From Salinimicrobium tongyeongense (GTDB taxonomy: Bacteria; Bacteroidota; Bacteroidia; Flavobacteriales; Flavobacteriaceae): a stretch of 64,000 nt of DNA. Of the stretch, positions 1 through 64,000 are shown in pieces (positions within the stretch are counted from its first letter, which is position 1; each line of letters starts with the position of its first letter). The stretch is taken from positions 1,178,001 to 1,242,000 of the forward strand of contig NZ_CP069620.1 of NCBI RefSeq assembly GCF_026109735.1, written 5' to 3'. The position numbers were made by a program, and so were the translations under genes. The notes below the pieces were generated by a model that was not told where the DNA came from, did not search any database, and worked only from the letters and a program-made list of their open reading frames with translations.

Positions 1-474
1 CTTTCGTTCAGCCTGTCATCTTGTGGCATCTATTCGTTTTCGGGGGCCGATGTGGGGAATGCGCAAACCTTTCAGGTTAATTATTTTCAGAATGCCGCAC
101 CAATTGTGGAGCCGGGAATTGACCGTACCTTCACGCTCCAGCTCCAGGATCTTATTCAGAGTCAGACGAACCTGAGCCTAACCAATGAGAACGGAGACCT
201 GGTATACGAAGGGGAAATTATAGATTACTACGTTTCGCCCATGAGTGCCACGGCTCAAAGTACTGCCGCACAAAACCGTCTCACCATCGTGGTCAACCTC
301 AGGTTTTACAACACCTTAGATCCCGAAAAAGACATTTTAGACAGGCGTTTCTCGTTCTACTACGACTATCCTGCCAGTGCACAGCTTATTGGGCCGGTGC
401 TGGCAACAGCCCTTGAAGAGATCTTTACCCGCATCACTCAGGATATTTTTAATGCTACTCTGGCAAACTGGTAA
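1..474 (+). CDS. lptE: LptE family LPS-assembly lipoprotein (5' end outside window)
   Basis: This is the outer-membrane lipoprotein that plugs LptD and helps insert lipopolysaccharide. The frame is open from base 1, and its first visible codons read LSFSLSSCGIYSFSGA, which is the end of a signal peptide with a lipobox-type cysteine. The start codon therefore lies upstream of the window, and the GTG at 52 is only an internal codon. After the cysteine come a sequence like the LptE core (AQTFQVNYFQNAAPIVEPG) and a C-terminal stretch (LEEIFTRITQDIFN) typical of Bacteroidota LptE. The stop overlaps the next ATG by one base (TAATG), so the two genes are translationally coupled. From memory of family synteny, a sigma-54-type regulator gene usually lies just upstream in Flavobacteriaceae; that would be outside this window. 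Confidence 0.85.
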   Translation, partial: LSFSLSSCGIYSFSGADVGNAQTFQVNYFQNAAPIVEPGIDRTFTLQLQDLIQSQTNLSLTNENGDLVYEGEIIDYYVSPMSATAQSTAAQNRLTIVVNLRFYNTLDPEKDILDRRFSFYYDYPASAQLIGPVLATALEEIFTRITQDIFNATLANW

Positions 475-1328
475 TGAAACAGGCAGAAGTCATATCGATC
501 CTTAAAAATCCTGCTGCCATTTCTTTTGAGCAGACAAAAGCGCTGCACGATATTTTAAAGAAATACCCGTATTTCCAGGCGGCCCGTGCCGTAAGGCTCA
601 AGGGGCTCAAAAATGTGAACAGCCTGCACTACAACAAGGAGCTCAAGGTAACAGCCGCTCACACTACAGACAGAGGGGTGCTTTTTGACTTTATTACTTC
701 AAAAGAATTCAACCAAAATGAAATTGCCGAATCTATCAAGAAGCAGGAGCAGCAGCAAAAGCAACTTGAAGATAAATCGGTATCAACAGAGCCCAAAGAG
801 GACGAAAACCTGACCCTCGACAAAGCCCTGAAAATGAAATCTCAGGAATCGGCCCGGGTATTTGATCCGGGGCTGTTCCAGAAGAGGGAAGACAAAGAGC
901 AACAGGCTTCAGGAGAAGGTGATGATTCGCTCGAAATTGGGAAACCCCTGTCGTTTAACCGCAACGAAAACCACTCTTTTTCTGAATGGCTGAAACTGGC
1001 TTCGGCAAAACCTGTAAAACGTGAAGAATCAACTTCCGAAGAACAGGAAGAAAAGAGCCGGAAGTTTGAACTTATCGAGGAATTTATCTCAAAAAACCCA
1101 AGGATTACCCCGTCAAAAACGGCAAAAAAAGCCAACCTCGCCGAAGAGAGCCTTGCAGCCCCCGAAGCCCTTATGACAGAGACTTTAGCGCGGGTTTACC
1201 TGGAGCAGAAAAACTATAAAAAAGCCATCCAGGCATATAAAATTTTAATTTTGAAAAATCCGGAAAAAAGTGGTTTCTTTGCAGACCAAATTCGGGCAAT
1301 CGAGAAATTACAGGAAAATAACAGTTAA
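474..1328 (+). CDS. TPR-containing conserved hypothetical protein
   Basis: A 284-residue protein with no signal peptide. The N-terminal part (about 1-75) is a compact helical region. The middle (about 80-215) is very rich in Glu, Lys, Gln and Ser and looks disordered. The last 50 residues (ALMTETLARVYLEQKNYKKA onward) form one good tetratricopeptide-like helix pair. I do not recognise a precise function. It sits between lptE (1-base overlap) and secG (5-base gap), so it is co-transcribed with envelope and secretion genes, an arrangement common in Flavobacteriaceae. A scaffold role through the TPR is only an inference. Confidence 0.8.
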   Translation: MKQAEVISILKNPAAISFEQTKALHDILKKYPYFQAARAVRLKGLKNVNSLHYNKELKVTAAHTTDRGVLFDFITSKEFNQNEIAESIKKQEQQQKQLEDKSVSTEPKEDENLTLDKALKMKSQESARVFDPGLFQKREDKEQQASGEGDDSLEIGKPLSFNRNENHSFSEWLKLASAKPVKREESTSEEQEEKSRKFELIEEFISKNPRITPSKTAKKANLAEESLAAPEALMTETLARVYLEQKNYKKAIQAYKILILKNPEKSGFFADQIRAIEKLQENNS

Positions 1329-1333
1329 GCATA

Positions 1334-1672
1334 ATGAGCACATTTACAATCTTTTTAACGCTAATCATTATAGTAGCGTTCCTACTGGTAGTAGTAATCA
1401 TGGTTCAAAACCCTAAGGGCGGCGGATTATCTTCAGCTTTTGGCGGTGGCGCAAACCAGATTGGCGGAGTTCAAAAGACTTCAGATTTTTTAGATAAAAG
1501 TACCTGGACGCTTGCTACGCTTCTTCTTGTGCTTATCCTGCTTTCTAACGTGACCATCATGGATGGCAGCGGAGTGGGCGAATCTAAGATCATGGGGGGA
1601 GAACCTGAAGTAGAGACTAACATCCCTGCCCCTGTTGAAGCTCCTGCCACTACCCCTGCAGAGCAGAACTAG
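1334..1672 (+). CDS. secG: Preprotein translocase subunit SecG
   Basis: The small accessory subunit of the SecYEG channel in the inner membrane. Of 112 residues, the first 25 form a hydrophobic helix (FTIFLTLIIIVAFLLVVVIM). Next comes the SecG hallmark loop (VQNPKGGGLSSAFGGGANQIGG), which here lies across two short motifs, and then a second hydrophobic helix at about 53-75. The C-terminal tail is Pro/Ala/Glu-rich, as is usual in Bacteroidota. It starts 5 bases after the TPR gene and is followed by a strong intrinsic terminator at 1698-1731, so it is the last gene of the lptE operon. Confidence 0.93.
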   Translation: MSTFTIFLTLIIIVAFLLVVVIMVQNPKGGGLSSAFGGGANQIGGVQKTSDFLDKSTWTLATLLLVLILLSNVTIMDGSGVGESKIMGGEPEVETNIPAPVEAPATTPAEQN

Positions 1673-1697
1673 AAACGACATTTTTCACACTTATATC

Positions 1698-1731
1698 AAT
1701 GCCGGCTTATGACAAGCTGGCATTTTTTTTT
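1698..1731 (+). terminator. Intrinsic terminator after secG
   Basis: The stem GCCGGCTT / AAGCTGGC (one G-T pair, 5-base loop) is followed by a run of nine T. It separates the lptE-secG operon from groES. Confidence 0.8.
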
Positions 1732-1754
1732 GGCTTTTGTCAGCATTTTTCAAG

Positions 1755-1769
1755 TGGCACAATTTTCGT
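1755..1769 (+). promoter_or_regulatory. Possible sigma-54-type promoter of groES
   Basis: TGGCAC at 1755-1760 matches the -24 box of sigma-54 promoters. The -12 position (TCGT at 1766-1769, correct spacing) is a poor match to TTGC. It lies about 50 bases upstream of the groES ATG in a gap with no good TAnnTTTG element. Weak evidence only. Confidence 0.3.
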
Positions 1770-1819
1770 CCATAAGGCAATTCAAACAAAGAATTCATTA
1801 ACTAAAATACATTTGAAAA

Positions 1820-2095
1820 ATGGCACTAAACATTAAACCTCTTTCAGACAGAGTACTTGTTGAGCCTGCCGCAGCCGAAACTCAGACTGCATCAGGTATT
1901 TACATTCCCGAAACCGCAAAAGAAAAGCCTCAAAAAGGTACCGTAGTAGCCGTAGGTGGCGGTAAAAAAGATCACGACATGACCGTTAAGGTTGGTGACA
2001 GTGTACTTTACGGAAAATATGCAGGTACCGAACTCAAACTGGAAGGTAAAGATTACCTTATAATGAGAGAGGATGATATTCTTGCCATAGTATAA
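1820..2095 (+). CDS. groES: Co-chaperonin GroES
   Basis: A 91-residue Cpn10 that caps the GroEL cavity during ATP-driven folding in the cytoplasm. It contains the start [14 protein letters not shown], a mobile-loop region ([20 protein letters not shown]) and the conserved GTVVAVGGG and [13 protein letters not shown] segments, and it is full length for the family. The ATG at 1820 follows an A-rich leader. A GC-rich hairpin with a T-run (2109-2140) lies between it and groEL, 109 bases downstream, so the two genes may be expressed at different levels. Confidence 0.97.
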
Positions 2096-2108
2096 TTAAC
2101 TGTGGTCC

Positions 2109-2140
2109 CGGCCGCCAACTATCTTTCCGGCGGTTTTTTT
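2109..2140 (+). terminator. Intercistronic terminator or attenuator between groES and groEL
   Basis: GGCCGCC pairs with GGCGGTT across a 12-base loop and is followed by seven T. It looks like an intrinsic terminator but lies inside the groES-groEL gap. Confidence 0.65.
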
Positions 2141-2156
2141 ACCTCATTATTTTTAG

Positions 2157-3842
<1,686 letters not shown>

Positions 3843-3906
3843 TCTGGAAGTTAGATCTTAGATTTTAGATTTTATAAGTGAGAAGTTAGACTCACTCAAC
3901 TATAGG

Positions 3907-3938
3907 AAAACCCGCTTCAGCAATGAAGCGGGTTTTTT
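3907..3938 (+). terminator. Intrinsic terminator after groEL
   Basis: A perfect stem, AAAACCCGCTTCA with TGAAGCGGGTTTT around a GCAA loop, followed by T residues. It ends the groESL unit. Confidence 0.9.
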
Positions 3939-3966
3939 ATTTTCAGCCTGTGCCAGCCTGGCGTCA

Positions 3967-3979
3967 AAAATGCCATTTT
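3967..3979. repeat. AAAATGNCATTTT palindrome, copy 1 (intergenic)
   Basis: Exact core, centre base C, in the longer context TCAAAAATGCCATTTTGGA. It lies about 30 bases beyond the groEL terminator. Confidence 0.7.
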
Positions 3980-3990
3980 GGAAAGGTTCC

Positions 3991-4032
3991 TTTTTCTTCG
4001 GAAGGTTTTTCTTCGGAAGGCTTTTTTTTTTT
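3991..4032 (+). repeat. Tandem 15-bp repeat (2 copies) followed by a T-run
   Basis: The unit TTTTTCTTCGGAAGG occurs at 3991-4005 and again, identical, at 4006-4020, and is followed by C and 11 T. Each unit contains a CTTCGG tetraloop core, so it could act as a weak double terminator hairpin. Confidence 0.7.
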
Positions 4033-4356
4033 AGAAATCCAATTCCAGATCCGATAATTAGAAACTCCCTATCCAGGGATATCCGATTAAATAAATTAAA
4101 CAGAAGCTAAGAGCACTAATACTAATAATACAGCCCATTTAAAAGTATGGAGCTATGGAGCTCAGCTTTCAGTTTCTGAATAAATAATGTACTAAATTCA
4201 TAAAACAAAATAAAACATCGCTGTTAATCAGCTGGCTGAAGAAACCTGGTTTCCTGGTTCTTGCAGCCTGCCTGCCGTTAACCAGGCTAAGCGATCCTGA
4301 ATCTTTTACCAGACAAAAAACCTTCCTGCCACAAAATTCCGGAAGTTAAAGTGTCA

Positions 4357-4369
4357 AAAATGTCATTTT
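4357..4369. repeat. AAAATGNCATTTT palindrome, copy 2 (intergenic)
   Basis: Exact core, centre base T. It lies 34 bases downstream of the stop codon of the minus-strand AHSA1 gene. Confidence 0.7.
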
Positions 4370-4402
4370 GTGAACACATTTCCCTGATGCTCCTCAGGCA
4401 GC

Positions 4403-4855
4403 TTACTTTATCATAAAATCAAAAGCTCCTTTTCTAAGGTTGATGCCGTATTCGGTATAGGCTTTCAGGCAGTCCAGGAAATTCATCCAGCCTCCCGAAT
4501 TCCCCCCAAACCATTTTATACCTGCCTCGCTGGCTTCCATCTTTCCTTCCGTAAGCTTTACCAGGGTTTGATTATCGGAGATCTTCTCCAGCACAATTTC
4601 TACCGTAGTTTTATAACCTTCGGCTCCATCCCACTCAAAAATGACATTTTCGGGAGGTCTTAGCTTCAGGATTTTAACAGGAAAACTTTCGGGATATTCC
4701 CGGAAAGTCCAGCGCAGGGTCTCCCCCTCTTCCATCCTTCCGGAGGCATGAGAAATGAAGTAAGACGATATTTTTTCGGGTTCTGTGATGGCGTCAAAAA
4801 TCCAGCGTTGAGATCGGGCGATCTGTATGCTGAGCTGTATTTCGAGAGCTTCCAT
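4403..4855 (-). CDS. SRPBCC / AHSA1 (Aha1-like) domain protein
   Basis: A 150-residue START-fold protein of the activator-of-Hsp90/polyketide-cyclase type. The pattern is clear: an N-terminal strand and helix (SIQIARSQRWIFDAITEPEKI), the core strand region with GETLRWTF and VIFEWDG, and a C-terminal helix containing GWMNFLDCLKAYTEYG. I chose the ATG at 4855. A longer frame reaches 4993, but that stretch overlaps the VOC gene. The gap to the upstream VOC gene is one base, so the pair is an operon. The ligand is unknown. Codons in the 4638-4650 segment coincide with the dispersed palindrome. Confidence 0.82.
   Translation of the reverse strand: MEALEIQLSIQIARSQRWIFDAITEPEKISSYFISHASGRMEEGETLRWTFREYPESFPVKILKLRPPENVIFEWDGAEGYKTTVEIVLEKISDNQTLVKLTEGKMEASEAGIKWFGGNSGGWMNFLDCLKAYTEYGINLRKGAFDFMIK
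4638..4650. repeat. AAAATGNCATTTT palindrome, copy 3 (inside AHSA1 gene)
   Basis: Exact core, centre base A. It is read on the minus strand as part of codons for ENVIF in the AHSA1 protein. Confidence 0.6.
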
Positions 4856-4856
4856 T

Positions 4857-5297
4857 TTAGGTGTTGCCTTCGGGCTTTGAATAGTTAATGATCCAGGTGA
4901 CCCCGAATTTATCTGTACACATTCCGTAGTAACTCCCCCAAAAGACATCGCCAATTTGCATGGTGATCTTTCCTTCGCTGCACAGCTTTTCAAAGAATTG
5001 ATCGGCCTGTTCTTTGCTTTCGGTATTAATGGAGAGCGAGATGTTGTTGCCCACCACTACATCGGGGCACCAGCCATCATCGCAGTCGCTGCCCATAAGC
5101 AGGCATTTTTCACCCAGGGGCAGGGCAATATGCATGATCTTGTTCATTCTGTCTTCGGGGATGGACAAGCCTTCTTCTGAAGGGATGTCGCGAAACCTTC
5201 CTATGTACGAAAATTCGCCTCCAAAAACTGACCTATAAAAGTTGAAGGCTTCTTCGCAATTGCCGGGAAAAGTTAAGTAGGGATTTAATTTTTCCAT
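4857..5297 (-). CDS. VOC family (PhnB/glyoxalase-like) protein
   Basis: A 146-residue vicinal-oxygen-chelate fold protein of the PhnB/3-demethylubiquinone-methyltransferase-like subgroup. It starts with NPYLTFPGNCEEAFNFYRSV FGG, the typical first beta-alpha unit, and ends with DVFWGSYYGMCTDKFGVTWI, the usual last module. Substrate and metal are not predictable from the sequence. Neighbours of this kind, a VOC protein with an AHSA1 protein, are often found together in Bacteroidota as small operons of unknown role. The start ATG at 5297 is clear. Confidence 0.85.
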   Translation of the reverse strand: MEKLNPYLTFPGNCEEAFNFYRSVFGGEFSYIGRFRDIPSEEGLSIPEDRMNKIMHIALPLGEKCLLMGSDCDDGWCPDVVVGNNISLSINTESKEQADQFFEKLCSEGKITMQIGDVFWGSYYGMCTDKFGVTWIINYSKPEGNT

Positions 5298-5402
5298 TTT
5301 AAACTGATTTACAAAACAATACGTCTTAACTAATTTACTGGAATATTTGTATTGTTATATTAAAATTTTCCAAAATTAGGAGCAGGAAAAGAGCTTCGGA
5401 AA

Positions 5403-5428
5403 CAAAAAAACCACGCAGGTTGCGTGGC
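5403..5428 (-). terminator. Intrinsic terminator after clpX
   Basis: On the minus strand, CCACGCA / TGCGTGG forms a perfect 7-bp stem followed by seven T. It lies about 30 bases beyond the clpX stop. Confidence 0.85.
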
Positions 5429-5456
5429 TTCTGAGTTTATTGATAATCTTTTGTTT

Positions 5457-6689
5457 TTACGAAACAGCTTTAAGCCTCTTTATTCCCGATTTATCGAGTT
5501 TTTCTTCAGCATATTCTTTATCGACCACCAGTTGGTTTGTGTTACCTTCGGGCATTTCGAACATGGCATCGGTGAGTATGGCTTCGCAAAGCGACCTCAA
5601 ACCGCGGGCTCCCAGCTTGTATTCTATAGCTTTTTCCACAATAAAATCGAGTGCTTCATCGGTGATACTGAATTCGATATCGTCCATCTCAAACAATTTT
5701 TGATACTGTTTGATAATGGCATTTTTGGGCTGGGTAAGGATTGACCTCAGCGTTTTTCTATCCAGGGGATTCATATGAGTAAGCACCGGAAGACGCCCAA
5801 TGATCTCGGGAATCAAACCAAAATCTTTTAGATCTTTGGGGATGATGTACTTCAACAGGTTCTCGCGTTCTATGGCTTCATCGTTCTTTGAAGCGCTAAA
5901 CCCAACCGCCTGCATGTTAAGCCGCTTGCTGATGTTCTTTTCAATACCATCAAAAGCCCCTCCGGTAACGAAAAGGATATTTTCGGTATCTACTTCGATG
6001 AACTTTTGATCGGGGTGTTTACGGCCTCCTTTGGGCGGTACGTTCACGGTAGTACCTTCAAGAAGCTTCAGTAAAGCCTGCTGCACGCCTTCTCCCGAAA
6101 CATCGCGGGTAATGGAAGGGTTATCGCTCTTGCGGGCGATCTTGTCTATCTCATCGATAAATACAATGCCGTGCTGGGCTTTTTCCAGATTGTAATCGGC
6201 AGCCTGTAAAAGTCGGGTAAGGATGCTTTCAACATCTTCCCCCACATAACCGGCTTCGGTCAATACGGTGGCGTCTACTATGGCCAGCGGCACGTTGAGC
6301 ATTTTGGCAATGGTCTTTGCCATAAGGGTCTTTCCGGTACCGGTTTCCCCCACCATAATGATATTACTCTTCTGGATCTCAATATCGTCATTACTGGCCG
6401 GTTGCAACAACCTTTTGTAGTGGTTGTAAACGGCAACGGAAAGCACTTTTTTGGTGTGCTCCTGCCCTATGACGTACTGGTCCAAAAAGCTTTTGATTGC
6501 CTTGGGCTTTCTCAGTTTCAGTTCAGATGAAAGCTCACCAGAGCTGTCCTGCTTTGATTCTTCTATAACGATCCCATGGGCCTGCTCAATACACCGGTCG
6601 CAAATGTGGGCGTCAAGCCCGGCGATAAGCAGGTTGGTTTCAGGTTTTTTCCTTCCGCAGAAGGAGCATTCTAGTTCTTCTTTTGCCAT
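5457..6689 (-). CDS. clpX: ATP-dependent Clp protease ATP-binding subunit ClpX
   Basis: The AAA+ unfoldase that feeds substrates to ClpP. Of 410 residues, the N-terminal zinc-binding domain has four cysteines (C8, C11, C30, C33). The Walker A motif GETGTGKT lies at about 114-121, the Walker B region includes [11 protein letters not shown], and the sensor/arginine region contains [12 protein letters not shown], which is typical of ClpX. The gene is 48 bases downstream of clpP in the same orientation and is very likely co-transcribed with it. A terminator follows at 5403-5428. Confidence 0.97.
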
Positions 6690-6737
6690 AAATTTTTTCT
6701 TCTAACCATTAAAGGCTTCGGTATTCTATTGAGGGAA

Positions 6738-7415
6738 TTATTTCTCCCTTGTTAGAATCTCATCAATCATTCCATATTCTAAAGCCTTATCTGCTTTCAT
6801 CCAGTAATCGCGATCACTATCTTCATGGATCTTCTCGTATGTCTGGCCTGTATGTTTGGCAATAATGTCATAAAGCTCCTTTTTAAGGATAAGGATCTCC
6901 CGGGCGGTGATCTCGATATCACTTGCCTGGCCCTGGGCTCCCCCAAGAGGCTGGTGAATCATCACACGGGAATGTGGCAACCCGCTTCTTTTTCCTTTTT
7001 CACCTGCACATAACAACACAGCTCCCATAGAAGCGGCCATACCTGTACAAATGGTAGCCACATCGGGCTTTATGAACTGCATGGTATCGTAGATTCCAAG
7101 GCCTGCGTACACGCTTCCACCCGGAGAGTTGATATAAATCTGAATATCTTTTGAAGAGTCTGTACTCTCCAAAAACAGCAATTGCGCCTGGATGATATTG
7201 GCTACCTGGTCACTGATCCCTGTGCCCAGGAAGATGATACGATCCATCATCAAACGGGAGAAAACGTCAAAAATAGCGATATTCATTTGCCTCTCCTCAA
7301 TAATGTTGGGCGTCATACCTTGCGGGTACATGCTGCTTATAATTTTATTGTAATAATTGCTGTTGATCCCGTGATGCCGGGTAGCGTATTTTTCAAATTC
7401 TTTAGCGTAATCCAT
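6738..7415 (-). CDS. clpP: ATP-dependent Clp protease proteolytic subunit ClpP
   Basis: The serine peptidase that forms the tetradecameric proteolytic chamber used by ClpX. Catalytic residues are visible: Ser129 in GMAASMG, His154 in VMIHQP and Asp203 in DSDRDYW. Of 225 residues, the first 35 or so are longer than in E. coli and probably include a cleaved or flexible propeptide. It lies between tig and clpX, the conserved tig-clpP-clpX order, with clpX 48 bases downstream. Confidence 0.97.
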
Positions 7416-7474
7416 TGAAATTATGTGGTTTTACTGAGGTTAAATAAAGAGGTTCAAACCTCTCTCTTACTTGC

Positions 7475-7510
7475 CAAAAAAGGCGTTATACCGCACTTGG
7501 TCTAACGCCC
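7475..7510 (-). terminator. Intrinsic terminator after tig
   Basis: On the minus strand GGGCGTTA pairs with TAACGCC across a loop and is followed by six T. A second small perfect hairpin (AGAGGTT/AACCTCT, 7449-7463) follows it. Together these separate tig from clpP transcription. Confidence 0.75.
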
Positions 7511-7541
7511 TTAAAGATATAAGTATTAATTAAAAGAAGTT

Positions 7542-8855
7542 CTATTCGTAAACTTCTTTAACAAATTCTTCGTATGTTACTTCTTTCTCCTCAAGGTTCA
7601 CTTTTTCCTTGTACAGGGCGAGCAGCTTCTGGTTCATCAACTGCTCAGAAAGGCGTTTTACTTCATCCTGTCGGGAAAGGATACGGGCGGCGATATCATC
7701 AAGCTCCTTATCTTCAGGGTTCAACTGGCCAAATTGTGCCATTTGTTCTTTGATCCTTTCTTTAGCAAAAGCTTTAAGGTCTTCAAATTTCACTTCAAGG
7801 TTGTGCTCCTGGATCAATTTTCCTTCAATAAGCTGGAATCTTAGTCCTTTTTCGCTCTTTTCGTACTCCTCTTGCGCCTCTTCAGCTGAAAGTTCCTTTT
7901 CACCGGCAGTCTGGATCCACTTCTGAAGAAATTCCTTCGGAAGGTCGAACTGAGTGTTTTCGATCAACATTTCAGTAACATCATTCAGCAATTGCTGATC
8001 GCTTTGCTGCTCAAATTGCTTGGCCGCATCTTCTTTGATCTTCTCTTTAAGTTCGGTTACCGAAGTTACTTCCCCATTTCCGAATAATTTATCGAAAAGC
8101 TCCTGATCAAGATCGGCAAGCTCCTGGGTGTTTACTTCCTCTACGTGAAATGCTACCTCCACATCAAGCCCATGTGCTTTGTCATGCTCCACCTCAAGGA
8201 AATCCATCAACTGATGATCATCTTCAAAAAGGCCTTTAGTGCTCACTTTTACAGTATCACCTGCTTTTGCGCCAAGAAAAGGCTCCTTGTTTTTGACCTT
8301 TTCAAGAGGTAAGCTAGTTTTGTTGTCTATGCCTTCAGCCTCATTTTTAAAAGTACCTGAAAGCTGGTCTCCTTCTTCGGCAGTTTCTTTGGAAACAAGT
8401 TTCCCGTATTGCTTCTGAATTGTTTTCACCTGGTTGTCGATCATCTCGTCACCGGCAACAATGTTATAATGAGTAATTGGCTTCTCGTTGTCAAGGCTCA
8501 CCTCAAACTGTGGAGAAAGGCCAAGTTCAAACTCGAAGGTATAGTTGTCGCTATCCCAGTCGAAATTTTCCTGCTCCTTTGGAAGCGGATTTCCAAGAAC
8601 ATCCAGTTTTTCTTCAGTAAGATATTTGTTAAGGGCATCCTGAAGAAGTTTGTTCACCTCATCTACCAAAACTGCCTTCCCGTACTGCTTCTTTACCATT
8701 CCCATTGGCACATGCCCTTTACGGAAGCCGGGAATATTTGCATTTTTACGGTAATCTTTCAGGACTTTTTCAACTTTTCCGCTATAGTCTTCTTTGGCTA
8801 TATCAACCTTGAGGACTGCATTAAGTTCGTCAATGTTCTCTCTCGTTATATTCAT
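7542..8855 (-). CDS. tig: Trigger factor (ribosome-associated chaperone)
   Basis: The ribosome-bound peptidyl-prolyl isomerase and chaperone that meets nascent chains. It is 437 residues long. The N-terminal ribosome-binding domain carries a clear signature around NANIPGFRKGHVPMGMVKKQ. The middle FKBP-like segment (about 150-235) is divergent, as is normal in Bacteroidota, and the C-terminal chaperone arms are Glu/Lys/Gln-rich helices. A well-formed promoter lies at 8882-8912, and a perfect 16-bp palindrome covers the last base of the start codon region (8855-8870). It is the first gene of the tig-clpP-clpX block. Confidence 0.95.
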   Translation of the reverse strand: MNITRENIDELNAVLKVDIAKEDYSGKVEKVLKDYRKNANIPGFRKGHVPMGMVKKQYGKAVLVDEVNKLLQDALNKYLTEEKLDVLGNPLPKEQENFDWDSDNYTFEFELGLSPQFEVSLDNEKPITHYNIVAGDEMIDNQVKTIQKQYGKLVSKETAEEGDQLSGTFKNEAEGIDNKTSLPLEKVKNKEPFLGAKAGDTVKVSTKGLFEDDHQLMDFLEVEHDKAHGLDVEVAFHVEEVNTQELADLDQELFDKLFGNGEVTSVTELKEKIKEDAAKQFEQQSDQQLLNDVTEMLIENTQFDLPKEFLQKWIQTAGEKELSAEEAQEEYEKSEKGLRFQLIEGKLIQEHNLEVKFEDLKAFAKERIKEQMAQFGQLNPEDKELDDIAARILSRQDEVKRLSEQLMNQKLLALYKEKVNLEEKEVTYEEFVKEVYE

Positions 8856-8870
8856 TATAAGCGCTTATAA
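8855..8870. promoter_or_regulatory. Perfect 16-bp palindrome at the tig start codon
   Basis: TTATAAGCGCTTATAA is its own reverse complement and abuts the tig ATG, just downstream of the likely transcription start. It may be an operator or a 5'-UTR hairpin that controls initiation. Confidence 0.5.
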
Positions 8871-8881
8871 AAATTGGTTTG

Positions 8882-8912
8882 CAAAAGTACAACTTTTTTA
8901 AGAGCAAGCAAA
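8882..8912 (-). promoter_or_regulatory. Bacteroidota-type promoter of tig
   Basis: Read on the minus strand: TTTG, exactly 19 bases, TACTTTTG. This fits the primary sigma-factor consensus TTTG-N19-TAnnTTTG fully and lies 27 bases upstream of the ATG. Confidence 0.8.
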
Positions 8913-8940
8913 GTTTCAAAAAGCTGAAATTCAGAAGGCT

Positions 8941-9282
8941 TTATTTCCTTTCGGCAATTGAGAAAAAGATGGATTGAATTATTGACAGCAGGATACTAAA
9001 CAGCACTGCAATCCAGAAACCACTCACCTGGAATCCACTCACAAAAGCATCTACTAATAGAATAATAATAGCGTTGATCACTATGAGAAAAAGACCCAGG
9101 GTGAGAATGGTCACGGGGAGCGTCAACAACACCAAAACTGGTTTTACAATAAGATTGAGTAAGGCCAATACCAGCGCAACAACTATGGCGGTAACATATC
9201 CCGTCACAGTTACTCCGGGTAAGAAATTCGCAAGAAACACCACTACTACAGCGGTGAGGAGGATTCTTAAAAGAAAGGTCAT
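8941..9282 (-). CDS. Phage holin family 4 superfamily IV membrane protein
   Basis: A 113-residue integral membrane protein with four hydrophobic helices (for example LLRILLTAVVVVFLANFLP and a long ILTLGLFLIVINAIIILLV segment split by polar turns). The pattern NLIVKPVLVLLTLPV is typical of the small 'phage holin, superfamily IV' family, which is chromosomal in many bacteria and has no shown lytic role. I prefer the ATG at 9282; a GTG at 9300 would add six residues. It is a single gene between tig and the GDSL/FadL pair. No prophage genes are nearby. Confidence 0.75.
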   Translation of the reverse strand: MTFLLRILLTAVVVVFLANFLPGVTVTGYVTAIVVALVLALLNLIVKPVLVLLTLPVTILTLGLFLIVINAIIILLVDAFVSGFQVSGFWIAVLFSILLSIIQSIFFSIAERK

Positions 9283-9317
9283 AGGGCTTAATTTTAACAC
9301 TAAGATACTACTTTGAA

Positions 9318-9347
9318 CGAAAAACGCCGGGACCAGCCCGACGTTTT
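9318..9347 (-). terminator. Terminator after the GDSL lipoprotein gene
   Basis: A GC-rich stem (ACGTCGGG with CCCGGCGT, one wobble) is flanked by A4 and T5, so it could stop transcription in either direction. It ends the FadL-GDSL operon. Confidence 0.7.
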
Positions 9348-9372
9348 AATACATTTTTAAAGAAGATTGGTA

Positions 9373-10959
9373 TTAATTACCCACCTGATTGTTTGGAGTT
9401 ACGGTTCCGTAATTCCCGATGTTTACTGTTGGAACTTCTGAATTATAGGTTTTGTTGATCTCTTCAATGATTTTGTTTGCCACTAAAGCATAACCGCGTG
9501 GGGTAAGGTGGATCCCGTCAAGAGAGAAAGCACCGCCACGTACAAAATCTGAAGTTACAGTACCGGCATCAAAAGAAATTCCCTCTGTTGCTACTTTGCT
9601 AAGCAATCCGGCAGCATCTACATGAGCAAGACCATTTTGCTCTGCAACAGTTTTTATGTGCTCATTAAATTCCTCAGTCCTGGCAGATATCTTTTCCTGT
9701 TCTGAAGGAGTAAGTACATATTGATCTTCCAGCGGATATGTAATACCATTTGTAGCTAACAATCCTGCCTGAGATTGAGGAAGCCCCATTTCAACAAGCT
9801 CCTCAAACCTTTCCTGATTCAATGCTCCAATTGCGCTTGAAGAGGTTAAAGGAATTAGATCTTCTGATGTAGCCTGTCTTACCTGTCCAAATTGAGAAGC
9901 ATAAATAGTTGCTGTAGCTTCATCATAACCGTTGTCCTGAAGGACTGTTTTTAATTGCTGAGAAATGTCTGGAAGTGACTCGTCCCTAACTATAACAGGA
10001 CTTGCCCCCGCCGGATTGAACTCAATCGAAAACTCAGATTCCCCTGGTGTTTCTTCTGTCACTCCTCTTAAAGCAAGTAAAGCTGGATTTAGAAGAGCAA
10101 AAGTTTGGTTTAAAGTTGGAATATTTGGACCGTATTGTGGATTGGTCGGATCTAAAGGAGAAGTTGGGATATAAGTGAAGAACGGTACGTCTGTCACATT
10201 TGGAATATTTATTAAGACTCCACCTGTTGCCCCAGATTCCAGTAAAGAATTCACGATAGTGGAATATACTCCCTGAAACATTACCAAACTCGTGATTTCA
10301 TTTTCATCTACACCCCCTGAAGTTGCATATCCTAATACGTCATTATTACCAATCCAAAGGCTAAAAAAAGTAGGATTTTGTGCAACTGCATCTGCAACTA
10401 CCGTTGTACCGGGAGTTGAGGCGAAACGCACAAAATAAGGGTTTGCAGTAGTAGGATCTGCACCCAACCCCTCAATATTACCATACCCCGGAGCCAGTAA
10501 ATGGTAGCTTCGGGCACCGGGAATTCCCATATTGTTAAAATATCCCGACAGGGAATTAGCAACCTCTGTAGTTGGTGCCATTCCGGTATAGACTTTTGGC
10601 AGGGTATCTCCGTCGATAATAGAAAGCACTAATCGATTTCTAAAATTCGGATTAGGCTGTCCTCCGAATAAAAGCCCCCCGGCATTATCAGCCATGAAAG
10701 GAATTCTGAACTCCTGGGTTTCCTGCACTTTGGCGAACTGCTGCGCGAGGATGTTTGGATAGGAATTTTCCTGTCCGGTAATATAAAGTGCGTTATCTGC
10801 ATATCCGGCAGTAAGGGAATTTCCTAATGCCACGTAGTTGGAAAAATCGGCTTCTCCATTACTGTATGCGTCCTGCTCATCTACGGGATTATCAAATTCA
10901 GGTTCACATGCAACCATTCCCAGCGCCAGGATCCCGATATATTTTATATAATTTTTCAT
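9373..10959 (-). CDS. SGNH/GDSL-type lipase/esterase lipoprotein
   Basis: A 528-residue lipoprotein. The signal peptide ends in the lipobox LGMVAC with Cys18, so it is probably anchored in the outer membrane. The SGNH blocks are recognisable: block I VALGNSLTAGY (nucleophile Ser48), block III WIGNNDVLGY and block V DGIHLTPRGYALVAN. The family is larger than usual because of insertions between blocks. It lies 13 bases downstream of the FadL-type porin gene, a pairing common in Bacteroidota. The pair suggests lipid or fatty acid hydrolysis at the surface coupled to import, which is an inference. Confidence 0.85.
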   Translation of the reverse strand: MKNYIKYIGILALGMVACEPEFDNPVDEQDAYSNGEADFSNYVALGNSLTAGYADNALYITGQENSYPNILAQQFAKVQETQEFRIPFMADNAGGLLFGGQPNPNFRNRLVLSIIDGDTLPKVYTGMAPTTEVANSLSGYFNNMGIPGARSYHLLAPGYGNIEGLGADPTTANPYFVRFASTPGTTVVADAVAQNPTFFSLWIGNNDVLGYATSGGVDENEITSLVMFQGVYSTIVNSLLESGATGGVLINIPNVTDVPFFTYIPTSPLDPTNPQYGPNIPTLNQTFALLNPALLALRGVTEETPGESEFSIEFNPAGASPVIVRDESLPDISQQLKTVLQDNGYDEATATIYASQFGQVRQATSEDLIPLTSSSAIGALNQERFEELVEMGLPQSQAGLLATNGITYPLEDQYVLTPSEQEKISARTEEFNEHIKTVAEQNGLAHVDAAGLLSKVATEGISFDAGTVTSDFVRGGAFSLDGIHLTPRGYALVANKIIEEINKTYNSEVPTVNIGNYGTVTPNNQVGN

Positions 10960-10972
10960 AATAAGTTTCTTT

Positions 10973-12220
10973 TTAGAATTTATAAGTTACCCCAAGCCCG
11001 GGAATAAAGGCTACAGATTTATATGTGCCTCCAAAAGGTACAGTTTGGTTGTTTTCATCAACATAATAATCATACGAAGCATCAACCTCATCAAATCTCA
11101 CATAGGCGAAAGAAGCGTCTATGGCCAGTCTTGAAGTAACATCAAGTGAAAGACCTGCTGTGAACCCCATGGAATCATTACGAGGCGTTTCGGGAGCAAA
11201 ATAGCCTTCCTGTACCGGAGATTCGTCAAGATAATATCCTGCACGCAGTGTAAGCCTGTCTGTAGCTTCGTATTGCGCTCCAAACCTCCAGGTATTGGCA
11301 TCTTCATAATTACGGGCGTTTTGAGAAACCACACCGTTTGCAAACTTAATATCAAGAGATTCGTAAACATCCCAGAAAGTCCTGTTAAAATCGAAAGCCA
11401 GCAACCATTTCTCGTTGAGCTGGTATGACAGTCCTACGGTAAGCTCGGCTGGCAGCGGCAATTGCGCATCAAAAGTTGTGTCACTAAAAGGTGCCAAAGG
11501 AGTATCAGGAATATTCTGGAAATCGGCATCGCCGTCTTCGGCGTTCATAATGATTTCTGAACGGTAATTAATTCCTATTCTGAAGTCTTCGGTTGCTGTG
11601 AAAAGGGCACTGGCAGACCATCCCCATTCGTTTACCCCCGAAGCATCAATGGTTACATTTGCCCTGTTACCATCAATGTCGGTGAGGGTTCTGCTCAGGT
11701 TTCGGTTAAAGTTCACTGAACCGGTTACGAAGATGGGACCTCCCCCAACACTTAAGAAATCGGCAACTTTATAAGAAATAAGCGGCTGGATATAAATTGC
11801 CTGCAGCTCAATATTGTTCACCAGGTGAGAACCTGCCCAGTCATCTTCCCATTTCACGGTACTTCCATAAGGAGTATAGACACTTAGGCCTACCGCGAGG
11901 TTTTCATTCAGTTTATAAGAAGCATTGAAATAGAAAGGTGTTCCCGCAGGATTATCGGTGCGTGCACTCTCCCCTGTTTTTTCGTTCTGCCAGGCAACTT
12001 CAGAAAAAACCGCACTTACCCCTGCAGAGATCGTTAATTGATTTTCAAGATAAACCAGTCCCGCAGGATTAAAGAATCCCAACTCGGCACTGTTCACAAC
12101 GGCAACTCCCGTGTGCCCCATGGCCAGCGCTCGCTGCCCCTGCACCCCAACCCGGTAACCCCCGGCATAAGTTATGGCACCTGCAAGCGCAAATACCATT
12201 GACAATAATACTTTTCTCAT
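10973..12220 (-). CDS. OmpP1/FadL/TodX family outer-membrane transporter
   Basis: A 415-residue outer-membrane beta-barrel that lets long-chain fatty acids or other hydrophobic molecules through. A signal peptide (MRKVLLSMVFALAGAITYAG) is followed at once by the FadL-type N-terminus YRVGVQGQRALAMGHTGVAV, and then by alternating beta-strands with aromatic ends, for example LLAFDFNRTFWDV. The last residue is Phe (LGVTYKF), the usual BAM signal. It is first in an operon with the GDSL lipoprotein. A promoter with 19-base spacing lies at 12256-12286. Confidence 0.9.
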   Translation of the reverse strand: MRKVLLSMVFALAGAITYAGGYRVGVQGQRALAMGHTGVAVVNSAELGFFNPAGLVYLENQLTISAGVSAVFSEVAWQNEKTGESARTDNPAGTPFYFNASYKLNENLAVGLSVYTPYGSTVKWEDDWAGSHLVNNIELQAIYIQPLISYKVADFLSVGGGPIFVTGSVNFNRNLSRTLTDIDGNRANVTIDASGVNEWGWSASALFTATEDFRIGINYRSEIIMNAEDGDADFQNIPDTPLAPFSDTTFDAQLPLPAELTVGLSYQLNEKWLLAFDFNRTFWDVYESLDIKFANGVVSQNARNYEDANTWRFGAQYEATDRLTLRAGYYLDESPVQEGYFAPETPRNDSMGFTAGLSLDVTSRLAIDASFAYVRFDEVDASYDYYVDENNQTVPFGGTYKSVAFIPGLGVTYKF

Positions 12221-12255
12221 AATAATTTGTGTAGATTAATAAAGGATCAATGGCT

Positions 12256-12286
12256 CAAAAATAGCATAAATTGCATATAAGGCAAG
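12256..12286 (-). promoter_or_regulatory. Bacteroidota-type promoter of the FadL gene
   Basis: On the minus strand: CTTG, 19 bases, TATTTTTG. It lies 36 bases upstream of the ATG. Confidence 0.75.
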
Positions 12287-12326
12287 AAAAACCTCAATTT
12301 ATTACGCGTGCATAATAAATTACCCC

Positions 12327-13094
12327 CTAAAATGAGAGAAATTTCATGACCTGCTCATAAAATCCTTTCTTATTCTCAGCGTGCACCCAGTGGCCTGCCC
12401 GAGAAACAACAGAGAGCGTAGCCTTTGGAAAATGCTTTTTTATGAGCCCCTCGTCTTCGGAAGTGATGTAATTAGACTTTTCTCCTTTAATGAACAGGCT
12501 GGGTTTTGAGAAAGTATAGTCGGCCGGAAGGCTCTGGCCCAGCTCTTCGATCTCGCGGGTTAGCACATCGAGGTTGAGCCTTAAGCCCAGCCTTTCTTTT
12601 TGCTTCCAGTACAGGTTTTTAAGCAGAAACATTCGCACGGCTTTTTCGGGAACATACTGCGCCATCACCTCATCGGCGTCTCCCCTTGAACTGAGGGTAG
12701 CGTCGTCTACAGCTTTTAAGCCCTTTAAGATCTGCTGGTGGTGCGGCGCATAATATTTGGGTGAGATATCCACAACCACAAGTTTTTCAATGAGGTGCGG
12801 AAAGAGAGCCGCAGCAGTCATGGCCGTTTTGCCGCCCATAGAATGTCCTATTAAAATGACATTTTTGAGACTGTAGTTCTCAATATATTCTTTAACATCT
12901 TTGGCGAGTTCGGTATAATTAAACACCTCACTGTGGGGGCTACGCCCGTGGTTTCTCTGGTCAATGAGGTGAACCTGGTAACCTGCCTCCGAAAATTCAT
13001 TCCCCAAAGTTTTCCAGTTATCGCTCATGCCCAAAAATCCGTGGAGGATCAAAATGGGCTGTCCTTCTCCAAGTATAGTGGAATGTAATTTCAT
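12327..13094 (-). CDS. Alpha/beta hydrolase (YbfF-type esterase)
   Basis: A 255-residue cytoplasmic hydrolase. The nucleophile elbow GHSMGG (Ser85), oxyanion region HGFLGMSDNW, motif DQRNHGRSPHS and catalytic His235 in AGHWVHAE are all present. This pattern matches the YbfF-like acyl-CoA/ester hydrolase group. The natural substrate is not known. Its ATG overlaps the pdxJ stop codon (TAATG), so it is translationally coupled to pdxJ. The segment at 12853-12865 holds a copy of the dispersed palindrome. Confidence 0.85.
   Translation of the reverse strand: MKLHSTILGEGQPILILHGFLGMSDNWKTLGNEFSEAGYQVHLIDQRNHGRSPHSEVFNYTELAKDVKEYIENYSLKNVILIGHSMGGKTAMTAAALFPHLIEKLVVVDISPKYYAPHHQQILKGLKAVDDATLSSRGDADEVMAQYVPEKAVRMFLLKNLYWKQKERLGLRLNLDVLTREIEELGQSLPADYTFSKPSLFIKGEKSNYITSEDEGLIKKHFPKATLSVVSRAGHWVHAENKKGFYEQVMKFLSF
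12853..12865. repeat. AAAATGNCATTTT palindrome, copy 4 (inside hydrolase gene)
   Basis: Exact core, centre base A. It is read on the minus strand within codons for KNVIL, just before the Ser elbow. Confidence 0.6.
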
Positions 13095-13809
13095 TAGCTT
13101 CTTAATAGACTTAAATATTGATTAATAACATATTCCATCCCCTGGTACAGAGATTCGGCAATTAAGGCGTGGCCTATAGATACCTCAAGCAGCCCCGGGA
13201 CGTTATTCTGAAAGTACTCGATGTTGTTCAGGGAAAGATCGTGGCCGGCATTGATCCCAAGCCCCAGGTCAAGGGCAGCTTCGGCACATAAGGCATAAGG
13301 TTTCACCCCGTCTTTTTTACCTTTGGCATATTGCCTGGCATATTCTTCGGTGTAAAGCTCAATACGGTCGGTCCCCGTATTTGCAGCTGCTTTTACCATG
13401 CCTACATCGGGGTCTACAAAAATGGATGTTCGAATGCCTTTACTTTTAAATTCTGAAATGATCTCCTTCAGGTAATCACGATGTTTTACGGTGTCCCAGC
13501 CGGCATTTGAAGTAATGGCATCTTCGGCATCGGGAACAAGGGTTACCTGCTCGGGCTGCACTTTTAATACCAGATCCATAAACTTCTGTATGGGGTTTCC
13601 TTCAATATTGAACTCAGTTGTGACCACCGGCTTAAGGTCTAGCACATCCTGGTATCTAATGTGTCGCTCATCGGGCCGCGGGTGCACCGTGATACCCTGT
13701 CCGCCAAACCGCTGCACGTCTTTTGCCACCTCTACAAGGTTGGGCACATCCCCCCCCGACTGTTTCGAAGGGTTGCAATCTTATTAATATTTACGCTTAG
13801 TTTTGTCAT
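13094..13809 (-). CDS. pdxJ: Pyridoxine 5'-phosphate synthase PdxJ with apparent frameshift in a G8 tract
   Basis: PdxJ joins 1-deoxyxylulose 5-phosphate and 3-amino-2-oxopropyl phosphate to make pyridoxine phosphate. The main frame (to 13747) covers the protein from VPNLVEVAKDVQRFGGQG and contains ITVHPRPDERHIRYQDV and INAGHDLSLNN. The missing N-terminus is encoded upstream in another frame from ATG 13809 as MTKLSVNINKIATLRNSRG. This is a perfect PdxJ start and holds conserved Asn and Arg residues. The two frames are split by eight consecutive C (minus-strand G) at 13750-13757; nine would restore the frame. It may be a sequencing homopolymer error, a true lesion, or a slippage-switched locus. 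The product from the GTG at 13747 alone would lack the first strand. It is coupled to the downstream hydrolase gene. Confidence 0.85.
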
Positions 13810-13828
13810 TTTTGGCACCTGTTTTCAA

Positions 13829-13836
13829 CAAAAATA
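13829..13836 (-). promoter_or_regulatory. Candidate -7 element of pdxJ
   Basis: TATTTTTG on the minus strand, 20 bases upstream of the pdxJ ATG at 13809. No good -33 box is seen at the standard spacing. Confidence 0.4.
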
Positions 13837-13897
13837 CAAAGTTGAATAAGCAAAGAAATACTTTATTTTGATTAATTTGCAGAAAAAGCCCCGGGCA

Positions 13898-14554
13898 ATG
13901 AACATTCAGCCATACATCCTCAATGAGATTAAAATTCCGCAATTTCACACTCCTGTGTCTGAAGTGCTGAAGATTTTTAATGAATTCCCCTACTCTCATT
14001 TACCTGTAATGCAGGGGGATATTTACATGGGGTGCATACCCGTGGCCGATGCGAGGATCTTTGAAGCCGGTAAACCCATAGAAGACTTTCAGTACGCCCT
14101 GGAAGGTTTTTTTGTAAGAAATACCGATAACTGGATAGATGTGCTGCACAATTTTTCTAAAAATGACGCTAACATCATGCCTGTTCTTGACGAGAACAAC
14201 CAGTTCTTGGGGTACCTTGAACTGCAAGACATCATGAATTTATTTACGGAATCGCCTTTTCTGAATAACCCCGGCGGAATCATAGTGGTAGAAAAAGGCA
14301 TTAAAGATTACTCCTTTAGTGAAGTTTGCCAGATAGTAGAATCTAATGGGGCAGATGTTCTAGGGGCATTTGTTTCGGGCACAGAAAATGAGCGCGCCCA
14401 GATCACCCTTAAAACCGGAAAGGTTCCTTTTAATGCCATTTTTCAAACCTTTAGAAGGTACGGTTACGAGGTAATTTCCCAACACCCTGAAGATTCCTTT
14501 TCTTCAGACCTGCAGGATCGTTCGCGTTACCTGGATAAATACCTAAACATCTAG
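13898..14554 (+). CDS. CBS domain protein
   Basis: A 218-residue cytoplasmic protein with two CBS-type segments: about 12-65 (TPVSEVLKIFNEFPYSHLPV) and about 75-125 (NTDNWIDVLHNFSKNDANIMP followed by LGYLELQDIM). CBS pairs usually sense adenine nucleotides. The C-terminal part (about 130-218) resembles the ACT-like tail of AcuB-type proteins. The ATG at 13898 is preferred to a TTG at 13868. The stop is two bases before nadK, so they form an operon. A nucleotide-sensing partner for NAD kinase is a tempting but unproven idea. Confidence 0.82.
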   Translation: MNIQPYILNEIKIPQFHTPVSEVLKIFNEFPYSHLPVMQGDIYMGCIPVADARIFEAGKPIEDFQYALEGFFVRNTDNWIDVLHNFSKNDANIMPVLDENNQFLGYLELQDIMNLFTESPFLNNPGGIIVVEKGIKDYSFSEVCQIVESNGADVLGAFVSGTENERAQITLKTGKVPFNAIFQTFRRYGYEVISQHPEDSFSSDLQDRSRYLDKYLNI

Positions 14555-14556
14555 AG

Positions 14557-15441
14557 ATGAAGGCTGCGATTTACGGACAATTTTATCACGCTAATTCAGG
14601 CATTTATATTGAAGAGCTGCTCAACGTGCTCGATTCAGAAAATATTGAGATCGCCATAGAAGAAAACTTCCTGAGGCTTATTGATGAAAACAACGAGATC
14701 AAGAAAAATTTTCAGCACTTTAAGACCTTTAAAGAGCTTGACAACTCATACGATATCTTTATAAGTGTTGGCGGAGATGGCACCATACTGCAGTCGATTA
14801 ATTTTGTGCGCGATCTGGATATTCCCATTATGGGAATTAACACCGGAAGACTGGGGTTTCTGGCTACTGTTCACAAAGAAGAAATTAGGGCTACAATTTC
14901 CAGGCTCCTAAAAGAAGAATACAAAATCTCTGAACGCTCCCTGCTGTGCATCATGACCGATCCTGAAGTGGAAGAACTGCACGGCAACAATTTTGCGCTA
15001 AATGAAATAGCCGTAAGCCGAAAGAACAGCACCTCTATGATCACTATAGACACCTGGCTTGATGATGAACCACTCACTTCTTATTGGGCAGACGGATTAA
15101 TAGTTTCAACACCCACCGGCTCTACCGGCTACTCGCTTAGCTGTGGCGGCCCCGTAATAACACCGGCCACAAAAGCCCTGGTTATTACCCCCATTGCCCC
15201 GCACAACCTCAACGCCCGCCCACTGGTGATCAAAGACAACACCCGCATTAGGCTGAGGGTGTCGGGACGGGCAGATGATTACCTGGTCTCGATGGATTCG
15301 CGCCTGGCAACTTTAAAAAATAACACTACCGTCACAATTAAAAAAGCCCCTTTTAAGATCAAGATAGTTGAATTTACCAGTGACACCTTCTTAAAAACCC
15401 TCCGAAAAAAACTACTTTGGGGTGAAGATAAGCGAAATTAA
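14557..15441 (+). CDS. nadK: NAD kinase
   Basis: Phosphorylates NAD to NADP in the cytoplasm. It is 294 residues long. The signature GGDGT lies at 72-76 (ISVGGDGTILQS), followed by MGINTGRLGFLAT and, in the C-terminal domain, the conserved STPTGSTGYSLSCGGP. All are intact and the length fits. It starts two bases after the CBS gene, and the next gene (DUF6089) has its own promoter 103 bases downstream, so nadK ends this small operon. The order pdxJ / CBS / nadK / DUF6089 / uppS / bamA is typical of Flavobacteriaceae. Confidence 0.96.
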   Translation: MKAAIYGQFYHANSGIYIEELLNVLDSENIEIAIEENFLRLIDENNEIKKNFQHFKTFKELDNSYDIFISVGGDGTILQSINFVRDLDIPIMGINTGRLGFLATVHKEEIRATISRLLKEEYKISERSLLCIMTDPEVEELHGNNFALNEIAVSRKNSTSMITIDTWLDDEPLTSYWADGLIVSTPTGSTGYSLSCGGPVITPATKALVITPIAPHNLNARPLVIKDNTRIRLRVSGRADDYLVSMDSRLATLKNNTTVTIKKAPFKIKIVEFTSDTFLKTLRKKLLWGEDKRN

Positions 15442-15497
15442 AAACAATAAAACCCGCTTTAAACTGTTATTGCTAAGGCACAAACCCGCAGACGTTA

Positions 15498-15527
15498 TTT
15501 GTGGGGCAAACATTATTGTTATATTTG
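15498..15527 (+). promoter_or_regulatory. Bacteroidota-type promoter of the DUF6089-uppS-bamA operon
   Basis: TTTG at 15498-15501, 18 bases, then TATATTTG at 15520-15527, a perfect TAnnTTTG. It lies 17 bases upstream of the ATG at 15545. Confidence 0.75.
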
Positions 15528-15544
15528 CAGACTTTTGAAAACCT

Positions 15545-16261
15545 ATGAGGTATCTTGTTGTTATGGTTTTGATTGGGCTTTGCGGCTTCCAAACATATTC
15601 CCAAAATTTTGAAGTGGGCCCTTTTATAGGAGGTGCAAATTATATTGGGGATGTGGGCAACACTACCTACATAAATCCTAACGCCCCCGTATTTGGAGGC
15701 CTGGTAAAATGGAACCGCAGTGACCGCCATTCGTTCAGGTTTTCATTATTGTATGCACAACTCAAAGCCGATGACGCCAAATCTAATGAAGGACGCCGCC
15801 TGGACAGAGGCTATTCTTTTTCCAACAATATTGCTGAAGCCTCTTTAGGATTGGAATTTACTTTCTGGAATTGGGACCTGCATTCCAATACATACCAATC
15901 AACTCCTTATCTTTACACCGGCATTAGCTATTATTTTGCCAAACATTACATGTTAAAGAACAGGGCATATACCAATCCTGCGGCAAATGAGCTGCAGGAA
16001 GCCGGAAATAACTGGGAATTTTCGCTTCCTATAGTGATGGGCTACAAACAAACCCTCACCAATTTTCTCGCTGCCGGAATAGAAATAGGTGCCCGTTATA
16101 CTTTTACCGACAACCTGGATGGGAGCCGTCCTTCTGAAGTAGAGGGCAATTACCAGCCGTACGATTTCGGAAATGAAAACACCACCGACTGGTATGTGTT
16201 TACCGGCATCTACTTCACATTTAATTTCGGAAGAGGGTCGGGCTGTTTCAACAAATACTAA
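15545..16261 (+). CDS. DUF6089 family outer-membrane beta-barrel protein
   Basis: A 238-residue protein with a signal peptide (MRYLVVMVLIGLCGFQTYSQ) followed by a barrel. The start NFEVGPFIGGANYIGDVG and repeated strands ending in aromatic residues are typical of small Bacteroidota outer-membrane barrels of the DUF6089 group, which have no known function. It is followed at once by uppS (the stop TAA ends at 16261, ATG at 16263), and so is co-expressed with envelope-building genes. A role in outer-membrane assembly is guessed from context only. Confidence 0.85.
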   Translation: MRYLVVMVLIGLCGFQTYSQNFEVGPFIGGANYIGDVGNTTYINPNAPVFGGLVKWNRSDRHSFRFSLLYAQLKADDAKSNEGRRLDRGYSFSNNIAEASLGLEFTFWNWDLHSNTYQSTPYLYTGISYYFAKHYMLKNRAYTNPAANELQEAGNNWEFSLPIVMGYKQTLTNFLAAGIEIGARYTFTDNLDGSRPSEVEGNYQPYDFGNENTTDWYVFTGIYFTFNFGRGSGCFNKY

Positions 16262-16262
16262 T

Positions 16263-17003
16263 ATGAACTTTAAAGAAAATATTGATCCTTCAAAATTACC
16301 CAGGCACATTGCCATAATAATGGATGGCAACGGCAGGTGGGCAAAAAAGCAGGGATTAATGCGCGTTAAGGGTCATGAAAAAGGCACCAAAGCTGTTAGG
16401 GAAGTAGTAGAAGGCTGCGCAGAGATTGGGGTAAAAAACCTCACCCTTTATGCTTTTTCTACGGAAAACTGGAACAGGCCAAAAATTGAAGTGGATACCC
16501 TTATGAAGCTTTTGGTCTCCTCCCTTAAAAAAGAGATCAAGACCCTTCAGGATAACGACATCTCCCTTAATGCCATAGGCTGCCTGGACAACCTCCCATC
16601 TAAAGCTTACCGGGAACTACAGGAAGTAATCGAAAAGACTTCAGGAAACAAGAGGATGGTCCTCACCCTGGCCCTTAGCTACGGCTCACGGGAAGAACTC
16701 ACCACAATGGTAAGGAAAATTTCAGAAAAAGTATCGGCAGGAGAGATTTTCCCTAAAGATATTGATGAATCGGTTATAAATAAGCATCTTTACACCCGCA
16801 AGCTTCCGGATGTTGATCTGGTAATAAGAACAAGCGGTGAACAACGCATAAGCAATTTCCTGTTATGGCAAATTGCTTATGCCGAATTATATTTTTCAGA
16901 AATACTTTGGCCAGATTACAGGAGAGAAGACCTGTATGAAGCCATTTATAATTATCAAAACAGAGAACGAAGATTTGGAAAAACAAGTGAGCAACTTAGT
17001 TAG
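16263..17003 (+). CDS. uppS: Undecaprenyl diphosphate synthase (isoprenyl transferase)
   Basis: Makes the C55 lipid carrier needed for peptidoglycan and O-antigen by cis-condensation of isopentenyl diphosphate. It is 246 residues from the ATG at 16263; a longer frame from 16173 runs back into DUF6089 and is rejected. Asp21 of IIMDGNGRWAKK is the catalytic aspartate. The C-terminal signature RTSGEQRISNFLLWQ is intact, and AYAELYFSEILWPDY follows it directly. It overlaps the 5' end of bamA. Confidence 0.96.
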   Translation: MNFKENIDPSKLPRHIAIIMDGNGRWAKKQGLMRVKGHEKGTKAVREVVEGCAEIGVKNLTLYAFSTENWNRPKIEVDTLMKLLVSSLKKEIKTLQDNDISLNAIGCLDNLPSKAYRELQEVIEKTSGNKRMVLTLALSYGSREELTTMVRKISEKVSAGEIFPKDIDESVINKHLYTRKLPDVDLVIRTSGEQRISNFLLWQIAYAELYFSEILWPDYRREDLYEAIYNYQNRERRFGKTSEQLS

Positions 17004-19629
17004 TGCCTTAAAAACAAAATCTACATTAGCACTTTTGGCCCTTGGCCTTTTTATAAATTTTACTTCAGCAGCACAGGATCTGCCACTTGCCAACGGCCAG
17101 GAATACACGATAGGTGAAATAGAAGTTACAGGAAATGTCTCCTTTAACGAGCAAACCATTATTGCCTACACAGGTCTCAAAAAGGGCGAAAAAATCTTCA
17201 TTCCCGGAGACCGCATTAGTAAAGTGCTTAAAAAGTTGTGGGATGTTGGATCCTTTAGTGATGTTAACATCTATGTTACCAATATTGAGGGTAATGTTGC
17301 CGATCTTGAGCTGGAAATTCAGGAGGTGCCTGCCCTGGCCAATGTGAGAATCCAGGGGATCAAGAAAAAGAAACAGGAAGAGTTTATAAAAGAAAATAAG
17401 CTTAACAAGGGCACAAAGGTTACAGAAAACCTTTTGACCACCACCAAGAACTACATTCAGAACACTTTTAAAGAGGAAGGTTTTCTCAACACAAAAGTGG
17501 CCATGAATACTGTGCCTGCGGAAGATACCCTTAACAGGAACACCGTTAACCTTGTGATCAATGTTGACAAGGGAGAACGCGTTAAGATCGAAGATATTGA
17601 GATCTCCGGAAATGAAGCTATTTCTGATGGTCGTTTAAAACGCGCCATGAAGAAAACCAAGGAACAAAAATTCTTCAGGTTCTGGAAACGCTCCAAATTT
17701 ATTCCTGAAGAATATGAAGCCGACAAGCAAAAACTGCTTAGCATATACAAAGAAAGAGGTTACCGTGATGCCAGGATAGTTTCAGACAGCCTCATTCGCG
17801 TAGATGAAGACGATGTGGCACTGCATATCGATCTTGAAGAAGGAAACCGCTACTTCTTTGGAGATATAGAGTTTGTAGGAAATTCGGTTTATACCGACCA
17901 GGAATTAAAAAGAAGACTGGGAATAAGCAAAGGAGACGTGTACAACGGGGTGCTGCTTGAAAAGCAAATTGCCGACAATACCAAACCCGATGCAAATGAC
18001 CTTACCAACCTTTATCAAAATAACGGGTACTTATTTTCTAACATCAACCCGGTAGAAGTTAAGGTATACAACGACACCATAGATTTTGAAATAAGGATCA
18101 GGGAAGGTAAGGTTGCCTACTTTGATGAAATTACCGTAGTAGGAAATGACAAGACTAAAGACCACGTGATCTTTAGGGAAATGAGAACCAAACCTGGGCA
18201 CAAGTACAGCAAAGAAGCAGTGGTAAGAACCGTGCGGGAACTTGGCCAACTAGGGTTCTTTGATGCTGAAAACCTGACCCCCGATTTTAAGGAAGTAGAC
18301 CAGAACAGCGGAACTGTTGATTTAGAGTATTCTGTTGTAGAAGCAGGGGCCAGCCAGATTGAACTTCAGGGAGGTTATGGCGGCGGAGGCTTTGTAGGTA
18401 CTCTGGGGCTTTCCTTCAACAACTTTTCGCTGAGCGGACTTTTTGATAAAGATGCTTACAGACCATTGCCTATGGGAGATGGACAAACGCTTTCACTAAG
18501 GGCACAGGCAAGCACCTATTACCAAACTTACAGCCTTTCTTTTTCTGAACCCTGGTGGGGCGGAAAGAAACCGGTAAGGCTTTCAACTTCCCTGCAGCAT
18601 ACAGAACAGTATTTCTACGACTACAGGAACCGTGAAGCCGATAAAGACCGTAAATTCTCAATCTCGGGGATCACCCTGGGGCTTGCCAGAAGACTTACAG
18701 TACCCGATGACTTCTTTGTACTTTCTACGGCAGTTGCTTTTCAGCACTATAACCTGAGCAACTACAACACAGGACTATTTACCTTTGGTGACGGTTATTC
18801 CAATAACTTCTCACTCACCCTGGGGCTCACCCGCGACAACACCTTCAGCAACCCGATTTTCCCGATGGGAGGTTCAAAGTTTGAAATTATTGCCAAGTTA
18901 ACCCCACCTTATTCTTTGTTTAACGACATTGATTATGCAAACCTGGGTGACCAGAAAGAATATCAGCTTCAGAATGAGAACGGAGTACTTATAAACAGTC
19001 AGGGAAGACCATTGAGAGACGGGGAAGACCCTGTACCAGATCAGGCAAAGATTGACCAGGAAAAATACAAGTGGTTAGAATTCTACAAAATTAAATTCAA
19101 CGGTACATGGTTCACCAACCTGTATGACAAGTTAGTCTTGAGAACTCATGCCGAATACGGATTTCTTGGAGCTTACAACAATGACCGCGGGGTACCGCCT
19201 TTTGAAAGGTTTTACCTTGGGGGAGACGGGATGGGAACCTACAGCATGGATGGCCGTGAAGCTATTGCCCTTAGAGGATATCCCAACCAGTCACTTATCC
19301 CGGTTGACCGCGGCGTAATGAGCACTGCTACAGATAATGATGGTGCTACCATCTACAACAAATACTCTCTGGAATTAAGATATCCGATTACCTTAAAACC
19401 CACAGCCTCTATTTATGGCCTTACCTTTTTGGAAGCCGGTGCCTCTTTTGATGATTTTAAAGACTATAATCCTTTCCAGATCAACAGATCGGCAGGAGCC
19501 GGAATAAGGATATTCATGCCAGCCTTCGGATTACTTGGGATAGACTTTGGGTATGGATTTGATCCACTTCCTGGTGAGAGCAAGGCAAACGGATGGGAGA
19601 CCCACTTTATAATTGGACAGCAGTTTTAA
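16936..19629 (+). CDS. bamA: Outer-membrane protein assembly factor BamA
   Basis: The core Omp85 barrel that inserts outer-membrane proteins. About 890 residues: N-terminal signal peptide (LALLALGLFINFTSAAQ), then five POTRA-like modules to about residue 450 (each with a GNVSF or GNEAI type turn, for example VTGNVSFNEQTI), then a 16-strand barrel ending in the expected Phe (HFIIGQQF). The start is uncertain. The ATG at 16936 overlaps uppS by 68 bases and gives a long pre-signal region, while the GTG at 16987 (VSNLVSALKTK) gives a standard signal peptide and a 17-base overlap. Two Skp genes follow, which supply chaperone to the same pathway. Confidence 0.95.
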   Translation: MKPFIIIKTENEDLEKQVSNLVSALKTKSTLALLALGLFINFTSAAQDLPLANGQEYTIGEIEVTGNVSFNEQTIIAYTGLKKGEKIFIPGDRISKVLKKLWDVGSFSDVNIYVTNIEGNVADLELEIQEVPALANVRIQGIKKKKQEEFIKENKLNKGTKVTENLLTTTKNYIQNTFKEEGFLNTKVAMNTVPAEDTLNRNTVNLVINVDKGERVKIEDIEISGNEAISDGRLKRAMKKTKEQKFFRFWKRSKFIPEEYEADKQKLLSIYKERGYRDARIVSDSLIRVDEDDVALHIDLEEGNRYFFGDIEFVGNSVYTDQELKRRLGISKGDVYNGVLLEKQIADNTKPDANDLTNLYQNNGYLFSNINPVEVKVYNDTIDFEIRIREGKVAYFDEITVVGNDKTKDHVIFREMRTKPGHKYSKEAVVRTVRELGQLGFFDAENLTPDFKEVDQNSGTVDLEYSVVEAGASQIELQGGYGGGGFVGTLGLSFNNFSLSGLFDKDAYRPLPMGDGQTLSLRAQASTYYQTYSLSFSEPWWGGKKPVRLSTSLQHTEQYFYDYRNREADKDRKFSISGITLGLARRLTVPDDFFVLSTAVAFQHYNLSNYNTGLFTFGDGYSNNFSLTLGLTRDNTFSNPIFPMGGSKFEIIAKLTPPYSLFNDIDYANLGDQKEYQLQNENGVLINSQGRPLRDGEDPVPDQAKIDQEKYKWLEFYKIKFNGTWFTNLYDKLVLRTHAEYGFLGAYNNDRGVPPFERFYLGGDGMGTYSMDGREAIALRGYPNQSLIPVDRGVMSTATDNDGATIYNKYSLELRYPITLKPTASIYGLTFLEAGASFDDFKDYNPFQINRSAGAGIRIFMPAFGLLGIDFGYGFDPLPGESKANGWETHFIIGQQF

Positions 19630-19630
19630 T

Positions 19631-19647
19631 TTGGCACGGTATTTTCT
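19631..19647 (+). promoter_or_regulatory. Possible sigma-54-type promoter of the first skp gene
   Basis: TTGGCACG at 19631-19638 matches the -24 consensus and is followed at the right spacing by TTTC rather than TTGC. The implied start site is only about 5 bases before the ATG, so the case is weak. Confidence 0.25.
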
Positions 19648-19662
19648 ATACACCCATTAATT

Positions 19663-20466
19663 ATGAAAAAATCCATTCTTATACCACTTGCTTTTTTACT
19701 CGTTTCGGGTTTTGCTGTGCAGGCACAACAAACAGTAAGAATAGGTTATGTAGATATGGAATACATTCTTCAAAACGTTCCCGAATATCAGGAAGCCTCT
19801 GCCCAGCTTGAAAAAAAGGTACAGCAGTGGAAGAAAGAGGTGGAAACCGAGTTGAAGAGGATTGATAAAATGAAACAGGACCTCGCCAATGAAAGGCCTC
19901 TTTTGACCAGTGAATTGATCAAAGACCGCGAGGATGAAATAAGATTTGAAGAGAAAAAGATACTGGACTATCAGCAAAAAAGATTTGGTCCCAACGGAGA
20001 TTTCATCACGCAAAAGCTACAGTTGGTAAAACCAATTCAGGATCAGGTTTTCGTAGCAGTTCAGGAAATTGCCAAAAACCGGGATTATGATCTTATCTTT
20101 GACAAGTCGGCAGACGTAGTGACCCTTTTTGCGGCAGACAGGCTTGATGTGAGCGACCAGGTACTAAGAAGCATTACCAGGGCCTCAAACAGAAGAGAAC
20201 TGGAAACGCGGCAGGAAAAAAGAGAGCTGATAAGACAGGAAGCCAAAACTGTTGAAGAGGAAGAGGTGCTTTCAGAAAGAGAGCAGCTGCAACTGGAGAG
20301 AAAACAGGAAAGAGAGGCTTTGCTTGAGGAACGAAGAAGACTAAGGGATTCTATTCGAACCGCGAAAAATGAAGAGGCAGAGAGGCGCCGGGAAGAGATT
20401 CTCAAAGAACGCCAGAGAAAGAAAGATTCCGTTGCAAAGGCCAGAGAAGAAATCAGGAATAATTAA
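19663..20466 (+). CDS. OmpH/Skp family periplasmic chaperone (long form)
   Basis: A 267-residue exported coiled-coil protein. The signal peptide (MKKSILIPLAFLLVSGFAVQAQ) is followed by VRIGYVDMEYILQNVPEYQE, the usual Skp start, and long Glu/Lys/Gln-rich helices forming the tentacles. It guides unfolded outer-membrane proteins to BamA. Unlike the second copy, it carries about 85 extra C-terminal residues rich in Glu and Arg (EEAERRREEILKERQRKKDS). It lies 33 bases downstream of bamA and 58 bases upstream of the second copy. Confidence 0.88.
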   Translation: MKKSILIPLAFLLVSGFAVQAQQTVRIGYVDMEYILQNVPEYQEASAQLEKKVQQWKKEVETELKRIDKMKQDLANERPLLTSELIKDREDEIRFEEKKILDYQQKRFGPNGDFITQKLQLVKPIQDQVFVAVQEIAKNRDYDLIFDKSADVVTLFAADRLDVSDQVLRSITRASNRRELETRQEKRELIRQEAKTVEEEEVLSEREQLQLERKQEREALLEERRRLRDSIRTAKNEEAERRREEILKERQRKKDSVAKAREEIRNN

Positions 20467-20524
20467 CAGGATATAAGAAACTTAGACAACAAATAATTCA
20501 ACAATTAAATAATCAATTTTAAAC

Positions 20525-21034
20525 ATGAAACAATTCAAGACCCTTCTAATAGCTGTAGCTTTAATCTTTGGAGCAACTTCTTTTGCAAATGCACAATCAA
20601 AGGTAGCGCATATCGCTTCACAGGAATTGATTGAGCAAATGCCAGGCTACAAAGCTGCAATGAACCAGTTGGAAAAACTTCAGAAAACCTATGATACTCA
20701 AATTAAAGAGATGGTTACTGAAGCTCAAGGAACCATGAAAAGATATGAGTCTGAAGCTCAGACCAAGACAGACGAAGAGAACCAGAAAAGAGCTTTAGAG
20801 CTTCAACAAACTCAAAGATCTATAGGGGAGTACCGTCAGACTGCCGAGCAGGATCTTCGTCAAAAGGAAGTAGAACTACTTAAGCCGGTATTTGAAAAAG
20901 CCCGCACCACTATTCAGAAAGTAGCCCGTGCAAAAGGATATGACTATGTGCTTGATTCTACTACCGGAACCGGACTTCTTATGGCCGATGGTTATGACTT
21001 AATGCCAGACGTTAAAAAAGAACTCGGAATTTAA
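20525..21034 (+). CDS. OmpH/Skp family periplasmic chaperone (short form)
   Basis: A 169-residue paralogue of the preceding gene and of normal Skp length. The signal peptide ends FANAQ and is followed by SKVAHIASQELIEQMPGYKA, then two long helices and a conserved end that includes ARAKGYDYVLDSTTGTGLLM. It probably holds unfolded outer-membrane proteins in the periplasm, as the first copy does. It ends the bamA operon, with a terminator at 21054-21086 before murI. Confidence 0.88.
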   Translation: MKQFKTLLIAVALIFGATSFANAQSKVAHIASQELIEQMPGYKAAMNQLEKLQKTYDTQIKEMVTEAQGTMKRYESEAQTKTDEENQKRALELQQTQRSIGEYRQTAEQDLRQKEVELLKPVFEKARTTIQKVARAKGYDYVLDSTTGTGLLMADGYDLMPDVKKELGI

Positions 21035-21053
21035 TTCCACCAAAATATTCTGT

Positions 21054-21086
21054 AAAAACTGCGCATCATTGATGCGCAGTTTTTAT
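21054..21086 (+). terminator. Intrinsic terminator after the second skp gene
   Basis: A 15-bp stem (AAAAACTGCGCATCA with TGATGCGCAGTTTTT), almost loopless, followed by ATTTTT. It lies just 11 bases before the murI ATG. Confidence 0.85.
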
Positions 21087-21096
21087 TTTTACAGGA

Positions 21097-21885
21097 ATGA
21101 GCAAAGACAAGCCTATAGGTATTTTTGATTCGGGGGTGGGCGGCACCTCCATCTGGAAAGAGATCCACCACCTGCTCCCCCTGGAACACACGATTTATTT
21201 AGCCGACAGCGCCAACGCTCCCTATGGAGAAAAGCCTCCCGAGGAAATTGTAAGGCTAAGTGTAAAGAACACCGAGAAATTGCTCGACATGGGCGCCAAA
21301 ATCATTGTGGTGGCCTGTAACACCGCTACCACAAACGCCATAGTGCATTTGAGAACTTCTTATAACATCCCGTTCATTGGGATTGAACCTGCCATAAAAC
21401 CTGCTGCTTTACAAACCCGCGCCAAGTGCATTGGGATCCTGGCCACCAAAGGAACGCTCTCCAGCACACTTTTCGCAAAGGCGTCAGATCTATATTCCAA
21501 AGATAACAAGATCGTTGAGGTGGTAGGAAAAGGCCTTGTGCAAAAGATTGAACAGGGGCAAAAAGATGCCCCGGTTGTGCAGGGTATGCTTTCCCAGCTG
21601 CTGGAGCCCATGGTAAAAGCCGGTATAGATTACCTCGTGCTGGGCTGCAGCCACTACCCTTACCTAATCCCCACCCTCAAGAAAATACTTCCGCCCCACG
21701 TGCAGATCATAGATTCGGGCATGGCCGTTGCCAAACAAACCCGTGTTGTTCTGCAAAGCCTTGACCTGCTCACTGCAGAACAGCAAAAAATCCCCGAATT
21801 CTTCAGCAATGGCGATCCTGAAATTCTTAGAAACATCATCCCGGCTCCTCAAAATTCTTTTAAAGTCAGTTTTATGGATTTCTAA
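21097..21885 (+). CDS. murI: Glutamate racemase
   Basis: Converts L- to D-glutamate for peptidoglycan in the cytoplasm. It is 262 residues long. The two catalytic cysteines are present: Cys74 in VVACNTATTN and Cys184 in LGCSHYPYL. Family motifs IGIFDSGVGG and ADSANAPYGEKP are intact. The ATG follows a strong terminator by 11 bases, so its own promoter must lie within or before the terminator region, or it depends on read-through. It is the last of the envelope genes in this block. Confidence 0.96.
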   Translation: MSKDKPIGIFDSGVGGTSIWKEIHHLLPLEHTIYLADSANAPYGEKPPEEIVRLSVKNTEKLLDMGAKIIVVACNTATTNAIVHLRTSYNIPFIGIEPAIKPAALQTRAKCIGILATKGTLSSTLFAKASDLYSKDNKIVEVVGKGLVQKIEQGQKDAPVVQGMLSQLLEPMVKAGIDYLVLGCSHYPYLIPTLKKILPPHVQIIDSGMAVAKQTRVVLQSLDLLTAEQQKIPEFFSNGDPEILRNIIPAPQNSFKVSFMDF

Positions 21886-21935
21886 CTGCAAATTGAATCG
21901 TTCTAAATAAGCACCAGAAAACGAACAGAAAATCG

Positions 21936-21943
21936 TATTTTTG
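21936..21943 (+). promoter_or_regulatory. Candidate -7 element of the NifU-domain gene
   Basis: TATTTTTG, a full TAnnTTTG match, 13 bases before the ATG at 21957. No -33 box is clear. Confidence 0.4.
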
Positions 21944-21956
21944 CCAAAATTTCGAC

Positions 21957-22865
21957 ATGAAAAACATCAGCATAAATATTCAGCCTACTACCAGGCCCAC
22001 CATTGTAAAGTTTGAGGCCAATGTTTTTTTGACAAAACATGAAAGCTTTGAATTCAACAACATAGAAGAAGCCGGGCGTTCTCCTCTGGCCCAGCAGCTA
22101 TTCCATCTTCCTTTTGTAAAGAAGGTTTATATAGCACAAAATTTTGTGGCTATAGAGAAGTATAACATAGTACACTGGAAAGACGTACAGGAGGAAATCT
22201 CTGAACAAATTGAAACCTACCTCAACAATGGCGGCACTGTAGTGACTCCTCCACAAGAGGAAATCAAAAAAGTACCCGTCACGGTTTACGCTGAAAGCAC
22301 ACCAAACCCAACTGTAATGAAGTTCGTTTCAAACAAGAAACTGGTACTGCAAAGCCTGGAATTTAAAAATATTGATGAGGCCAAAAATGCCCCTTTGGCT
22401 AAGGCTTTATTCCATTTTCCTTTTGTAAAGGAAGTTTTTATAGATGAGAATTACCTCTCCATCATGAAATATGACATTTCTGAATGGGAAGAAATCACCC
22501 AGGAACTCAGGGAGTATATCAGGGAATACCTGGAACAGGGTAAAGACGTACTGCTTGAAAACAGCGACCAGCCTTCAGCTACCAAACCTGAAGGAAAAGA
22601 ACCCATAAAAAAGGTTGAACTGGATGATACTTCAAAAGAAATTGTGGCTATTCTCGATGAATACATAAAACCGGCTGTTGCCAGTGATGGAGGCAATATT
22701 TTATTTGAGAGTTATGATCCGCAGGACAAGCTTGTAAAGGTAATACTTCAGGGAGCCTGCAGTGGCTGCCCTTCTTCTACCATGACCCTCAAAAATGGCA
22801 TTGAGACCATGCTTAGAGACATGCTGCAGGGCAGAGTAGACTGCGTGGAGGCCATAAACGGATAA
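21957..22865 (+). CDS. NifU-domain Fe-S carrier with two N-terminal Nfu domains
   Basis: A 302-residue protein that probably carries and delivers Fe-S clusters. The C-terminal NifU domain has the bridging motif CSGC (Cys268, Cys271), as required for a 4Fe-4S cluster held by a dimer. In front are two copies of the Nfu N-terminal domain, at about 5-95 and 103-195, clearly alike: both run through LAQQLFHLPFVKKV or LAKALFHFPFVKEV and end with a similar helix. A single N-domain is usual, so this is a duplicated form. It is a monocistronic gene followed by a bidirectional terminator. Confidence 0.9.
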   Translation: MKNISINIQPTTRPTIVKFEANVFLTKHESFEFNNIEEAGRSPLAQQLFHLPFVKKVYIAQNFVAIEKYNIVHWKDVQEEISEQIETYLNNGGTVVTPPQEEIKKVPVTVYAESTPNPTVMKFVSNKKLVLQSLEFKNIDEAKNAPLAKALFHFPFVKEVFIDENYLSIMKYDISEWEEITQELREYIREYLEQGKDVLLENSDQPSATKPEGKEPIKKVELDDTSKEIVAILDEYIKPAVASDGGNILFESYDPQDKLVKVILQGACSGCPSSTMTLKNGIETMLRDMLQGRVDCVEAING

Positions 22866-22909
22866 GCAAATTCACACAGACACTAAAATTCCTGCACTTT
22901 AAAAAATCT

Positions 22910-22950
22910 CAGGACTAAAAAACCCTCAAAAATGGTGTTTTTTAGTCCTG
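22910..22950. terminator. Bidirectional terminator between the NifU and pit genes
   Basis: A 14-bp perfect stem, CAGGACTAAAAAAC with GTTTTTTAGTCCTG, with T-rich tails in both directions. It overlaps the last codons of the minus-strand pit gene (end at 22942). Confidence 0.8.
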
Positions 22951-25236
22951 TTCTTTTTGTGGCAAGCCTGTAGAAAACCTCGTGGTCTCAACCGCAATAT
23001 TGAATTCCCGGTAAAGCTCTAGAAGGTTCATGGTAGAAGTGATGAGATCGCGGGTTTCCAGTAAGAGACCAAAGTAAAGTTCAGAGTTTCTCGGGCTACT
23101 TTCGGTAGTTCTAATTCGTTTGATCTGTTTTTCTATAAGCTCGCCCACGTCGTTAAGCAAGGCCTGTTTACCGGCTAAAACCACGTCTATTCTGGCAAAA
23201 TCCTGATTCGCGAAAATATCCTCAATCTCATCAAACAGGGCCTGCATCTTGTCATCTACCCTTTTTAGGTCCCTAATTTGATTAAACTTGAGGTTCTTGT
23301 GATTATTATTCACATGGTTGTAACTATTGCGGGTAATGTAGCCTATAGATTGTACAATATCCTGCAGGTAGTCGAGTATAAGAATGTAGAAACGATTTGA
23401 GTCGAGAGATTCTTCCTCAATGCTTTTTATGAAATAGAAGACATTGCGCTTAAGTTCGTCTATTTCCGATTCCAGTTTTTTAATCGACTTTTTATTCTTT
23501 TTGAGTTTGCTCTTGTCATAATATCCAAGGTTCTTGACAGTTTTGGTAAACATCTGGTTTACCCCGCATACTATACTGGAAATGTTCTTGGAGCTTTCCC
23601 CTACAATGTCGTTAATGGTGCTGATATCATTTCTTCGGAAGGGCTTTTTCAGCTTTTTTTCCTTCTCCTTTCGGGAATGAAGCACAAAGCTGCGGGCAAT
23701 GCTAAAAATGGCCAGCCCTATAAGAACGGTGATGGCTATGATCCCTCCGAAGTAAATAATCGCGGCAAAGATTGCAGCCGCCGAAAAAGCCACCAGCGCG
23801 GTTACAAACCACCCGCCAATCACATTCACCACCCCGGCAACACGATAAACAGCACTTTCCCTATCCCAGGCCCTGTCGGCCAGTGAAGTTCCCATAGCCA
23901 CCATAAAGGTAACATAGGTTGTTGAAAGTGGCAATTTGAGGCTGGTTCCTATAGAGATCAAGATACTGGCAACCACAAGGTTCACTGAGGCCCTAACAAG
24001 GTCAAAAGCTGGGGTATCTTCAGAATCACGTGTGAAAGCACCGGGCTTCTGAAATTTTTCATCAATTTTTCTGCTTACCGCCCTTGGTGTAATCGCTCCA
24101 ATCACATTACCCAGTAATACCGAATAGCGAACAATTCCGCGGGAAAGAAAATTAGGATCAAACCTCTCGGTCACTTCCCCCTGCCGGGCAAGGTTTACGC
24201 CTGTCTCTACCACGTTACGGGCTTTTCGGGAAAACCACAGGGTAACTACCATCACGGCACCCGCCACCAGCAGTAAAAAAGCCGGGGTGGCCACCTCGCC
24301 CTGCAAACCACTCATCAAAAATTCTGAAGGCAAAGTGCCCGAGCTGGCATAGGCTGCCTGCCATAGTTCAAATGACTGCCAGGCCGCAATGGGAACACCA
24401 ATAAAATTCACCAAATCGTTACCCGCAAAGGCCAGGGCAAGAGAAAAGGTTCCCACCAGAATGATAAACCTCAAGATATGGGTTTTGAACAGGCTCATTA
24501 AAAGCTGGGAAATTATGGTAAAAACCACCAGGCCAGCCGCAAGGATAATCAGCGTATTATTGTCAAGATAGTTTAGGAAACCTTCAGAAATAAATGTAAC
24601 CGATTTAAGGCCTTTCAGCAATATAAAATAAAGAATAGCAGTAAGGGATACCCCTCCAAAAATGGCACCTGCGTACTTAATTTTCTTTTCAAACTGAAAT
24701 GAAAATATAAGCCGTGAAAAATATTGCACTATGGCCCCAATGAGAAAAGCAATGACCACAGCCATTAGAATTCCCACAATGATCTCTGTAGCTTTGGAAG
24801 TATTGATATAATTAAAGATATCTCCATAACTTCCGGAAGAATTATAAATCTTGATCACGGCCACACTCACCGCGGCACCCAAAAGTTCAAATACTATAGA
24901 AACCGTGGTGGAGGTGGGCAGCCCCAGGGAGTTAAAAAAATCGAGCAGCAGCACATCGGTGATCATCACGGCCATAAAAATGATCATGATCTCTTCAAAG
25001 TAGAACTCACCCGGCATAAAAATCCCCTTTCGCGCCACTTCCATGATGCCACTTGAGAATATGGCCCCTACCCCCACTCCCACACTGGCCACAATAAGGA
25101 TGGTCTTCATGGAAAAGGCACGGGAACCTATAGCCGAACTCAAAAAGTTTACAGCATCGTTGCTCACTCCAACAACCAGATCGGTCACTGCCAGGGCAAA
25201 CAGGGCGACCAGCATTACAATGTAAATATCTTCCAT
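22942..25236 (-). CDS. Inorganic phosphate transporter (PiT family) with C-terminal PhoU-like extension
   Basis: A 764-residue inner-membrane carrier. The PiT signature is clear in both halves: GVSNDAVNFLSSAIGSRAF near the start and FAGNDLVNFIGVP near the middle, with about ten hydrophobic helices. After the last helix (about 540), the final 220 residues are charged helices, for example EEESLDSNRFYILILDYLQD, and resemble PhoU/DUF47-type regulators fused to the transporter. It probably takes up phosphate with protons or sodium. The pairing of transporter and regulator as one chain is notable. It is monocistronic. Confidence 0.88.
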   Translation of the reverse strand: MEDIYIVMLVALFALAVTDLVVGVSNDAVNFLSSAIGSRAFSMKTILIVASVGVGVGAIFSSGIMEVARKGIFMPGEFYFEEIMIIFMAVMITDVLLLDFFNSLGLPTSTTVSIVFELLGAAVSVAVIKIYNSSGSYGDIFNYINTSKATEIIVGILMAVVIAFLIGAIVQYFSRLIFSFQFEKKIKYAGAIFGGVSLTAILYFILLKGLKSVTFISEGFLNYLDNNTLIILAAGLVVFTIISQLLMSLFKTHILRFIILVGTFSLALAFAGNDLVNFIGVPIAAWQSFELWQAAYASSGTLPSEFLMSGLQGEVATPAFLLLVAGAVMVVTLWFSRKARNVVETGVNLARQGEVTERFDPNFLSRGIVRYSVLLGNVIGAITPRAVSRKIDEKFQKPGAFTRDSEDTPAFDLVRASVNLVVASILISIGTSLKLPLSTTYVTFMVAMGTSLADRAWDRESAVYRVAGVVNVIGGWFVTALVAFSAAAIFAAIIYFGGIIAITVLIGLAIFSIARSFVLHSRKEKEKKLKKPFRRNDISTINDIVGESSKNISSIVCGVNQMFTKTVKNLGYYDKSKLKKNKKSIKKLESEIDELKRNVFYFIKSIEEESLDSNRFYILILDYLQDIVQSIGYITRNSYNHVNNNHKNLKFNQIRDLKRVDDKMQALFDEIEDIFANQDFARIDVVLAGKQALLNDVGELIEKQIKRIRTTESSPRNSELYFGLLLETRDLITSTMNLLELYREFNIAVETTRFSTGLPQKEQD

Positions 25237-25364
25237 TAGGAAAAGCGGGTTTTGCTACTGCAAAATAAGGATAATTTAAAGAAAGTTGCTGAAAGCTTTT
25301 CCTTAATGCAAAAAGCTCAAGGTTTAACAGTTTCTTGTCAAAAGCCCCCTTTAGATTTTTGTAT

Positions 25365-25377
25365 ATTGATAATCAAT
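25365..25377. repeat. ATTGATAATCAAT palindrome, copy 1
   Basis: A 13-bp odd palindrome lying 39 bases upstream of the dodecin ATG. An identical 13-mer occurs at 39932 upstream of the heme O synthase gene. It may be an operator site. Confidence 0.4.
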
Positions 25378-25416
25378 AGATTAAAATAAATTGCTAACCT
25401 AAAAAAAGAATGTATT

Positions 25417-25620
25417 ATGGCGGTAATGAAAGTACTGGAAATTATGGCCAACTCTGAAAAGAGTTGGGAAGAAGCCGTAAAAAATGCAGTAAAGACTGCA
25501 TCAAAATCTGTGAAAAATATACGGTCTGTTTACGTAAAAGATCAAAATGCCAATGTTGAAGGGGATACTATTACAGACTACCGGGTGATTGTTAAGATCA
25601 CCTTTGAAGTAGAAGCCTGA
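25417..25620 (+). CDS. Dodecin family flavin-binding protein
   Basis: A 67-residue protein that forms a hollow dodecamer which stores flavins. The typical order is present: VMKVLEIMANSEKSWEEAVKN (strand and helix), then SVKNIRSVYVKDQNANVE and the final strands ITDYRVIVKITFEVE. It is full length. It lies between pit and mscS and faces away from pit, so it is a single-gene unit. No FMN-specific context is seen. Confidence 0.93.
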   Translation: MAVMKVLEIMANSEKSWEEAVKNAVKTASKSVKNIRSVYVKDQNANVEGDTITDYRVIVKITFEVEA

Positions 25621-25647
25621 TTACAGGCATAGTTTAATTAGTTAACT

Positions 25648-25780
25648 GAAGCTGTCTTAAAAGCTAAAAGCCAATCCTGAAATATTTCAGCAAACCCATA
25701 TATCTGATTTTTTTCAGAAGTAAAGAAATCTGAAATAATTAGGTTCAGGAGGTTCAAAAAAGGGCTTTTGAGGCAGCTTC
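25648..25780. mobile_element. 133-bp MITE-like element with IS-type terminal repeats
   Basis: Terminal inverted repeats of 17 bp (25648-25664 and 25764-25780; 15 of 17 identical) read GAAGCTGTCTTAAAAGC and, inverted, GAAGCTGCCTCAAAAGC. Ends of the type GAGGCTGTCTCAAAAG are familiar from IS1182-like and similar elements. The interior is AT-rich with two smaller palindromes (CTGAAATATTTCAG and TCTGATTTTTTTCAGA) and has no ORF. I saw no clear target duplication. It looks like a non-autonomous or decayed element between dodecin and mscS. Confidence 0.5.
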
Positions 25781-25886
25781 TCCGTTTGGAAACGAGTCGC
25801 TCATTTTTTATTAGCAGTATTTTAACATTCTCTAAGCGCATAAAAAAAGCCGATTGTCCCACCTTTGCATCAAATTATTAATGTAA

Positions 25887-26732
25887 ATGGAGGAAATTAC
25901 CAATCTAAAGGCCATATCTAAAGAATATCTTGAAAAGTTCATTGCTTTTTTGCCCGATCTTGTGGGTGCCTTACTCTGGCTGTTCATTGGCTGGTGGCTC
26001 ATCAAGATCGTTATAGGTTATCTTAAGAAGTTTTTTCAGAAAAGCAACCACGACCCGGCACTGGTAAAATTTCTCCTCAACCTTGCCAACGGCATTCTGC
26101 TAGTGCTTTTGATCATTAGCGTAGTAGGAATGCTGGGTATAGAAACCACTTCATTTATTGCCATTTTAGGGGCCGCAGGTCTTGCTATAGGCCTTGCATT
26201 ACAGGGCTCACTGTCAAATTTTGCCGGCGGGGTGCTAATATTGCTGCTAAAGCCTTTTAGGCTGGGAGACTGGATTGAAGTAAACGGTATCTCGGGAAGT
26301 GTAAAGGATATTTCGATGTTCTATACCAAACTCAATACCTTTGGCAACCAACTGGCCATTATTCCCAATGGGGAACTTTCTAACGAGAATATCATTAACT
26401 ATTCTGCCGAAGACAAAAGAAGGGATGCCATAACCATCGGTATTTCTTACGACAGCAACATAAAACTGGCCAAAGATGTGCTCATGAACCTGCTCAAAGA
26501 ACAGGAAGATATTCTCGAAGATCCTGCACCTGCGGTAGTAGTGACCGAGCTTGCCGACAGTTCCGTAAATCTTTCCGTTAGGTTCTGGGCCAAAAATGAT
26601 GTTTTTTGGGACCGCCACTGGTATACTATTGAAGAGGCCAAAACCCGACTTGAAGCTGCCGGTATCTCCATTCCGTTCCCGCAGCGAGACATTCATTTCT
26701 TCAACCACAGCAAGGAAGAGCAGAGTAGTTGA
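25887..26732 (+). CDS. Mechanosensitive ion channel (MscS family)
   Basis: A 281-residue channel that opens when the membrane is stretched. It has three transmembrane helices (about 18-35, 60-85 and 90-120). The pore-lining TM3 GAAGLAIGLALQGSLSNFAG has the usual Gly/Ala packing pattern, and the cytoplasmic vestibule begins PFRLGDWIEVNGISGSVKDI. It is of standard length for a minimal MscS. It is monocistronic, converges with tsaB and has a weak inverted repeat (26756-26802) between the two. Confidence 0.94.
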   Translation: MEEITNLKAISKEYLEKFIAFLPDLVGALLWLFIGWWLIKIVIGYLKKFFQKSNHDPALVKFLLNLANGILLVLLIISVVGMLGIETTSFIAILGAAGLAIGLALQGSLSNFAGGVLILLLKPFRLGDWIEVNGISGSVKDISMFYTKLNTFGNQLAIIPNGELSNENIINYSAEDKRRDAITIGISYDSNIKLAKDVLMNLLKEQEDILEDPAPAVVVTELADSSVNLSVRFWAKNDVFWDRHWYTIEEAKTRLEAAGISIPFPQRDIHFFNHSKEEQSS

Positions 26733-26755
26733 CAGTAATGACTTACGACTTCAAA

Positions 26756-26802
26756 GTTTATGGTTTGTGGTTTAGATTTTTTTTCAAACTACAGCCATAA
26801 AC
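26756..26802. repeat. Imperfect inverted repeat between mscS and tsaB
   Basis: GTTTATGGTTTGTGGTTT and AAACTACAGCCATAAAC pair with a few mismatches around a T-rich loop. It may act as a weak shared terminator for the two converging genes. Confidence 0.4.
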
Positions 26803-26824
26803 CTTAAATTTTGAACTTTAAAGC

Positions 26825-27481
26825 CTAACCGGCCATAAAATCTTTGAGGTAGTACGGCTCAAAATAAGCCACGTCTTCAAATTTTTGCTTCTGAAATTTT
26901 TCTGCAGCGAGAACTGTCATTTCTGCCGCCGAGGGTAATTTCCCTTCAATGAAAGTGGCATTTGGATGGGTACAGATCTTGCTGAACTTTTCCACTCCGC
27001 TTCCAATAAAAGTAACTGCGGCATTTTCAAGATATTTTGAAAAAGAATCTTCGGAAAGGATCTGCGCCCGGGTATCGAATACTTTGCGGTAATCGGCAGT
27101 AAACCCGGCGGTGTAGACCTCCATCCTTCGGGCGTCTAAAAGGGGAATAATGAAGCCGTCTTTTTCCTGTTTCACCTGTAAAGCCAGGGACCTTAGCGTG
27201 GCGATGGAGATCAACGGCACATTAAGCGCAAAGCAGAGGCCCTTGGCGGCCGAAACACCAATTCTAAGGCCTGTGTATGAACCCGGACCTTTGCTCACCG
27301 CAATGGCATCGAGATCTTTGGCTTCCACCTCGTTCTCCCGCAAGATCTCCTCGATAAAAAGGTGTAGCCTTTCGGCGTGCGAATAATTATTGCTGTAGTC
27401 TTCTTTTAAAGCCAGCAACTTTCCGTTATTTTCGAGCGCTACCGAACAATTTGTGGTAGCTGTTTCAATACATAGAATCAC
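26825..27481 (-). CDS. tsaB: tRNA threonylcarbamoyladenosine biosynthesis protein TsaB
   Basis: The scaffold partner of TsaD in making t6A37 on tRNAs that read ANN codons. It is 218 residues long. The N-terminus ILCIETATTNCSVALENNG and the motif KGPGSYTGLRIGVSAAKGL are characteristic of TsaB in the ASKHA fold. It lacks the metal-binding histidines of TsaD, as expected. It lies 17 bases downstream of the efflux adaptor gene and may be transcribed with the export operon. That placement is common in Flavobacteriaceae and implies no shared function. Confidence 0.94.
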   Translation of the reverse strand: MILCIETATTNCSVALENNGKLLALKEDYSNNYSHAERLHLFIEEILRENEVEAKDLDAIAVSKGPGSYTGLRIGVSAAKGLCFALNVPLISIATLRSLALQVKQEKDGFIIPLLDARRMEVYTAGFTADYRKVFDTRAQILSEDSFSKYLENAAVTFIGSGVEKFSKICTHPNATFIEGKLPSAAEMTVLAAEKFQKQKFEDVAYFEPYYLKDFMAG

Positions 27482-27498
27482 GGCCGAAAGGTAAGAAA

Positions 27499-28773
27499 TT
27501 ATTCTTTTTCTCCTTTGACTTCCCCTTTCACTTCTACCTTGTCTCCGGGCTTCAGAATTTTAGTAACGGTGTTATAGGGCCCGGTAATCACCATTTCCCC
27601 GGTTTCAAGACCTTCTTTGATCTCTATCCTGGCATCATCCTGTATTCCTGTTTCTACTACCCGTACTTTGGCCTCATCGCCCTCTTTGACATACACGGTC
27701 TCAAAAAGCTCATCTAAAGCTGCATTTGCATCAGCAGGCTTTCGGCTTCCGGCACTTGTATCGGCTTTGACCACTACTGCGCTAATGGGCACCGCTATAA
27801 CATCATCCCTCCTATTGGTAATGATATCAACTGTGGCCGTCATCCCAGGTCTAAATGGGGAGAAATTTTCTGGTTTCCCTTCGAGAAGATGATCGTAAGA
27901 TTCCTTTACAATCTTCACTTTCACCTTAAAATTGGTCACCTGGTCGGCAGTTGCTGTTGCATTGGCCGAATTTGAAATTTCTGTCACCACGCCTTTGAAC
28001 TCCTGCTTGAGGTAGGCATCAACCTCAACTATGGTAGAATCTCCAATAGAGACTTTAACAATGTCGTTCTCGTTTACATCAACTTCCACTTCCATATCGC
28101 TAAGATCGGCCACTCTTAAGATCTCGGTTCCTGCCATTTGCTGTGTCCCCACCACTCTTTCACCAAGTTCGGCATCAAGAGAAGAGATGGTACCACTCAT
28201 GGGAGCGTAAATATTTGTTCTCCCTAAATTTTCAACGGCTTCATTCACACTGGCCTCGGCACTGCGCACACTGTAAAAAGCCGCCTGCCTGTTGGCCTGT
28301 GCGCCTTCATAAGCCGAAACGATCCTGTCCCATTCGGCTTTGGAAATAATTCCTTTTTCAAACAGGGTCTGGTTTCTCTGGTAATTTGATTCAGCTTCTT
28401 TTAATGATGCTTCGGCCTGCGAAAGACTTGATCTTACATTCTGAAGTCCTGCCCGCACCCTTTCAAGGTTAGACTGGTATATTTCAGGATTTACCCTCAC
28501 CAGAAGATCTCCTTTTTCTACCTGCTGCCCTTCTACTACCGGAAGTTCAATTATTTCTCCTGAAACTTCCGAAGAAAGTTTTACCTCAACCTCGGGCTGA
28601 ATTTTTCCCGTGGCTGAAACCTTCTCAATAACGTCATACCTCTGTACCTCTGTAACCTCAACTTCCTTGAAATTCCCCGATTTGCCAAACCATCCTGCTT
28701 TTTTACCCACGATGAGCAGAACAATAAGAACTACGGCAACCCCGACAATAATATAAATAGTTTTCTTCTTCAT
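27499..28773 (-). CDS. Efflux periplasmic adaptor subunit (MacA/HlyD type)
   Basis: A 424-residue membrane-fusion protein. A single N-terminal anchor (YIIVGVAVVLIVLLIVG) is followed by a barrel-sandwich hybrid half (VSATGKIQPEVEVKLSSEVS), a long alpha-hairpin (about 110-190), the second lipoyl half with APMSGTISSLDAELGERV, then beta-barrel domains with the signature DADANENDI-like VDVNENDIVKV. It bridges the inner-membrane transporter and TolC in the periplasm. It is last of six export genes, 4 bases after tolC. This operon has two adaptors. Confidence 0.9.
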   Translation of the reverse strand: MKKKTIYIIVGVAVVLIVLLIVGKKAGWFGKSGNFKEVEVTEVQRYDVIEKVSATGKIQPEVEVKLSSEVSGEIIELPVVEGQQVEKGDLLVRVNPEIYQSNLERVRAGLQNVRSSLSQAEASLKEAESNYQRNQTLFEKGIISKAEWDRIVSAYEGAQANRQAAFYSVRSAEASVNEAVENLGRTNIYAPMSGTISSLDAELGERVVGTQQMAGTEILRVADLSDMEVEVDVNENDIVKVSIGDSTIVEVDAYLKQEFKGVVTEISNSANATATADQVTNFKVKVKIVKESYDHLLEGKPENFSPFRPGMTATVDIITNRRDDVIAVPISAVVVKADTSAGSRKPADANAALDELFETVYVKEGDEAKVRVVETGIQDDARIEIKEGLETGEMVITGPYNTVTKILKPGDKVEVKGEVKGEKE

Positions 28774-28776
28774 TAT

Positions 28777-30213
28777 TTAGAATTTAAGGTCTGTGATGGG
28801 CACTCCAAAATATAGCTCCAACACTTTTAATTTAAAAATATAATCGTATTTGGTTCTAACTACTTCACTTTCGGCATTCTCAAGGTTGAATTTCGCCTGG
28901 CTAAAGTCAAAGGCATTGGTCATCCCCACATTATAGCGCTCTGTAGCATATTCGTATGCCTGTTGCTGAGCTTCTCGGGCCACCAGTGCAGCTTCGTAAG
29001 CTTTTAAAGCCCCTCGGGCATCGGTATAAGCCTGGTAAACATCTGCCTCAAGGTCGAGTTTGGTCTGTTCCATCTGGTACTCGGCCCTTAGCACGTTTAC
29101 TTTGCTCCTTTTTACCTGGTTACGGGTAGAGAATCCGTTAAAGAGAGGTATATTGAGCTGTACCCCATAAGAGATCCCGTCGTTGAGTTGCAGCTGTTCA
29201 AAAAACGGAAGCGGGTTTCCTAGCTCGGTGACCATGTTTGGCGCCACCACTATTTCTTCTGTATTCTGAACAAAACCTATCTGGCGGTAAGGCTCATCGG
29301 GGTCAAGACCTGCCGAAATAAGCCTTCCGGCACCCGACTCCCTGGTGTTATAATTAAAAAAGGCATTTAAGGTTGGCCAGTAAGCCCCTTTGGATATCTC
29401 CACTTCTTTTTTTGCAAGTTCGGTATTCATTTCGGCTACCTTTACTTCGTAGCGCTCTTCTTCTGCCGATTCAATAACTTCGGATACCGGCACATCGAGG
29501 ATCTCATTCCCAAAGACATCATAATCCCGATCGGCGATATCAAAATTTTCGTAATCTTTAATGAGCAGGGTTTGAGCGAGAGCTATCAAAGATATCTCGA
29601 TCTGGTTTTCGGCCACGATCATTCGCTGTACCTCATTGGCCGATGTGGCTTTGATCTCAAGCAGGTCGCCCCGCGGCAAAGAACCGGCCTCTACCAGGGC
29701 CTCTGCCCTTTCGAGCTGCTCAAGGGTAATTTCGTGCTGAGACTGGATCACCTTCAGGTTTTCTTTATTAAAAAGTACCTGCAGGTAAGCATTGGCAACA
29801 AACAGGGCAATATCGTCTTTCATTTGCTCCAACGAATATTCGCTCGCCAATTTTGCCATTTTAGCGTACTGATACTGCTTAAAATTCCGCAGCCCGTCAA
29901 AAAGGGTTAATCCGGCAGTTACTCCTGCGGAAAAGTTCCGTGTGGTTTGCGTCTGAAGTATCCCGGTGGTGACATTTTGGGTAAGACCCGTGTTCCATGA
30001 ATTGGAAGCCGACCCGTTTACTGAGGGCAGAAAATTTCCGAAGGCATCAGTGATCTGAATATCGGCCAGCTCAACATCAAGCTGAGACTGTTTCACGCTT
30101 ATGTTATTCTCAAGTGCGTATTCTATACATTCCTGGAGCGTCCATTCCTTTTGTTGGGAAAAACCCAGAAAGGAAGAGGAAAGGAAAACTGCAGTTAATA
30201 AAAATCTTTTCAT
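28777..30213 (-). CDS. TolC family outer-membrane efflux protein
   Basis: A 478-residue exit duct. The signal peptide (MKRFLLTAVFLSSSFLGFSQ) is followed by the OEP domain start EWTLQECIEYALENNISVKQ, typical of TolC-like proteins in Bacteroidota, then two long coiled-coil repeats and the second-half motif RYNVGMTNAFDFSQAKFNLE. It forms a trimeric channel across the outer membrane and the periplasm. It lies between the two adaptor genes, 59 bases from the upstream adaptor and 4 bases from the downstream one. Confidence 0.92.
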   Translation of the reverse strand: MKRFLLTAVFLSSSFLGFSQQKEWTLQECIEYALENNISVKQSQLDVELADIQITDAFGNFLPSVNGSASNSWNTGLTQNVTTGILQTQTTRNFSAGVTAGLTLFDGLRNFKQYQYAKMAKLASEYSLEQMKDDIALFVANAYLQVLFNKENLKVIQSQHEITLEQLERAEALVEAGSLPRGDLLEIKATSANEVQRMIVAENQIEISLIALAQTLLIKDYENFDIADRDYDVFGNEILDVPVSEVIESAEEERYEVKVAEMNTELAKKEVEISKGAYWPTLNAFFNYNTRESGAGRLISAGLDPDEPYRQIGFVQNTEEIVVAPNMVTELGNPLPFFEQLQLNDGISYGVQLNIPLFNGFSTRNQVKRSKVNVLRAEYQMEQTKLDLEADVYQAYTDARGALKAYEAALVAREAQQQAYEYATERYNVGMTNAFDFSQAKFNLENAESEVVRTKYDYIFKLKVLELYFGVPITDLKF

Positions 30214-30272
30214 AATGGTAGTTGTAAAATATAAGTCTTTTAAGAACCTGTTTTGTTACAGCAGCACAAAAT

Positions 30273-31394
30273 CTATTGCACCTGTGCGGTAGGGTTCACG
30301 GGTTTTAGCTGGTTCCAAACCTTGATTTTGTCGTTTGCCGTAATGCCATCTTTTATTTCTACAAAAATGCCATCGCTTACCCCCAGCTCAACTTCCCTAC
30401 GCTCAAACTGCTGATCTCCTGTGGCAACTTCAACAAAAGGCTGCTGCGTTTTAGGGTCAAACTGGATTAGGGCTTCCCTAAGGGCAAGGACATTCTCGGC
30501 TTTTGCGAGAATAATGGAGGCATTTGCACTTAAGCCGGCCCTTATAAAGGTAGTATCGGCTTTGTCGAGGGTGCCCTCAATATCAAACTGAATGGCCCCG
30601 TTTTCCTCCACTCCTTTGGGCGCTATATAATCAAGTACCGCGTTAAAAGTCTTATCTTCAATGGCACCCACGGTAACCTCAAGCGGCAGGTCTTCCTTTA
30701 TCTTACCAACTTCACTTTCATCTACCTTTCCCTCAAAGATCATTTTATTCACATCGGCAAGCACAGCTATAGTAGTTCCGTCATTAAAGTTGTTACTTTC
30801 AATCACCTGGTTTCCTACTTTTACTGGAACATCGAGCACCATACCTTCTACTGTAGAACGAATCATGGTGTTGGCCGCAGTTCCAAGGCCACTGGTGGTT
30901 CCCGTGCGCACAATTTCGTAGTTCTGCTGCGCAGATTTGTAATTCTGTTCTGCCCTTTTGTAAGTAACCTGGGCATTATCAAATTCGTTGGTCGAGATCA
31001 CTCCTTTTTCAAAAAGAGATTTTTGACGCTCAAAGTTTTTGGCTTCATTATCAAAATTGATCTTCGCTGTTTGCACTGCATCTTTGGCGTTCTGCAAAGA
31101 AGAAACATTAGGGATCACCCTAATCTTTGCAATCTGGTCTCCTGCCTTTATACGATCGCCGGCCTCAATGAATATCTCTTCAATGATCCCTGAAATATTG
31201 GGCTTAATAAGAACTTCTTCTTTAGGAACAATATTCCCGGTCGCCACTGTTTTCTTCACAATGGTTTTTTCTGAAGCCTGTTCGGTCTCATAAACTGTTG
31301 GATCTTCCTGATTTTTTGCATACAGGTAGTATAGAGCTCCGGTAAAAGCTACTGCAATTACCACCAGGATCAGGATCGTTACAATTCTTTTCAT
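30273..31394 (-). CDS. Efflux periplasmic adaptor subunit (MacA type)
   Basis: A 373-residue adaptor. One N-terminal membrane helix is followed by VKKTVATGNIVPKEEVLIKP and a lipoyl half ISGIIEEIFIEAGDRIKAGD, a coiled hairpin (about 105-165), and MVLDVPVKVGNQVI in the second half. It is shorter than the second adaptor (27499-28773). It lies 22 bases downstream of the second permease gene, and so fits a MacA-type partner of these permeases. Why the operon keeps two adaptors is not clear. Confidence 0.9.
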   Translation of the reverse strand: MKRIVTILILVVIAVAFTGALYYLYAKNQEDPTVYETEQASEKTIVKKTVATGNIVPKEEVLIKPNISGIIEEIFIEAGDRIKAGDQIAKIRVIPNVSSLQNAKDAVQTAKINFDNEAKNFERQKSLFEKGVISTNEFDNAQVTYKRAEQNYKSAQQNYEIVRTGTTSGLGTAANTMIRSTVEGMVLDVPVKVGNQVIESNNFNDGTTIAVLADVNKMIFEGKVDESEVGKIKEDLPLEVTVGAIEDKTFNAVLDYIAPKGVEENGAIQFDIEGTLDKADTTFIRAGLSANASIILAKAENVLALREALIQFDPKTQQPFVEVATGDQQFERREVELGVSDGIFVEIKDGITANDKIKVWNQLKPVNPTAQVQ

Positions 31395-31416
31395 TCTGTT
31401 TCTGTTTATTTTTAAT

Positions 31417-32679
31417 CTATTCTGTTCTTAAGGCATCTACGGGTTTGATCCTGATTGCATTTTGCGCAGGAATCAAACCGGCCAGCAAGCCCGAAATTAT
31501 TAATATGGCCAGAGCGGTTATGACCACCCCCAGGTTTACACTCGGGTTAAGAAACATCATTTTTGAAGTATCCATTCCGCTCAAAGCTTTGTTCACCAGA
31601 GCTATAACCCCTGTAGCGAGAACTATTCCTGCCATGCCCGAAATAATGGTAAGAAATATAGACTCCATGAGGATCTGCCCTCTTATGGCCCATGGGGTTG
31701 CACCAAGTGCCCGCCTTACGCCAATTTCATTTGTTCGTTCCTTCACAACAATCAGCATGATGTTGCTTATTCCAATGATCCCCGACAGCAGCACGAGGAT
31801 TCCCACGAAGTAAGCCACGCCCTTTAAAGCCACAAACAGGCCGTTGATCTTGTTATACTCTTCAAAAAGGTCAAAATTCCCTACTGCCCTGTCATCTTCG
31901 GGATGTATGGAGTGCCTGGTTTTGATCACCTCTATCACATCATCCTTCAGGTTGGTAATAGACGCCCCGTCCTGTGCCGTGATGGCCATCCAGCCCACGT
32001 TGTTGCCCATATTGAAAGCCTGTGAAAAAGCTGTGAACGGAACGTAGATCTGTTTTTGATTTTCTTCGGCATTCCCGTTATTGCCTTTCTTTTTATAAGT
32101 GCCAATCACCATAAAATTGACGCCGCTAATCTTTAAGTAAGTGCCCAGAACTTCTTCCCCCGGCTCGTAAAGTGTAGTACGCACGCCTTCCCCTATCACG
32201 GCAACTTTCCGCTTGTCGTTGATGTCCGAATAGTTCAGGAACCTGCCTGAAGTGATATCCATTGGCTCCTGCTGAATGATCTCGGGATAATCTCCGTAGA
32301 CATTAAAAGCTCCCGTATTAAGGCCTCTTACCACGTTATTACCTCCGCCAAATCCCCCCAGCTGGTTACGGGGAGAAACAAACCTCATATTTGGCACTTC
32401 CCGTTTTATGGCGGCCACATCTTCTATCTTAAAATTGTACCTTCTCCCTTTTGGCAGGCCCTTATAGGGTTTTGAAGTTACCTGGGTCCACATGAACATA
32501 GAATTGGTAGCCATTCCCCCAAATCCCTGTTTCACTCCATTCTCCAAACCTTTACCTGCAGCTAGCAGGATAACGAGAATAAAAATTCCCCACAGTACCC
32601 CAAAGGCAGTGAGCAGGGTCCTGAACCAGTTAGCACTTAGAGCTTCGAGTATTTCGTCCCAGTTATCTCTACTAAACAT
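31417..32679 (-). CDS. MacB-type ABC transporter permease (first)
   Basis: A 420-residue permease with the MacB/FtsX topology: TM1 near residue 30, a large periplasmic domain (about 50-265), and three C-terminal helices. Family marks are the N-terminal FRTLLTAFGVLWGIFILVILL, then IMLIVVKERTNEIGVRRALG and the end LIPAQNAIRIKPVDALRTE. It has no own ATPase domain, so it must use the ATPase at 33919. The gap to the other permease is two bases. The two permeases probably act as a heterodimer or as alternatives. Confidence 0.9.
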   Translation of the reverse strand: MFSRDNWDEILEALSANWFRTLLTAFGVLWGIFILVILLAAGKGLENGVKQGFGGMATNSMFMWTQVTSKPYKGLPKGRRYNFKIEDVAAIKREVPNMRFVSPRNQLGGFGGGNNVVRGLNTGAFNVYGDYPEIIQQEPMDITSGRFLNYSDINDKRKVAVIGEGVRTTLYEPGEEVLGTYLKISGVNFMVIGTYKKKGNNGNAEENQKQIYVPFTAFSQAFNMGNNVGWMAITAQDGASITNLKDDVIEVIKTRHSIHPEDDRAVGNFDLFEEYNKINGLFVALKGVAYFVGILVLLSGIIGISNIMLIVVKERTNEIGVRRALGATPWAIRGQILMESIFLTIISGMAGIVLATGVIALVNKALSGMDTSKMMFLNPSVNLGVVITALAILIISGLLAGLIPAQNAIRIKPVDALRTE

Positions 32680-32681
32680 GC

Positions 32682-33926
32682 TTATTCATCTCTTAATGCT
32701 ACAATAGGTTTGATCTTTGCCGCCCTGTAGGCAGGAAAGAAGCCTGCAAGCGCACCGGCAACTATAAGTATGATCACTGTAGTAAGCGCTACCCGGAAAT
32801 CAACCGACGGATTTGCTATAAAATTTGTCTCTATAAGCGGCCCCACGAATTCTAGCAGGGCTAAACTTCCTATAAGCCCCACCAGCCCGGCAATGGCAGT
32901 TACAAAAATAGATTCATGCAAAACCATTCCTATGATCGACAAGGGTTCTGCCCCCAGGGCTTTTCTTACCCCTATCTCGCGGGTTCGCTCTTTTACAATA
33001 ATGAGCATGATGTTGCTTACCCCTACAATTCCTGCGATAATGGTACAAATACCCACGCCCCAAAAGAAAAATTTGATCATATTGATAAGATCATAGAAGC
33101 GCTTCATGTTCTCGAGAGAATTGTTGATGATCACAGCCCTGTCATCTTCGGGGGCGATGCTGTGCTGCTCTTTCAGGAATTGTTCCAATTCTGAAGTAAA
33201 CTTGTTGGAGGCGGCAAGTGCTGCATCGAAATTCTCCTCTTTTTCGAGGGTAAAGGCCATGTTGTTGATGTAATTCTGACCATTGAAAACACGCTGCCCG
33301 GTAGATAAAGGCACATACACCCGGTTCTCCTCCCGCTCCCCTCCGGGATCTGTGAACACCCCTACTACTTTAAAATTTATTCCTGAAATCTCGAGGTAGC
33401 GTCCAATAGGGTCTTTCCCTTTAAAAAGGTCATTGCTCACCCTGTTCCCAATCACTACTACCTTTTCATAATTTTCATGATCTGAATAGTTGATGTAGCG
33501 CCCCTGGATCATACTGCTGTTTTCGAGAAACTGGTAATCTGGCAGCACCCCCTCTACTCTGTAAGATCCCGATTCTTTCTTGTAGGTCACTACTCCATTC
33601 CAGATCCTGTACACAGAAGATTTATATTCCAGTTCGTTCTCATATTTTTGGGCAGGGGTTTGAAAATCGGTATTCTTCAGCCTAATATTTCGCCCGGGGT
33701 TAAGCCCTTTGTGCTCCACAGATGTAGTACCTGTCCATATATAAAGGATATTGGCAGCATCGCGTTCAAATTCCGAAGAAATCCCCTTCCGCATACCTTC
33801 TCCCAGGCCAAGTAAGATCACGAGAATAAAAATCCCCGAGGCTACCGAAAGCCCTGTGAGAAAGGTTCGCAATTTGTTTTTGCGTATGGTTTCAAAGATT
33901 TCTTCCCAACGCTCAAGATCAAACAT
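32682..33926 (-). CDS. MacB-type ABC transporter permease (second)
   Basis: A 414-residue paralogue of the neighbouring permease. The layout is the same: TM1 LRTFLTGLSVASGIFILVILL, a periplasmic core, IMLIIVKERTREIGVRKALGA, and a C-terminal FPAYRAAKIKPIVALRDE. It overlaps the ATPase gene by 8 bases at its start, so the two are tightly coupled. Together with 31417-32679 it forms a two-permease set with one ATPase. Confidence 0.9.
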   Translation of the reverse strand: MFDLERWEEIFETIRKNKLRTFLTGLSVASGIFILVILLGLGEGMRKGISSEFERDAANILYIWTGTTSVEHKGLNPGRNIRLKNTDFQTPAQKYENELEYKSSVYRIWNGVVTYKKESGSYRVEGVLPDYQFLENSSMIQGRYINYSDHENYEKVVVIGNRVSNDLFKGKDPIGRYLEISGINFKVVGVFTDPGGEREENRVYVPLSTGQRVFNGQNYINNMAFTLEKEENFDAALAASNKFTSELEQFLKEQHSIAPEDDRAVIINNSLENMKRFYDLINMIKFFFWGVGICTIIAGIVGVSNIMLIIVKERTREIGVRKALGAEPLSIIGMVLHESIFVTAIAGLVGLIGSLALLEFVGPLIETNFIANPSVDFRVALTTVIILIVAGALAGFFPAYRAAKIKPIVALRDE

Positions 33927-34620
33927 GTTGCAGTGCTTTTACCTGATCTACTTTTTTATCATCTATAATCAAACCGTCTTTGAGGTTGACGATGCGTTTT
34001 GTCATTTCGGCAATATCATGCTCGTGGGTAACTATGAGAATGGTTCGCCCCTCTTCATTGATCTTCTGAATGAGATCCATCACCTCATAAGAAGTAGCCG
34101 TATCTAAGGCTCCGGTAGGTTCATCGGCCAACAGCACTTTTGGATCACTTGCCAGTGCCCTGGCTATCGCAACTCGTTGTTTTTGCCCTCCCGACAATTC
34201 ATTGGGAAGGTGTTGTGCCCAGGGAGTAAGCCCCACTTTATCAAGGTAGGCCATGGCACGCTCTATTCTCTCCCTGCGTTTCATCCCCTGATAGTACAGG
34301 GGCAAGGCCACATTATCGAGCGCAGTTTTGTAATTGATAAGATTGAATGACTGAAAGATAAACCCGAGAAACTTGTTGCGGTAACGGGCAGCAATCTTTT
34401 CATTTAGATTTTTAATGGGGACGCCATCAAGGGTGTAAGTACCACTGTCGGCTTCATCGAGCATCCCAAGGATGTTGAGGAGGGTAGATTTGCCAGAGCC
34501 CGAAGACCCCATAATAGAAACAAGTTCCCCTTCGGCAACATTAAAGTTTATTCCCTTAAGTACATGAAGGGAATTACTTCCAGTTTTATAGGATTTATGC
34601 AAATCTTTGATTTCAATCAT
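33919..34620 (-). CDS. ABC transporter ATP-binding protein (MacB/LolD type)
   Basis: A 233-residue ATPase of the MacB/LolD subfamily. Walker A GSSGSGKST (about 37-45), the signature LSGGQKQR, Walker B VLLADEP with TGALDTAT, and the switch His in THEHD are all present. It powers both permeases. It is the first gene of the export operon. I could not identify a good promoter just upstream. One copy of the dispersed palindrome lies nearby at 34711. Confidence 0.95.
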   Translation of the reverse strand: MIEIKDLHKSYKTGSNSLHVLKGINFNVAEGELVSIMGSSGSGKSTLLNILGMLDEADSGTYTLDGVPIKNLNEKIAARYRNKFLGFIFQSFNLINYKTALDNVALPLYYQGMKRRERIERAMAYLDKVGLTPWAQHLPNELSGGQKQRVAIARALASDPKVLLADEPTGALDTATSYEVMDLIQKINEEGRTILIVTHEHDIAEMTKRIVNLKDGLIIDDKKVDQVKALQHV

Positions 34621-34710
34621 ACCGGGTGTAATTGAGATTACTTAAGACGGGACGCACCCATTAGACTTGCAAAAACCGGAAATGTTACACTATTCCAAAA
34701 AAGATTTCAG

Positions 34711-34723
34711 AAAATGTCATTTT
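34711..34723. repeat. AAAATGNCATTTT palindrome, copy 5 (intergenic)
   Basis: Exact core, centre base T, in the context CAGAAAATGTCATTTTTGAA. It is 15 bases downstream of the stop codon of the minus-strand gene at 34738. Confidence 0.7.
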
Positions 34724-34737
34724 TGAAAGGAATAGCG

Positions 34738-34965
34738 TTATTCCCCTGTACTTGCTTTTTTTCTGGATTTCCAAATAAAATAGGCTACCCCGGCCATTAA
34801 GAGATAAGGAAAGATCATGAGGTACATAATGCCGTCATTGATCCCTTCCGCAGTAGATTGTCCCTGTTCTGTTTCCAGTACAGCTCGGCACATAGCGCAC
34901 TGCGCCTCTACGTCAACCGAAAGGAAAAGGATGAAAATTGCAGTAAGAAAAATTCTTGTTCTCAT
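34738..34965 (-). CDS. Small conserved membrane protein near SCO genes
   Basis: A 75-residue protein with a signal peptide (MRTRIFLTAIFILFLSVDVEA), then QCAMCRAVLETE with a CxxC pair on the outer side, and one C-terminal transmembrane helix (IMYLMIFPYLLMAGVAYFIW). It follows the DUF420 gene by 3 bases, so it belongs to the oxidase-assembly operon. I do not know its function. A CxxC in the periplasm next to SCO suggests copper or thiol handling, which is an inference. Confidence 0.75.
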   Translation of the reverse strand: MRTRIFLTAIFILFLSVDVEAQCAMCRAVLETEQGQSTAEGINDGIMYLMIFPYLLMAGVAYFIWKSRKKASTGE

Positions 34966-34968
34966 AAC

Positions 34969-35502
34969 TTAGTAATAAGGAGCCATGAACAAATACACCA
35001 GCACCCCGGTTACCGCCACATACAGCCAGACAGGATAAGTGTAACGGGCAATTTTTCGGTGCTTTTCAACTTCCCCTGTGAGCCCGCGGTACATGGTGAA
35101 CAACACAAGAGGCACAATAATCGCCGAAAGCAGGATATGAGTGATAAGGATAAAGAAGTAAACGTACCGCAGCACGCCTTCGCCGCCATAAGGCACTGGC
35201 TCGTTACTTATTTTTGATATCACGTAACTCACCAAAAATACAGCGGAAAGAAAAAAGGCTGAGATCATAAGATTTCTATGCCATACCAGCTCCTTCTTTT
35301 TCATTGCGTAATAGCCTGCTATAAGAAACAGGGCAGTGAAGAAATTAAGCACGGCGTGAAATAGCGGGAAGTTCTTAAAGCTTCCGCCTAAAACATCATA
35401 GCGCTCTGGCAGATACATCAGGATGAGTACTGCAACCGGCACTAAAATAGACACCACCAAAATGGTGGGTACCATTACTTTATCTGCACCTCTATTTACC
35501 AT
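34969..35502 (-). CDS. DUF420 family membrane protein (oxidase assembly)
   Basis: A 177-residue inner-membrane protein with five hydrophobic helices and conserved His residues within them (KNFPLFHAVLNFFTALFLIA, VWHRNLMISA, FILITHILLSAIIVPLVL). DUF420 proteins resemble CtaM of Bacillus, needed for making aa3-type oxidase. The genes around it (SCO, subunit III/IV, cyoE) fit this role. It overlaps the SCO gene by 11 bases. Confidence 0.86.
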   Translation of the reverse strand: MVNRGADKVMVPTILVVSILVPVAVLILMYLPERYDVLGGSFKNFPLFHAVLNFFTALFLIAGYYAMKKKELVWHRNLMISAFFLSAVFLVSYVISKISNEPVPYGGEGVLRYVYFFILITHILLSAIIVPLVLFTMYRGLTGEVEKHRKIARYTYPVWLYVAVTGVLVYLFMAPYY

Positions 35503-36229
35503 CTACAAGTCTTTTAGCATCAGCAATAAGCATATCAATTTGAGGCTCTTCCTCACCTGGCTCCACCACGGCATTGCGCGGCACAGAACCTCTGTAATAA
35601 ATTATGGGGTTCCCAAAAGAGTCTTTTCGAGACCTGATGTACCCCTCACGGTCTACCAGCGCAAAATACCCCGAATGCGCAAAACCACCCGCGGCATTTT
35701 CATCTTCGCCGGCATAGATATTAAACCCTGAATTGGCAAGCTCGTAAATATCTTCCCGTTTCCCGGTCAACAAGTGCCAGTTGTCATGGGTGATATTATT
35801 ATTGGCAGCATAGGCTTTGAGCACCTGCGGAGTATCATGACGTGGATCTATACTAAAGGAAGCTATCCCAAATTCGTCATTTCCGGCAAATACCTCCTGC
35901 ACCTCAACCAGGTTTTCTTTCATAATTGGGCAAATGGTAGGGCAGGTAGAAAAAAAGAACTCGGCTATGTAAACCTTCCCTTCGTAATCTTTGTTGGTAA
36001 TGGTATCTCCATGCTGATCTACAAATTTAAACGGGGGCACCTTCTTTCGCTCTTCATTCACCATAATATAATCCAGCTCCATGTTGGCGGCAGCGCGTTC
36101 TTCCCTGCCATTTGACCGGTTTGAGGAAACCATTTCTTCCTCGTTTACCCTGTCAATGATCTCGGGAACCACTATGATCCCAAAGATCACCACCACCAGG
36201 AATAAGCCTATGTACGAGTAATTTTTCAT
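35492..36229 (-). CDS. SCO family copper chaperone
   Basis: A 245-residue membrane-anchored thioredoxin-fold protein that delivers copper to the CuA site of cytochrome oxidase subunit II. It has one N-terminal helix (IGLFLVVVIFGIIVVPEII), the metal-binding CPTIC pair (Cys96, Cys100) in FFFSTCPTICPIM, and the third ligand His185 in GGFAHSGYFALVD. All ligands are intact. It overlaps the next gene on each side (DUF420 by 11 bases, 36226 gene by 4 bases). Confidence 0.93.
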   Translation of the reverse strand: MKNYSYIGLFLVVVIFGIIVVPEIIDRVNEEEMVSSNRSNGREERAAANMELDYIMVNEERKKVPPFKFVDQHGDTITNKDYEGKVYIAEFFFSTCPTICPIMKENLVEVQEVFAGNDEFGIASFSIDPRHDTPQVLKAYAANNNITHDNWHLLTGKREDIYELANSGFNIYAGEDENAAGGFAHSGYFALVDREGYIRSRKDSFGNPIIYYRGSVPRNAVVEPGEEEPQIDMLIADAKRLVDGK

Positions 36230-36882
36230 TGATCTTCAGTATTCTCTTTATTGTATTTTTTGAGCTCCAGGCGATATTCGGCCAGGATTACCTTAACATC
36301 GTCGGTCATTTTATTGTTTAGAACGTAAATGGAGCCGGTATCATATCCAAAAAGTTCGTTCCCGTCATCATCTTTATCCCTGCCACGCAGCTTCCCGTCT
36401 TTATCTATAATGAAAACATTGGGAGAAGAAAGGTCATTGTTAAGCTCAAGATTGGTATTGAGACTGTCAAAAAGGGCGTTGATCTCTTCGGAAGAACCGG
36501 TCACAAATTTCCATTTTTTGAGATCTATGACCTTGGAAATTTTTTGCTTCAGTTCTTCTACTTCAGCCTCGCTTCCTTCGGGAACTACAGAAACAAACTG
36601 AAAGTCGTTGAACCCGGCATAAGGATCATAGATCTTCTCGGCCAGGTGATAGGCGTTGTTCATATAATCTATGGGCTCAACCCCCGGAAAACCAAGAATA
36701 GTGATCTTGTTATCAAAACTCACTTCCTCTTCGCCGCCTTCAAGGCTTCTGAAAGATTCTAACTGATAGATTTGCTGAGTAAGAACAGGCAGGCGGGCAA
36801 AGTTATTAACTCCTGAAGCGAAGAACAAATAAGCTCCCAGGGGAAGTGCAAAAAGCACAAAAATGACAAAGAATTTTTTCAT
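36226..36882 (-). CDS. Membrane-anchored SCO/thioredoxin-like protein without cysteines
   Basis: A 218-residue protein with an N-terminal helix (FFVIFVLFALPLGAYLFFASG), then a region that resembles a thioredoxin fold: KITILGFPG where SCO has its CxxxC, then FQFVSVVPEGSEAEVEELKQ and PNVFIIDKDGKLRGR. No cysteine remains, so it cannot bind copper or do redox chemistry in the usual way. It is the first gene of the SCO-DUF420 operon, 4 bases overlapping SCO. Start ATG 36882 is chosen; the earlier frame start at 36909 is an unlikely extension. The function is unknown; a structural partner of SCO is possible. Confidence 0.78.
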   Translation of the reverse strand: MKKFFVIFVLFALPLGAYLFFASGVNNFARLPVLTQQIYQLESFRSLEGGEEEVSFDNKITILGFPGVEPIDYMNNAYHLAEKIYDPYAGFNDFQFVSVVPEGSEAEVEELKQKISKVIDLKKWKFVTGSSEEINALFDSLNTNLELNNDLSSPNVFIIDKDGKLRGRDKDDDGNELFGYDTGSIYVLNNKMTDDVKVILAEYRLELKKYNKENTEDQ

Positions 36883-36906
36883 ATTACCTTTACGGAAAGA
36901 TGTGCA

Positions 36907-36914
36907 CAAAAATA
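36907..36914 (-). promoter_or_regulatory. Candidate -7 element of the SCO operon
   Basis: TATTTTTG on the minus strand, 24 bases before ATG 36882. It is formed by the tail of the terminator of the upstream cox operon. No clear -33 box. Confidence 0.4.
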
Positions 36915-36945
36915 AAAAAAGGCGGTCTTAAAACCGCCTTTCCTT
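36910..36945 (-). terminator. Intrinsic terminator of the cox subunit III/IV operon
   Basis: AAGGCGGT / ACCGCCTT stem followed by a run of T on the minus strand. Its T-run also contains the -7 element of the next operon. Confidence 0.85.
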
Positions 36946-36958
36946 AATGTTTTAACTT

Positions 36959-37321
36959 TTAGAAATCCCAGGCAACCTGCCCCCGCTGCATTACCTCGTG
37001 AACATAATCTCCTTCAGTAAGAAGTATAAAGACAAGGTAAACAATAAGAAAACCTGCCGTCCAGACCACAGAGCGCCTTAACCCCTTGGTCTCGCCCTCC
37101 ATGTGCATGAATGCCCAGGTGATATAATAAGCTTTCCAGATAGTAAGAACAATGAATATCCAGTTGATGAGCTTTAAGCTAACAAAATAGGTATGCATCA
37201 GGAAGTCTGGCTTGATGATCCCCAGAATAACTTCTACAAGAGTGATGATGGAAAGGATGATAAATACCGTCCAGATCCTTTTTGAATTCGATTCGTGTGC
37301 GTGTGTAGTATCGTGTGCCAT
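36959..37321 (-). CDS. Cytochrome c oxidase subunit IV family protein
   Basis: A 120-residue inner-membrane protein with three hydrophobic helices (about 17-35, 46-65, 85-105) and an N-terminal His-rich segment (MAHDTTHAHESNSKRIW), typical of the small bacterial subunit IV. It lies 18 bases after the larger subunit III gene and ends at a strong terminator. It likely stabilises the oxidase core; it has no cofactor. Confidence 0.88.
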   Translation of the reverse strand: MAHDTTHAHESNSKRIWTVFIILSIITLVEVILGIIKPDFLMHTYFVSLKLINWIFIVLTIWKAYYITWAFMHMEGETKGLRRSVVWTAGFLIVYLVFILLTEGDYVHEVMQRGQVAWDF

Positions 37322-37339
37322 TTTTATACTTATTCCAGA

Positions 37340-38320
37340 TTATACCAAATAGAAGAAAGTAAATACAAATACCCATACAAGGTCTACAAAGTGCCAGTAC
37401 AGACCAACTTTTTCTACCATTTCATAATGCCCCCTTCGCTCGTAAGTACCAATAAGCACGTTAAAGAAGATAATGATATTGATCAACACCCCTGTTAGTA
37501 CGTGGAAACCGTGGAAACCTGTAATGAAGAAGAAAAAGTCTCCAAAAAGAGGGTTTCCATATTCGTTTTTCTGAAGGTTTGCACCTTCAATAACACCAAT
37601 CCCTTCATTCTGAAGTTTGGCCAAAGATGCCTGTCTTGTAAGAATTACTTTCTCACCTGTCTCTGTCAGCTGCTGGGTTCTGATAAGAAGGTCGGGGTTT
37701 GCTTCAAAACCGGCGAGTACATCTTCGATGGTAAAACGCGCCAAAGTGGGCTCATCTGTAAACCAAAGGCCGTTTGAACGCTCATGCTGAATTCTTTCTT
37801 TTGGTGCAGCAACCACAAATTCATCAAGTGCCACGCGGTGCCCTTCAGTATCTATCACCTGCAGCACGTTCCCACCCCTGGTTTCAATAGCACCATAGGT
37901 TCCCTGAATGAAGTTTTTCCACTCCCATGCCTGTGACCCAAGGAAGATAATACCCCCAATGATGGTCAACAACATGTAAAGGGTTACTTTGCCCCTCTTC
38001 ATTTGATGGCCGGCGTCTACCGCCAAAACCATGGTCACAGAAGAAAAAATAAGGATAAAGGTCATTAAAGCCACATAGTACATTGGGGCATCTACCCCGT
38101 GCAAGAAAGGAAAGTGGTTAAAAACCTCATCGGCAATAGGCCAGCTGTTAGAAAATTTGTATCTCGCAAAACCGTAAGAGGCAAGAAAACCGGAAAAAGT
38201 AAGCGCATCAGACAATATGAAGAACCACATCATCATTTTGCCATAGCTCACTTTCAAAGGTTGATTCCCACCGCCCCATGTTTTTCCTTCGGTACCTGTT
38301 CTGGTAACAGTCGCTTCCAT
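37340..38320 (-). CDS. Cytochrome c oxidase subunit III, long form with internal insert
   Basis: A 326-residue subunit III. Recognisable helices flank the protein: KMMMWFFILSDALTFSGFLA near the start and FFFFITGFHGFHVLTGVLIN near the end. Between them lies a hydrophilic insert of about 120 residues (about 125-245) with no hydrophobic stretch (NVLQVIDTEGHRVALDEFVV and so on), which is absent in the shorter neighbour and in most families. Such a form is also seen in other Bacteroidota. It lies 46 bases after the short subunit III gene. Confidence 0.9.
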   Translation of the reverse strand: MEATVTRTGTEGKTWGGGNQPLKVSYGKMMMWFFILSDALTFSGFLASYGFARYKFSNSWPIADEVFNHFPFLHGVDAPMYYVALMTFILIFSSVTMVLAVDAGHQMKRGKVTLYMLLTIIGGIIFLGSQAWEWKNFIQGTYGAIETRGGNVLQVIDTEGHRVALDEFVVAAPKERIQHERSNGLWFTDEPTLARFTIEDVLAGFEANPDLLIRTQQLTETGEKVILTRQASLAKLQNEGIGVIEGANLQKNEYGNPLFGDFFFFITGFHGFHVLTGVLINIIIFFNVLIGTYERRGHYEMVEKVGLYWHFVDLVWVFVFTFFYLV

Positions 38321-38366
38321 AGAAAGAGTTTGATTTTTAAAGTATGGGCAAAAATAGGTTTTTTAT

Positions 38367-38948
38367 TTATCTAAAGAAATATAAAAATAAAAACAGGTAT
38401 ATCCAAAGGGCATCAACAAAGTGCCAGAAGGTAGCACCAAGTTCTAATCCAAGTGTTTGCCCTGCATGGTACTTCTGTTTAAAATGGTTATAAATTATTA
38501 CCAAAAGCACAATTATTCCTCCTAAAAGGTGCACTAAATGCGACCCAACGATCAAATAAAGGAAAGAAGTAGTAACACTACTGGCACTTCCGGTAAAGAA
38601 ATATCCGGTTTCCAGCAACTCATTGAAACTCTGGAACTGCAGGCCTATAAAGATAAAGCTAAGCAACAAAGTTCCCAAAAGCCCAACAGTAGCAAGCATG
38701 TGTTTATTCCGCTTTACGGCTTTTTCAGCAATGTGAAAAGCGACACTGCTCAAAAAGATCACCAGCGTGCTCCAGATAAAAGTAGCCGGTAACTGAAGAT
38801 CAGATAGCCAGTCTGGCCGGTTTTTACTCACCACATAAGCACTGGTAAGGCCCGCAAACATCATAGCCATACTTATAATCCCGAACCAAAGCATCATTTT
38901 TTTGGCCCTGCCCTGTTTGTGCTGACTGGTTCCCTGTGTTAAATCCAT
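38367..38948 (-). CDS. Cytochrome c oxidase subunit III, short form
   Basis: A 193-residue protein with five transmembrane helices. Typical features are KKMMLWFGIISMAMMFAGLT, where subunit III carries its first helix, and VGSHLVHLLGGIIVLLVI, then GATFWHFVDALWIYLFLFLY at the end. It overlaps the cyoE gene by 10 bases, so they are coupled. A second, longer subunit III follows. Both may be present in one complex, or one may be a subunit III/IV-like accessory protein. Confidence 0.9.
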   Translation of the reverse strand: MDLTQGTSQHKQGRAKKMMLWFGIISMAMMFAGLTSAYVVSKNRPDWLSDLQLPATFIWSTLVIFLSSVAFHIAEKAVKRNKHMLATVGLLGTLLLSFIFIGLQFQSFNELLETGYFFTGSASSVTTSFLYLIVGSHLVHLLGGIIVLLVIIYNHFKQKYHAGQTLGLELGATFWHFVDALWIYLFLFLYFFR

Positions 38949-39850
38949 ACTCGAATTAATTTGTCTAATACATATATTATTTGCAGCAAGGTGATGTACG
39001 ACACACTTGCAAGCATAAGTTTCTTTGCCGATTTTTCATCGCGCTTCCTGTAGAGCTGCACTGCATAATACAACATCCCCAAACCAAGAAGCAGTACAAG
39101 CGCGGCAGAAAGCGGCGTAATATAGAGGGCTCCTGTCATTCCCGTGGCCGGGATCAATGATACGATCAAGGTCCACAGCGTATAAAGCACAATTTGCACC
39201 GCAGTCCCTTTATCCCTCTTTCCGGTGGGCAACATGAAGAAACCACCTTTGGCGTAATCGTCATACAACCACCAGCCAAGGGCCCAAAAATGCGGAAATT
39301 GCCAGAAAAACTGGATCATAAACAGAGTTCCGGGTTCAATCCCGAAATCTCCGGTTGCGGCCACCCAGCCCAACATAAAAGGAATGGCCCCGGGAAATGC
39401 ACCCACAAAAACAGAAAGCGGGGTTTTTGTCTTTAGCGGCGTATAAACACTTACATACAGTAAGATACTTATCGCACCAAACATTGCGGTGCGCGGATTG
39501 ATAAGGTAGAGTATGATCAAGCCCAGCACCGTGAGCGAACTGGCGATGAGAAATGCGGTATTAACCGACATCCTTCCTGAAGGAACAGGCCTGTTGCGCG
39601 TTCTCTTCATCAAAAGATCGAGGTCTTTTTCCAGGATCTGGTTATAGGCGTTAGACGCCCCAACCAGGCAGTAACCTCCAATAGAAAGCATCACCACCGT
39701 AAGAAAGTCGATAGATTCTGCTCCTAAAAAGTATCCGGCAACCGAAGAAAATACTACGCTTACAGCCAGTCTCACCTTTGTAACCTCCTTAAGATCACTT
39801 ACCAGGGATACGGCCGGACTATGTACTTGGGTGTTTTCCAAAAATGGCAA
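38939..39850 (-). CDS. cyoE: Protoheme IX farnesyltransferase (heme O synthase)
   Basis: A UbiA-type prenyltransferase that makes heme O from heme B in the inner membrane; heme A for aa3 oxidase is made from it. It has 303 residues and about nine helices. The first Asp-rich motif is in YNQILEKDLDLLMKRTRNRP. The frame has no ATG at its 5' end. The start shown is a TTG at 39850, only a few bases after the predicted transcription start, so the true start may be a later TTG or GTG (39841 or 39826). It is first in the cox assembly operon. Confidence 0.93.
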   Translation of the reverse strand: MPFLENTQVHSPAVSLVSDLKEVTKVRLAVSVVFSSVAGYFLGAESIDFLTVVMLSIGGYCLVGASNAYNQILEKDLDLLMKRTRNRPVPSGRMSVNTAFLIASSLTVLGLIILYLINPRTAMFGAISILLYVSVYTPLKTKTPLSVFVGAFPGAIPFMLGWVAATGDFGIEPGTLFMIQFFWQFPHFWALGWWLYDDYAKGGFFMLPTGKRDKGTAVQIVLYTLWTLIVSLIPATGMTGALYITPLSAALVLLLGLGMLYYAVQLYRKRDEKSAKKLMLASVSYITLLQIIYVLDKLIRVWI

Positions 39851-39858
39851 TTTTGGCG

Positions 39859-39889
39859 CAAAGATACTTCTTAATTGGTTTTTACCAAG
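39859..39889 (-). promoter_or_regulatory. Bacteroidota-type promoter of the cyoE-cox operon
   Basis: On the minus strand: CTTG, 19 bases, TATCTTTG. The spacer contains the small hairpin TTGGTTTTTACCAA (39875-39888). Confidence 0.7.
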
Positions 39890-39931
39890 AACCTGACAGC
39901 GTTAAATTTAAAACTGAAGAAAAAATCAAAG

Positions 39932-39944
39932 ATTGATAATCAAT
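39932..39944. repeat. ATTGATAATCAAT palindrome, copy 2
   Basis: Identical to 25365-25377. It lies about 43 bases upstream of the cyoE -33 box, inside the wider dyad AGATTGATAATCAATATCT. Confidence 0.4.
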
Positions 39945-39956
39945 ATCTTATATAGA

Positions 39957-42068
39957 TCACATATCGAAATACCAGTTGAAAATATCGGTACGCAACCCAA
40001 TATTGAACCAGTAGTTACTATTGCTAAAATGATTTAAAGTATTTACCTGTGGATCAAAATTCCGGTAAATAAAACTTCCGAAGAACTTCAGGTTAGTCAC
40101 CGGATTTACTATATATCCCACTTCTGCCTGACTGAAAAATGACTGGGTGGTATTGCCCTGCCCAATTTCCACACCGGTTTCAAAAGGCCGGTCTTCTTCG
40201 GTTCTATAGATATTACCGCCGTAATAGGCGCCATTCTCAAGAAAATCGAAGCCGCGTTCCCCGTAGATGGCTTTCACGTGAGCGTAATACCTTCCGGTTT
40301 TATAGCGGGCTATGGCCACCAGCTCCCTAAAGTTGGCGCCCCACAAATGCGCCATAGATTGATTGGCATGCCCGTAATTAAGCGTGATGGTATTGTGCGA
40401 ATAGGTATAAGGCCGCACCTGATTGTATTCAAGCTGTAAGTGAAGATCCTGAATATTAAATGCATTAAAATATTTTGCTCCTACCTGAAAGCCGTGTTTG
40501 TTCTTCCAGCTGCCCTCGCCCCCAAAAACATCAGTGGAAGAAAATTCATCAATGAGCCACTGCCCATAAGTAAGAAAACTGTTGTTCCATTTGTATTTTC
40601 CTGTAAGCCCAATAATGGCATTTCCCGCCTGTGCGCCGGTAGAAAATTCGATCGCCCTGTAAAAAATTACAGGATTGAGATAATTGAGGTCAAAGCCACG
40701 GTTATTGTCATTCTCCCACATCACCGATTCAAAAAAGCCGATATTAAGGCGCTTTGTGACATTATAGCTCAAGTAGTGGTTGGCCATGAACTTGGTACGG
40801 TAAGAATCCTCTCCAGTAACTTCGGGCCGCACATCGCGAAGTGACATCCAGGTGTTGGTGTATTTGATCTTCCAGAAGCTGGTATTCAGCTTAAAAAATG
40901 GGTATGGCGAAGCATTGTCGCTCAACAGCAAAGACCTGTACCCGTCACCAATAAAATTCTTCCCGTGGCCAAACTGCAAATTGATAAATTTTGCAGGGCT
41001 AAAAGAAAGATAACCTTCAGCTACAGGATAATCGTAAGCCTGGCCCATAAAAGGCTTGGCAATCCCCCGGCCGGGAATAATGGCAGCACCTTCGGTACCC
41101 GGCCTTATAGATTCTGCATATCGATTAAAATAATCTGCAAACCGCCCCTGATTTTCATAAACCACCGAGTAAAAATTGAAATTCCTGCCCAGCCCACCCT
41201 GAATAATCGCTGCCCGGGTGTTGTTATAGGTCACATCAAGCTCACTGTCAAGGTCTTTCCCAACCTGCAGGTCAAGCCCAAAATCTATCGTAAACCAGTA
41301 ATCTTCGCCCTGAAATTTAAAAAGGTGCTCATTCCACAATTTTCTTTCAAACCAGGAATTAACCGATTTTTGCATGCCCAGCAACTCTTCTTCAAAGCTG
41401 TAGTACTTTTTTACTTCGGAAAACAAAAAGGGTTTGGAAGCCGAATGAAAATTGGTTCCCACCATGTTCACCTCATCTTCAAACCTGCTGTAGAACTCGT
41501 GAGATAACGGGATATTGATCTCACTCTCAAACCTTGGGTGATCAAAATCAAGAGAAGCGATTTCGCCGTATTCCCGGCTTAGCGCAAAATCCTTTTGCCG
41601 CCCCACAATTTCAGCTTTCACAACTTCCACTTCCTGCTCTACAATAACTTCGGAAGCAGCTTCAGCTTCTACAGGAATATTCACCGGCATTCGAAACTGC
41701 ATGTCAATTGGCCTGCCGTTATAAGTGGCAGGAGAAATCTGCGGAAGGGTTCCAAAAATGCGATTTATTTCATCCTTTAATTCAGGATAAGCGGCATTGA
41801 TATAATTTATTCTGAAATTTCCGTCGCTGGTAACTTCAAAAAGTACCACTACCTGACCTTCGTAATTATCTTCAGCAACAATTTGAGGCAGGCGAAACTG
41901 CGCCCTGATCTTCTTTTTCAGAGTGGTGGTGAAACAGGCTTCCTCCTGCTCAAAAGCCACAGCTTCACATTCAGAAAACTGCGGAAACCTCTCCGGATCT
42001 CCTTTAAAGTCCTGGGAAAAAGCGAAAAAAGGGAGGAAAAAGATGAGGAGCGGGTAAAATTTAGTCAT
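39957..42068 (-). CDS. remB: RemB-like gliding-motility outer-membrane protein with N-terminal TonB-C-like domain
   Basis: A 703-residue secreted protein. The signal peptide (MTKFYPLLIFFLPFFAFSQ) starts at the ATG at 42068; a GTG at 42077 is less likely. Residues about 30-135 align with the TonB C-terminal domain of the two upstream TonB proteins: a Cys pair (FSECE and EEACF), VVVLFEVTSDGNFRINYINA and PATYNGRPIDMQFRMPVNI. The rest is a beta-rich outer-membrane region with repeated aromatic strands (FGHGKNFIGDGYRSLLLSDN, WSLRDVRPEV-like WMSLRDVRPEV). From memory this pattern matches RemB of flavobacterial gliding or a Wzi-like barrel. The tonB genes lie just upstream. Confidence 0.6.
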   Translation of the reverse strand: MTKFYPLLIFFLPFFAFSQDFKGDPERFPQFSECEAVAFEQEEACFTTTLKKKIRAQFRLPQIVAEDNYEGQVVVLFEVTSDGNFRINYINAAYPELKDEINRIFGTLPQISPATYNGRPIDMQFRMPVNIPVEAEAASEVIVEQEVEVVKAEIVGRQKDFALSREYGEIASLDFDHPRFESEINIPLSHEFYSRFEDEVNMVGTNFHSASKPFLFSEVKKYYSFEEELLGMQKSVNSWFERKLWNEHLFKFQGEDYWFTIDFGLDLQVGKDLDSELDVTYNNTRAAIIQGGLGRNFNFYSVVYENQGRFADYFNRYAESIRPGTEGAAIIPGRGIAKPFMGQAYDYPVAEGYLSFSPAKFINLQFGHGKNFIGDGYRSLLLSDNASPYPFFKLNTSFWKIKYTNTWMSLRDVRPEVTGEDSYRTKFMANHYLSYNVTKRLNIGFFESVMWENDNNRGFDLNYLNPVIFYRAIEFSTGAQAGNAIIGLTGKYKWNNSFLTYGQWLIDEFSSTDVFGGEGSWKNKHGFQVGAKYFNAFNIQDLHLQLEYNQVRPYTYSHNTITLNYGHANQSMAHLWGANFRELVAIARYKTGRYYAHVKAIYGERGFDFLENGAYYGGNIYRTEEDRPFETGVEIGQGNTTQSFFSQAEVGYIVNPVTNLKFFGSFIYRNFDPQVNTLNHFSNSNYWFNIGLRTDIFNWYFDM

Positions 42069-42143
42069 ATCCTGCACAAAGCTGAATGGATTACGGGGGA
42101 AAGATACATTTTTTTAAATATCTGGAATATGTTCCTTCAGCCA

Positions 42144-42175
42144 AAAAAAATCCCGCAGAAAACTACGGGATCAAA
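42144..42175 (-). terminator. Intrinsic terminator after the second tonB gene
   Basis: On the minus strand GATCCCG pairs with CGGGATT-like GCGGGAT and is followed by eight T. The dispersed palindrome (42176-42188) lies directly between it and the tonB stop. Confidence 0.75.
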
Positions 42176-42188
42176 AATGCCATTTTTG
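42176..42188. repeat. AAAATGNCATTTT palindrome, copy 6 (intergenic)
   Basis: Exact core, centre base C, in the near-perfect longer dyad TCAAAAATGCCATTTTTGAA. It sits 8 bases after the tonB stop codon and next to the terminator. Confidence 0.7.
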
Positions 42189-42195
42189 AATACTT

Positions 42196-42912
42196 TTATT
42201 CCTGTATCCTGAAGGTTATGGGCAAAGAATAGATCACCCCCACAGGCCTGCCAGCCTGTTTACCGGGAATGAGATCGGGAAAAGCATTGATCACCCTAAT
42301 GGCCTCTTCCTCCAGTTTTGGATGTGGCCCACGTGCGCCAATGGCTTTCACCGTACCGTCTGTTTGAACTTTAAAACTTACGTAAATGCGATGCAGGCCA
42401 CTCAAACCTAATTTTTCGCTCAGGCCTTTATCAAAAGTGCGACCTACAAACCTGTTTACCTGTTCGCTAAAACACTGTTTCCGGGCATCATTATTTTTGA
42501 GACCTTCACATCCGGGGAAAACAGGCACCTCTTCTACCGCGTGAATATTGTAGTCTTCGATCTTTTCTTCCTCATCAATATATTCCACTTCTTCAACCGC
42601 AACAATCTCTTCAAGGGCTTCTGTAGGCGCTATCAGGGTCTCCTCCTTAAGCTCATCGTCTTTAATGATCTCTACCTCTTCAGTTATTTCCTTCGGAAGC
42701 TGGGGCGGCTTCACGTCTTCCAGCCGGGTTACCGGCACTGCTTCTTCTTCAAAAGCATAAGCCATTTGCAGCTCTGGCTGGGATACAGGCGCCGAAGGTA
42801 CCTGCCATTCTATGAGTTGCCAGGCCATGAAAAGCGCGAGGACCAACCCCAATTGAAAAAATAAAATGCTCCTTTTTGAAAGATCTGCCTTTGTATTCTT
42901 CTTGTTTTTCAT
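42196..42912 (-). CDS. TonB family energy transducer (second paralogue)
   Basis: A 238-residue TonB-like protein that passes proton-motive force to outer-membrane receptors. It has an N-terminal helix (SILFFQLGLVLALFMAWQLI), a Glu/Val/Pro-rich periplasmic linker (about 60-130), and a C-terminal domain with the Bacteroidota-type start VFPGCEGLKNNDARKQCF, then IYVSFKVQTDGTVKAIGARG and GVIYSLPITFRIQE. It lacks the long polyproline run of its neighbour. It is about 45% alike to the paralogue by eye. A separate terminator follows it. Confidence 0.92.
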   Translation of the reverse strand: MKNKKNTKADLSKRSILFFQLGLVLALFMAWQLIEWQVPSAPVSQPELQMAYAFEEEAVPVTRLEDVKPPQLPKEITEEVEIIKDDELKEETLIAPTEALEEIVAVEEVEYIDEEEKIEDYNIHAVEEVPVFPGCEGLKNNDARKQCFSEQVNRFVGRTFDKGLSEKLGLSGLHRIYVSFKVQTDGTVKAIGARGPHPKLEEEAIRVINAFPDLIPGKQAGRPVGVIYSLPITFRIQE

Positions 42913-43068
42913 AATAATATATTTATAGATTAATTAATTACGGAATCAAAAGCAGATGATAAATCACCTTTTTAACTACATTAATAACATAACCTCAATA
43001 ATTAAGCCGAAGAGCAGCAGCCTATCTAGATTGCACATACTTTAAGATAAACCTGAAAGTTTAGAGCA

Positions 43069-43105
43069 AAAAAAAATCCCGCAGTAGTTGCGGGATTTTT
43101 TTTTA
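43069..43105. terminator. Bidirectional terminator between the two tonB genes
   Basis: ATCCCGCA / TGCGGGAT stem with a 5-base loop, an A8 run on one side and a T10 run on the other. It ends the gcvH-vanZ-tonB unit. Confidence 0.85.
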
Positions 43106-43120
43106 TTCAAAATGACTGTC

Positions 43121-43846
43121 CTAGTCTTGCACCCTAAAGGTGATAGGCAGGGAGTACAATACCCCAACCGGTTGACCACGTTGCTTACCAGGTTGCATTT
43201 TAGGCAGCATATTTACTACTCTTTCTGCTTCCTGCTGCAGGCGTGGGTGTGGAGCACGTGCCCCTAACACAGTAACCGAACCGTTCTTTTCAATTCTAAA
43301 CTGAACGTAGATCCTGTTAATTCCTGAAAGACCAAGATCACTTCCCAAACCTGTATCAAACCTACGGTTTACAAATTCGTTGATCTTTTCACTCATACAG
43401 TTCTTACGGGCATCGTTGTTCTTCTGGTTTTCACATCCGGGAAAAACAGGCACATCTTCAATAACTGCAAACGGAACGTCCCCAATTTCTTCCTCTTCTT
43501 CAACAACCTCTACTTCTTCAACTTCCACGATTTCTTCCTGGTTAGTCTCAGTAGATTCGATCACAGTTTCTTCAACTTCTTCTTCATCCTCTACGATCTC
43601 GATAACCTCGGGTGCTGGTGGCGGTGGTGGCGGTGGTGGTGGCGGTGGTGTATTCAATTCGGTGATTGGCACATCTTCCTCCTCCAGGGCGTCCATATCA
43701 ACCATTCCGGTATCAATAACCTCCCTGTCGTAGGTTTTCCACTCAATCGCCTGCCAGGTGACAAAAAGCATCACGATCATTCCAATCTGGAAGAACAGAA
43801 CGCTTCTTCTGGACAAATCAGCTTTTGGGTTCTTTTTGGGTTTCAT
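43121..43846 (-). CDS. TonB family energy transducer (first paralogue, polyproline)
   Basis: A 241-residue TonB-like protein. The N-terminal helix (SVLFFQIGMIVMLFVTWQAI) is followed by an 11-Pro run (codons 43616-43648) and an acidic linker rich in Glu and Val (VEDEEEVEETVIESTETNQE). The C-terminal domain has VFPGCENQKNNDARKNCM, IYVQFRIEKNGSVTVLGARA and GVLYSLPITFRVQD. It follows vanZ by 33 bases, so it may be co-transcribed with gcvH and vanZ. Which receptor it serves is not known. Confidence 0.93.
   Translation of the reverse strand: MKPKKNPKADLSRRSVLFFQIGMIVMLFVTWQAIEWKTYDREVIDTGMVDMDALEEEDVPITELNTPPPPPPPPPPPAPEVIEIVEDEEEVEETVIESTETNQEEIVEVEEVEVVEEEEEIGDVPFAVIEDVPVFPGCENQKNNDARKNCMSEKINEFVNRRFDTGLGSDLGLSGINRIYVQFRIEKNGSVTVLGARAPHPRLQQEAERVVNMLPKMQPGKQRGQPVGVLYSLPITFRVQD
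43616..43648 (-). repeat. Proline-codon tandem repeat in tonB
   Basis: Eleven consecutive proline codons (CCA/CCG mixed). The mixed codons suggest selection on the protein, not recent slippage. Confidence 0.8.
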
Positions 43847-43879
43847 AATTCCGTTTTAATTATAGGTTGGCTAAAATAA

Positions 43880-44317
43880 TTAATTTTTCATTAAATCTAA
43901 ATTTATCTTAGCTTTTAACCTCGTTAGATTTTTCCTTAAGATCCAGACGACCACTCCGGCCACTACCACACCCGTGGTATTAGCAAGAATATCAAAAAGA
44001 TCGGGTTGACGATAACTGGTTATTACACCCTGAAGAACCTCAATAAAAATGCCAAAGACTATTGAAGCCAGGGAAATAATGATTATCCTCTTAAAAAGGC
44101 CTTTTTGCTCAAAGGTAAAAAGGCCGAAGAACATCCACAGCAGGCCAAGACCAAAATAGGCGCCGCAGTGCATGGCTTTATCACTCATCCCCAGGTTTTT
44201 CACAGGCGTGTCGGCAAGGTTGATGAGAGACAGGTATAGTATAAGCCCCGTATAGATTAAGGCAGGAAAAAAGAAAAGAAGTTTAACCTTCAACAATTTC
44301 TGTGTATTCCTCGGCAC
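43880..44317 (-). CDS. VanZ family membrane protein
   Basis: A 145-residue protein with four transmembrane helices. The motif [20 protein letters not shown] and the later [20 protein letters not shown] are classical VanZ marks. Members are often of unknown function; the name comes from teicoplanin-resistance clusters, but no resistance role is implied here. It overlaps gcvH by 35 bases, so the two are tightly coupled. Neighbours sprA, gcvH and tonB recur in this order in Flavobacteriaceae. Confidence 0.85.
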
Positions 44318-44663
44318 TTAAAAGGTCGTCAATTTGAGAAGCGTCACTAAAGCGGATCTTCACCATCCAGCCTTCGCCATAAGGGTCTGAATTCACTTTC
44401 TCTGGCTCGTCTTCAAGACTCTCATTAAATTCGATGATCTCCCCCGAAAGTGGAGCAAACAGGTCAGACACTGTTTTTACAGCTTCAACGGTACCAAAAA
44501 CCTCTTCCCTGTCAAGAGTTTCGTCTACAGTTTCTACTTCTACATAAACGATATCCCCCAACTCTCCCTGGGCAAAATCGGTAATACCTACTACTGCTAC
44601 ATCTCCTTCAATTCTCACCCATTCGTGATCATTGGTGTACTTTAAATCTTTTGGAATTTTCAT
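44283..44663 (-). CDS. gcvH: Glycine cleavage system H protein
   Basis: Carries the lipoylated aminomethyl arm between P and T proteins of the glycine cleavage system. It is 126 residues. The lipoyl-bearing Lys63 lies in [19 protein letters not shown], with the usual start KYTNDHEWV and [17 protein letters not shown]. It has its own strong promoter at 44683-44713, right after sprA. The P and T genes are not in this window. Confidence 0.97.
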
Positions 44664-44682
44664 GGTTAGTATTTTTGTATAA

Positions 44683-44713
44683 CAAAGGTAATTTTTTAAT
44701 CGTTTTAGTCAAG
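44683..44713 (-). promoter_or_regulatory. Bacteroidota-type promoter of gcvH-vanZ
   Basis: On the minus strand: CTTG, 19 bases, TACCTTTG. It fills the short gap between the sprA stop and the gcvH start. Confidence 0.8.
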
Positions 44714-44722
44714 CTTCCCGTT

Positions 44723-47700
44723 TTAATTTCCGAAGTTATATCTCAAAGTCACACCCGAACGTATAGTGGTTTGAGGATATGCTGTAGAAATGGCATATTC
44801 AGAAAAACTGTGATCGTAATAAACTTCTGCAGTAAGGTTCTTGGAAAGGGCATAATCGGCCTTAAAATAAATTGCCCAAATATCCTGCCCGGCCGTTACC
44901 TGACTATTATCTATATCGAGATATCTTATCACCGTCTCGTTGTGGCGGTAAGAAACATCTGCCTTAAAGTTAAGGTCACTGCTTAGAATTCTTTGACGCC
45001 CTCCAAACTTGGTATCTATTTTAAGGTCTTTTATGCGGTAACCCAGCCCCAGCGTGTATTGGTTCCCGTTGATTTCGGTAAGCAGGTTGTTGTCAAAACT
45101 CAGTGACAGTGCCCGGTCTTTCTGAATATCGGCTAAAATCTTAACCGAATTTGCCATTTCAAGATCAACGCGAATCAACGGACTAAACTGTTCGGTGAGG
45201 TTCACGTTTGAAAACAGCAATTCACTCTTGTAGTTCCCGGCCTGGTCAACTTCCCGCTGATTCTCAGGCTTGTAATCGAGATTGCTCTGAAACTGGTTAA
45301 GGGTATAACCAGCGGTGTAGCCGTGATTAATTGAAAATCTTTTAAAATTCTTTCTGAACCATGGCAGGCGCATAAAGCCGGTGTATTTAAGGTTCCAGTT
45401 TGGAAGTGGAAAATCTCTGAAAGCACCTAATGAAACATCATCGGGGTCGGCGCCCGAATAAGCCGCTAAAAATGCCGGAAGCAGTACATTCTGACTATTC
45501 CTGCCAAAGCCCACCGGGTAACCTTCAGCATCGGTCTCATTAGGATCAAACCCGTTCGCCACTGCAAGCCTCCTTGCCACGGCCAGCCTGTTCTCCCTGA
45601 AGTCCTGGAAAGTAGCTGAAGATTCTGCCGAACTCTGGCTGAAAGCTGTCTTCAGCAGCACTGTAGAAATACTGAAGTTCCCATATGTAAGCGGGGTAAG
45701 CGGATTATACCGGCCTTCCGTGACCCTGTAATTCTCCTGAAAAGTTTCAGAATACAACCGGTTTGCGGTAAGCTGAATTGTAAGGTCGGGCAGAAGTGAA
45801 ATTTCGGCGTTGATGCCAAGCTGCTCGTTTTCCACTTCGGTGTACTGCTGGTTAAAATCTTCGTAAAGGGTAAGCCAGCCTTTGCGAGCCGCCATATACC
45901 TCACGTCTTCCTGGCTCCCCACGGTAAAGCCAAAGGTAGGGTTCCAGGTTCCCAAAAATCCGATGTCATTGGTATAGCCCGGCAAAAAGATCCCGTTGTT
46001 CTCCTGGTAATTTACCTGTACTCTCCTAATGGAAGTAAGCAGCCCAATCATGGTATTATACGTTCTGTCTCCTGCACTAAGCCTGGCAACATCGGCCTGT
46101 GACGGCGCTGCTGGTTTATTGCCCAAAGTGGGCACTGCCCTGCTTCGCTCCTCGATGGTATTTGGGCCTCCCCCGGGGCGGGTCCTTTTCTTAAGCCCAA
46201 TATAATCGTAAAGCGTCTGCATTTCAAGGTTTGCACTTATCTGGTGCATATTGGAATTCTGAATGCTGTTCCCAAGATCGGGTACGTCTTCAAGAGTTTC
46301 ATAAATTTCGGAACCACGTTCCCACTGGAAGTTCCCTGTATAAGAATAAGTGGTTTTAAGGAAACCAAGCGCCGGGATCTTTGAAAGTGGAAGATCATAA
46401 TTGAGCTGCAGCGACTGGAAATGTTGATTTGGAATCCCTGTATTGAAGAACCCGTCCCACACCCTGGTGGTGGTATCGGGATTGTTCTCATCATCAAAGT
46501 AATTTCTCACTACCCTGTTGGTCGAAGAATCAAAATTGAGCCTCAGGCTTTTGGTGAAATTGTAATTGATGGTGTACTGCCAGTCAAACAGGAAATTTCT
46601 CTGGTATAAAGTGGGAATTCCGTTAAGGAACCCAGGAGGCAGATTGATCTCCCTGAATTTTTGTTCATTGTACTGCCTGAAGATGGTAGAGGTAGCCGTA
46701 ATGTTTGAGGGAAAAACGTTAAAGTTGAAATCTCTCAAAAGTGCAAAATACGCGCTACTGTCAAGGGCTTTTACATTTCGCAAAGGCTCGATATTCACCG
46801 GTGCAAATGTATAATCGTAAGTTGCGCCCACCCGCACGGTTTGATCAAAAGCATCTTCTATTTCAAAATCCCTGTGATCTACCTGGTTGTAACTTCCCGA
46901 AACACTTAAATTTTCAATATCATACGGCATGGGCTTATCGTCATTGACCCGCTCCTTGCGAAGTCCAATAACGTTAATACTTTGGCGACGGGTGTAATCT
47001 TCGGCCCTTTCTTTTAGGTCATTCCTTATCTCTTCTGTTGCGGCATTGTCAAGCACGGTCTCGAGCTCCAGGTCAAGAAATTCCGGATCATATTTGGGGG
47101 TGATCAATTCTTCGCCATAGCTGTAACTCACCGGGATTCTCACCCCCCAATTGCGCGGCAGCAACTGCCCCATATTGAGGTTGCTCACCACGTCATACTG
47201 AAGGAAATCTTCTCGGCTTCGCTGGTTTGGCCCCTGCTCCAGAGACCCAAACCCCACCGTACTCTTTCTTCCGGTAGCCGAAAGGTTTGCGAAATCGGCC
47301 ACGTTGGCATCCATATTTACAATTGCTGCCCAGCCACCTTCATTATCGAGTTCAGAAAGCCGAAGTTCGTTGAACCATACTTCGCCGCAAAGGTTTCTGG
47401 AAGTGGCTTCAGAAAGGCCATTTTTGACACCCAGCATCAGCATTCTCACATTTCCGAAGCTTGGGTTTCCTTTGATTCCAACCCTTAAACGCCCCATCTC
47501 ATAAGGCGCATCGGCTGCCACCATTTCTCCGGCTTCGTTAAAGAAGTTGAGCTCGGTAGAGACCAATTCAGGATTTCCAATGACGGTGGCTTTCACTTCC
47601 TGCAACAATTCGAGCGACAGGTTCATCCGGTTTTCTGCAGGCCATATTTCTGAAGCCGAAACAGCCCCAAATTCGGTAGGCTTCAGCGGAATTTCAATCT

Positions 47701-50700
47701 GGTAAAAGTTATCGGTAAAATCGGTACCAATCCTCATAAAGGCCACCAGTTCCCCTTCCTGCCATTTTAACCTGTTCACTACAGGCTCGGCATGAATGAA
47801 CATTTCAAGGTTCTTATACTGGCGCATGTCTAACTGGAAGTTTTTATAAACCCCGCGGGCATCCTGCGGCTCCAGGTCACAAACATTAATGGCAAGCGAC
47901 TGCTCGTTCTGCCTCACCGTGGTATTGTTGTTCATCAATTCTTCACGATCTACACCCGGAGGCAATACATACGGAATAGGCTGCCTGTTCTCGTTCTCTT
48001 CGATACTTACCGAAGAAACCGTGAAAGTGGTACTTTCATTGGCCGGATCAGATTTGTCTGGATCCAGGGTCTGGGTGTACCTGCGATAGTCCCCGCGCAC
48101 CAAATCCATAGTTCCAAACCTCAACACGGTGGGTTCCTCAAATTCTGTGAGGTACATTCTCATGAACCTTATAGACCTGAAATCACCAATCCCTCCATTG
48201 GCCGCGGTAGGCTCATAAATTGGAATTTTAAATTGCAGCCATCTCACCGGCATCTCCTGCCCGTTGGGCAAACTTATCGTGAAGTTCTTCACATCGGTCA
48301 CGTAGCGGCTGTTGTCAATATTCATATTCGGGTAAACAGGCACTTCATACTCGTAGTAACTGTCAACCGTATTCATGGTATTGTCGCGGTTAAGGTCTTC
48401 TACAGTGGGAAGCGTGCTGTTCCCGCGATTGGTATTCGAAAAATCGGGCGGGGAGTTTCCTTCAATTCCGTTGTAGTCGTAGTAGCGCTCTAAAATTCCT
48501 CCGGAAGCATTCAAAAAGTAATCGTAGTTATCGGCTGCCGGATCGGGAAGGCTTTGGAAAGCCGGATATTGCGCTGCTTCTTCAGCATCTGAAAGTCCGT
48601 CGTAACCCACATCCTGATTCAGCCTTTCCTGGCCTTCAGAATTAAACGCGTAGATAAGCGATTGGTTAGACGGCACCTTACCAAATTCTGTAGGCGTGGT
48701 ATTTTGTACACCTCCGTCTACCGGAAGGCCATTTTCATATTGTTTCCTGCCGTCCTTTAAAACATCTTCTGAAATGTTCCCCAGGTTAAAGACCAGCTTT
48801 CCGCCGTCATTCCCGGCATTTTCTGAATACAGGAAAGGGTCCATCATCCAGAATTCAATGTACTCCACATTGCTCTGTTCAAAGTTGGTGGAATTTATGG
48901 CCCGGCTTATCCCTCCAAAATTTTCCGAAGGATTTGGCAGGGTATTGCCGCCGGCAGCCTGCGGATTAAAGTTATAAGGCCCACGAATGTTGGGGTAGTA
49001 AGCGAGATCCAGAGTATAAAGCACCTGCGACTGCCCCTGCACCACGTCTATATTGGGGAAAATCTCATTTAAAAATACCCTTCTGGTGGCATAGCTGGAA
49101 AGGTCGGAATCTGAAACTCCCGAAGGCCTGCTGCTTCCGTAGAAAACAGGATCTATGCTGTACCAGGCGAGTTTTGCCCTTTTATAGTTGGTCGCGAGGT
49201 TCCCGTTGGCCAGCTCACCTCCAAAACCAAGCGGCACACTCGAAAGCTCCCACCCCAGCGGATTATCTATGGCAATAGAGGTTTGTGCAGCTTCAAAATC
49301 GTCTACATAAGTGGTGGCACGGCCATTGAATTCACTTCCTTTTGGTGCTCCCGGCACTAAATACGCCACTTCACCGCGCAGCGATAAATTGGAAGCAACA
49401 TCGGTGTCAATATTCGGAAGTTTGTTCACCCAGCGGGTCAAAAATGGCAATTCTGTTGAGTAATTCAGGTTAAGCCCAAGAATGGTATTGTTGATGGGCT
49501 CATAACTGTAGTTCGATTTTTGGGTTAAGGGGCGTTCGTTGAGATTGAGGTAGGTAGCCCCCATCAAAAAGTTCTCATTGAACAAATGCTCTACATGCAG
49601 CCCGGTAAAGCGCTTTGTTTGCTGCCCAAAAAGGGCATTATTCTCTGTTGATATCTGGATAGGGATATTTGAGGCCAGCAAAGCTTCATCAAGAATCTGC
49701 ACCCTTCCAAACTGGTAATTCACCACGTAATCTACACCTTCCTGCAGCACCCGGCCTCCCGCCGTCACCGTAACCGACCCCTGCGGAACATTAAATGCGC
49801 CAATTGCAATCCCTTCAACATTTGAAGATTTGTAACGCCCGCGAAGCTGGAACTTATTCTTCTCTGCCTGCTCCTGCTCTGCCTGTGTTTTGGTAGTTTC
49901 GTAAAGCGCCCTGAAAACGTATTTTTGCTGATTGGCATTCCAGGTCTCCGGAATTTCATAAACCTCTGAACCGGTATTTGGATTGGGGTCAAGTTTTCTA
50001 AAAAGATAACTCCCGAAGGGTTCAACCGAGGTAAATATAATATTCCCGGTTTCAGGATTAATGGTAATTCCCGGCACAAAGTCAAAGAACCCGTCGCCTC
50101 CCGAAATAGGGTCTCCCGCAACATTGAGGTTATCGAGGTTAAACACCCTTAAAAGTGTGGTTTGCTCTACATCTTCGGGCAGGGGAACACCGTCTACACC
50201 GGTGATGTAATTGAGGGGCTGAGGATCTGTATAGACTATATTCATCCTGAAATCTTCCCGTTCCAGATTAAATGCCGCCAGGTTGTAGATGTTCTTCATC
50301 ATAAGGTCCCACACCGGCTCCTCTACATTGGTAACAGAACTTTTCAGCATTTTCACCACCAGGTTTTGAGACACAGAAGATTCTACTCCCGTACCTCCCG
50401 AGGCGTCAATCCCGTCACTGGCAAATTCACCCACCTGGTAAACTTCACCTCCCACGGTGTATTGAAAAGCCACCCCAAGAATTTCATCACTTGCCAGCCG
50501 CTGGTTGAGGGAGATGTACCCCAACCTGGTATCTACCCGAAATTCGGTTGGTTTTAGCTGCCGCGCATTTTCCAGCTTTACGTAATCCCTTCCTTCTGAA
50601 ACCTGCAAACCTCCAAAACCAGACTCTACCCTGGCCACATCGCGTATTGCAGGGCTAAGCACAGATTCCTGCGGACCTGTAATCCCGAATGGGTTAAGGT

Positions 50701-51877
50701 CGTTATTGCGGTTATCGGCAAAAGAACCTGCGGGCCGGTTAAAGAATCCTGCCGGCGGATTCTCGAGCCCCACATTTCCCGCTACCGGGGCTTCCCCAAG
50801 ATCTTGTATAGCTACAATGTTACGGGTATCTGTGAGGTTCTGCACGTTATTCGTCCTGTTGGTCACCCAAACCTGAACCCGGGTGATCTGCACATTCGAA
50901 TTTATAAAGGGGTAATCTTCAAGAGCATCGTCATAATGATCTCGGAAGTAATGAGCGAGGAAAAAGTGCTTATTCTCGTCGTATTCTATAGCGAACTTGT
51001 CGAATTCCTGAACAGTTGCGCCACCCTCAACATTTACGGTACGCCGCTCACTCTTTTGTTCAGAAAAAACTCCGGTGATCGTGGTTTTGCCAAACTGAAG
51101 CTGGGTCTTGATCCCAAACAGGCTCTGTGCCCCCTGTATCAAAGCTGAATTTAGGGGCATGTTGATATTCCCCACCTCGATCTTTTGGATAATATCATCT
51201 TCGGTAGGGGTGTACTCGAGTTTTAACTGGTTCTGAAAATCGAAAGTTGACTCTGTATCGTAATTTGCGGTCACTTTAAGGCGTTCGCCAACATTTCCAA
51301 GCAGGCTCAACTGAATTCGCTGATCAAAATCGAAGGTGAACGAACTCCTGTTACGGGGCGAGAAAGCAGGGTTATCCCTTTTTGAATACAAAACCCCCAG
51401 GTCAAGCGCGACCGATCCCTGCGGAATAAATTCAATGTCGCCCCCTCCAAATATATTCTGAAAGAAATCTGAGTTCACATAAAATCCCGGAAGCAGATCT
51501 CTCTGCCCTTCCTCGGTACCTTCTTTCCTTCCCGATAAAGCATCTGATTTTTCTTTGAAATACTGCTGCATTTCCTCCTGTATCACCAGCTCCTGGTACT
51601 CTTCGGGAGTAAGGATGAGAGGGGCGGTTATATTCAGCCTGCCCAGGGTTTCGGTATAAATATACCGGTCTATAACCGGATCATAAGTGTAAGAAGCAAC
51701 TATGCTATTGGGATCAGGCAAGCGGAGTTTCCCCAGAGAATACCCCGTTTTTGTAGTGTCCTGTTGAACGAGTGTATCCTGTGCCAGGGCAGGCGACGAA
51801 AATACCAGTACACCAATAAGTGCAAGGGAGATTGAAAGCCAAAACCTGAAATTGTAATTTTGCTCCAAAGGAGTCAT
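44723..51877 (-). CDS. sprA: Cell-surface protein SprA (type IX secretion translocon)
   Basis: The giant outer-membrane barrel through which type IX secretion substrates leave the cell; it is also needed for gliding. It is 2384 residues long, near the family norm of about 2400. The signal peptide is WLSISLALIGVLVFSSPALA. The N-terminal region carries repeated SprA modules (GDIEFIPQGSVALDLGVLYS). Most of the length is beta-strand with many aromatic residues, ending in TLRYNFGN. The start overlaps ruvA by 4 bases, so the two genes are coupled. One near-match to the dispersed palindrome lies at 49441. Confidence 0.97.
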   Translation of the reverse strand: MTPLEQNYNFRFWLSISLALIGVLVFSSPALAQDTLVQQDTTKTGYSLGKLRLPDPNSIVASYTYDPVIDRYIYTETLGRLNITAPLILTPEEYQELVIQEEMQQYFKEKSDALSGRKEGTEEGQRDLLPGFYVNSDFFQNIFGGGDIEFIPQGSVALDLGVLYSKRDNPAFSPRNRSSFTFDFDQRIQLSLLGNVGERLKVTANYDTESTFDFQNQLKLEYTPTEDDIIQKIEVGNINMPLNSALIQGAQSLFGIKTQLQFGKTTITGVFSEQKSERRTVNVEGGATVQEFDKFAIEYDENKHFFLAHYFRDHYDDALEDYPFINSNVQITRVQVWVTNRTNNVQNLTDTRNIVAIQDLGEAPVAGNVGLENPPAGFFNRPAGSFADNRNNDLNPFGITGPQESVLSPAIRDVARVESGFGGLQVSEGRDYVKLENARQLKPTEFRVDTRLGYISLNQRLASDEILGVAFQYTVGGEVYQVGEFASDGIDASGGTGVESSVSQNLVVKMLKSSVTNVEEPVWDLMMKNIYNLAAFNLEREDFRMNIVYTDPQPLNYITGVDGVPLPEDVEQTTLLRVFNLDNLNVAGDPISGGDGFFDFVPGITINPETGNIIFTSVEPFGSYLFRKLDPNPNTGSEVYEIPETWNANQQKYVFRALYETTKTQAEQEQAEKNKFQLRGRYKSSNVEGIAIGAFNVPQGSVTVTAGGRVLQEGVDYVVNYQFGRVQILDEALLASNIPIQISTENNALFGQQTKRFTGLHVEHLFNENFLMGATYLNLNERPLTQKSNYSYEPINNTILGLNLNYSTELPFLTRWVNKLPNIDTDVASNLSLRGEVAYLVPGAPKGSEFNGRATTYVDDFEAAQTSIAIDNPLGWELSSVPLGFGGELANGNLATNYKRAKLAWYSIDPVFYGSSRPSGVSDSDLSSYATRRVFLNEIFPNIDVVQGQSQVLYTLDLAYYPNIRGPYNFNPQAAGGNTLPNPSENFGGISRAINSTNFEQSNVEYIEFWMMDPFLYSENAGNDGGKLVFNLGNISEDVLKDGRKQYENGLPVDGGVQNTTPTEFGKVPSNQSLIYAFNSEGQERLNQDVGYDGLSDAEEAAQYPAFQSLPDPAADNYDYFLNASGGILERYYDYNGIEGNSPPDFSNTNRGNSTLPTVEDLNRDNTMNTVDSYYEYEVPVYPNMNIDNSRYVTDVKNFTISLPNGQEMPVRWLQFKIPIYEPTAANGGIGDFRSIRFMRMYLTEFEEPTVLRFGTMDLVRGDYRRYTQTLDPDKSDPANESTTFTVSSVSIEENENRQPIPYVLPPGVDREELMNNNTTVRQNEQSLAINVCDLEPQDARGVYKNFQLDMRQYKNLEMFIHAEPVVNRLKWQEGELVAFMRIGTDFTDNFYQIEIPLKPTEFGAVSASEIWPAENRMNLSLELLQEVKATVIGNPELVSTELNFFNEAGEMVAADAPYEMGRLRVGIKGNPSFGNVRMLMLGVKNGLSEATSRNLCGEVWFNELRLSELDNEGGWAAIVNMDANVADFANLSATGRKSTVGFGSLEQGPNQRSREDFLQYDVVSNLNMGQLLPRNWGVRIPVSYSYGEELITPKYDPEFLDLELETVLDNAATEEIRNDLKERAEDYTRRQSINVIGLRKERVNDDKPMPYDIENLSVSGSYNQVDHRDFEIEDAFDQTVRVGATYDYTFAPVNIEPLRNVKALDSSAYFALLRDFNFNVFPSNITATSTIFRQYNEQKFREINLPPGFLNGIPTLYQRNFLFDWQYTINYNFTKSLRLNFDSSTNRVVRNYFDDENNPDTTTRVWDGFFNTGIPNQHFQSLQLNYDLPLSKIPALGFLKTTYSYTGNFQWERGSEIYETLEDVPDLGNSIQNSNMHQISANLEMQTLYDYIGLKKRTRPGGGPNTIEERSRAVPTLGNKPAAPSQADVARLSAGDRTYNTMIGLLTSIRRVQVNYQENNGIFLPGYTNDIGFLGTWNPTFGFTVGSQEDVRYMAARKGWLTLYEDFNQQYTEVENEQLGINAEISLLPDLTIQLTANRLYSETFQENYRVTEGRYNPLTPLTYGNFSISTVLLKTAFSQSSAESSATFQDFRENRLAVARRLAVANGFDPNETDAEGYPVGFGRNSQNVLLPAFLAAYSGADPDDVSLGAFRDFPLPNWNLKYTGFMRLPWFRKNFKRFSINHGYTAGYTLNQFQSNLDYKPENQREVDQAGNYKSELLFSNVNLTEQFSPLIRVDLEMANSVKILADIQKDRALSLSFDNNLLTEINGNQYTLGLGYRIKDLKIDTKFGGRQRILSSDLNFKADVSYRHNETVIRYLDIDNSQVTAGQDIWAIYFKADYALSKNLTAEVYYDHSFSEYAISTAYPQTTIRSGVTLRYNFGN
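49441..49454. repeat. Near-match to the AAAATGNCATTTT palindrome (in sprA)
   Basis: AAAATGGCAATTCT, with one extra A and one base change. Shown as a likely degenerate copy. Confidence 0.35.
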
Positions 51878-52455
51878 AGTTTTTTAAGTGCCTGCTTTAT
51901 AAGAGATTCTACTGAAGCATCGGGTTCTGCCTTCACAATTTTCTCCACTACTTTTTCGGATTGCTTTCTTGTATAACCCAGGGTCTCTAAAGCTGATAAC
52001 GCTTCTTCACGATTTGTATTGCTTTGTGTTGCCGAAACTTCTTCAATACCAAAGACTTTTACGATTTTATCTTTAAGATCTATAATAACCCGCTGCGCCG
52101 TTTTTGCCCCAATCCCTTTTATTCCCTGAATTGTCGCCACATCCCCGGCAGCTATTGCCTCCATGATCTGCACGGGCTCAAGCGAAGATAACATGCTGCG
52201 GGCAGTGCTCGCCCCCACTCCAGAAACCGAAATTAAAAGCCTGAAGATCTCCCGCTCAGTCTTTCCCCAAAAGCCATACAGGGTATGGGAATCTTCTTTC
52301 ACCTGCAAATGTGTGTACAGCTGCAGGGATTCCTGCGAAGGAATCTGGGAAAAAGTGTTAAGCGAAATATGAATGAAATAAGCCACCCCGTTGCAATCAA
52401 TCACCACATTCGTCGGATTTTTTTCAACCAGTCGGCCTTTAATACTATAGATCAT
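51874..52455 (-). CDS. ruvA: Holliday junction branch migration protein RuvA
   Basis: The DNA-binding scaffold of the RuvAB branch migration complex. It has 193 residues. The OB-fold start MIYSIKGRLVEKNPTNVVID, the two HhH motifs including IQGIKGIGAKTAQRVIIDLKDK, and the C-terminal domain that contacts RuvB (EALSALETLGYTRKQSEKV) are all clear. RuvB lies 7.7 kb away at 60131. The ATG at 52455 has a good promoter, and the stop overlaps the sprA start by 4 bases. Confidence 0.97.
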   Translation of the reverse strand: MIYSIKGRLVEKNPTNVVIDCNGVAYFIHISLNTFSQIPSQESLQLYTHLQVKEDSHTLYGFWGKTEREIFRLLISVSGVGASTARSMLSSLEPVQIMEAIAAGDVATIQGIKGIGAKTAQRVIIDLKDKIVKVFGIEEVSATQSNTNREEALSALETLGYTRKQSEKVVEKIVKAEPDASVESLIKQALKKL

Positions 52456-52477
52456 GGAAAATAGACAGTTAAGGCGT

Positions 52478-52508
52478 CAAATGTAGTAAAATTTGCAGGA
52501 TGAAGAAA
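52478..52508 (-). promoter_or_regulatory. Bacteroidota-type promoter of ruvA-sprA
   Basis: On the minus strand: TTTC, 19 bases, TACATTTG. It lies 23 bases upstream of the ruvA ATG and would serve sprA as well. Confidence 0.65.
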
Positions 52509-52629
52509 TAAGAAAATCCCTTTGCCCACGGTACTCAAAAAAGGTATTTTTCCGCATCATTTTTTCAGTTCTCCAGCTAAACATCTCTATGATCTTTCTT
52601 AATACTACTCCAGCGCAATAATTTATTTC

Positions 52630-54915
52630 TTATCGCTTTGCCCTGCGCTCCTTCTCCTGTGCATCAACCACTGCTACGGCAGTCATGTTCACAATTTCTT
52701 CAACGCTCGCACCCAATTGCAGCACGTGCACCGGCTTGTTCATCCCCATAAGGATTGGCCCCACAGATTCTGTTTTGTTGAGCTCTTTTAACAACTTATA
52801 GGTGCTGTTACCCGAATCGAGGTTGGGGAAAATAAGGGTATTCACCTTACGCCCCGCCAGTTTTGAAAAAGGAAATTTTTTCTGTAACAGTTCGCTGTTC
52901 AAGGCAAAATCGGTTTGCATTTCCCCATCTACAATAAGGTCGGGGTAAAAACGGTGCAAATAATCTACGGCGTCTTTCACTTTTTCGGCCTTTTCATTCT
53001 TTGAAGAACCAAAGTTTCCGTAGGAGATCATGGCAATGACCGGTTCCATTCCGAAGAGCTTCACGGTACGGGCGGTCATTTGTGCTATTTTAGCCAGCTC
53101 TTTTGCGCTGGGATCCACATTTACAGAAGTATCGCTAATAAACAAGGGCCCGCGGGAAGTGTTCATCAAATTGGTGGCGGCTACTTTTGAAACCCCTGCG
53201 GCCTTGCCTATGAGCTCAAGCATAGGCTTGAGCACAGTGGGATAAGCCCTGGAGTAGCCCGAGATCAAAGCATCGGCATCGCCGGCGTTCACCATCATTG
53301 CAGCAAAATAATTGCGCTGCCTCATGAGAAGCTGCGCATCATAACGGGTAACCCCCTTGCGCTTCCGGGTTTGCCAGTAAACTTCGGCGTATTTGGTACG
53401 GCGGTCATTCTCGTCATCGCTTTTGGAGTCGATAATATCCACATCATCGGCATGAAAATCGATTTCCCGCATCAGTTCTTCAATCACATCGCGGCGGCCC
53501 AGCAGGATTGGTTTTGCTATACCTTCATCATGCGCAATTTGAGCTGCCTTAAGCACATCGAGGTGATCGGCTTCAGCAAAAACCACGGTCTTCGGGCTCA
53601 TTTTGGCCCGGTTCATAAGCAGGCGCGTGATCTTATTGTCATTGCCCATTCGCTCGAGCAGTTCATGCTCATAGCGTTCCCAATCGAGAATAGGATTTTT
53701 GGCGACCCCTGTTTCCATCGCGGCTTTTGCCACTGCCGGCGGCACCTGGGTAATCAATCGGGGATCGAAAGGTTTGGGAATGATATAATCTTTCCCAAAC
53801 AGCAGCTTGGTTTCGCCATAGGCGATATTCACCTGCTCTGGCACCGGCTCTTTTGCCAAAGCCGCAAGTGCCTTTACCGCAGCCATCTTCATCTCTTCAT
53901 TGATCTTGGTGGCGCGCACATCGAGAGCTCCGCGGAAAATAAACGGAAATCCCAGTACGTTGTTCACCTGGTTGGGATGATCGCTGCGGCCCGTGGCCAT
54001 AATGATATCTTTGCGGGTAGCCACGGCCAGGTCATAATCTATTTCGGGTTCGGGGTTTGCCATGGCAAAAACGATAGGGCGTTTTGCCATTTTCTTCAGC
54101 ATTTCGGGTTTTACGATATTCCCCACCGAAAGCCCCAGGAAAACATCGGCTCCATCCATGGCCGCCGATAAATTTTCGTATCTTTTCTTTACCACAAACC
54201 TCTTCTGAAGTTCAGAAAGGTCTTCGCGGTCTTTGTGCAACGCTCCGTTCACATCAAACATCACGATGTTCTCAATTTTCACGCCCAGGGCAACATAGAG
54301 GTTGGCACAGGCAATGGCTGCCGACCCGGCTCCCGAGATCACAACTTTTACCTTGCCTATCTTCTTATTGGCAAGATCTAGCGCATTGAGCAGAGCCGCC
54401 GAAGAAATAATTGCTGTACCGTGTTGATCGTCGTGCATCACCGGAATATCAAGCTCGGCCTTCAACCTGCTTTCAATCTCGAAAGCTTCGGGCGCAGCAA
54501 TATCTTCCAGGTTTATCCCTCCAAAAGTGGGAGCTATATTTTTAACAGTATCCACAAAGGCATCCACATCTTTGGTATCTACTTCAATGTCAAACACATC
54601 GATATCGGCAAAGATTTTAAAGAGCAGACCCTTGCCCTCCATCACCGGTTTGGAGGCTTCGGGCCCAATATCGCCAAGCCCGAGCACGGCTGTACCATTA
54701 GAGATCACCGCCACCAGGTTGCCCTTGGTCGTATACTTGTAAACGTTTTCTTTATTTTTATGGATTTCCAGGCAGGGCTCGGCCACCCCGGGTGAATAAG
54801 CCAGTGAAAGATCGCGTTGAGTAGAATATTTTTTTGTTGGCACCACCTGTATTTTACCCGGGTGCGGCTTTGCGTGATATACCAGCGCTTCACGTCTTTT
54901 GCGTTCGTTCCTCAT
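52630..54915 (-). CDS. maeB: NADP-dependent malic enzyme with C-terminal PTA-like domain
   Basis: Oxidatively decarboxylates malate to pyruvate with NADP. It is 761 residues with two parts: the malic enzyme domain to about 430 (RDLSLAYSPGVAEPCLEI, PVMHDDQHGTAIISSAALLN, VVISGAGSAAIACANLY) and a phosphate acetyltransferase-like domain after it (FAEADHLDVLKAAQIAHDEG). In MaeB this second domain has no transferase activity but binds acetyl-CoA as a regulator. Length and order fit. A -7 type element (TACCTTTG on the minus strand, 54941-54948) lies 25 bases upstream of the ATG at 54915. Confidence 0.96.
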   Translation of the reverse strand: MRNERKRREALVYHAKPHPGKIQVVPTKKYSTQRDLSLAYSPGVAEPCLEIHKNKENVYKYTTKGNLVAVISNGTAVLGLGDIGPEASKPVMEGKGLLFKIFADIDVFDIEVDTKDVDAFVDTVKNIAPTFGGINLEDIAAPEAFEIESRLKAELDIPVMHDDQHGTAIISSAALLNALDLANKKIGKVKVVISGAGSAAIACANLYVALGVKIENIVMFDVNGALHKDREDLSELQKRFVVKKRYENLSAAMDGADVFLGLSVGNIVKPEMLKKMAKRPIVFAMANPEPEIDYDLAVATRKDIIMATGRSDHPNQVNNVLGFPFIFRGALDVRATKINEEMKMAAVKALAALAKEPVPEQVNIAYGETKLLFGKDYIIPKPFDPRLITQVPPAVAKAAMETGVAKNPILDWERYEHELLERMGNDNKITRLLMNRAKMSPKTVVFAEADHLDVLKAAQIAHDEGIAKPILLGRRDVIEELMREIDFHADDVDIIDSKSDDENDRRTKYAEVYWQTRKRKGVTRYDAQLLMRQRNYFAAMMVNAGDADALISGYSRAYPTVLKPMLELIGKAAGVSKVAATNLMNTSRGPLFISDTSVNVDPSAKELAKIAQMTARTVKLFGMEPVIAMISYGNFGSSKNEKAEKVKDAVDYLHRFYPDLIVDGEMQTDFALNSELLQKKFPFSKLAGRKVNTLIFPNLDSGNSTYKLLKELNKTESVGPILMGMNKPVHVLQLGASVEEIVNMTAVAVVDAQEKERRAKR

Positions 54916-54940
54916 AATTCCCCTGTTTTTTCAGGCGGTA

Positions 54941-54948
54941 CAAAGGTA
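54941..54948 (-). promoter_or_regulatory. Candidate -7 element of maeB
   Basis: TACCTTTG on the minus strand, 25 bases upstream of the ATG. The -33 region is poor (TAAG at the expected place). Confidence 0.45.
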
Positions 54949-55053
54949 ATAGTTTCGGCTATATGGCTTATTAATGCCGCTCACTTTTTAGTAAGCACCA
55001 CTGCCGGTGCGGGCTCGAATTGTAATAACAACAAGACCTCTTCCTGAAGGTTT

Positions 55054-56985
55054 TCATTTAAATATAAGCTCCCCCGGCGGCACCAGCGCGTTTAGCTTCT
55101 CTACATATTGCTCCGGAAGCAACTCCAGCCCCAGTTGATAGGAAGCATTCATCCAGCCAAAGCCCGAGGTGGTGATATAATCAAATTCGGTTCCCACGTT
55201 GCCGTATTCAGCGTAAACCTTGTGCGTGGCATCAACAACATCATATTTTTCGGGGATTGTTCCGTTGTAATCTACCGCATTTTTGGTAATCATCCACAGC
55301 CAGCGATAAATGAGCTCATAGGCTTGTGCTTCATAGCCATAATCGAGCAAGCCCTGCCATAGCAGCATTTGGTGCGGCGCCCAGCCATAAGGATAATCCC
55401 ATTGCCGCTGCACCTCATTGGTAGCATTTTTTTCTACGGAAGATCTTGCACTTGAGAGAATTCCGCCCTGCGCCTGTAGATCGTGCATTAATTGAGGTAC
55501 CATCCTTTCTGCCTGCTCTTCGGAAGCCAGTCCGCTCCACAAGGGGTAAAAGTTGGTGGCCGAAGTATATCCAGTTTGTTCCCCGGTTTTAAAATTGTAG
55601 TCGTAAAAGCTGCCGGAATTTTCATTCCACAAATACCTGTTCATAAGCTCTTTTCGATCTTCGGCTTTTTCTTCCCAGTGATCATCGGTGTAGGTTTTTC
55701 CTGTAGAAGTGGTAAAACGCCCGTCAAAATATTCATCAATGAGATACTCAAAATCCTTTTCATATTTATAGAGCAGGGAATTGAGATCTACGGTGTTGAG
55801 ATAAGCCGTTCTGTTCTCCAGCCGCCAGGAAGTATCATGCCCGCTCTCGCGCAAACTGCGATCGTGCAGGAAATACTCATCTACTTCAGGCGCATCTATT
55901 TCTCCCGACTGGTACTTCTCCACAAATTCTGAAACTTCCAAACCATATTTCTCTGCAAATCCCCGAAGCACCTCGTCAAAATGCCCTTTTTCAGTCTCCG
56001 GCGGTATACCAATCCCTTCAGCAAAATAGCGGTTTAAACCGTTTCCAGTAAGACGTTCGCCTTTTACCATCCACACCTGCCCGTATTCTTTTATGGCTGC
56101 CTCCAAAGCCTTCCGCAGCCATTTTTCATCCTTTTCTTCCATGGCTTCATAAACCTCCCGCACAAAAGAAGACATGAACGGCGGCTGAGTCCTGGTGAGG
56201 TAGTAGGAGCGATTGGCATTGAGGATCTTTCCGTAGTGATTGATCTGGTAGATAAAATTATCTACCATGGCCCTGGCAAGATCTATCCTGCCGTCAATAA
56301 GCAGCCCCACACCTTCAAAATAACTGTCCCAGCCGTACATTTCGTTGAACCTGCCGCCGGGAACCACAAACGGAACCCCGCGCCCATCCTCAATTTTTAG
56401 AGCCAGCAGGCCCGGCTTCTCATTTATGGATTTCACGTATTGCGGTGTGATTTTCTCCGGAAGCACCACGACCTCAAACCCGCTTAATTCCTGCTGAAGA
56501 TCCTTGTAATATTTTATTCCTGAAGTATCTGTTGCCGGCACGTACAGCCGCTGCACCCCATCTGAAGCTTTTGTATCCCTCAGGATCTTCTCAATCCCCT
56601 TCCGGTCTATGGTGCGGGTGAGGTCATCCCAAAATTGCTCTTTGATCCTGCGGGAAATTCGATCTGCCGGTTTTTCCTGAATCTCTTCCAGGCTGATTTC
56701 AAGATAATCCTCATCATTTCCCCTGGCAATGGCCAGCTCCTGAAGTAAATTTGATAAATAATAAATTTCCCCAATTGCTACCGAATCTCCCTGGGAACGG
56801 GGTATCAAAAATGGCATTTTTGGCTCGTCTTCTACCGTGACCTTCTTATCCCCATCGGTATCGGCCTGCTGCAACAGGCGCTGCATAGTCTTTTCTGTCT
56901 CCAGCTGAAATTCCTGTGCGAAAACAGGAGCATTCAGAAGAAACAGGAAAAAAATAAAGCTGAAAAATCTCCTTTTTGAGACCAT
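55054..56985 (-). CDS. Exported trehalase (GH37) with EF-hand-like loop
   Basis: Splits trehalose into two glucose units. It is 643 residues. The signal peptide (MVSKRRFFSFIFFLFLLNAPVFAQ) sends it to the periplasm or beyond. Family signature 1 is GGRFNEMYGWDSYFEG and signature 2 QWDYPYGWAPHQ. The catalytic acid is likely the Asp in ESGHDTSWRLE and the base the Glu in PEKYDV. Before the catalytic part, residues about 38-50 read DTDGDKKVTVED, an EF-hand-like calcium loop that is unusual for the family. It also holds a copy of the dispersed palindrome (56808). It is monocistronic. Confidence 0.9.
   Translation of the reverse strand: MVSKRRFFSFIFFLFLLNAPVFAQEFQLETEKTMQRLLQQADTDGDKKVTVEDEPKMPFLIPRSQGDSVAIGEIYYLSNLLQELAIARGNDEDYLEISLEEIQEKPADRISRRIKEQFWDDLTRTIDRKGIEKILRDTKASDGVQRLYVPATDTSGIKYYKDLQQELSGFEVVVLPEKITPQYVKSINEKPGLLALKIEDGRGVPFVVPGGRFNEMYGWDSYFEGVGLLIDGRIDLARAMVDNFIYQINHYGKILNANRSYYLTRTQPPFMSSFVREVYEAMEEKDEKWLRKALEAAIKEYGQVWMVKGERLTGNGLNRYFAEGIGIPPETEKGHFDEVLRGFAEKYGLEVSEFVEKYQSGEIDAPEVDEYFLHDRSLRESGHDTSWRLENRTAYLNTVDLNSLLYKYEKDFEYLIDEYFDGRFTTSTGKTYTDDHWEEKAEDRKELMNRYLWNENSGSFYDYNFKTGEQTGYTSATNFYPLWSGLASEEQAERMVPQLMHDLQAQGGILSSARSSVEKNATNEVQRQWDYPYGWAPHQMLLWQGLLDYGYEAQAYELIYRWLWMITKNAVDYNGTIPEKYDVVDATHKVYAEYGNVGTEFDYITTSGFGWMNASYQLGLELLPEQYVEKLNALVPPGELIFK
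56808..56820. repeat. AAAATGNCATTTT palindrome, copy 7 (inside trehalase gene)
   Basis: Exact core, centre base G, within TCAAAAATGGCATTTTTGG. It is read on the minus strand as KMPFL codons near the N-terminus, just after the EF-hand-like loop. Confidence 0.6.
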
Positions 56986-57032
56986 AGTTTTTCTGTTGAA
57001 ACAGAAAGTTACGAATTCTCAGAGAGAAAGCT

Positions 57033-58001
57033 TCAGGAATCTTTTTTGAGGAATTTAATGTTTCGGGTAAATCCGCTGTACTTGGTGCGTTTTACCGCCG
57101 ACTTCCTGAAAACCTCCCGAAAAGTCTCTTCTGTGATCTCTTCCCAGTCTTTTTTGCTCATGCTCAACAATTCGGGATGCGGATTGAACAGCGGCTCGTT
57201 ATGGGGTTTTGAAAACCGGTTCCACGGGCACACATCCTGGCAAGTATCGCAGCCAAAAGCCCAGTCATCAAACTTCCCCTTCATTTCCTGCGGAAGCTGA
57301 TCCTTCAGTTCAATTGTGAAATAGGAAATACATTTGCTGCCGTCAACTTTGTAGGGTTCTACAATGGCATTTGTGGGGCAGGCGTCGATACAGGCGGTGC
57401 AGCTTCCGCAGTGATCGGTTACGGGCGCGTCGTATTCCAGTTCCAAGTCCACAATGAGTTCGGCTACAAAAAAGAACGAACCTTTTTGTTTGGAAAGCAG
57501 CAGCGTGTGCTTGCCCACCCAGCCCAAACCGGCTTTGGCGGCCCAGGCTTTGTCCATCACCGGCGCAGAATCTACAAAAGCCCTGCCTCCAACCTCGCCT
57601 ATTTCCTGCTGCATGAACTGCAGTAAACTTTTCAGTTTATCTTTTATGACATAATGATAATCGGTGCCGTAGGCGTATTTGCTGATTTTGTAGGAATCTT
57701 CGCGCTGTTTCTCCTCGGGGTAATAATTGAGCAGCAGGGAAATCACGCTTTTTGAGCCCTCAACAAGTTTGGTGGGGTCGAGTCGCTTGTCAAAATAATT
57801 CTCCAAAAATGACATTTTTCCGTGTCTTTCTTTGGAAAGATATTCTTCCAGGCGCGGCGCTTCTTCCTCGAGAAATTCAGCTTTGGAAATGCCGCAAGAC
57901 AAGAAGCCAAGGCGCTTAGCTTCGGCTTTAATTAAAGCGCTGTTCTTTGATCTTGCTGAATTATTCACTTTCTGAAACTTTGCAACTTCTGTGCCCAACA
58001 C
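57033..58001 (-). CDS. queG: Epoxyqueuosine reductase QueG
   Basis: Uses cobalamin and two 4Fe-4S clusters to reduce epoxyqueuosine to queuosine in tRNA. It is 322 residues. The first cluster motif is [12 protein letters not shown] and the second is [11 protein letters not shown]. The N-terminus [20 protein letters not shown] fits the family. The start is a GTG at 58001; a GTG at 57968 would remove a short extension. No ATG is available upstream of the conserved part. It stands between trehalase and P450 genes with gaps of about 45 bases on each side. Confidence 0.94.
57806..57818. repeat. AAAATGNCATTTT palindrome, copy 8 (inside queG)
   Basis: Exact core, centre base A. It is read on the minus strand as KMSFL codons in a conserved part of QueG. 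Confidence 0.6.
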
Positions 58002-58020
58002 AAAAAATTATGAGGTGCCA

Positions 58021-58033
58021 AAAATAGCATTTT
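58021..58033. repeat. Near-match to the AAAATGNCATTTT palindrome
   Basis: AAAATAGCATTTT, one change from the core. It lies 10 bases downstream of the P450 stop codon. Confidence 0.45.
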
Positions 58034-58042
58034 TGGAAGGGA

Positions 58043-59368
58043 TTATTTCCGAAGCTTAAACTGAAGTACGGCGTTTTTTGGTTTAAGGGTGATGAGCGGC
58101 TGAATTTGGATTTCTCCCGGGCCGGCCTCAATTTTGTACCTGGAAACCAGTTCGGCTACCGTCATGACCATTTCATACATGGCAAAATTATTCCCGATGC
58201 ATTTGCGCGGGCCTGCACCAAAAGGAAAAAAACTGGCGTATTTCCCTTCAAGAAATCTTTCAGGTAAAAACTGCTCAGGATCCTTCCAATGCTTTGGGTG
58301 CCTGTGGATCTCATAAATAGAAAACAACAGGCTGGAACCTTTGGGATAGAATTTCCCTTCGAATTCGTCATCTTCGAGGTTCACCCTGTCAATAAAATAT
58401 ACCGGCGGATACAGCCTCATGCCCTCTTCCACCACCGCCTGCGTATAGCGGCAATGCCTTAGGAATCCCATAAGATCTTCGGGATTATCTTTGGCAAGTT
58501 GCACTTCTGCGAGTATTTTCTCCTGCACTTGGGGATTTCTTCCCAGCAGCTGGGTAATAAAAGTCAGTGCATTTGAAGTAGTTTCGTGGCCGGCCGTAAA
58601 CAGGATGAGGATCTCGTCGATAAGCTGCTCATGCGTCATGGTATTGCCATCTTCATAACGGGCGTCGAGCAGCATATCGAGCAGGTCGTCTTCACGCTTG
58701 CCGCTTTGTTTGCGATCTTCAATAATGCGGGTGAGGATCTGCCTGGCCTCGGCGGTTAGGTCGAGGTGTTCCTTAATTTTTCCAAACCACTTAAAGTACC
58801 AGCCCAGGTACGGCTGCCGCAGCTCCTTCACGAGCATTTTTTGAGCAGCTTCGGTAATAAACTGAAGCCTGTCGATCTCCCGCTGGCCCACGGCACTGCT
58901 GAAAAGGGATTTTACCACAGTTTGAAAAGCAAGGTCATTGTACACCGGAAAAACATCCATGGGTGCCGTGGTATTGATCTTCTTCAACTCTTCCACGATT
59001 GCCGATTGCACTTTATCTAACAGCCCCGCCAATTGCTTTTTGTGAAAAGCAGGCTGGATGAGCTTACGCTGTTTTTTCCAAAGCTCTCCTTCGGCAGTGA
59101 GCAGGCCCTGACCCAGATATTTGGCCATATCTACAGTCTGAATTTCCGATTTCGTGTAGTTCTTCTGATTCTTCTGAAGCACATATTCGGCAAAACCAGA
59201 ATCACGGGAAAAGATGATCTCCCTTCCCATCCCCACGTTCAGCAAAAAAGTGTCCCCGTGCTTTTCAAAATTCTGATGGTGAAACGGCAGCGGATTTTTT
59301 AAAATGCCAAGGGCACTTTTGTAAAAATGCTTTCGGGAAACTTTGGGTATGCCGTGGGTCTTTTTCAT
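58043..59368 (-). CDS. Cytochrome P450
   Basis: A 441-residue heme monooxygenase. The I-helix oxygen-binding motif is AGHETTSNAL, the ExxR is in VEEGMRLYPPV, and the heme-ligand cysteine is Cys390 in FGAGPRKCIGNNFAM. No transmembrane anchor is seen, so it is probably soluble. The sequence looks like the CYP102/fatty-acid-hydroxylase branch by general pattern, but I cannot fix the substrate. No ferredoxin or reductase gene is next to it, so electrons must come from elsewhere. Confidence 0.93.
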   Translation of the reverse strand: MKKTHGIPKVSRKHFYKSALGILKNPLPFHHQNFEKHGDTFLLNVGMGREIIFSRDSGFAEYVLQKNQKNYTKSEIQTVDMAKYLGQGLLTAEGELWKKQRKLIQPAFHKKQLAGLLDKVQSAIVEELKKINTTAPMDVFPVYNDLAFQTVVKSLFSSAVGQREIDRLQFITEAAQKMLVKELRQPYLGWYFKWFGKIKEHLDLTAEARQILTRIIEDRKQSGKREDDLLDMLLDARYEDGNTMTHEQLIDEILILFTAGHETTSNALTFITQLLGRNPQVQEKILAEVQLAKDNPEDLMGFLRHCRYTQAVVEEGMRLYPPVYFIDRVNLEDDEFEGKFYPKGSSLLFSIYEIHRHPKHWKDPEQFLPERFLEGKYASFFPFGAGPRKCIGNNFAMYEMVMTVAELVSRYKIEAGPGEIQIQPLITLKPKNAVLQFKLRK

Positions 59369-59385
59369 ATTTTCAGTAATTTTTC

Positions 59386-59422
59386 AGACCTAATAGGTTT
59401 CTGAAACCCGTTAGGTAAGTCT
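59386..59422. repeat. REP-like palindrome, copy 1 (degenerate)
   Basis: A 37-base imperfect dyad: outer arms AGACCTAA and TTAGGTAAGTCT, inner arms GGTTT and AAACC around CTG. It lies 51 bases from the better copy at 59473 and is of the same type. Confidence 0.65.
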
Positions 59423-59472
59423 AAAAGGCCAATTTTGAAATCCTTTGGTAACGCCTAAAATTTATTAAATAA

Positions 59473-59505
59473 AGACCTAACAGGTCTTGAAGACCTGTTA
59501 GGTCT
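59473..59505. repeat. REP-like palindrome, copy 2 (perfect 33-base dyad)
   Basis: Perfect inverted repeat: AGACCTAACAGGTCTT, one G, then its complement. It overlaps the stop codon of the RAYT gene (59498), so the last codons of the transposase lie inside the repeat. Confidence 0.85.
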
Positions 59506-60088
59506 GGCCCTGTAGAAAGTTACTCAGATAATCGGTTTGTAATTTTCTTTCATCATGCCAATGTTCGAACACTTCAGGATCGATAAGAGATAGTATATAT
59601 TCTCTTTTCAGAAGAGAAGGTTTAGACGATTTATAAGCCTGATATGACGAAAATTTATAGGTTTTATAATCTTCAGTAAAACCGTGCTTTACCGGATTAA
59701 GATGAATATAAGCAATTAATTGAATTAAGTATTTCTCATCCTCCACTCTTTTTCTTTTAATATGTTCCTGAAAAAGACTTCCAGACCTGCCATATCTTTT
59801 ATTAAAGGCTTTAGTGTAGGCGTTGAATAGATGTGAAAAAGCCAGGTGTGGCTTTTCACATAATTTAGGAGATAAATCCTGAGGATCTTTAAGCCTCAAT
59901 AATAAATGGAAATGGTTTTTTAGAAGGCAGTAGGCATAAATGTCACAAACAGGCACTAAATATTTTTTAAGGAGATAAAGAAAATATTGATAATTCTCCA
60001 ATTCTCTAAAAATATCTTCCTTATTATTCCCCCGATTGAAAATATGGTAGGTTCCACCCGGCTCCAGTACATCCTGTTTCATGTCCAA
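59498..60088 (-). CDS. REP-associated tyrosine transposase (RAYT, Y1/HUH family)
   Basis: A 196-residue single-domain HUH nuclease related to IS200/IS605 transposases. The start GGTYHIFNRGNNKEDIFREL is typical of RAYTs. The metal-binding HUH pair is in CLLKNHFHLLLRL. The conserved C-terminal region has SGSLFQEHIKRKRVEDEKYL and LIQLIAYIHLNPVKHGF. The catalytic Tyr is probably in the last-named stretch (AYIHLNPV). It is bracketed by two 33-base palindromes (59473, 60097), and the gene's 3' end is inside one of them. RAYTs of this kind are usually immobile single genes that act on such repeats. Confidence 0.9.
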   Translation of the reverse strand: MDMKQDVLEPGGTYHIFNRGNNKEDIFRELENYQYFLYLLKKYLVPVCDIYAYCLLKNHFHLLLRLKDPQDLSPKLCEKPHLAFSHLFNAYTKAFNKRYGRSGSLFQEHIKRKRVEDEKYLIQLIAYIHLNPVKHGFTEDYKTYKFSSYQAYKSSKPSLLKREYILSLIDPEVFEHWHDERKLQTDYLSNFLQGQT

Positions 60089-60096
60089 ATACTTTA

Positions 60097-60129
60097 AAAC
60101 CTAACAGGTCTTGAAGACCTATTAGGTTT
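60097..60129. repeat. REP-like palindrome, copy 3
   Basis: 33 bases: AAACCTAACAGGTCTT, one G, then an almost exact complement (one mismatch). It lies 8 bases upstream of the RAYT start and just after the ruvB stop. Confidence 0.8.
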
Positions 60130-60130
60130 G

Positions 60131-61153
60131 TTAAAACAGTCCTCCCTGGATACCGCCTCTTACTCTTCCGAGGTGTTTATAGGCCGCCTCGGTGACTTCT
60201 CTTCCCCGGGGGGTGCGCTGAATGAAGCCCTGCTGAATTAGGAAAGGTTCGTATACTTCTTCTATAGTCTCTGCGCTTTCACTAACGGCGGTTGCCAATG
60301 TGGTAATTCCAACAGGACCACCTTTGAATTTGTCAATTATAGTGGTGAGGATCTTGTTATCCATTTCATCGAGGCCGTGGGCATCAACATTTAACGCTTT
60401 AAGGCTGTACTTGGCAATTTCAATATCTATTTTCCCGTTGCCTTTGATCTGGGCAAAATCCCTTACCCTTCTTAAAAGGGCATTTGCGATACGAGGGGTA
60501 CCACGGCTGCGGCCTGCAATCTCGATAGCAGCTTCCATAGAAATTGGCACTTTGAGGATATGGGCGCTGCGTTGTACGATATCAGATAATAATTCGGTAG
60601 TGTAATATTCGAGTCGGCTGGAAATTCCGAAGCGGGCGCGCATAGGTGCGGTTAGTAATCCGCTACGGGTGGTTGCACCAATAAGGGTAAAAGGATTAAG
60701 ATTGATCTGGACTGAACGGGCATTGGGGCCGGTTTCGATCATGATATCGATCCTGTAATCTTCCATGGCTGAATACAAATATTCTTCCACAACAGCACTA
60801 AGGCGGTGGATCTCATCTATGAAAAGTACATCCCTTTCTTCAAGGTTGGTTAGTAAACCGGCAAGATCGCCGGGTTTATCCAAAACAGGACCTGAGGTGA
60901 CTTTAATCCCGACTCCAAGTTCATTGGCCAGAATATGAGCTAAAGTGGTTTTACCAAGTCCCGGAGGCCCGTGAAACAGCGTATGATCTAGCGCCTCTCC
61001 CCGCTGATTGGCTGCACTTACAAAAACTTTCAGATTATCGAGCACCTGATCCTGGCCGGCAAAATCGTCAAATTGCAGCGGCCTTAAAGCTCTTTCAATG
61101 TCCATTTCTTCAGGAGAAAAATTCTCTCCGGTTGGATCAAGGTTTTCGTTCAT
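60131..61153 (-). CDS. ruvB: Holliday junction ATPase RuvB
   Basis: The AAA+ motor of branch migration. It is 340 residues from the ATG at 61153 ([20 protein letters not shown]); another ATG at 61159 would add two residues. The frame is open to 61303, but that part runs into the subunit I gene. Walker A is GPPGLGKTT, Walker [11 protein letters not shown], sensor 1 [10 protein letters not shown], and the C-terminal winged helix includes [20 protein letters not shown]. It is apart from ruvA, and it follows the oxidase subunit I terminator. Confidence 0.97.
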
Positions 61154-61181
61154 GCTCATGAGGTTTGGAGCAAAGATAAAA

Positions 61182-61215
61182 GAAAAAAGCCTTTTCAGTA
61201 GTTGAAAAGGCTTTG
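61182..61215 (-). terminator. Intrinsic terminator after cytochrome oxidase subunit I
   Basis: Perfect stem AAAGCCTTTTCA / TGAAAAGGCTTT with a 5-base loop, then TTTTT on the minus strand. Confidence 0.85.
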
Positions 61216-61235
61216 TAGTATTAAAGAAGGATTGC

Positions 61236-63053
61236 TTAGTGGTTAAGCTCTTCTTCCCCTTTTTGAAGCGGTACGTTTTGGGGCGCAAAATCCTGCCCTG
61301 CAATTACGTAGTCGCCATTTTCATTTGTTTTACTGTAGTCGTAAGCCCAACGGTAAACGTGTGGGATCTCTCCAGGCCAGTTTCCGTGGATAGGCTCCAC
61401 AGGAGTAGTCCACTCAAGTGAGTTGGAGTTCCAGGGGTTGGCAGTAGCTTTCTTACCCGCAAAAATAGAATGGATAAAATTGTAAAGGAACACCAGCTGT
61501 ACCAAAGCAGTAATGATGGCGAATACGGTAATCAACACGTTGATCTCCAAAAGGTCATCAAAGTATGGGAAAGCGGTGTTATCGTAGTATCTACGCGGAA
61601 GACCTGCCATTCCCACAAAGTGCATTGGGAAGAAAACCCCGTAGGCCCCTATAATGGTGATCCAGAAGTGGATGTAGCCAAGGTTCTTGTTCATCATGCG
61701 CCCAAACATTTTTGGGAACCAGTGGTAGATACCGGCAAACATTCCGTAGAGCGCCGAAATACCCATCACCAGGTGGAAGTGAGCCACAACGAAGTATGTA
61801 TCGTGAACGTTGATATCAAGGGTACTGTCCCCAAGCACGATCCCGGTTAGACCTCCTGTGATGAAGGTAGAAACGAAACCAATGGAGAACAGCATTGACG
61901 GGTTCATTTGCAGGTTTCCTTTCCAGATCGTTGTAATCCAGTTAAAGGCTTTTACTGCGGAAGGAATCGCGATCAATAGCGTGGTAAAGGTAAACACCGA
62001 ACCAAGGAACGGGTTCATACCCGATACGAACATGTGGTGCCCCCAAACGATGGTTGAAAGAAAGGCAATTCCCAGAATGGAAGCGATCATCGCACGGTAT
62101 CCAAAAATGGGTTTTCTGGAGTTGGTTGCAAGGATCTCTGAAGCGATACCCATGGCAGGAAGAATAACAATGTAAACTTCGGGGTGACCAAGGAACCAAA
62201 AAAGGTGTTCAAACAGGATAGGCGACCCACCCTGGTAGTGCAATACTTCACCTCCAATATAGATATCACTTAAGAAGAACGAAGTTCCGAAGCTTCTATC
62301 CATGATAAGCATCAAAGCTGCCGATAAGAGTACCGGGAAAGAAACCACCCCAATGATTGCAGTAACAAAAAGTGCCCAGATAGTCAATGGTAAACGGGTC
62401 ATAGACATGCCCTTAGTTCTAAGGTTAATGACCGTAACAATATAGTTTAGCGAACCAAGTAGAGACGAAGCAATGAAGATGGCCATAGACACCAGCCAAA
62501 GTGTCATTCCCAGCCCCGAACCACCAATAGCCTGTGGCAGTGCACTAAGCGGCGGATAGATAGTCCATCCTGCGGAAGCAGGACCCGACTCAATAAACAA
62601 TGAGCTTAGCATGATGACACAGGAAAGGAAGAACAGCCAGTAAGAGAGCATATTCATAAATCCTGAAGCCATATCGCGGGCACCAATTTGAAGCGGAATC
62701 AAAAGGTTACTAAAGGTTCCACTAAGCCCCTGTGTAAGTACAAAGAATACCATGATGGTACCGTGAATAGTCACAAGAGCAAGGTAGATCTCCTGGCTCA
62801 TAACACCTCCCGGGGCCCATTTTCCTAAAAAGATCTCAAATATTTTAAATGATTCAGACGGCCAGGCAAGCTGCATACGGAAGAAAATGGACATTGCAAT
62901 TCCAATAATCCCCATAAAAAGAGCCGTGAAAAGGTATTGCTTTGCAATAACCTTATGATCCATGCTGAATATATATTTCGTAAAGAAATTACCCTCATGG
63001 TGATGATCATCATGAGCGTGTTCATTAACCGGTACGTGTCCTACTGCTGACAT
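61236..63053 (-). CDS. ctaD: Cytochrome c oxidase subunit I
   Basis: The catalytic subunit of an aa3-type oxidase, 605 residues with 12 transmembrane helices. The CuB and heme ligands are present: [17 protein letters not shown] (His and cross-linked Tyr), [11 protein letters not shown] (CuB His pair) and [17 protein letters not shown] (heme a3 and a ligands). An N-terminal His/Asp-rich tag precedes helix 1. It follows subunit II by 21 bases and ends at a strong terminator. The other oxidase genes lie about 22 kb away in this window. Confidence 0.97.
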
Positions 63054-63074
63054 ATTTCTTTATTCTTAACTTTA

Positions 63075-64000
63075 TTAATTTTCTACCTGTGCAAGTTCGT
63101 TCCCGCTACTTTGTTCTACCTGCGTGCCTGCAGTTGCTGCTTGCATGGTTTCAGAATACTCCTTTTGTTCTGCCATCCAGGTATTGAATTCTTCTTCGGT
63201 CTCTACAACTACTTTCATTTGCATGTTGTAGTGTGCCACACCACAAATTTTATTACACAACAGGTAATATTCAAATTGCTCATAGTCTCCCAAAGGTTCT
63301 TCCCCCAATGCAGCAAGCTCGGCGCTCTTCTCTCTTCTTATTTCATTAATATATGCGACCTTGTCTCTCATATATTCGGTCTCATTGATCTCATCGGTAG
63401 TTACAGTTGGCGTGAATGAGAACTGAGTGATCATTCCAGGAACCACGTTCATTTGAGCTCTAAAGTGTGGGAAGTATGCAGAGTGCAGCACATCCTGCGA
63501 TCTCATTTTGAACAATACAGGCCTGTTCACCGGAAGGTGGATCTCTGCCGTGATCACATCATCCATTGCATAAGGATCGCTTTCATCAACCCCCATAGTG
63601 TTAGCTCCTTCAATAAAACGAACGTTTGCTTTTCCAAGAACATTATCCTGCCCGGCATAACGTGCCTGCCAGCTAAATTGTTTGGCATAAAGTTCAATGA
63701 CAATAGGGTCATCTTCTTCATCAACATCCATAATATCACTCCAGGTAAACAATCCGTAGATGATCAACCCGGCCAGTACAATTACCGGAATGATGGTCCA
63801 AACAAATTCCAGCTTATCGTTATCGGCAAAGAAAAGTGCTTTCTGCCCTTTTTTACCTTTGTATTTAAAGGCAAAGTAGTGAAGAAGGCCCTGGGTGATC
63901 ACCTGCACAAACATGATCACAGCCATGGTAATCAACAAGAGGTTGTCATAATCGGCTCCATGTTCTGAAGAAGCTGCAGGTAAAGCCCTGTCGCTAAAGT
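63075..64000 (-). CDS. ctaC: Cytochrome c oxidase subunit II (5' end outside window)
   Basis: The CuA-carrying subunit that takes electrons from cytochrome c. The frame stays open to the last base; the far codons read FSDRALPAASSEHGADYDNL, so the true start lies beyond the window. The second helix is KLEFVWTIIPVIVLAGLIIY. The CuA ligands are present: the first His in DVLHSAYFPHFRAQ and the motif CNKICGVAHYNM, with both cysteines, the His and the Met. It is the gene upstream of subunit I in the same operon. Confidence 0.95.
   Translation of the reverse strand, partial: FSDRALPAASSEHGADYDNLLLITMAVIMFVQVITQGLLHYFAFKYKGKKGQKALFFADNDKLEFVWTIIPVIVLAGLIIYGLFTWSDIMDVDEEDDPIVIELYAKQFSWQARYAGQDNVLGKANVRFIEGANTMGVDESDPYAMDDVITAEIHLPVNRPVLFKMRSQDVLHSAYFPHFRAQMNVVPGMITQFSFTPTVTTDEINETEYMRDKVAYINEIRREKSAELAALGEEPLGDYEQFEYYLLCNKICGVAHYNMQMKVVVETEEEFNTWMAEQKEYSETMQAATAGTQVEQSSGNELAQVEN

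Follow-up and report, generated by a model that had tools for sequence, protein, structure and literature searches.

What is a domain of the kind that ends TonB proteins doing at the N-terminus of an outer-membrane protein? The question is raised by a gene within a 64,000-nucleotide stretch of the Salinimicrobium tongyeongense genome (assembly GCF_026109735.1, contig NZ_CP069620.1, positions 1,178,001 to 1,242,000; hereafter the window). The gene encodes a RemB-like protein and shares its strand with two tonB genes, a vanZ-like gene, gcvH and sprA. In window coordinates, the features are:

39957..42077, minus strand: RemB-like outer-membrane protein gene; 706 aa from a GTG, the likely start being the ATG at 42068 (residue 4)
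42012..42068, minus strand: signal peptide, residues 4-22, MTKFYPLLIFFLPFFAFSQ, identified by eye; without a lipobox
41667..41993, minus strand: TonB_C-type domain, residues 29-137, with the Cys pair C37/C48 (profiles, alignment, predicted fold)
41520..41666, minus strand: variable linker, residues 138-186, with a short conserved stretch, E169-I173 (alignment)
39960..41519, minus strand: barrel region, residues 187-706; some related barrels outside Flavobacteriaceae match Pfam Wzi
42196..42912, minus strand: second TonB, 238 aa, C-terminal domain at 42196-42543 (Pfam, ORF)
43121..43846, minus strand: first TonB, 241 aa, proline-rich, C-terminal domain at 43121-43468 (Pfam, ORF)
43880..44317, minus strand: VanZ-like protein of the conserved locus (synteny; Pfam VanZ 29 bits, just below the 30.1 cut-off)
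44283..44663, minus strand: gcvH of the conserved locus (Pfam, synteny)
44723..51877, minus strand: sprA, T9SS outer-membrane translocon, 2384 aa (NCBIfam TIGR04189, 2821 bits)

Identity of the gene and of its N-terminal domain

The window protein runs from its signal peptide through the domain of residues 29-137 and the variable linker to a long barrel region, and ten Salinimicrobium relatives are 68-86% identical to it over the best segment. The order sprA-gcvH-vanZ-(other genes)-remB recurs in all 23 Flavobacteriaceae regions compared, three of them from Salinimicrobium. Published tables place remB likewise near sprA: remB and sprA are Fjoh_1657 and Fjoh_1653 in F. johnsoniae and 01803 and 01807 in F. 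suncheonense (PMC4910214), FP2117 and FP2121 in F. psychrophilum (PMC4572689), and 04710 and 04685 in Gramella echinicola (PMC4891872), a spacing of four tags in the three Flavobacterium strains. By this position and family-wide synteny, the window gene is assigned as the RemB orthologue. The initial annotation had called it RemB-like, which also agrees with the full-length similarity found at E 1e-30 or better in 78 of 120 Flavobacteriaceae genomes, its own included. The protein had no match in an NCBIfam scan, a result that counts against the TonB_C assignment described below. The published tables list remB as an adhesin-like gliding gene; their RemB passages give no mechanism, and a TonB-type domain goes unmentioned in the RemB passages of PMC6801697, PMC4910214, PMC4572689, PMC4666044, PMC4891872 and PMC5714932. 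No experiments on the N-terminal domain were found in the literature searched, which excluded most subscription papers, and the paper on the SprA translocon does not use the term RemB in its main text (count 0), a point counted against the docking role proposed below.

Pfam TonB_C matches the whole window RemB at E 0.0054 and the isolated domain at E 1.7e-4 (22.4 bits, below the 24.6-bit cut-off). Of 56 orthologous RemB domains it matches 54 at E up to 1 (best 8.6e-9); these 56 are the 63 aligned rows less seven near copies. A profile of the C-termini of 36 neighbouring TonBs, built without any RemB, scores the window domain at 52.2 bits, against 6.0 bits for the best of 2000 shuffles. An HMM-HMM comparison, the type of check that the initial annotation had proposed (here hhalign, 56 RemB domains against the 36 TonB C-termini), aligned 108 of 115 columns with a probability of 99.4 and E 1.9e-21. 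The Cys pair C37/C48, which the RemB domain has in common with the neighbouring TonBs, is kept in 63 of 63 aligned orthologues, rows that include one identical pair and 11 of Salinimicrobium or its genus. The window protein also has the strand 'VVVLFEVTSDGNFRINYINA' and the end 'GRPIDMQFRMPVNI', so that all three elements on which the earlier alignment by eye relied are present, and the limits it gave (residues about 30-135, at 41660-41990) lie close to those obtained here (29-137, at 41667-41993). A Pfam JHBP match to the domain alone (E 0.0037) was taken as chance, being seen in 3 of 56 members.

When the domain profile was run by sequence against solved structures, an unrelated protein came first (PUF60, E 0.0017) and TonB reached only E 1.3-1.4, so that a fold search was needed. 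The domain alone, modelled with 11 rows from the genus, gave a best model of five with pLDDT 91.6 and pTM 0.81; the other four reached pLDDT 91.2, 90.3, 64.0 and 52.8, the two poor ones being counted against a docking role. The modelled elements follow one another as helix, helix, two strands, helix and strand. The best solved match in Foldseek was 6i97_D, TonB bound to FoxA (E 2.7e-4), the sole match at E of 0.001 or below, and the first 17 rows were all C-terminal domains of TonB, TonB-like proteins (FusB, HasB) or TolA. Alignment with TonB by VIA-align gave Z 8.7 and an rmsd of 2.1 over 85 residues, two chains reaching Z 8. The predicted fold of the RemB N-terminal domain is thus of the TonB/TolA C-terminal type, and neither of the outcomes named beforehand as refuting, a missing profile match or a differing fold, occurred. 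The TonB C-terminal-type domain on the window RemB is real and homologous, its sequence profile and fold being held in common with the TonB C-terminal domain (PF03544; 6i97 chain D).

The likeness does not extend to the architecture. Unlike TonB, the RemB domain is N-terminal on an outer-membrane protein and is not accompanied by an inner-membrane anchor. Since it follows a signal peptide and stands ahead of the barrel region, RemB, judged from its sequence, has neither the N-terminal inner-membrane anchor nor the C-terminal domain position of a TonB transducer.

Distribution of the fusion and nature of the barrel

In all 78 RemB-positive Flavobacteriaceae genomes the match starts at residue 28 or before and so spans the N-terminal domain, at a search threshold that would have passed a RemB barrel without it. 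A phylum-wide search, in which the best three candidates per genome were scored, matched RemB at E 1e-20 in 74 of 296 genomes. Of these, 24 are family members, S. tongyeongense included; in the other 50, all outside Flavobacteriaceae, every match starts at residue 186 or later and none reaches the N-terminal domain. Twenty of the 50 outside loci were fetched: the domain profile found the domain in none of them but in all 20 family loci scanned, a part of which had gone into the profile itself, and the 9.5-18 kb read at each of the 20 held no sprA, gcvH, vanZ or tonB. All 61 genomes of another order carry TonB_C, the matches listed starting at column 25 or beyond, past the Cys pair. Fusion of the N-terminal domain to the barrel is a Flavobacteriaceae feature in the genomes sampled, which answers the survey of RemB homologues suggested at the outset (domain reached by the match in 78 of 78 family genomes with RemB and in 0 of 50 outside). 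Given the barrels outside the family that lack the domain, the name RemB may cover two architectures. A Sphingobacterium protein is annotated as 'gliding motility protein RemB' in PMC4666044.

Across 63 rows the domain has no gaps at the columns of the window protein, and its mean majority-residue frequency is 0.61; the linker reaches 0.42 and the barrel 0.66-0.77. Being gap-free and better conserved than the linker, the domain is therefore under constraint. One explanation is that it serves the barrel itself, by aiding its assembly or by plugging or gating its opening to the periplasm, and needs no partner elsewhere. The domain is indeed matched wherever the barrel is found in Flavobacteriaceae, directly ahead of it, and the linker motif E169-I173 is conserved; however, homologous barrels beyond Flavobacteriaceae lack the domain, and the intervening linker is long and variable, so that a service of this kind seems unlikely to us.

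The barrel itself can be placed only at one remove. Four of ten outside barrel homologues match Pfam Wzi (PF14052), two of them above the cut-off, and one further outside homologue that was scanned has no PF14052 match. The window RemB does not match PF14052 at E up to 1, and a sequence search with the homologue profile turned up no solved barrel. Because it is the outside homologues and not RemB itself that match PF14052, the RemB barrel would be Wzi-like by transitive homology only. Wzi is an 18-stranded, lectin-like capsule-assembly barrel; RemB differs from it in the added TonB-type domain. One outside locus (L086) lies amid polysaccharide genes, while the few neighbours scanned in four other loci are mixed. 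An acetyltransferase that we take to resemble surface-sugar enzymes is encoded upstream of remB in five family loci; L111, L112, L114, L116 and L121 hold DeoC-like, other and surface-sugar-type acetyltransferase genes between tonB and remB.

Relatives of the domain and the neighbouring TonB

According to the initial annotation, domains of this type normally form the end of transducers that are anchored in the inner membrane. For Flavobacteriaceae that is too narrow. A survey of the S. tongyeongense genome and 20 family loci, chosen mostly for long frames and with architectures named from sequence, found the same Cys-pair domain on M56-like proteins (one to three copies), small secreted proteins, lipoproteins near M56, a beta-helix-like protein and others. 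The domain stands at or near the C-terminus of these relatives, except in a 697-aa protein (L159), and none of those surveyed carries it ahead of a barrel. The M56-like proteins of L155, L156, L157, L158 and L162 have two or three tandem TonB_C domains at or near the C-terminus. In L159 the domain lies mid-way in the protein, which has an early membrane segment, and in L160 it ends a secreted repeat protein. Elsewhere in the S. tongyeongense genome, outside the window (contig 1, about 1105600-1106360), two adjacent frames of 137 and 142 aa (L076 and L078) encode small secreted-looking proteins that consist of little beyond the Cys-pair TonB_C domain.

An unrooted tree was built from 136 domains. 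In it the 56 RemB rows cluster together and unite with 12 lipoprotein rows (99/95), and all 36 neighbour TonB rows fall elsewhere; the tree rests on 119 columns, has long branches, and its bootstrap had not settled. The nearest sampled relatives of the RemB domain would thus be the M56-adjacent lipoprotein domains, subject to those long branches. By eye, RemB and the lipoproteins mostly have 'PA' before the last strand, where the TonBs mostly have 'PG', and R71 and H74, near-invariant in the alignment of neighbouring TonBs, are kept in neither RemB nor these lipoproteins. An origin of the RemB domain by duplication of the adjacent tonB is not supported, the domain being grouped with lipoproteins apart from the 36 TonBs. 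The lipoproteins themselves are unlike RemB in having no barrel, in being lipid-anchored, in carrying the domain C-terminally and in their other gene partners.

Of 12 loci chosen since both domains had been seen there, 11 (L082, L155, L156, L158, L161-L164, L170, L173 and L174) have a TonB_C-like lipoprotein gene downstream of an M56-like gene on the same strand, at a distance of up to about 1.3 kb; the two proteins are possibly a functional pair. By analogy, the RemB domain could act on the sensing side of a signalling pair that reports the state of the surface inward. Such a role would suit the grouping of RemB with the M56-adjacent lipoproteins, their same-strand arrangement in these selected loci, and the retention of both RemB and such a lipoprotein in eight genomes that have no Cys-pair TonB (see below). 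The grouping could, however, stem from long-branch attraction, and we regard a sensory role as very unlikely.

The initial annotation suggested that the domain may compete or pair with TonB, or may link motility or surface function to energy supply. Within about 1.5 kb upstream of remB, a TonB_C frame is present in 35 of 52 family loci and absent from 17, with deoC there in 16 of the 17. Two of the 17 (L058 and L059, the same loci as L114 and L116) have tonB further upstream, and the remaining 15 all belong to one genus, g120, which is probably Flavobacterium and in which two of 17 loci do have a TonB in the flank. The N-terminal domain is matched in RemB of all 17 g120 genomes, as in the window RemB. 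Whereas two tonB genes separate vanZ from remB in the window, deoC alone takes their place in the three g120 loci read further. The TonB-profile search covered 10 of the 17 g120 genomes. In one of them (G203) Cys-pair TonBs adjoin remB. In the other nine, the only matches across the Cys-pair columns are RemB and, in eight of the nine, a frame of 172-214 aa; these frames (L222-L229) are M56-type lipoproteins in 8 of 8 cases. RemB itself is the best TonB-profile match genome-wide in seven of the nine, and ordinary TonBs without the Cys pair remain in these genomes. As nine of the ten g120 genomes searched keep the RemB domain without a Cys-pair TonB, the domain persists beyond Cys-pair TonB in this genus. 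On these nine genomes and the three loci with deoC in the place of tonB, the neighbouring TonB as an obligate partner of RemB is rejected for g120. A dedicated pairing of the two is unlikely, because the domain groups with lipoproteins and persists where the locus has no tonB. The partnership floated in the initial annotation is accordingly weakened: the RemB domain is no copy of the neighbouring TonB, and 15 g120 loci have no TonB_C frame in the flank.

The converse comparison was made among genomes without RemB. A TonB_C gene stands beside gcvH in all 17 RemB-negative family genomes looked at (of 42). Of 20 RemB-positive loci, three have no TonB; in each of the other 17 the gcvH-adjacent TonB is N-type. 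In the 17 RemB-negative loci it is Y-type in 14 by pattern and in two by eye, and N-type in one (L215), the pattern being a loose one made after the data had been seen. As L215 is RemB-negative with an N-type TonB, N-type and RemB are not strictly tied. The split could reflect co-evolution or shared ancestry, between which a gcvH tree did not resolve. A YPxxA motif is absent from the gcvH-adjacent TonB in RemB-positive loci (L105-L124) and nearly always kept in RemB-negative ones (L205-L221).

These comparisons bear on whether the RemB domain engages the Ton system directly, either by joining the C-terminal domain of a TonB in a mixed pair or by competing with it for TonB boxes, and so ties RemB to the proton-driven motor. 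The tonB frame just upstream of remB in most family loci, the way the TonB type next to vanZ and gcvH tracks RemB, and the parallel of an M56-like protein that ends in TonB_C, close to a lipoprotein whose domain resembles that of RemB, would all fit such an engagement. It is at odds, however, with the g120 genomes, in which RemB keeps its domain although the three loci read further have deoC in the place of tonB and nine of ten genomes show no Cys-pair TonB; with the TonB_C gene beside gcvH in every RemB-negative genome looked at, which makes tonB independent of RemB; and with the absence from RemB of the near-invariant R71 and H74, while the N/Y split may only mirror ancestry. We consider direct engagement of the Ton system improbable. 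No conserved TonB box was seen by eye in 63 RemB linkers.

A possible docking role in the periplasm

The TonB fold, the constraint on a domain that shows none of the transducer traits, and the strand addition by which the C-terminal domains of TonB and TolA bind their targets (PMC12204202) together lead us to favour a periplasmic docking module that works by strand addition and is not a transducer. We hold this tentatively, at a probability of roughly 0.45. According to this proposal, the Wzi-like outer-membrane barrel of Flavobacteriaceae RemB would have acquired a domain of the TonB fold at its N-terminus, on the periplasmic side. Because it is not attached to an inner-membrane anchor, the domain could not by itself transduce force. 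Its edge strand would instead take up a strand of a periplasmic partner, anchored in the inner membrane or linked to peptidoglycan, and this uptake would fix the surface barrel to the envelope. We infer a single gain, a periplasmic topology, a disulfide, strand addition and the existence of a partner. The description of the domain as sitting on an outer-membrane barrel and facing the periplasm therefore holds as to its position ahead of the barrel region, whereas its topology is deduced and the barrel is assigned by homology. The full-length RemB model, with pLDDT 34.7 and no barrel visible in it, is counted against docking. Outward-facing positions of the last strand, judged from alternation, are variable in 63 RemB rows except for Q127, a pattern that does not suggest one conserved ligand there.

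A broader possibility is that the TonB_C domains of RemB and of the M56-adjacent lipoproteins make up one class on the side of the outer membrane, and that they form mixed pairs, through strand exchange, with a second class on the side of the inner membrane, that of TonB and M56 proteins. We think this quite unlikely. If true, two TonB-type domains would meet in the periplasm and so bridge the envelope, and a Wzi-like surface barrel, and perhaps gliding as well, would be coupled either to the Ton motor or to signalling through M56.

Whatever its partner, the domain shows that the TonB_C fold is a movable module in Flavobacteriaceae, and counts of TonB_C matches overcount energy transducers. 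For RemB, a conserved TonB-type domain on what would be the periplasmic side offers a concrete experimental handle.
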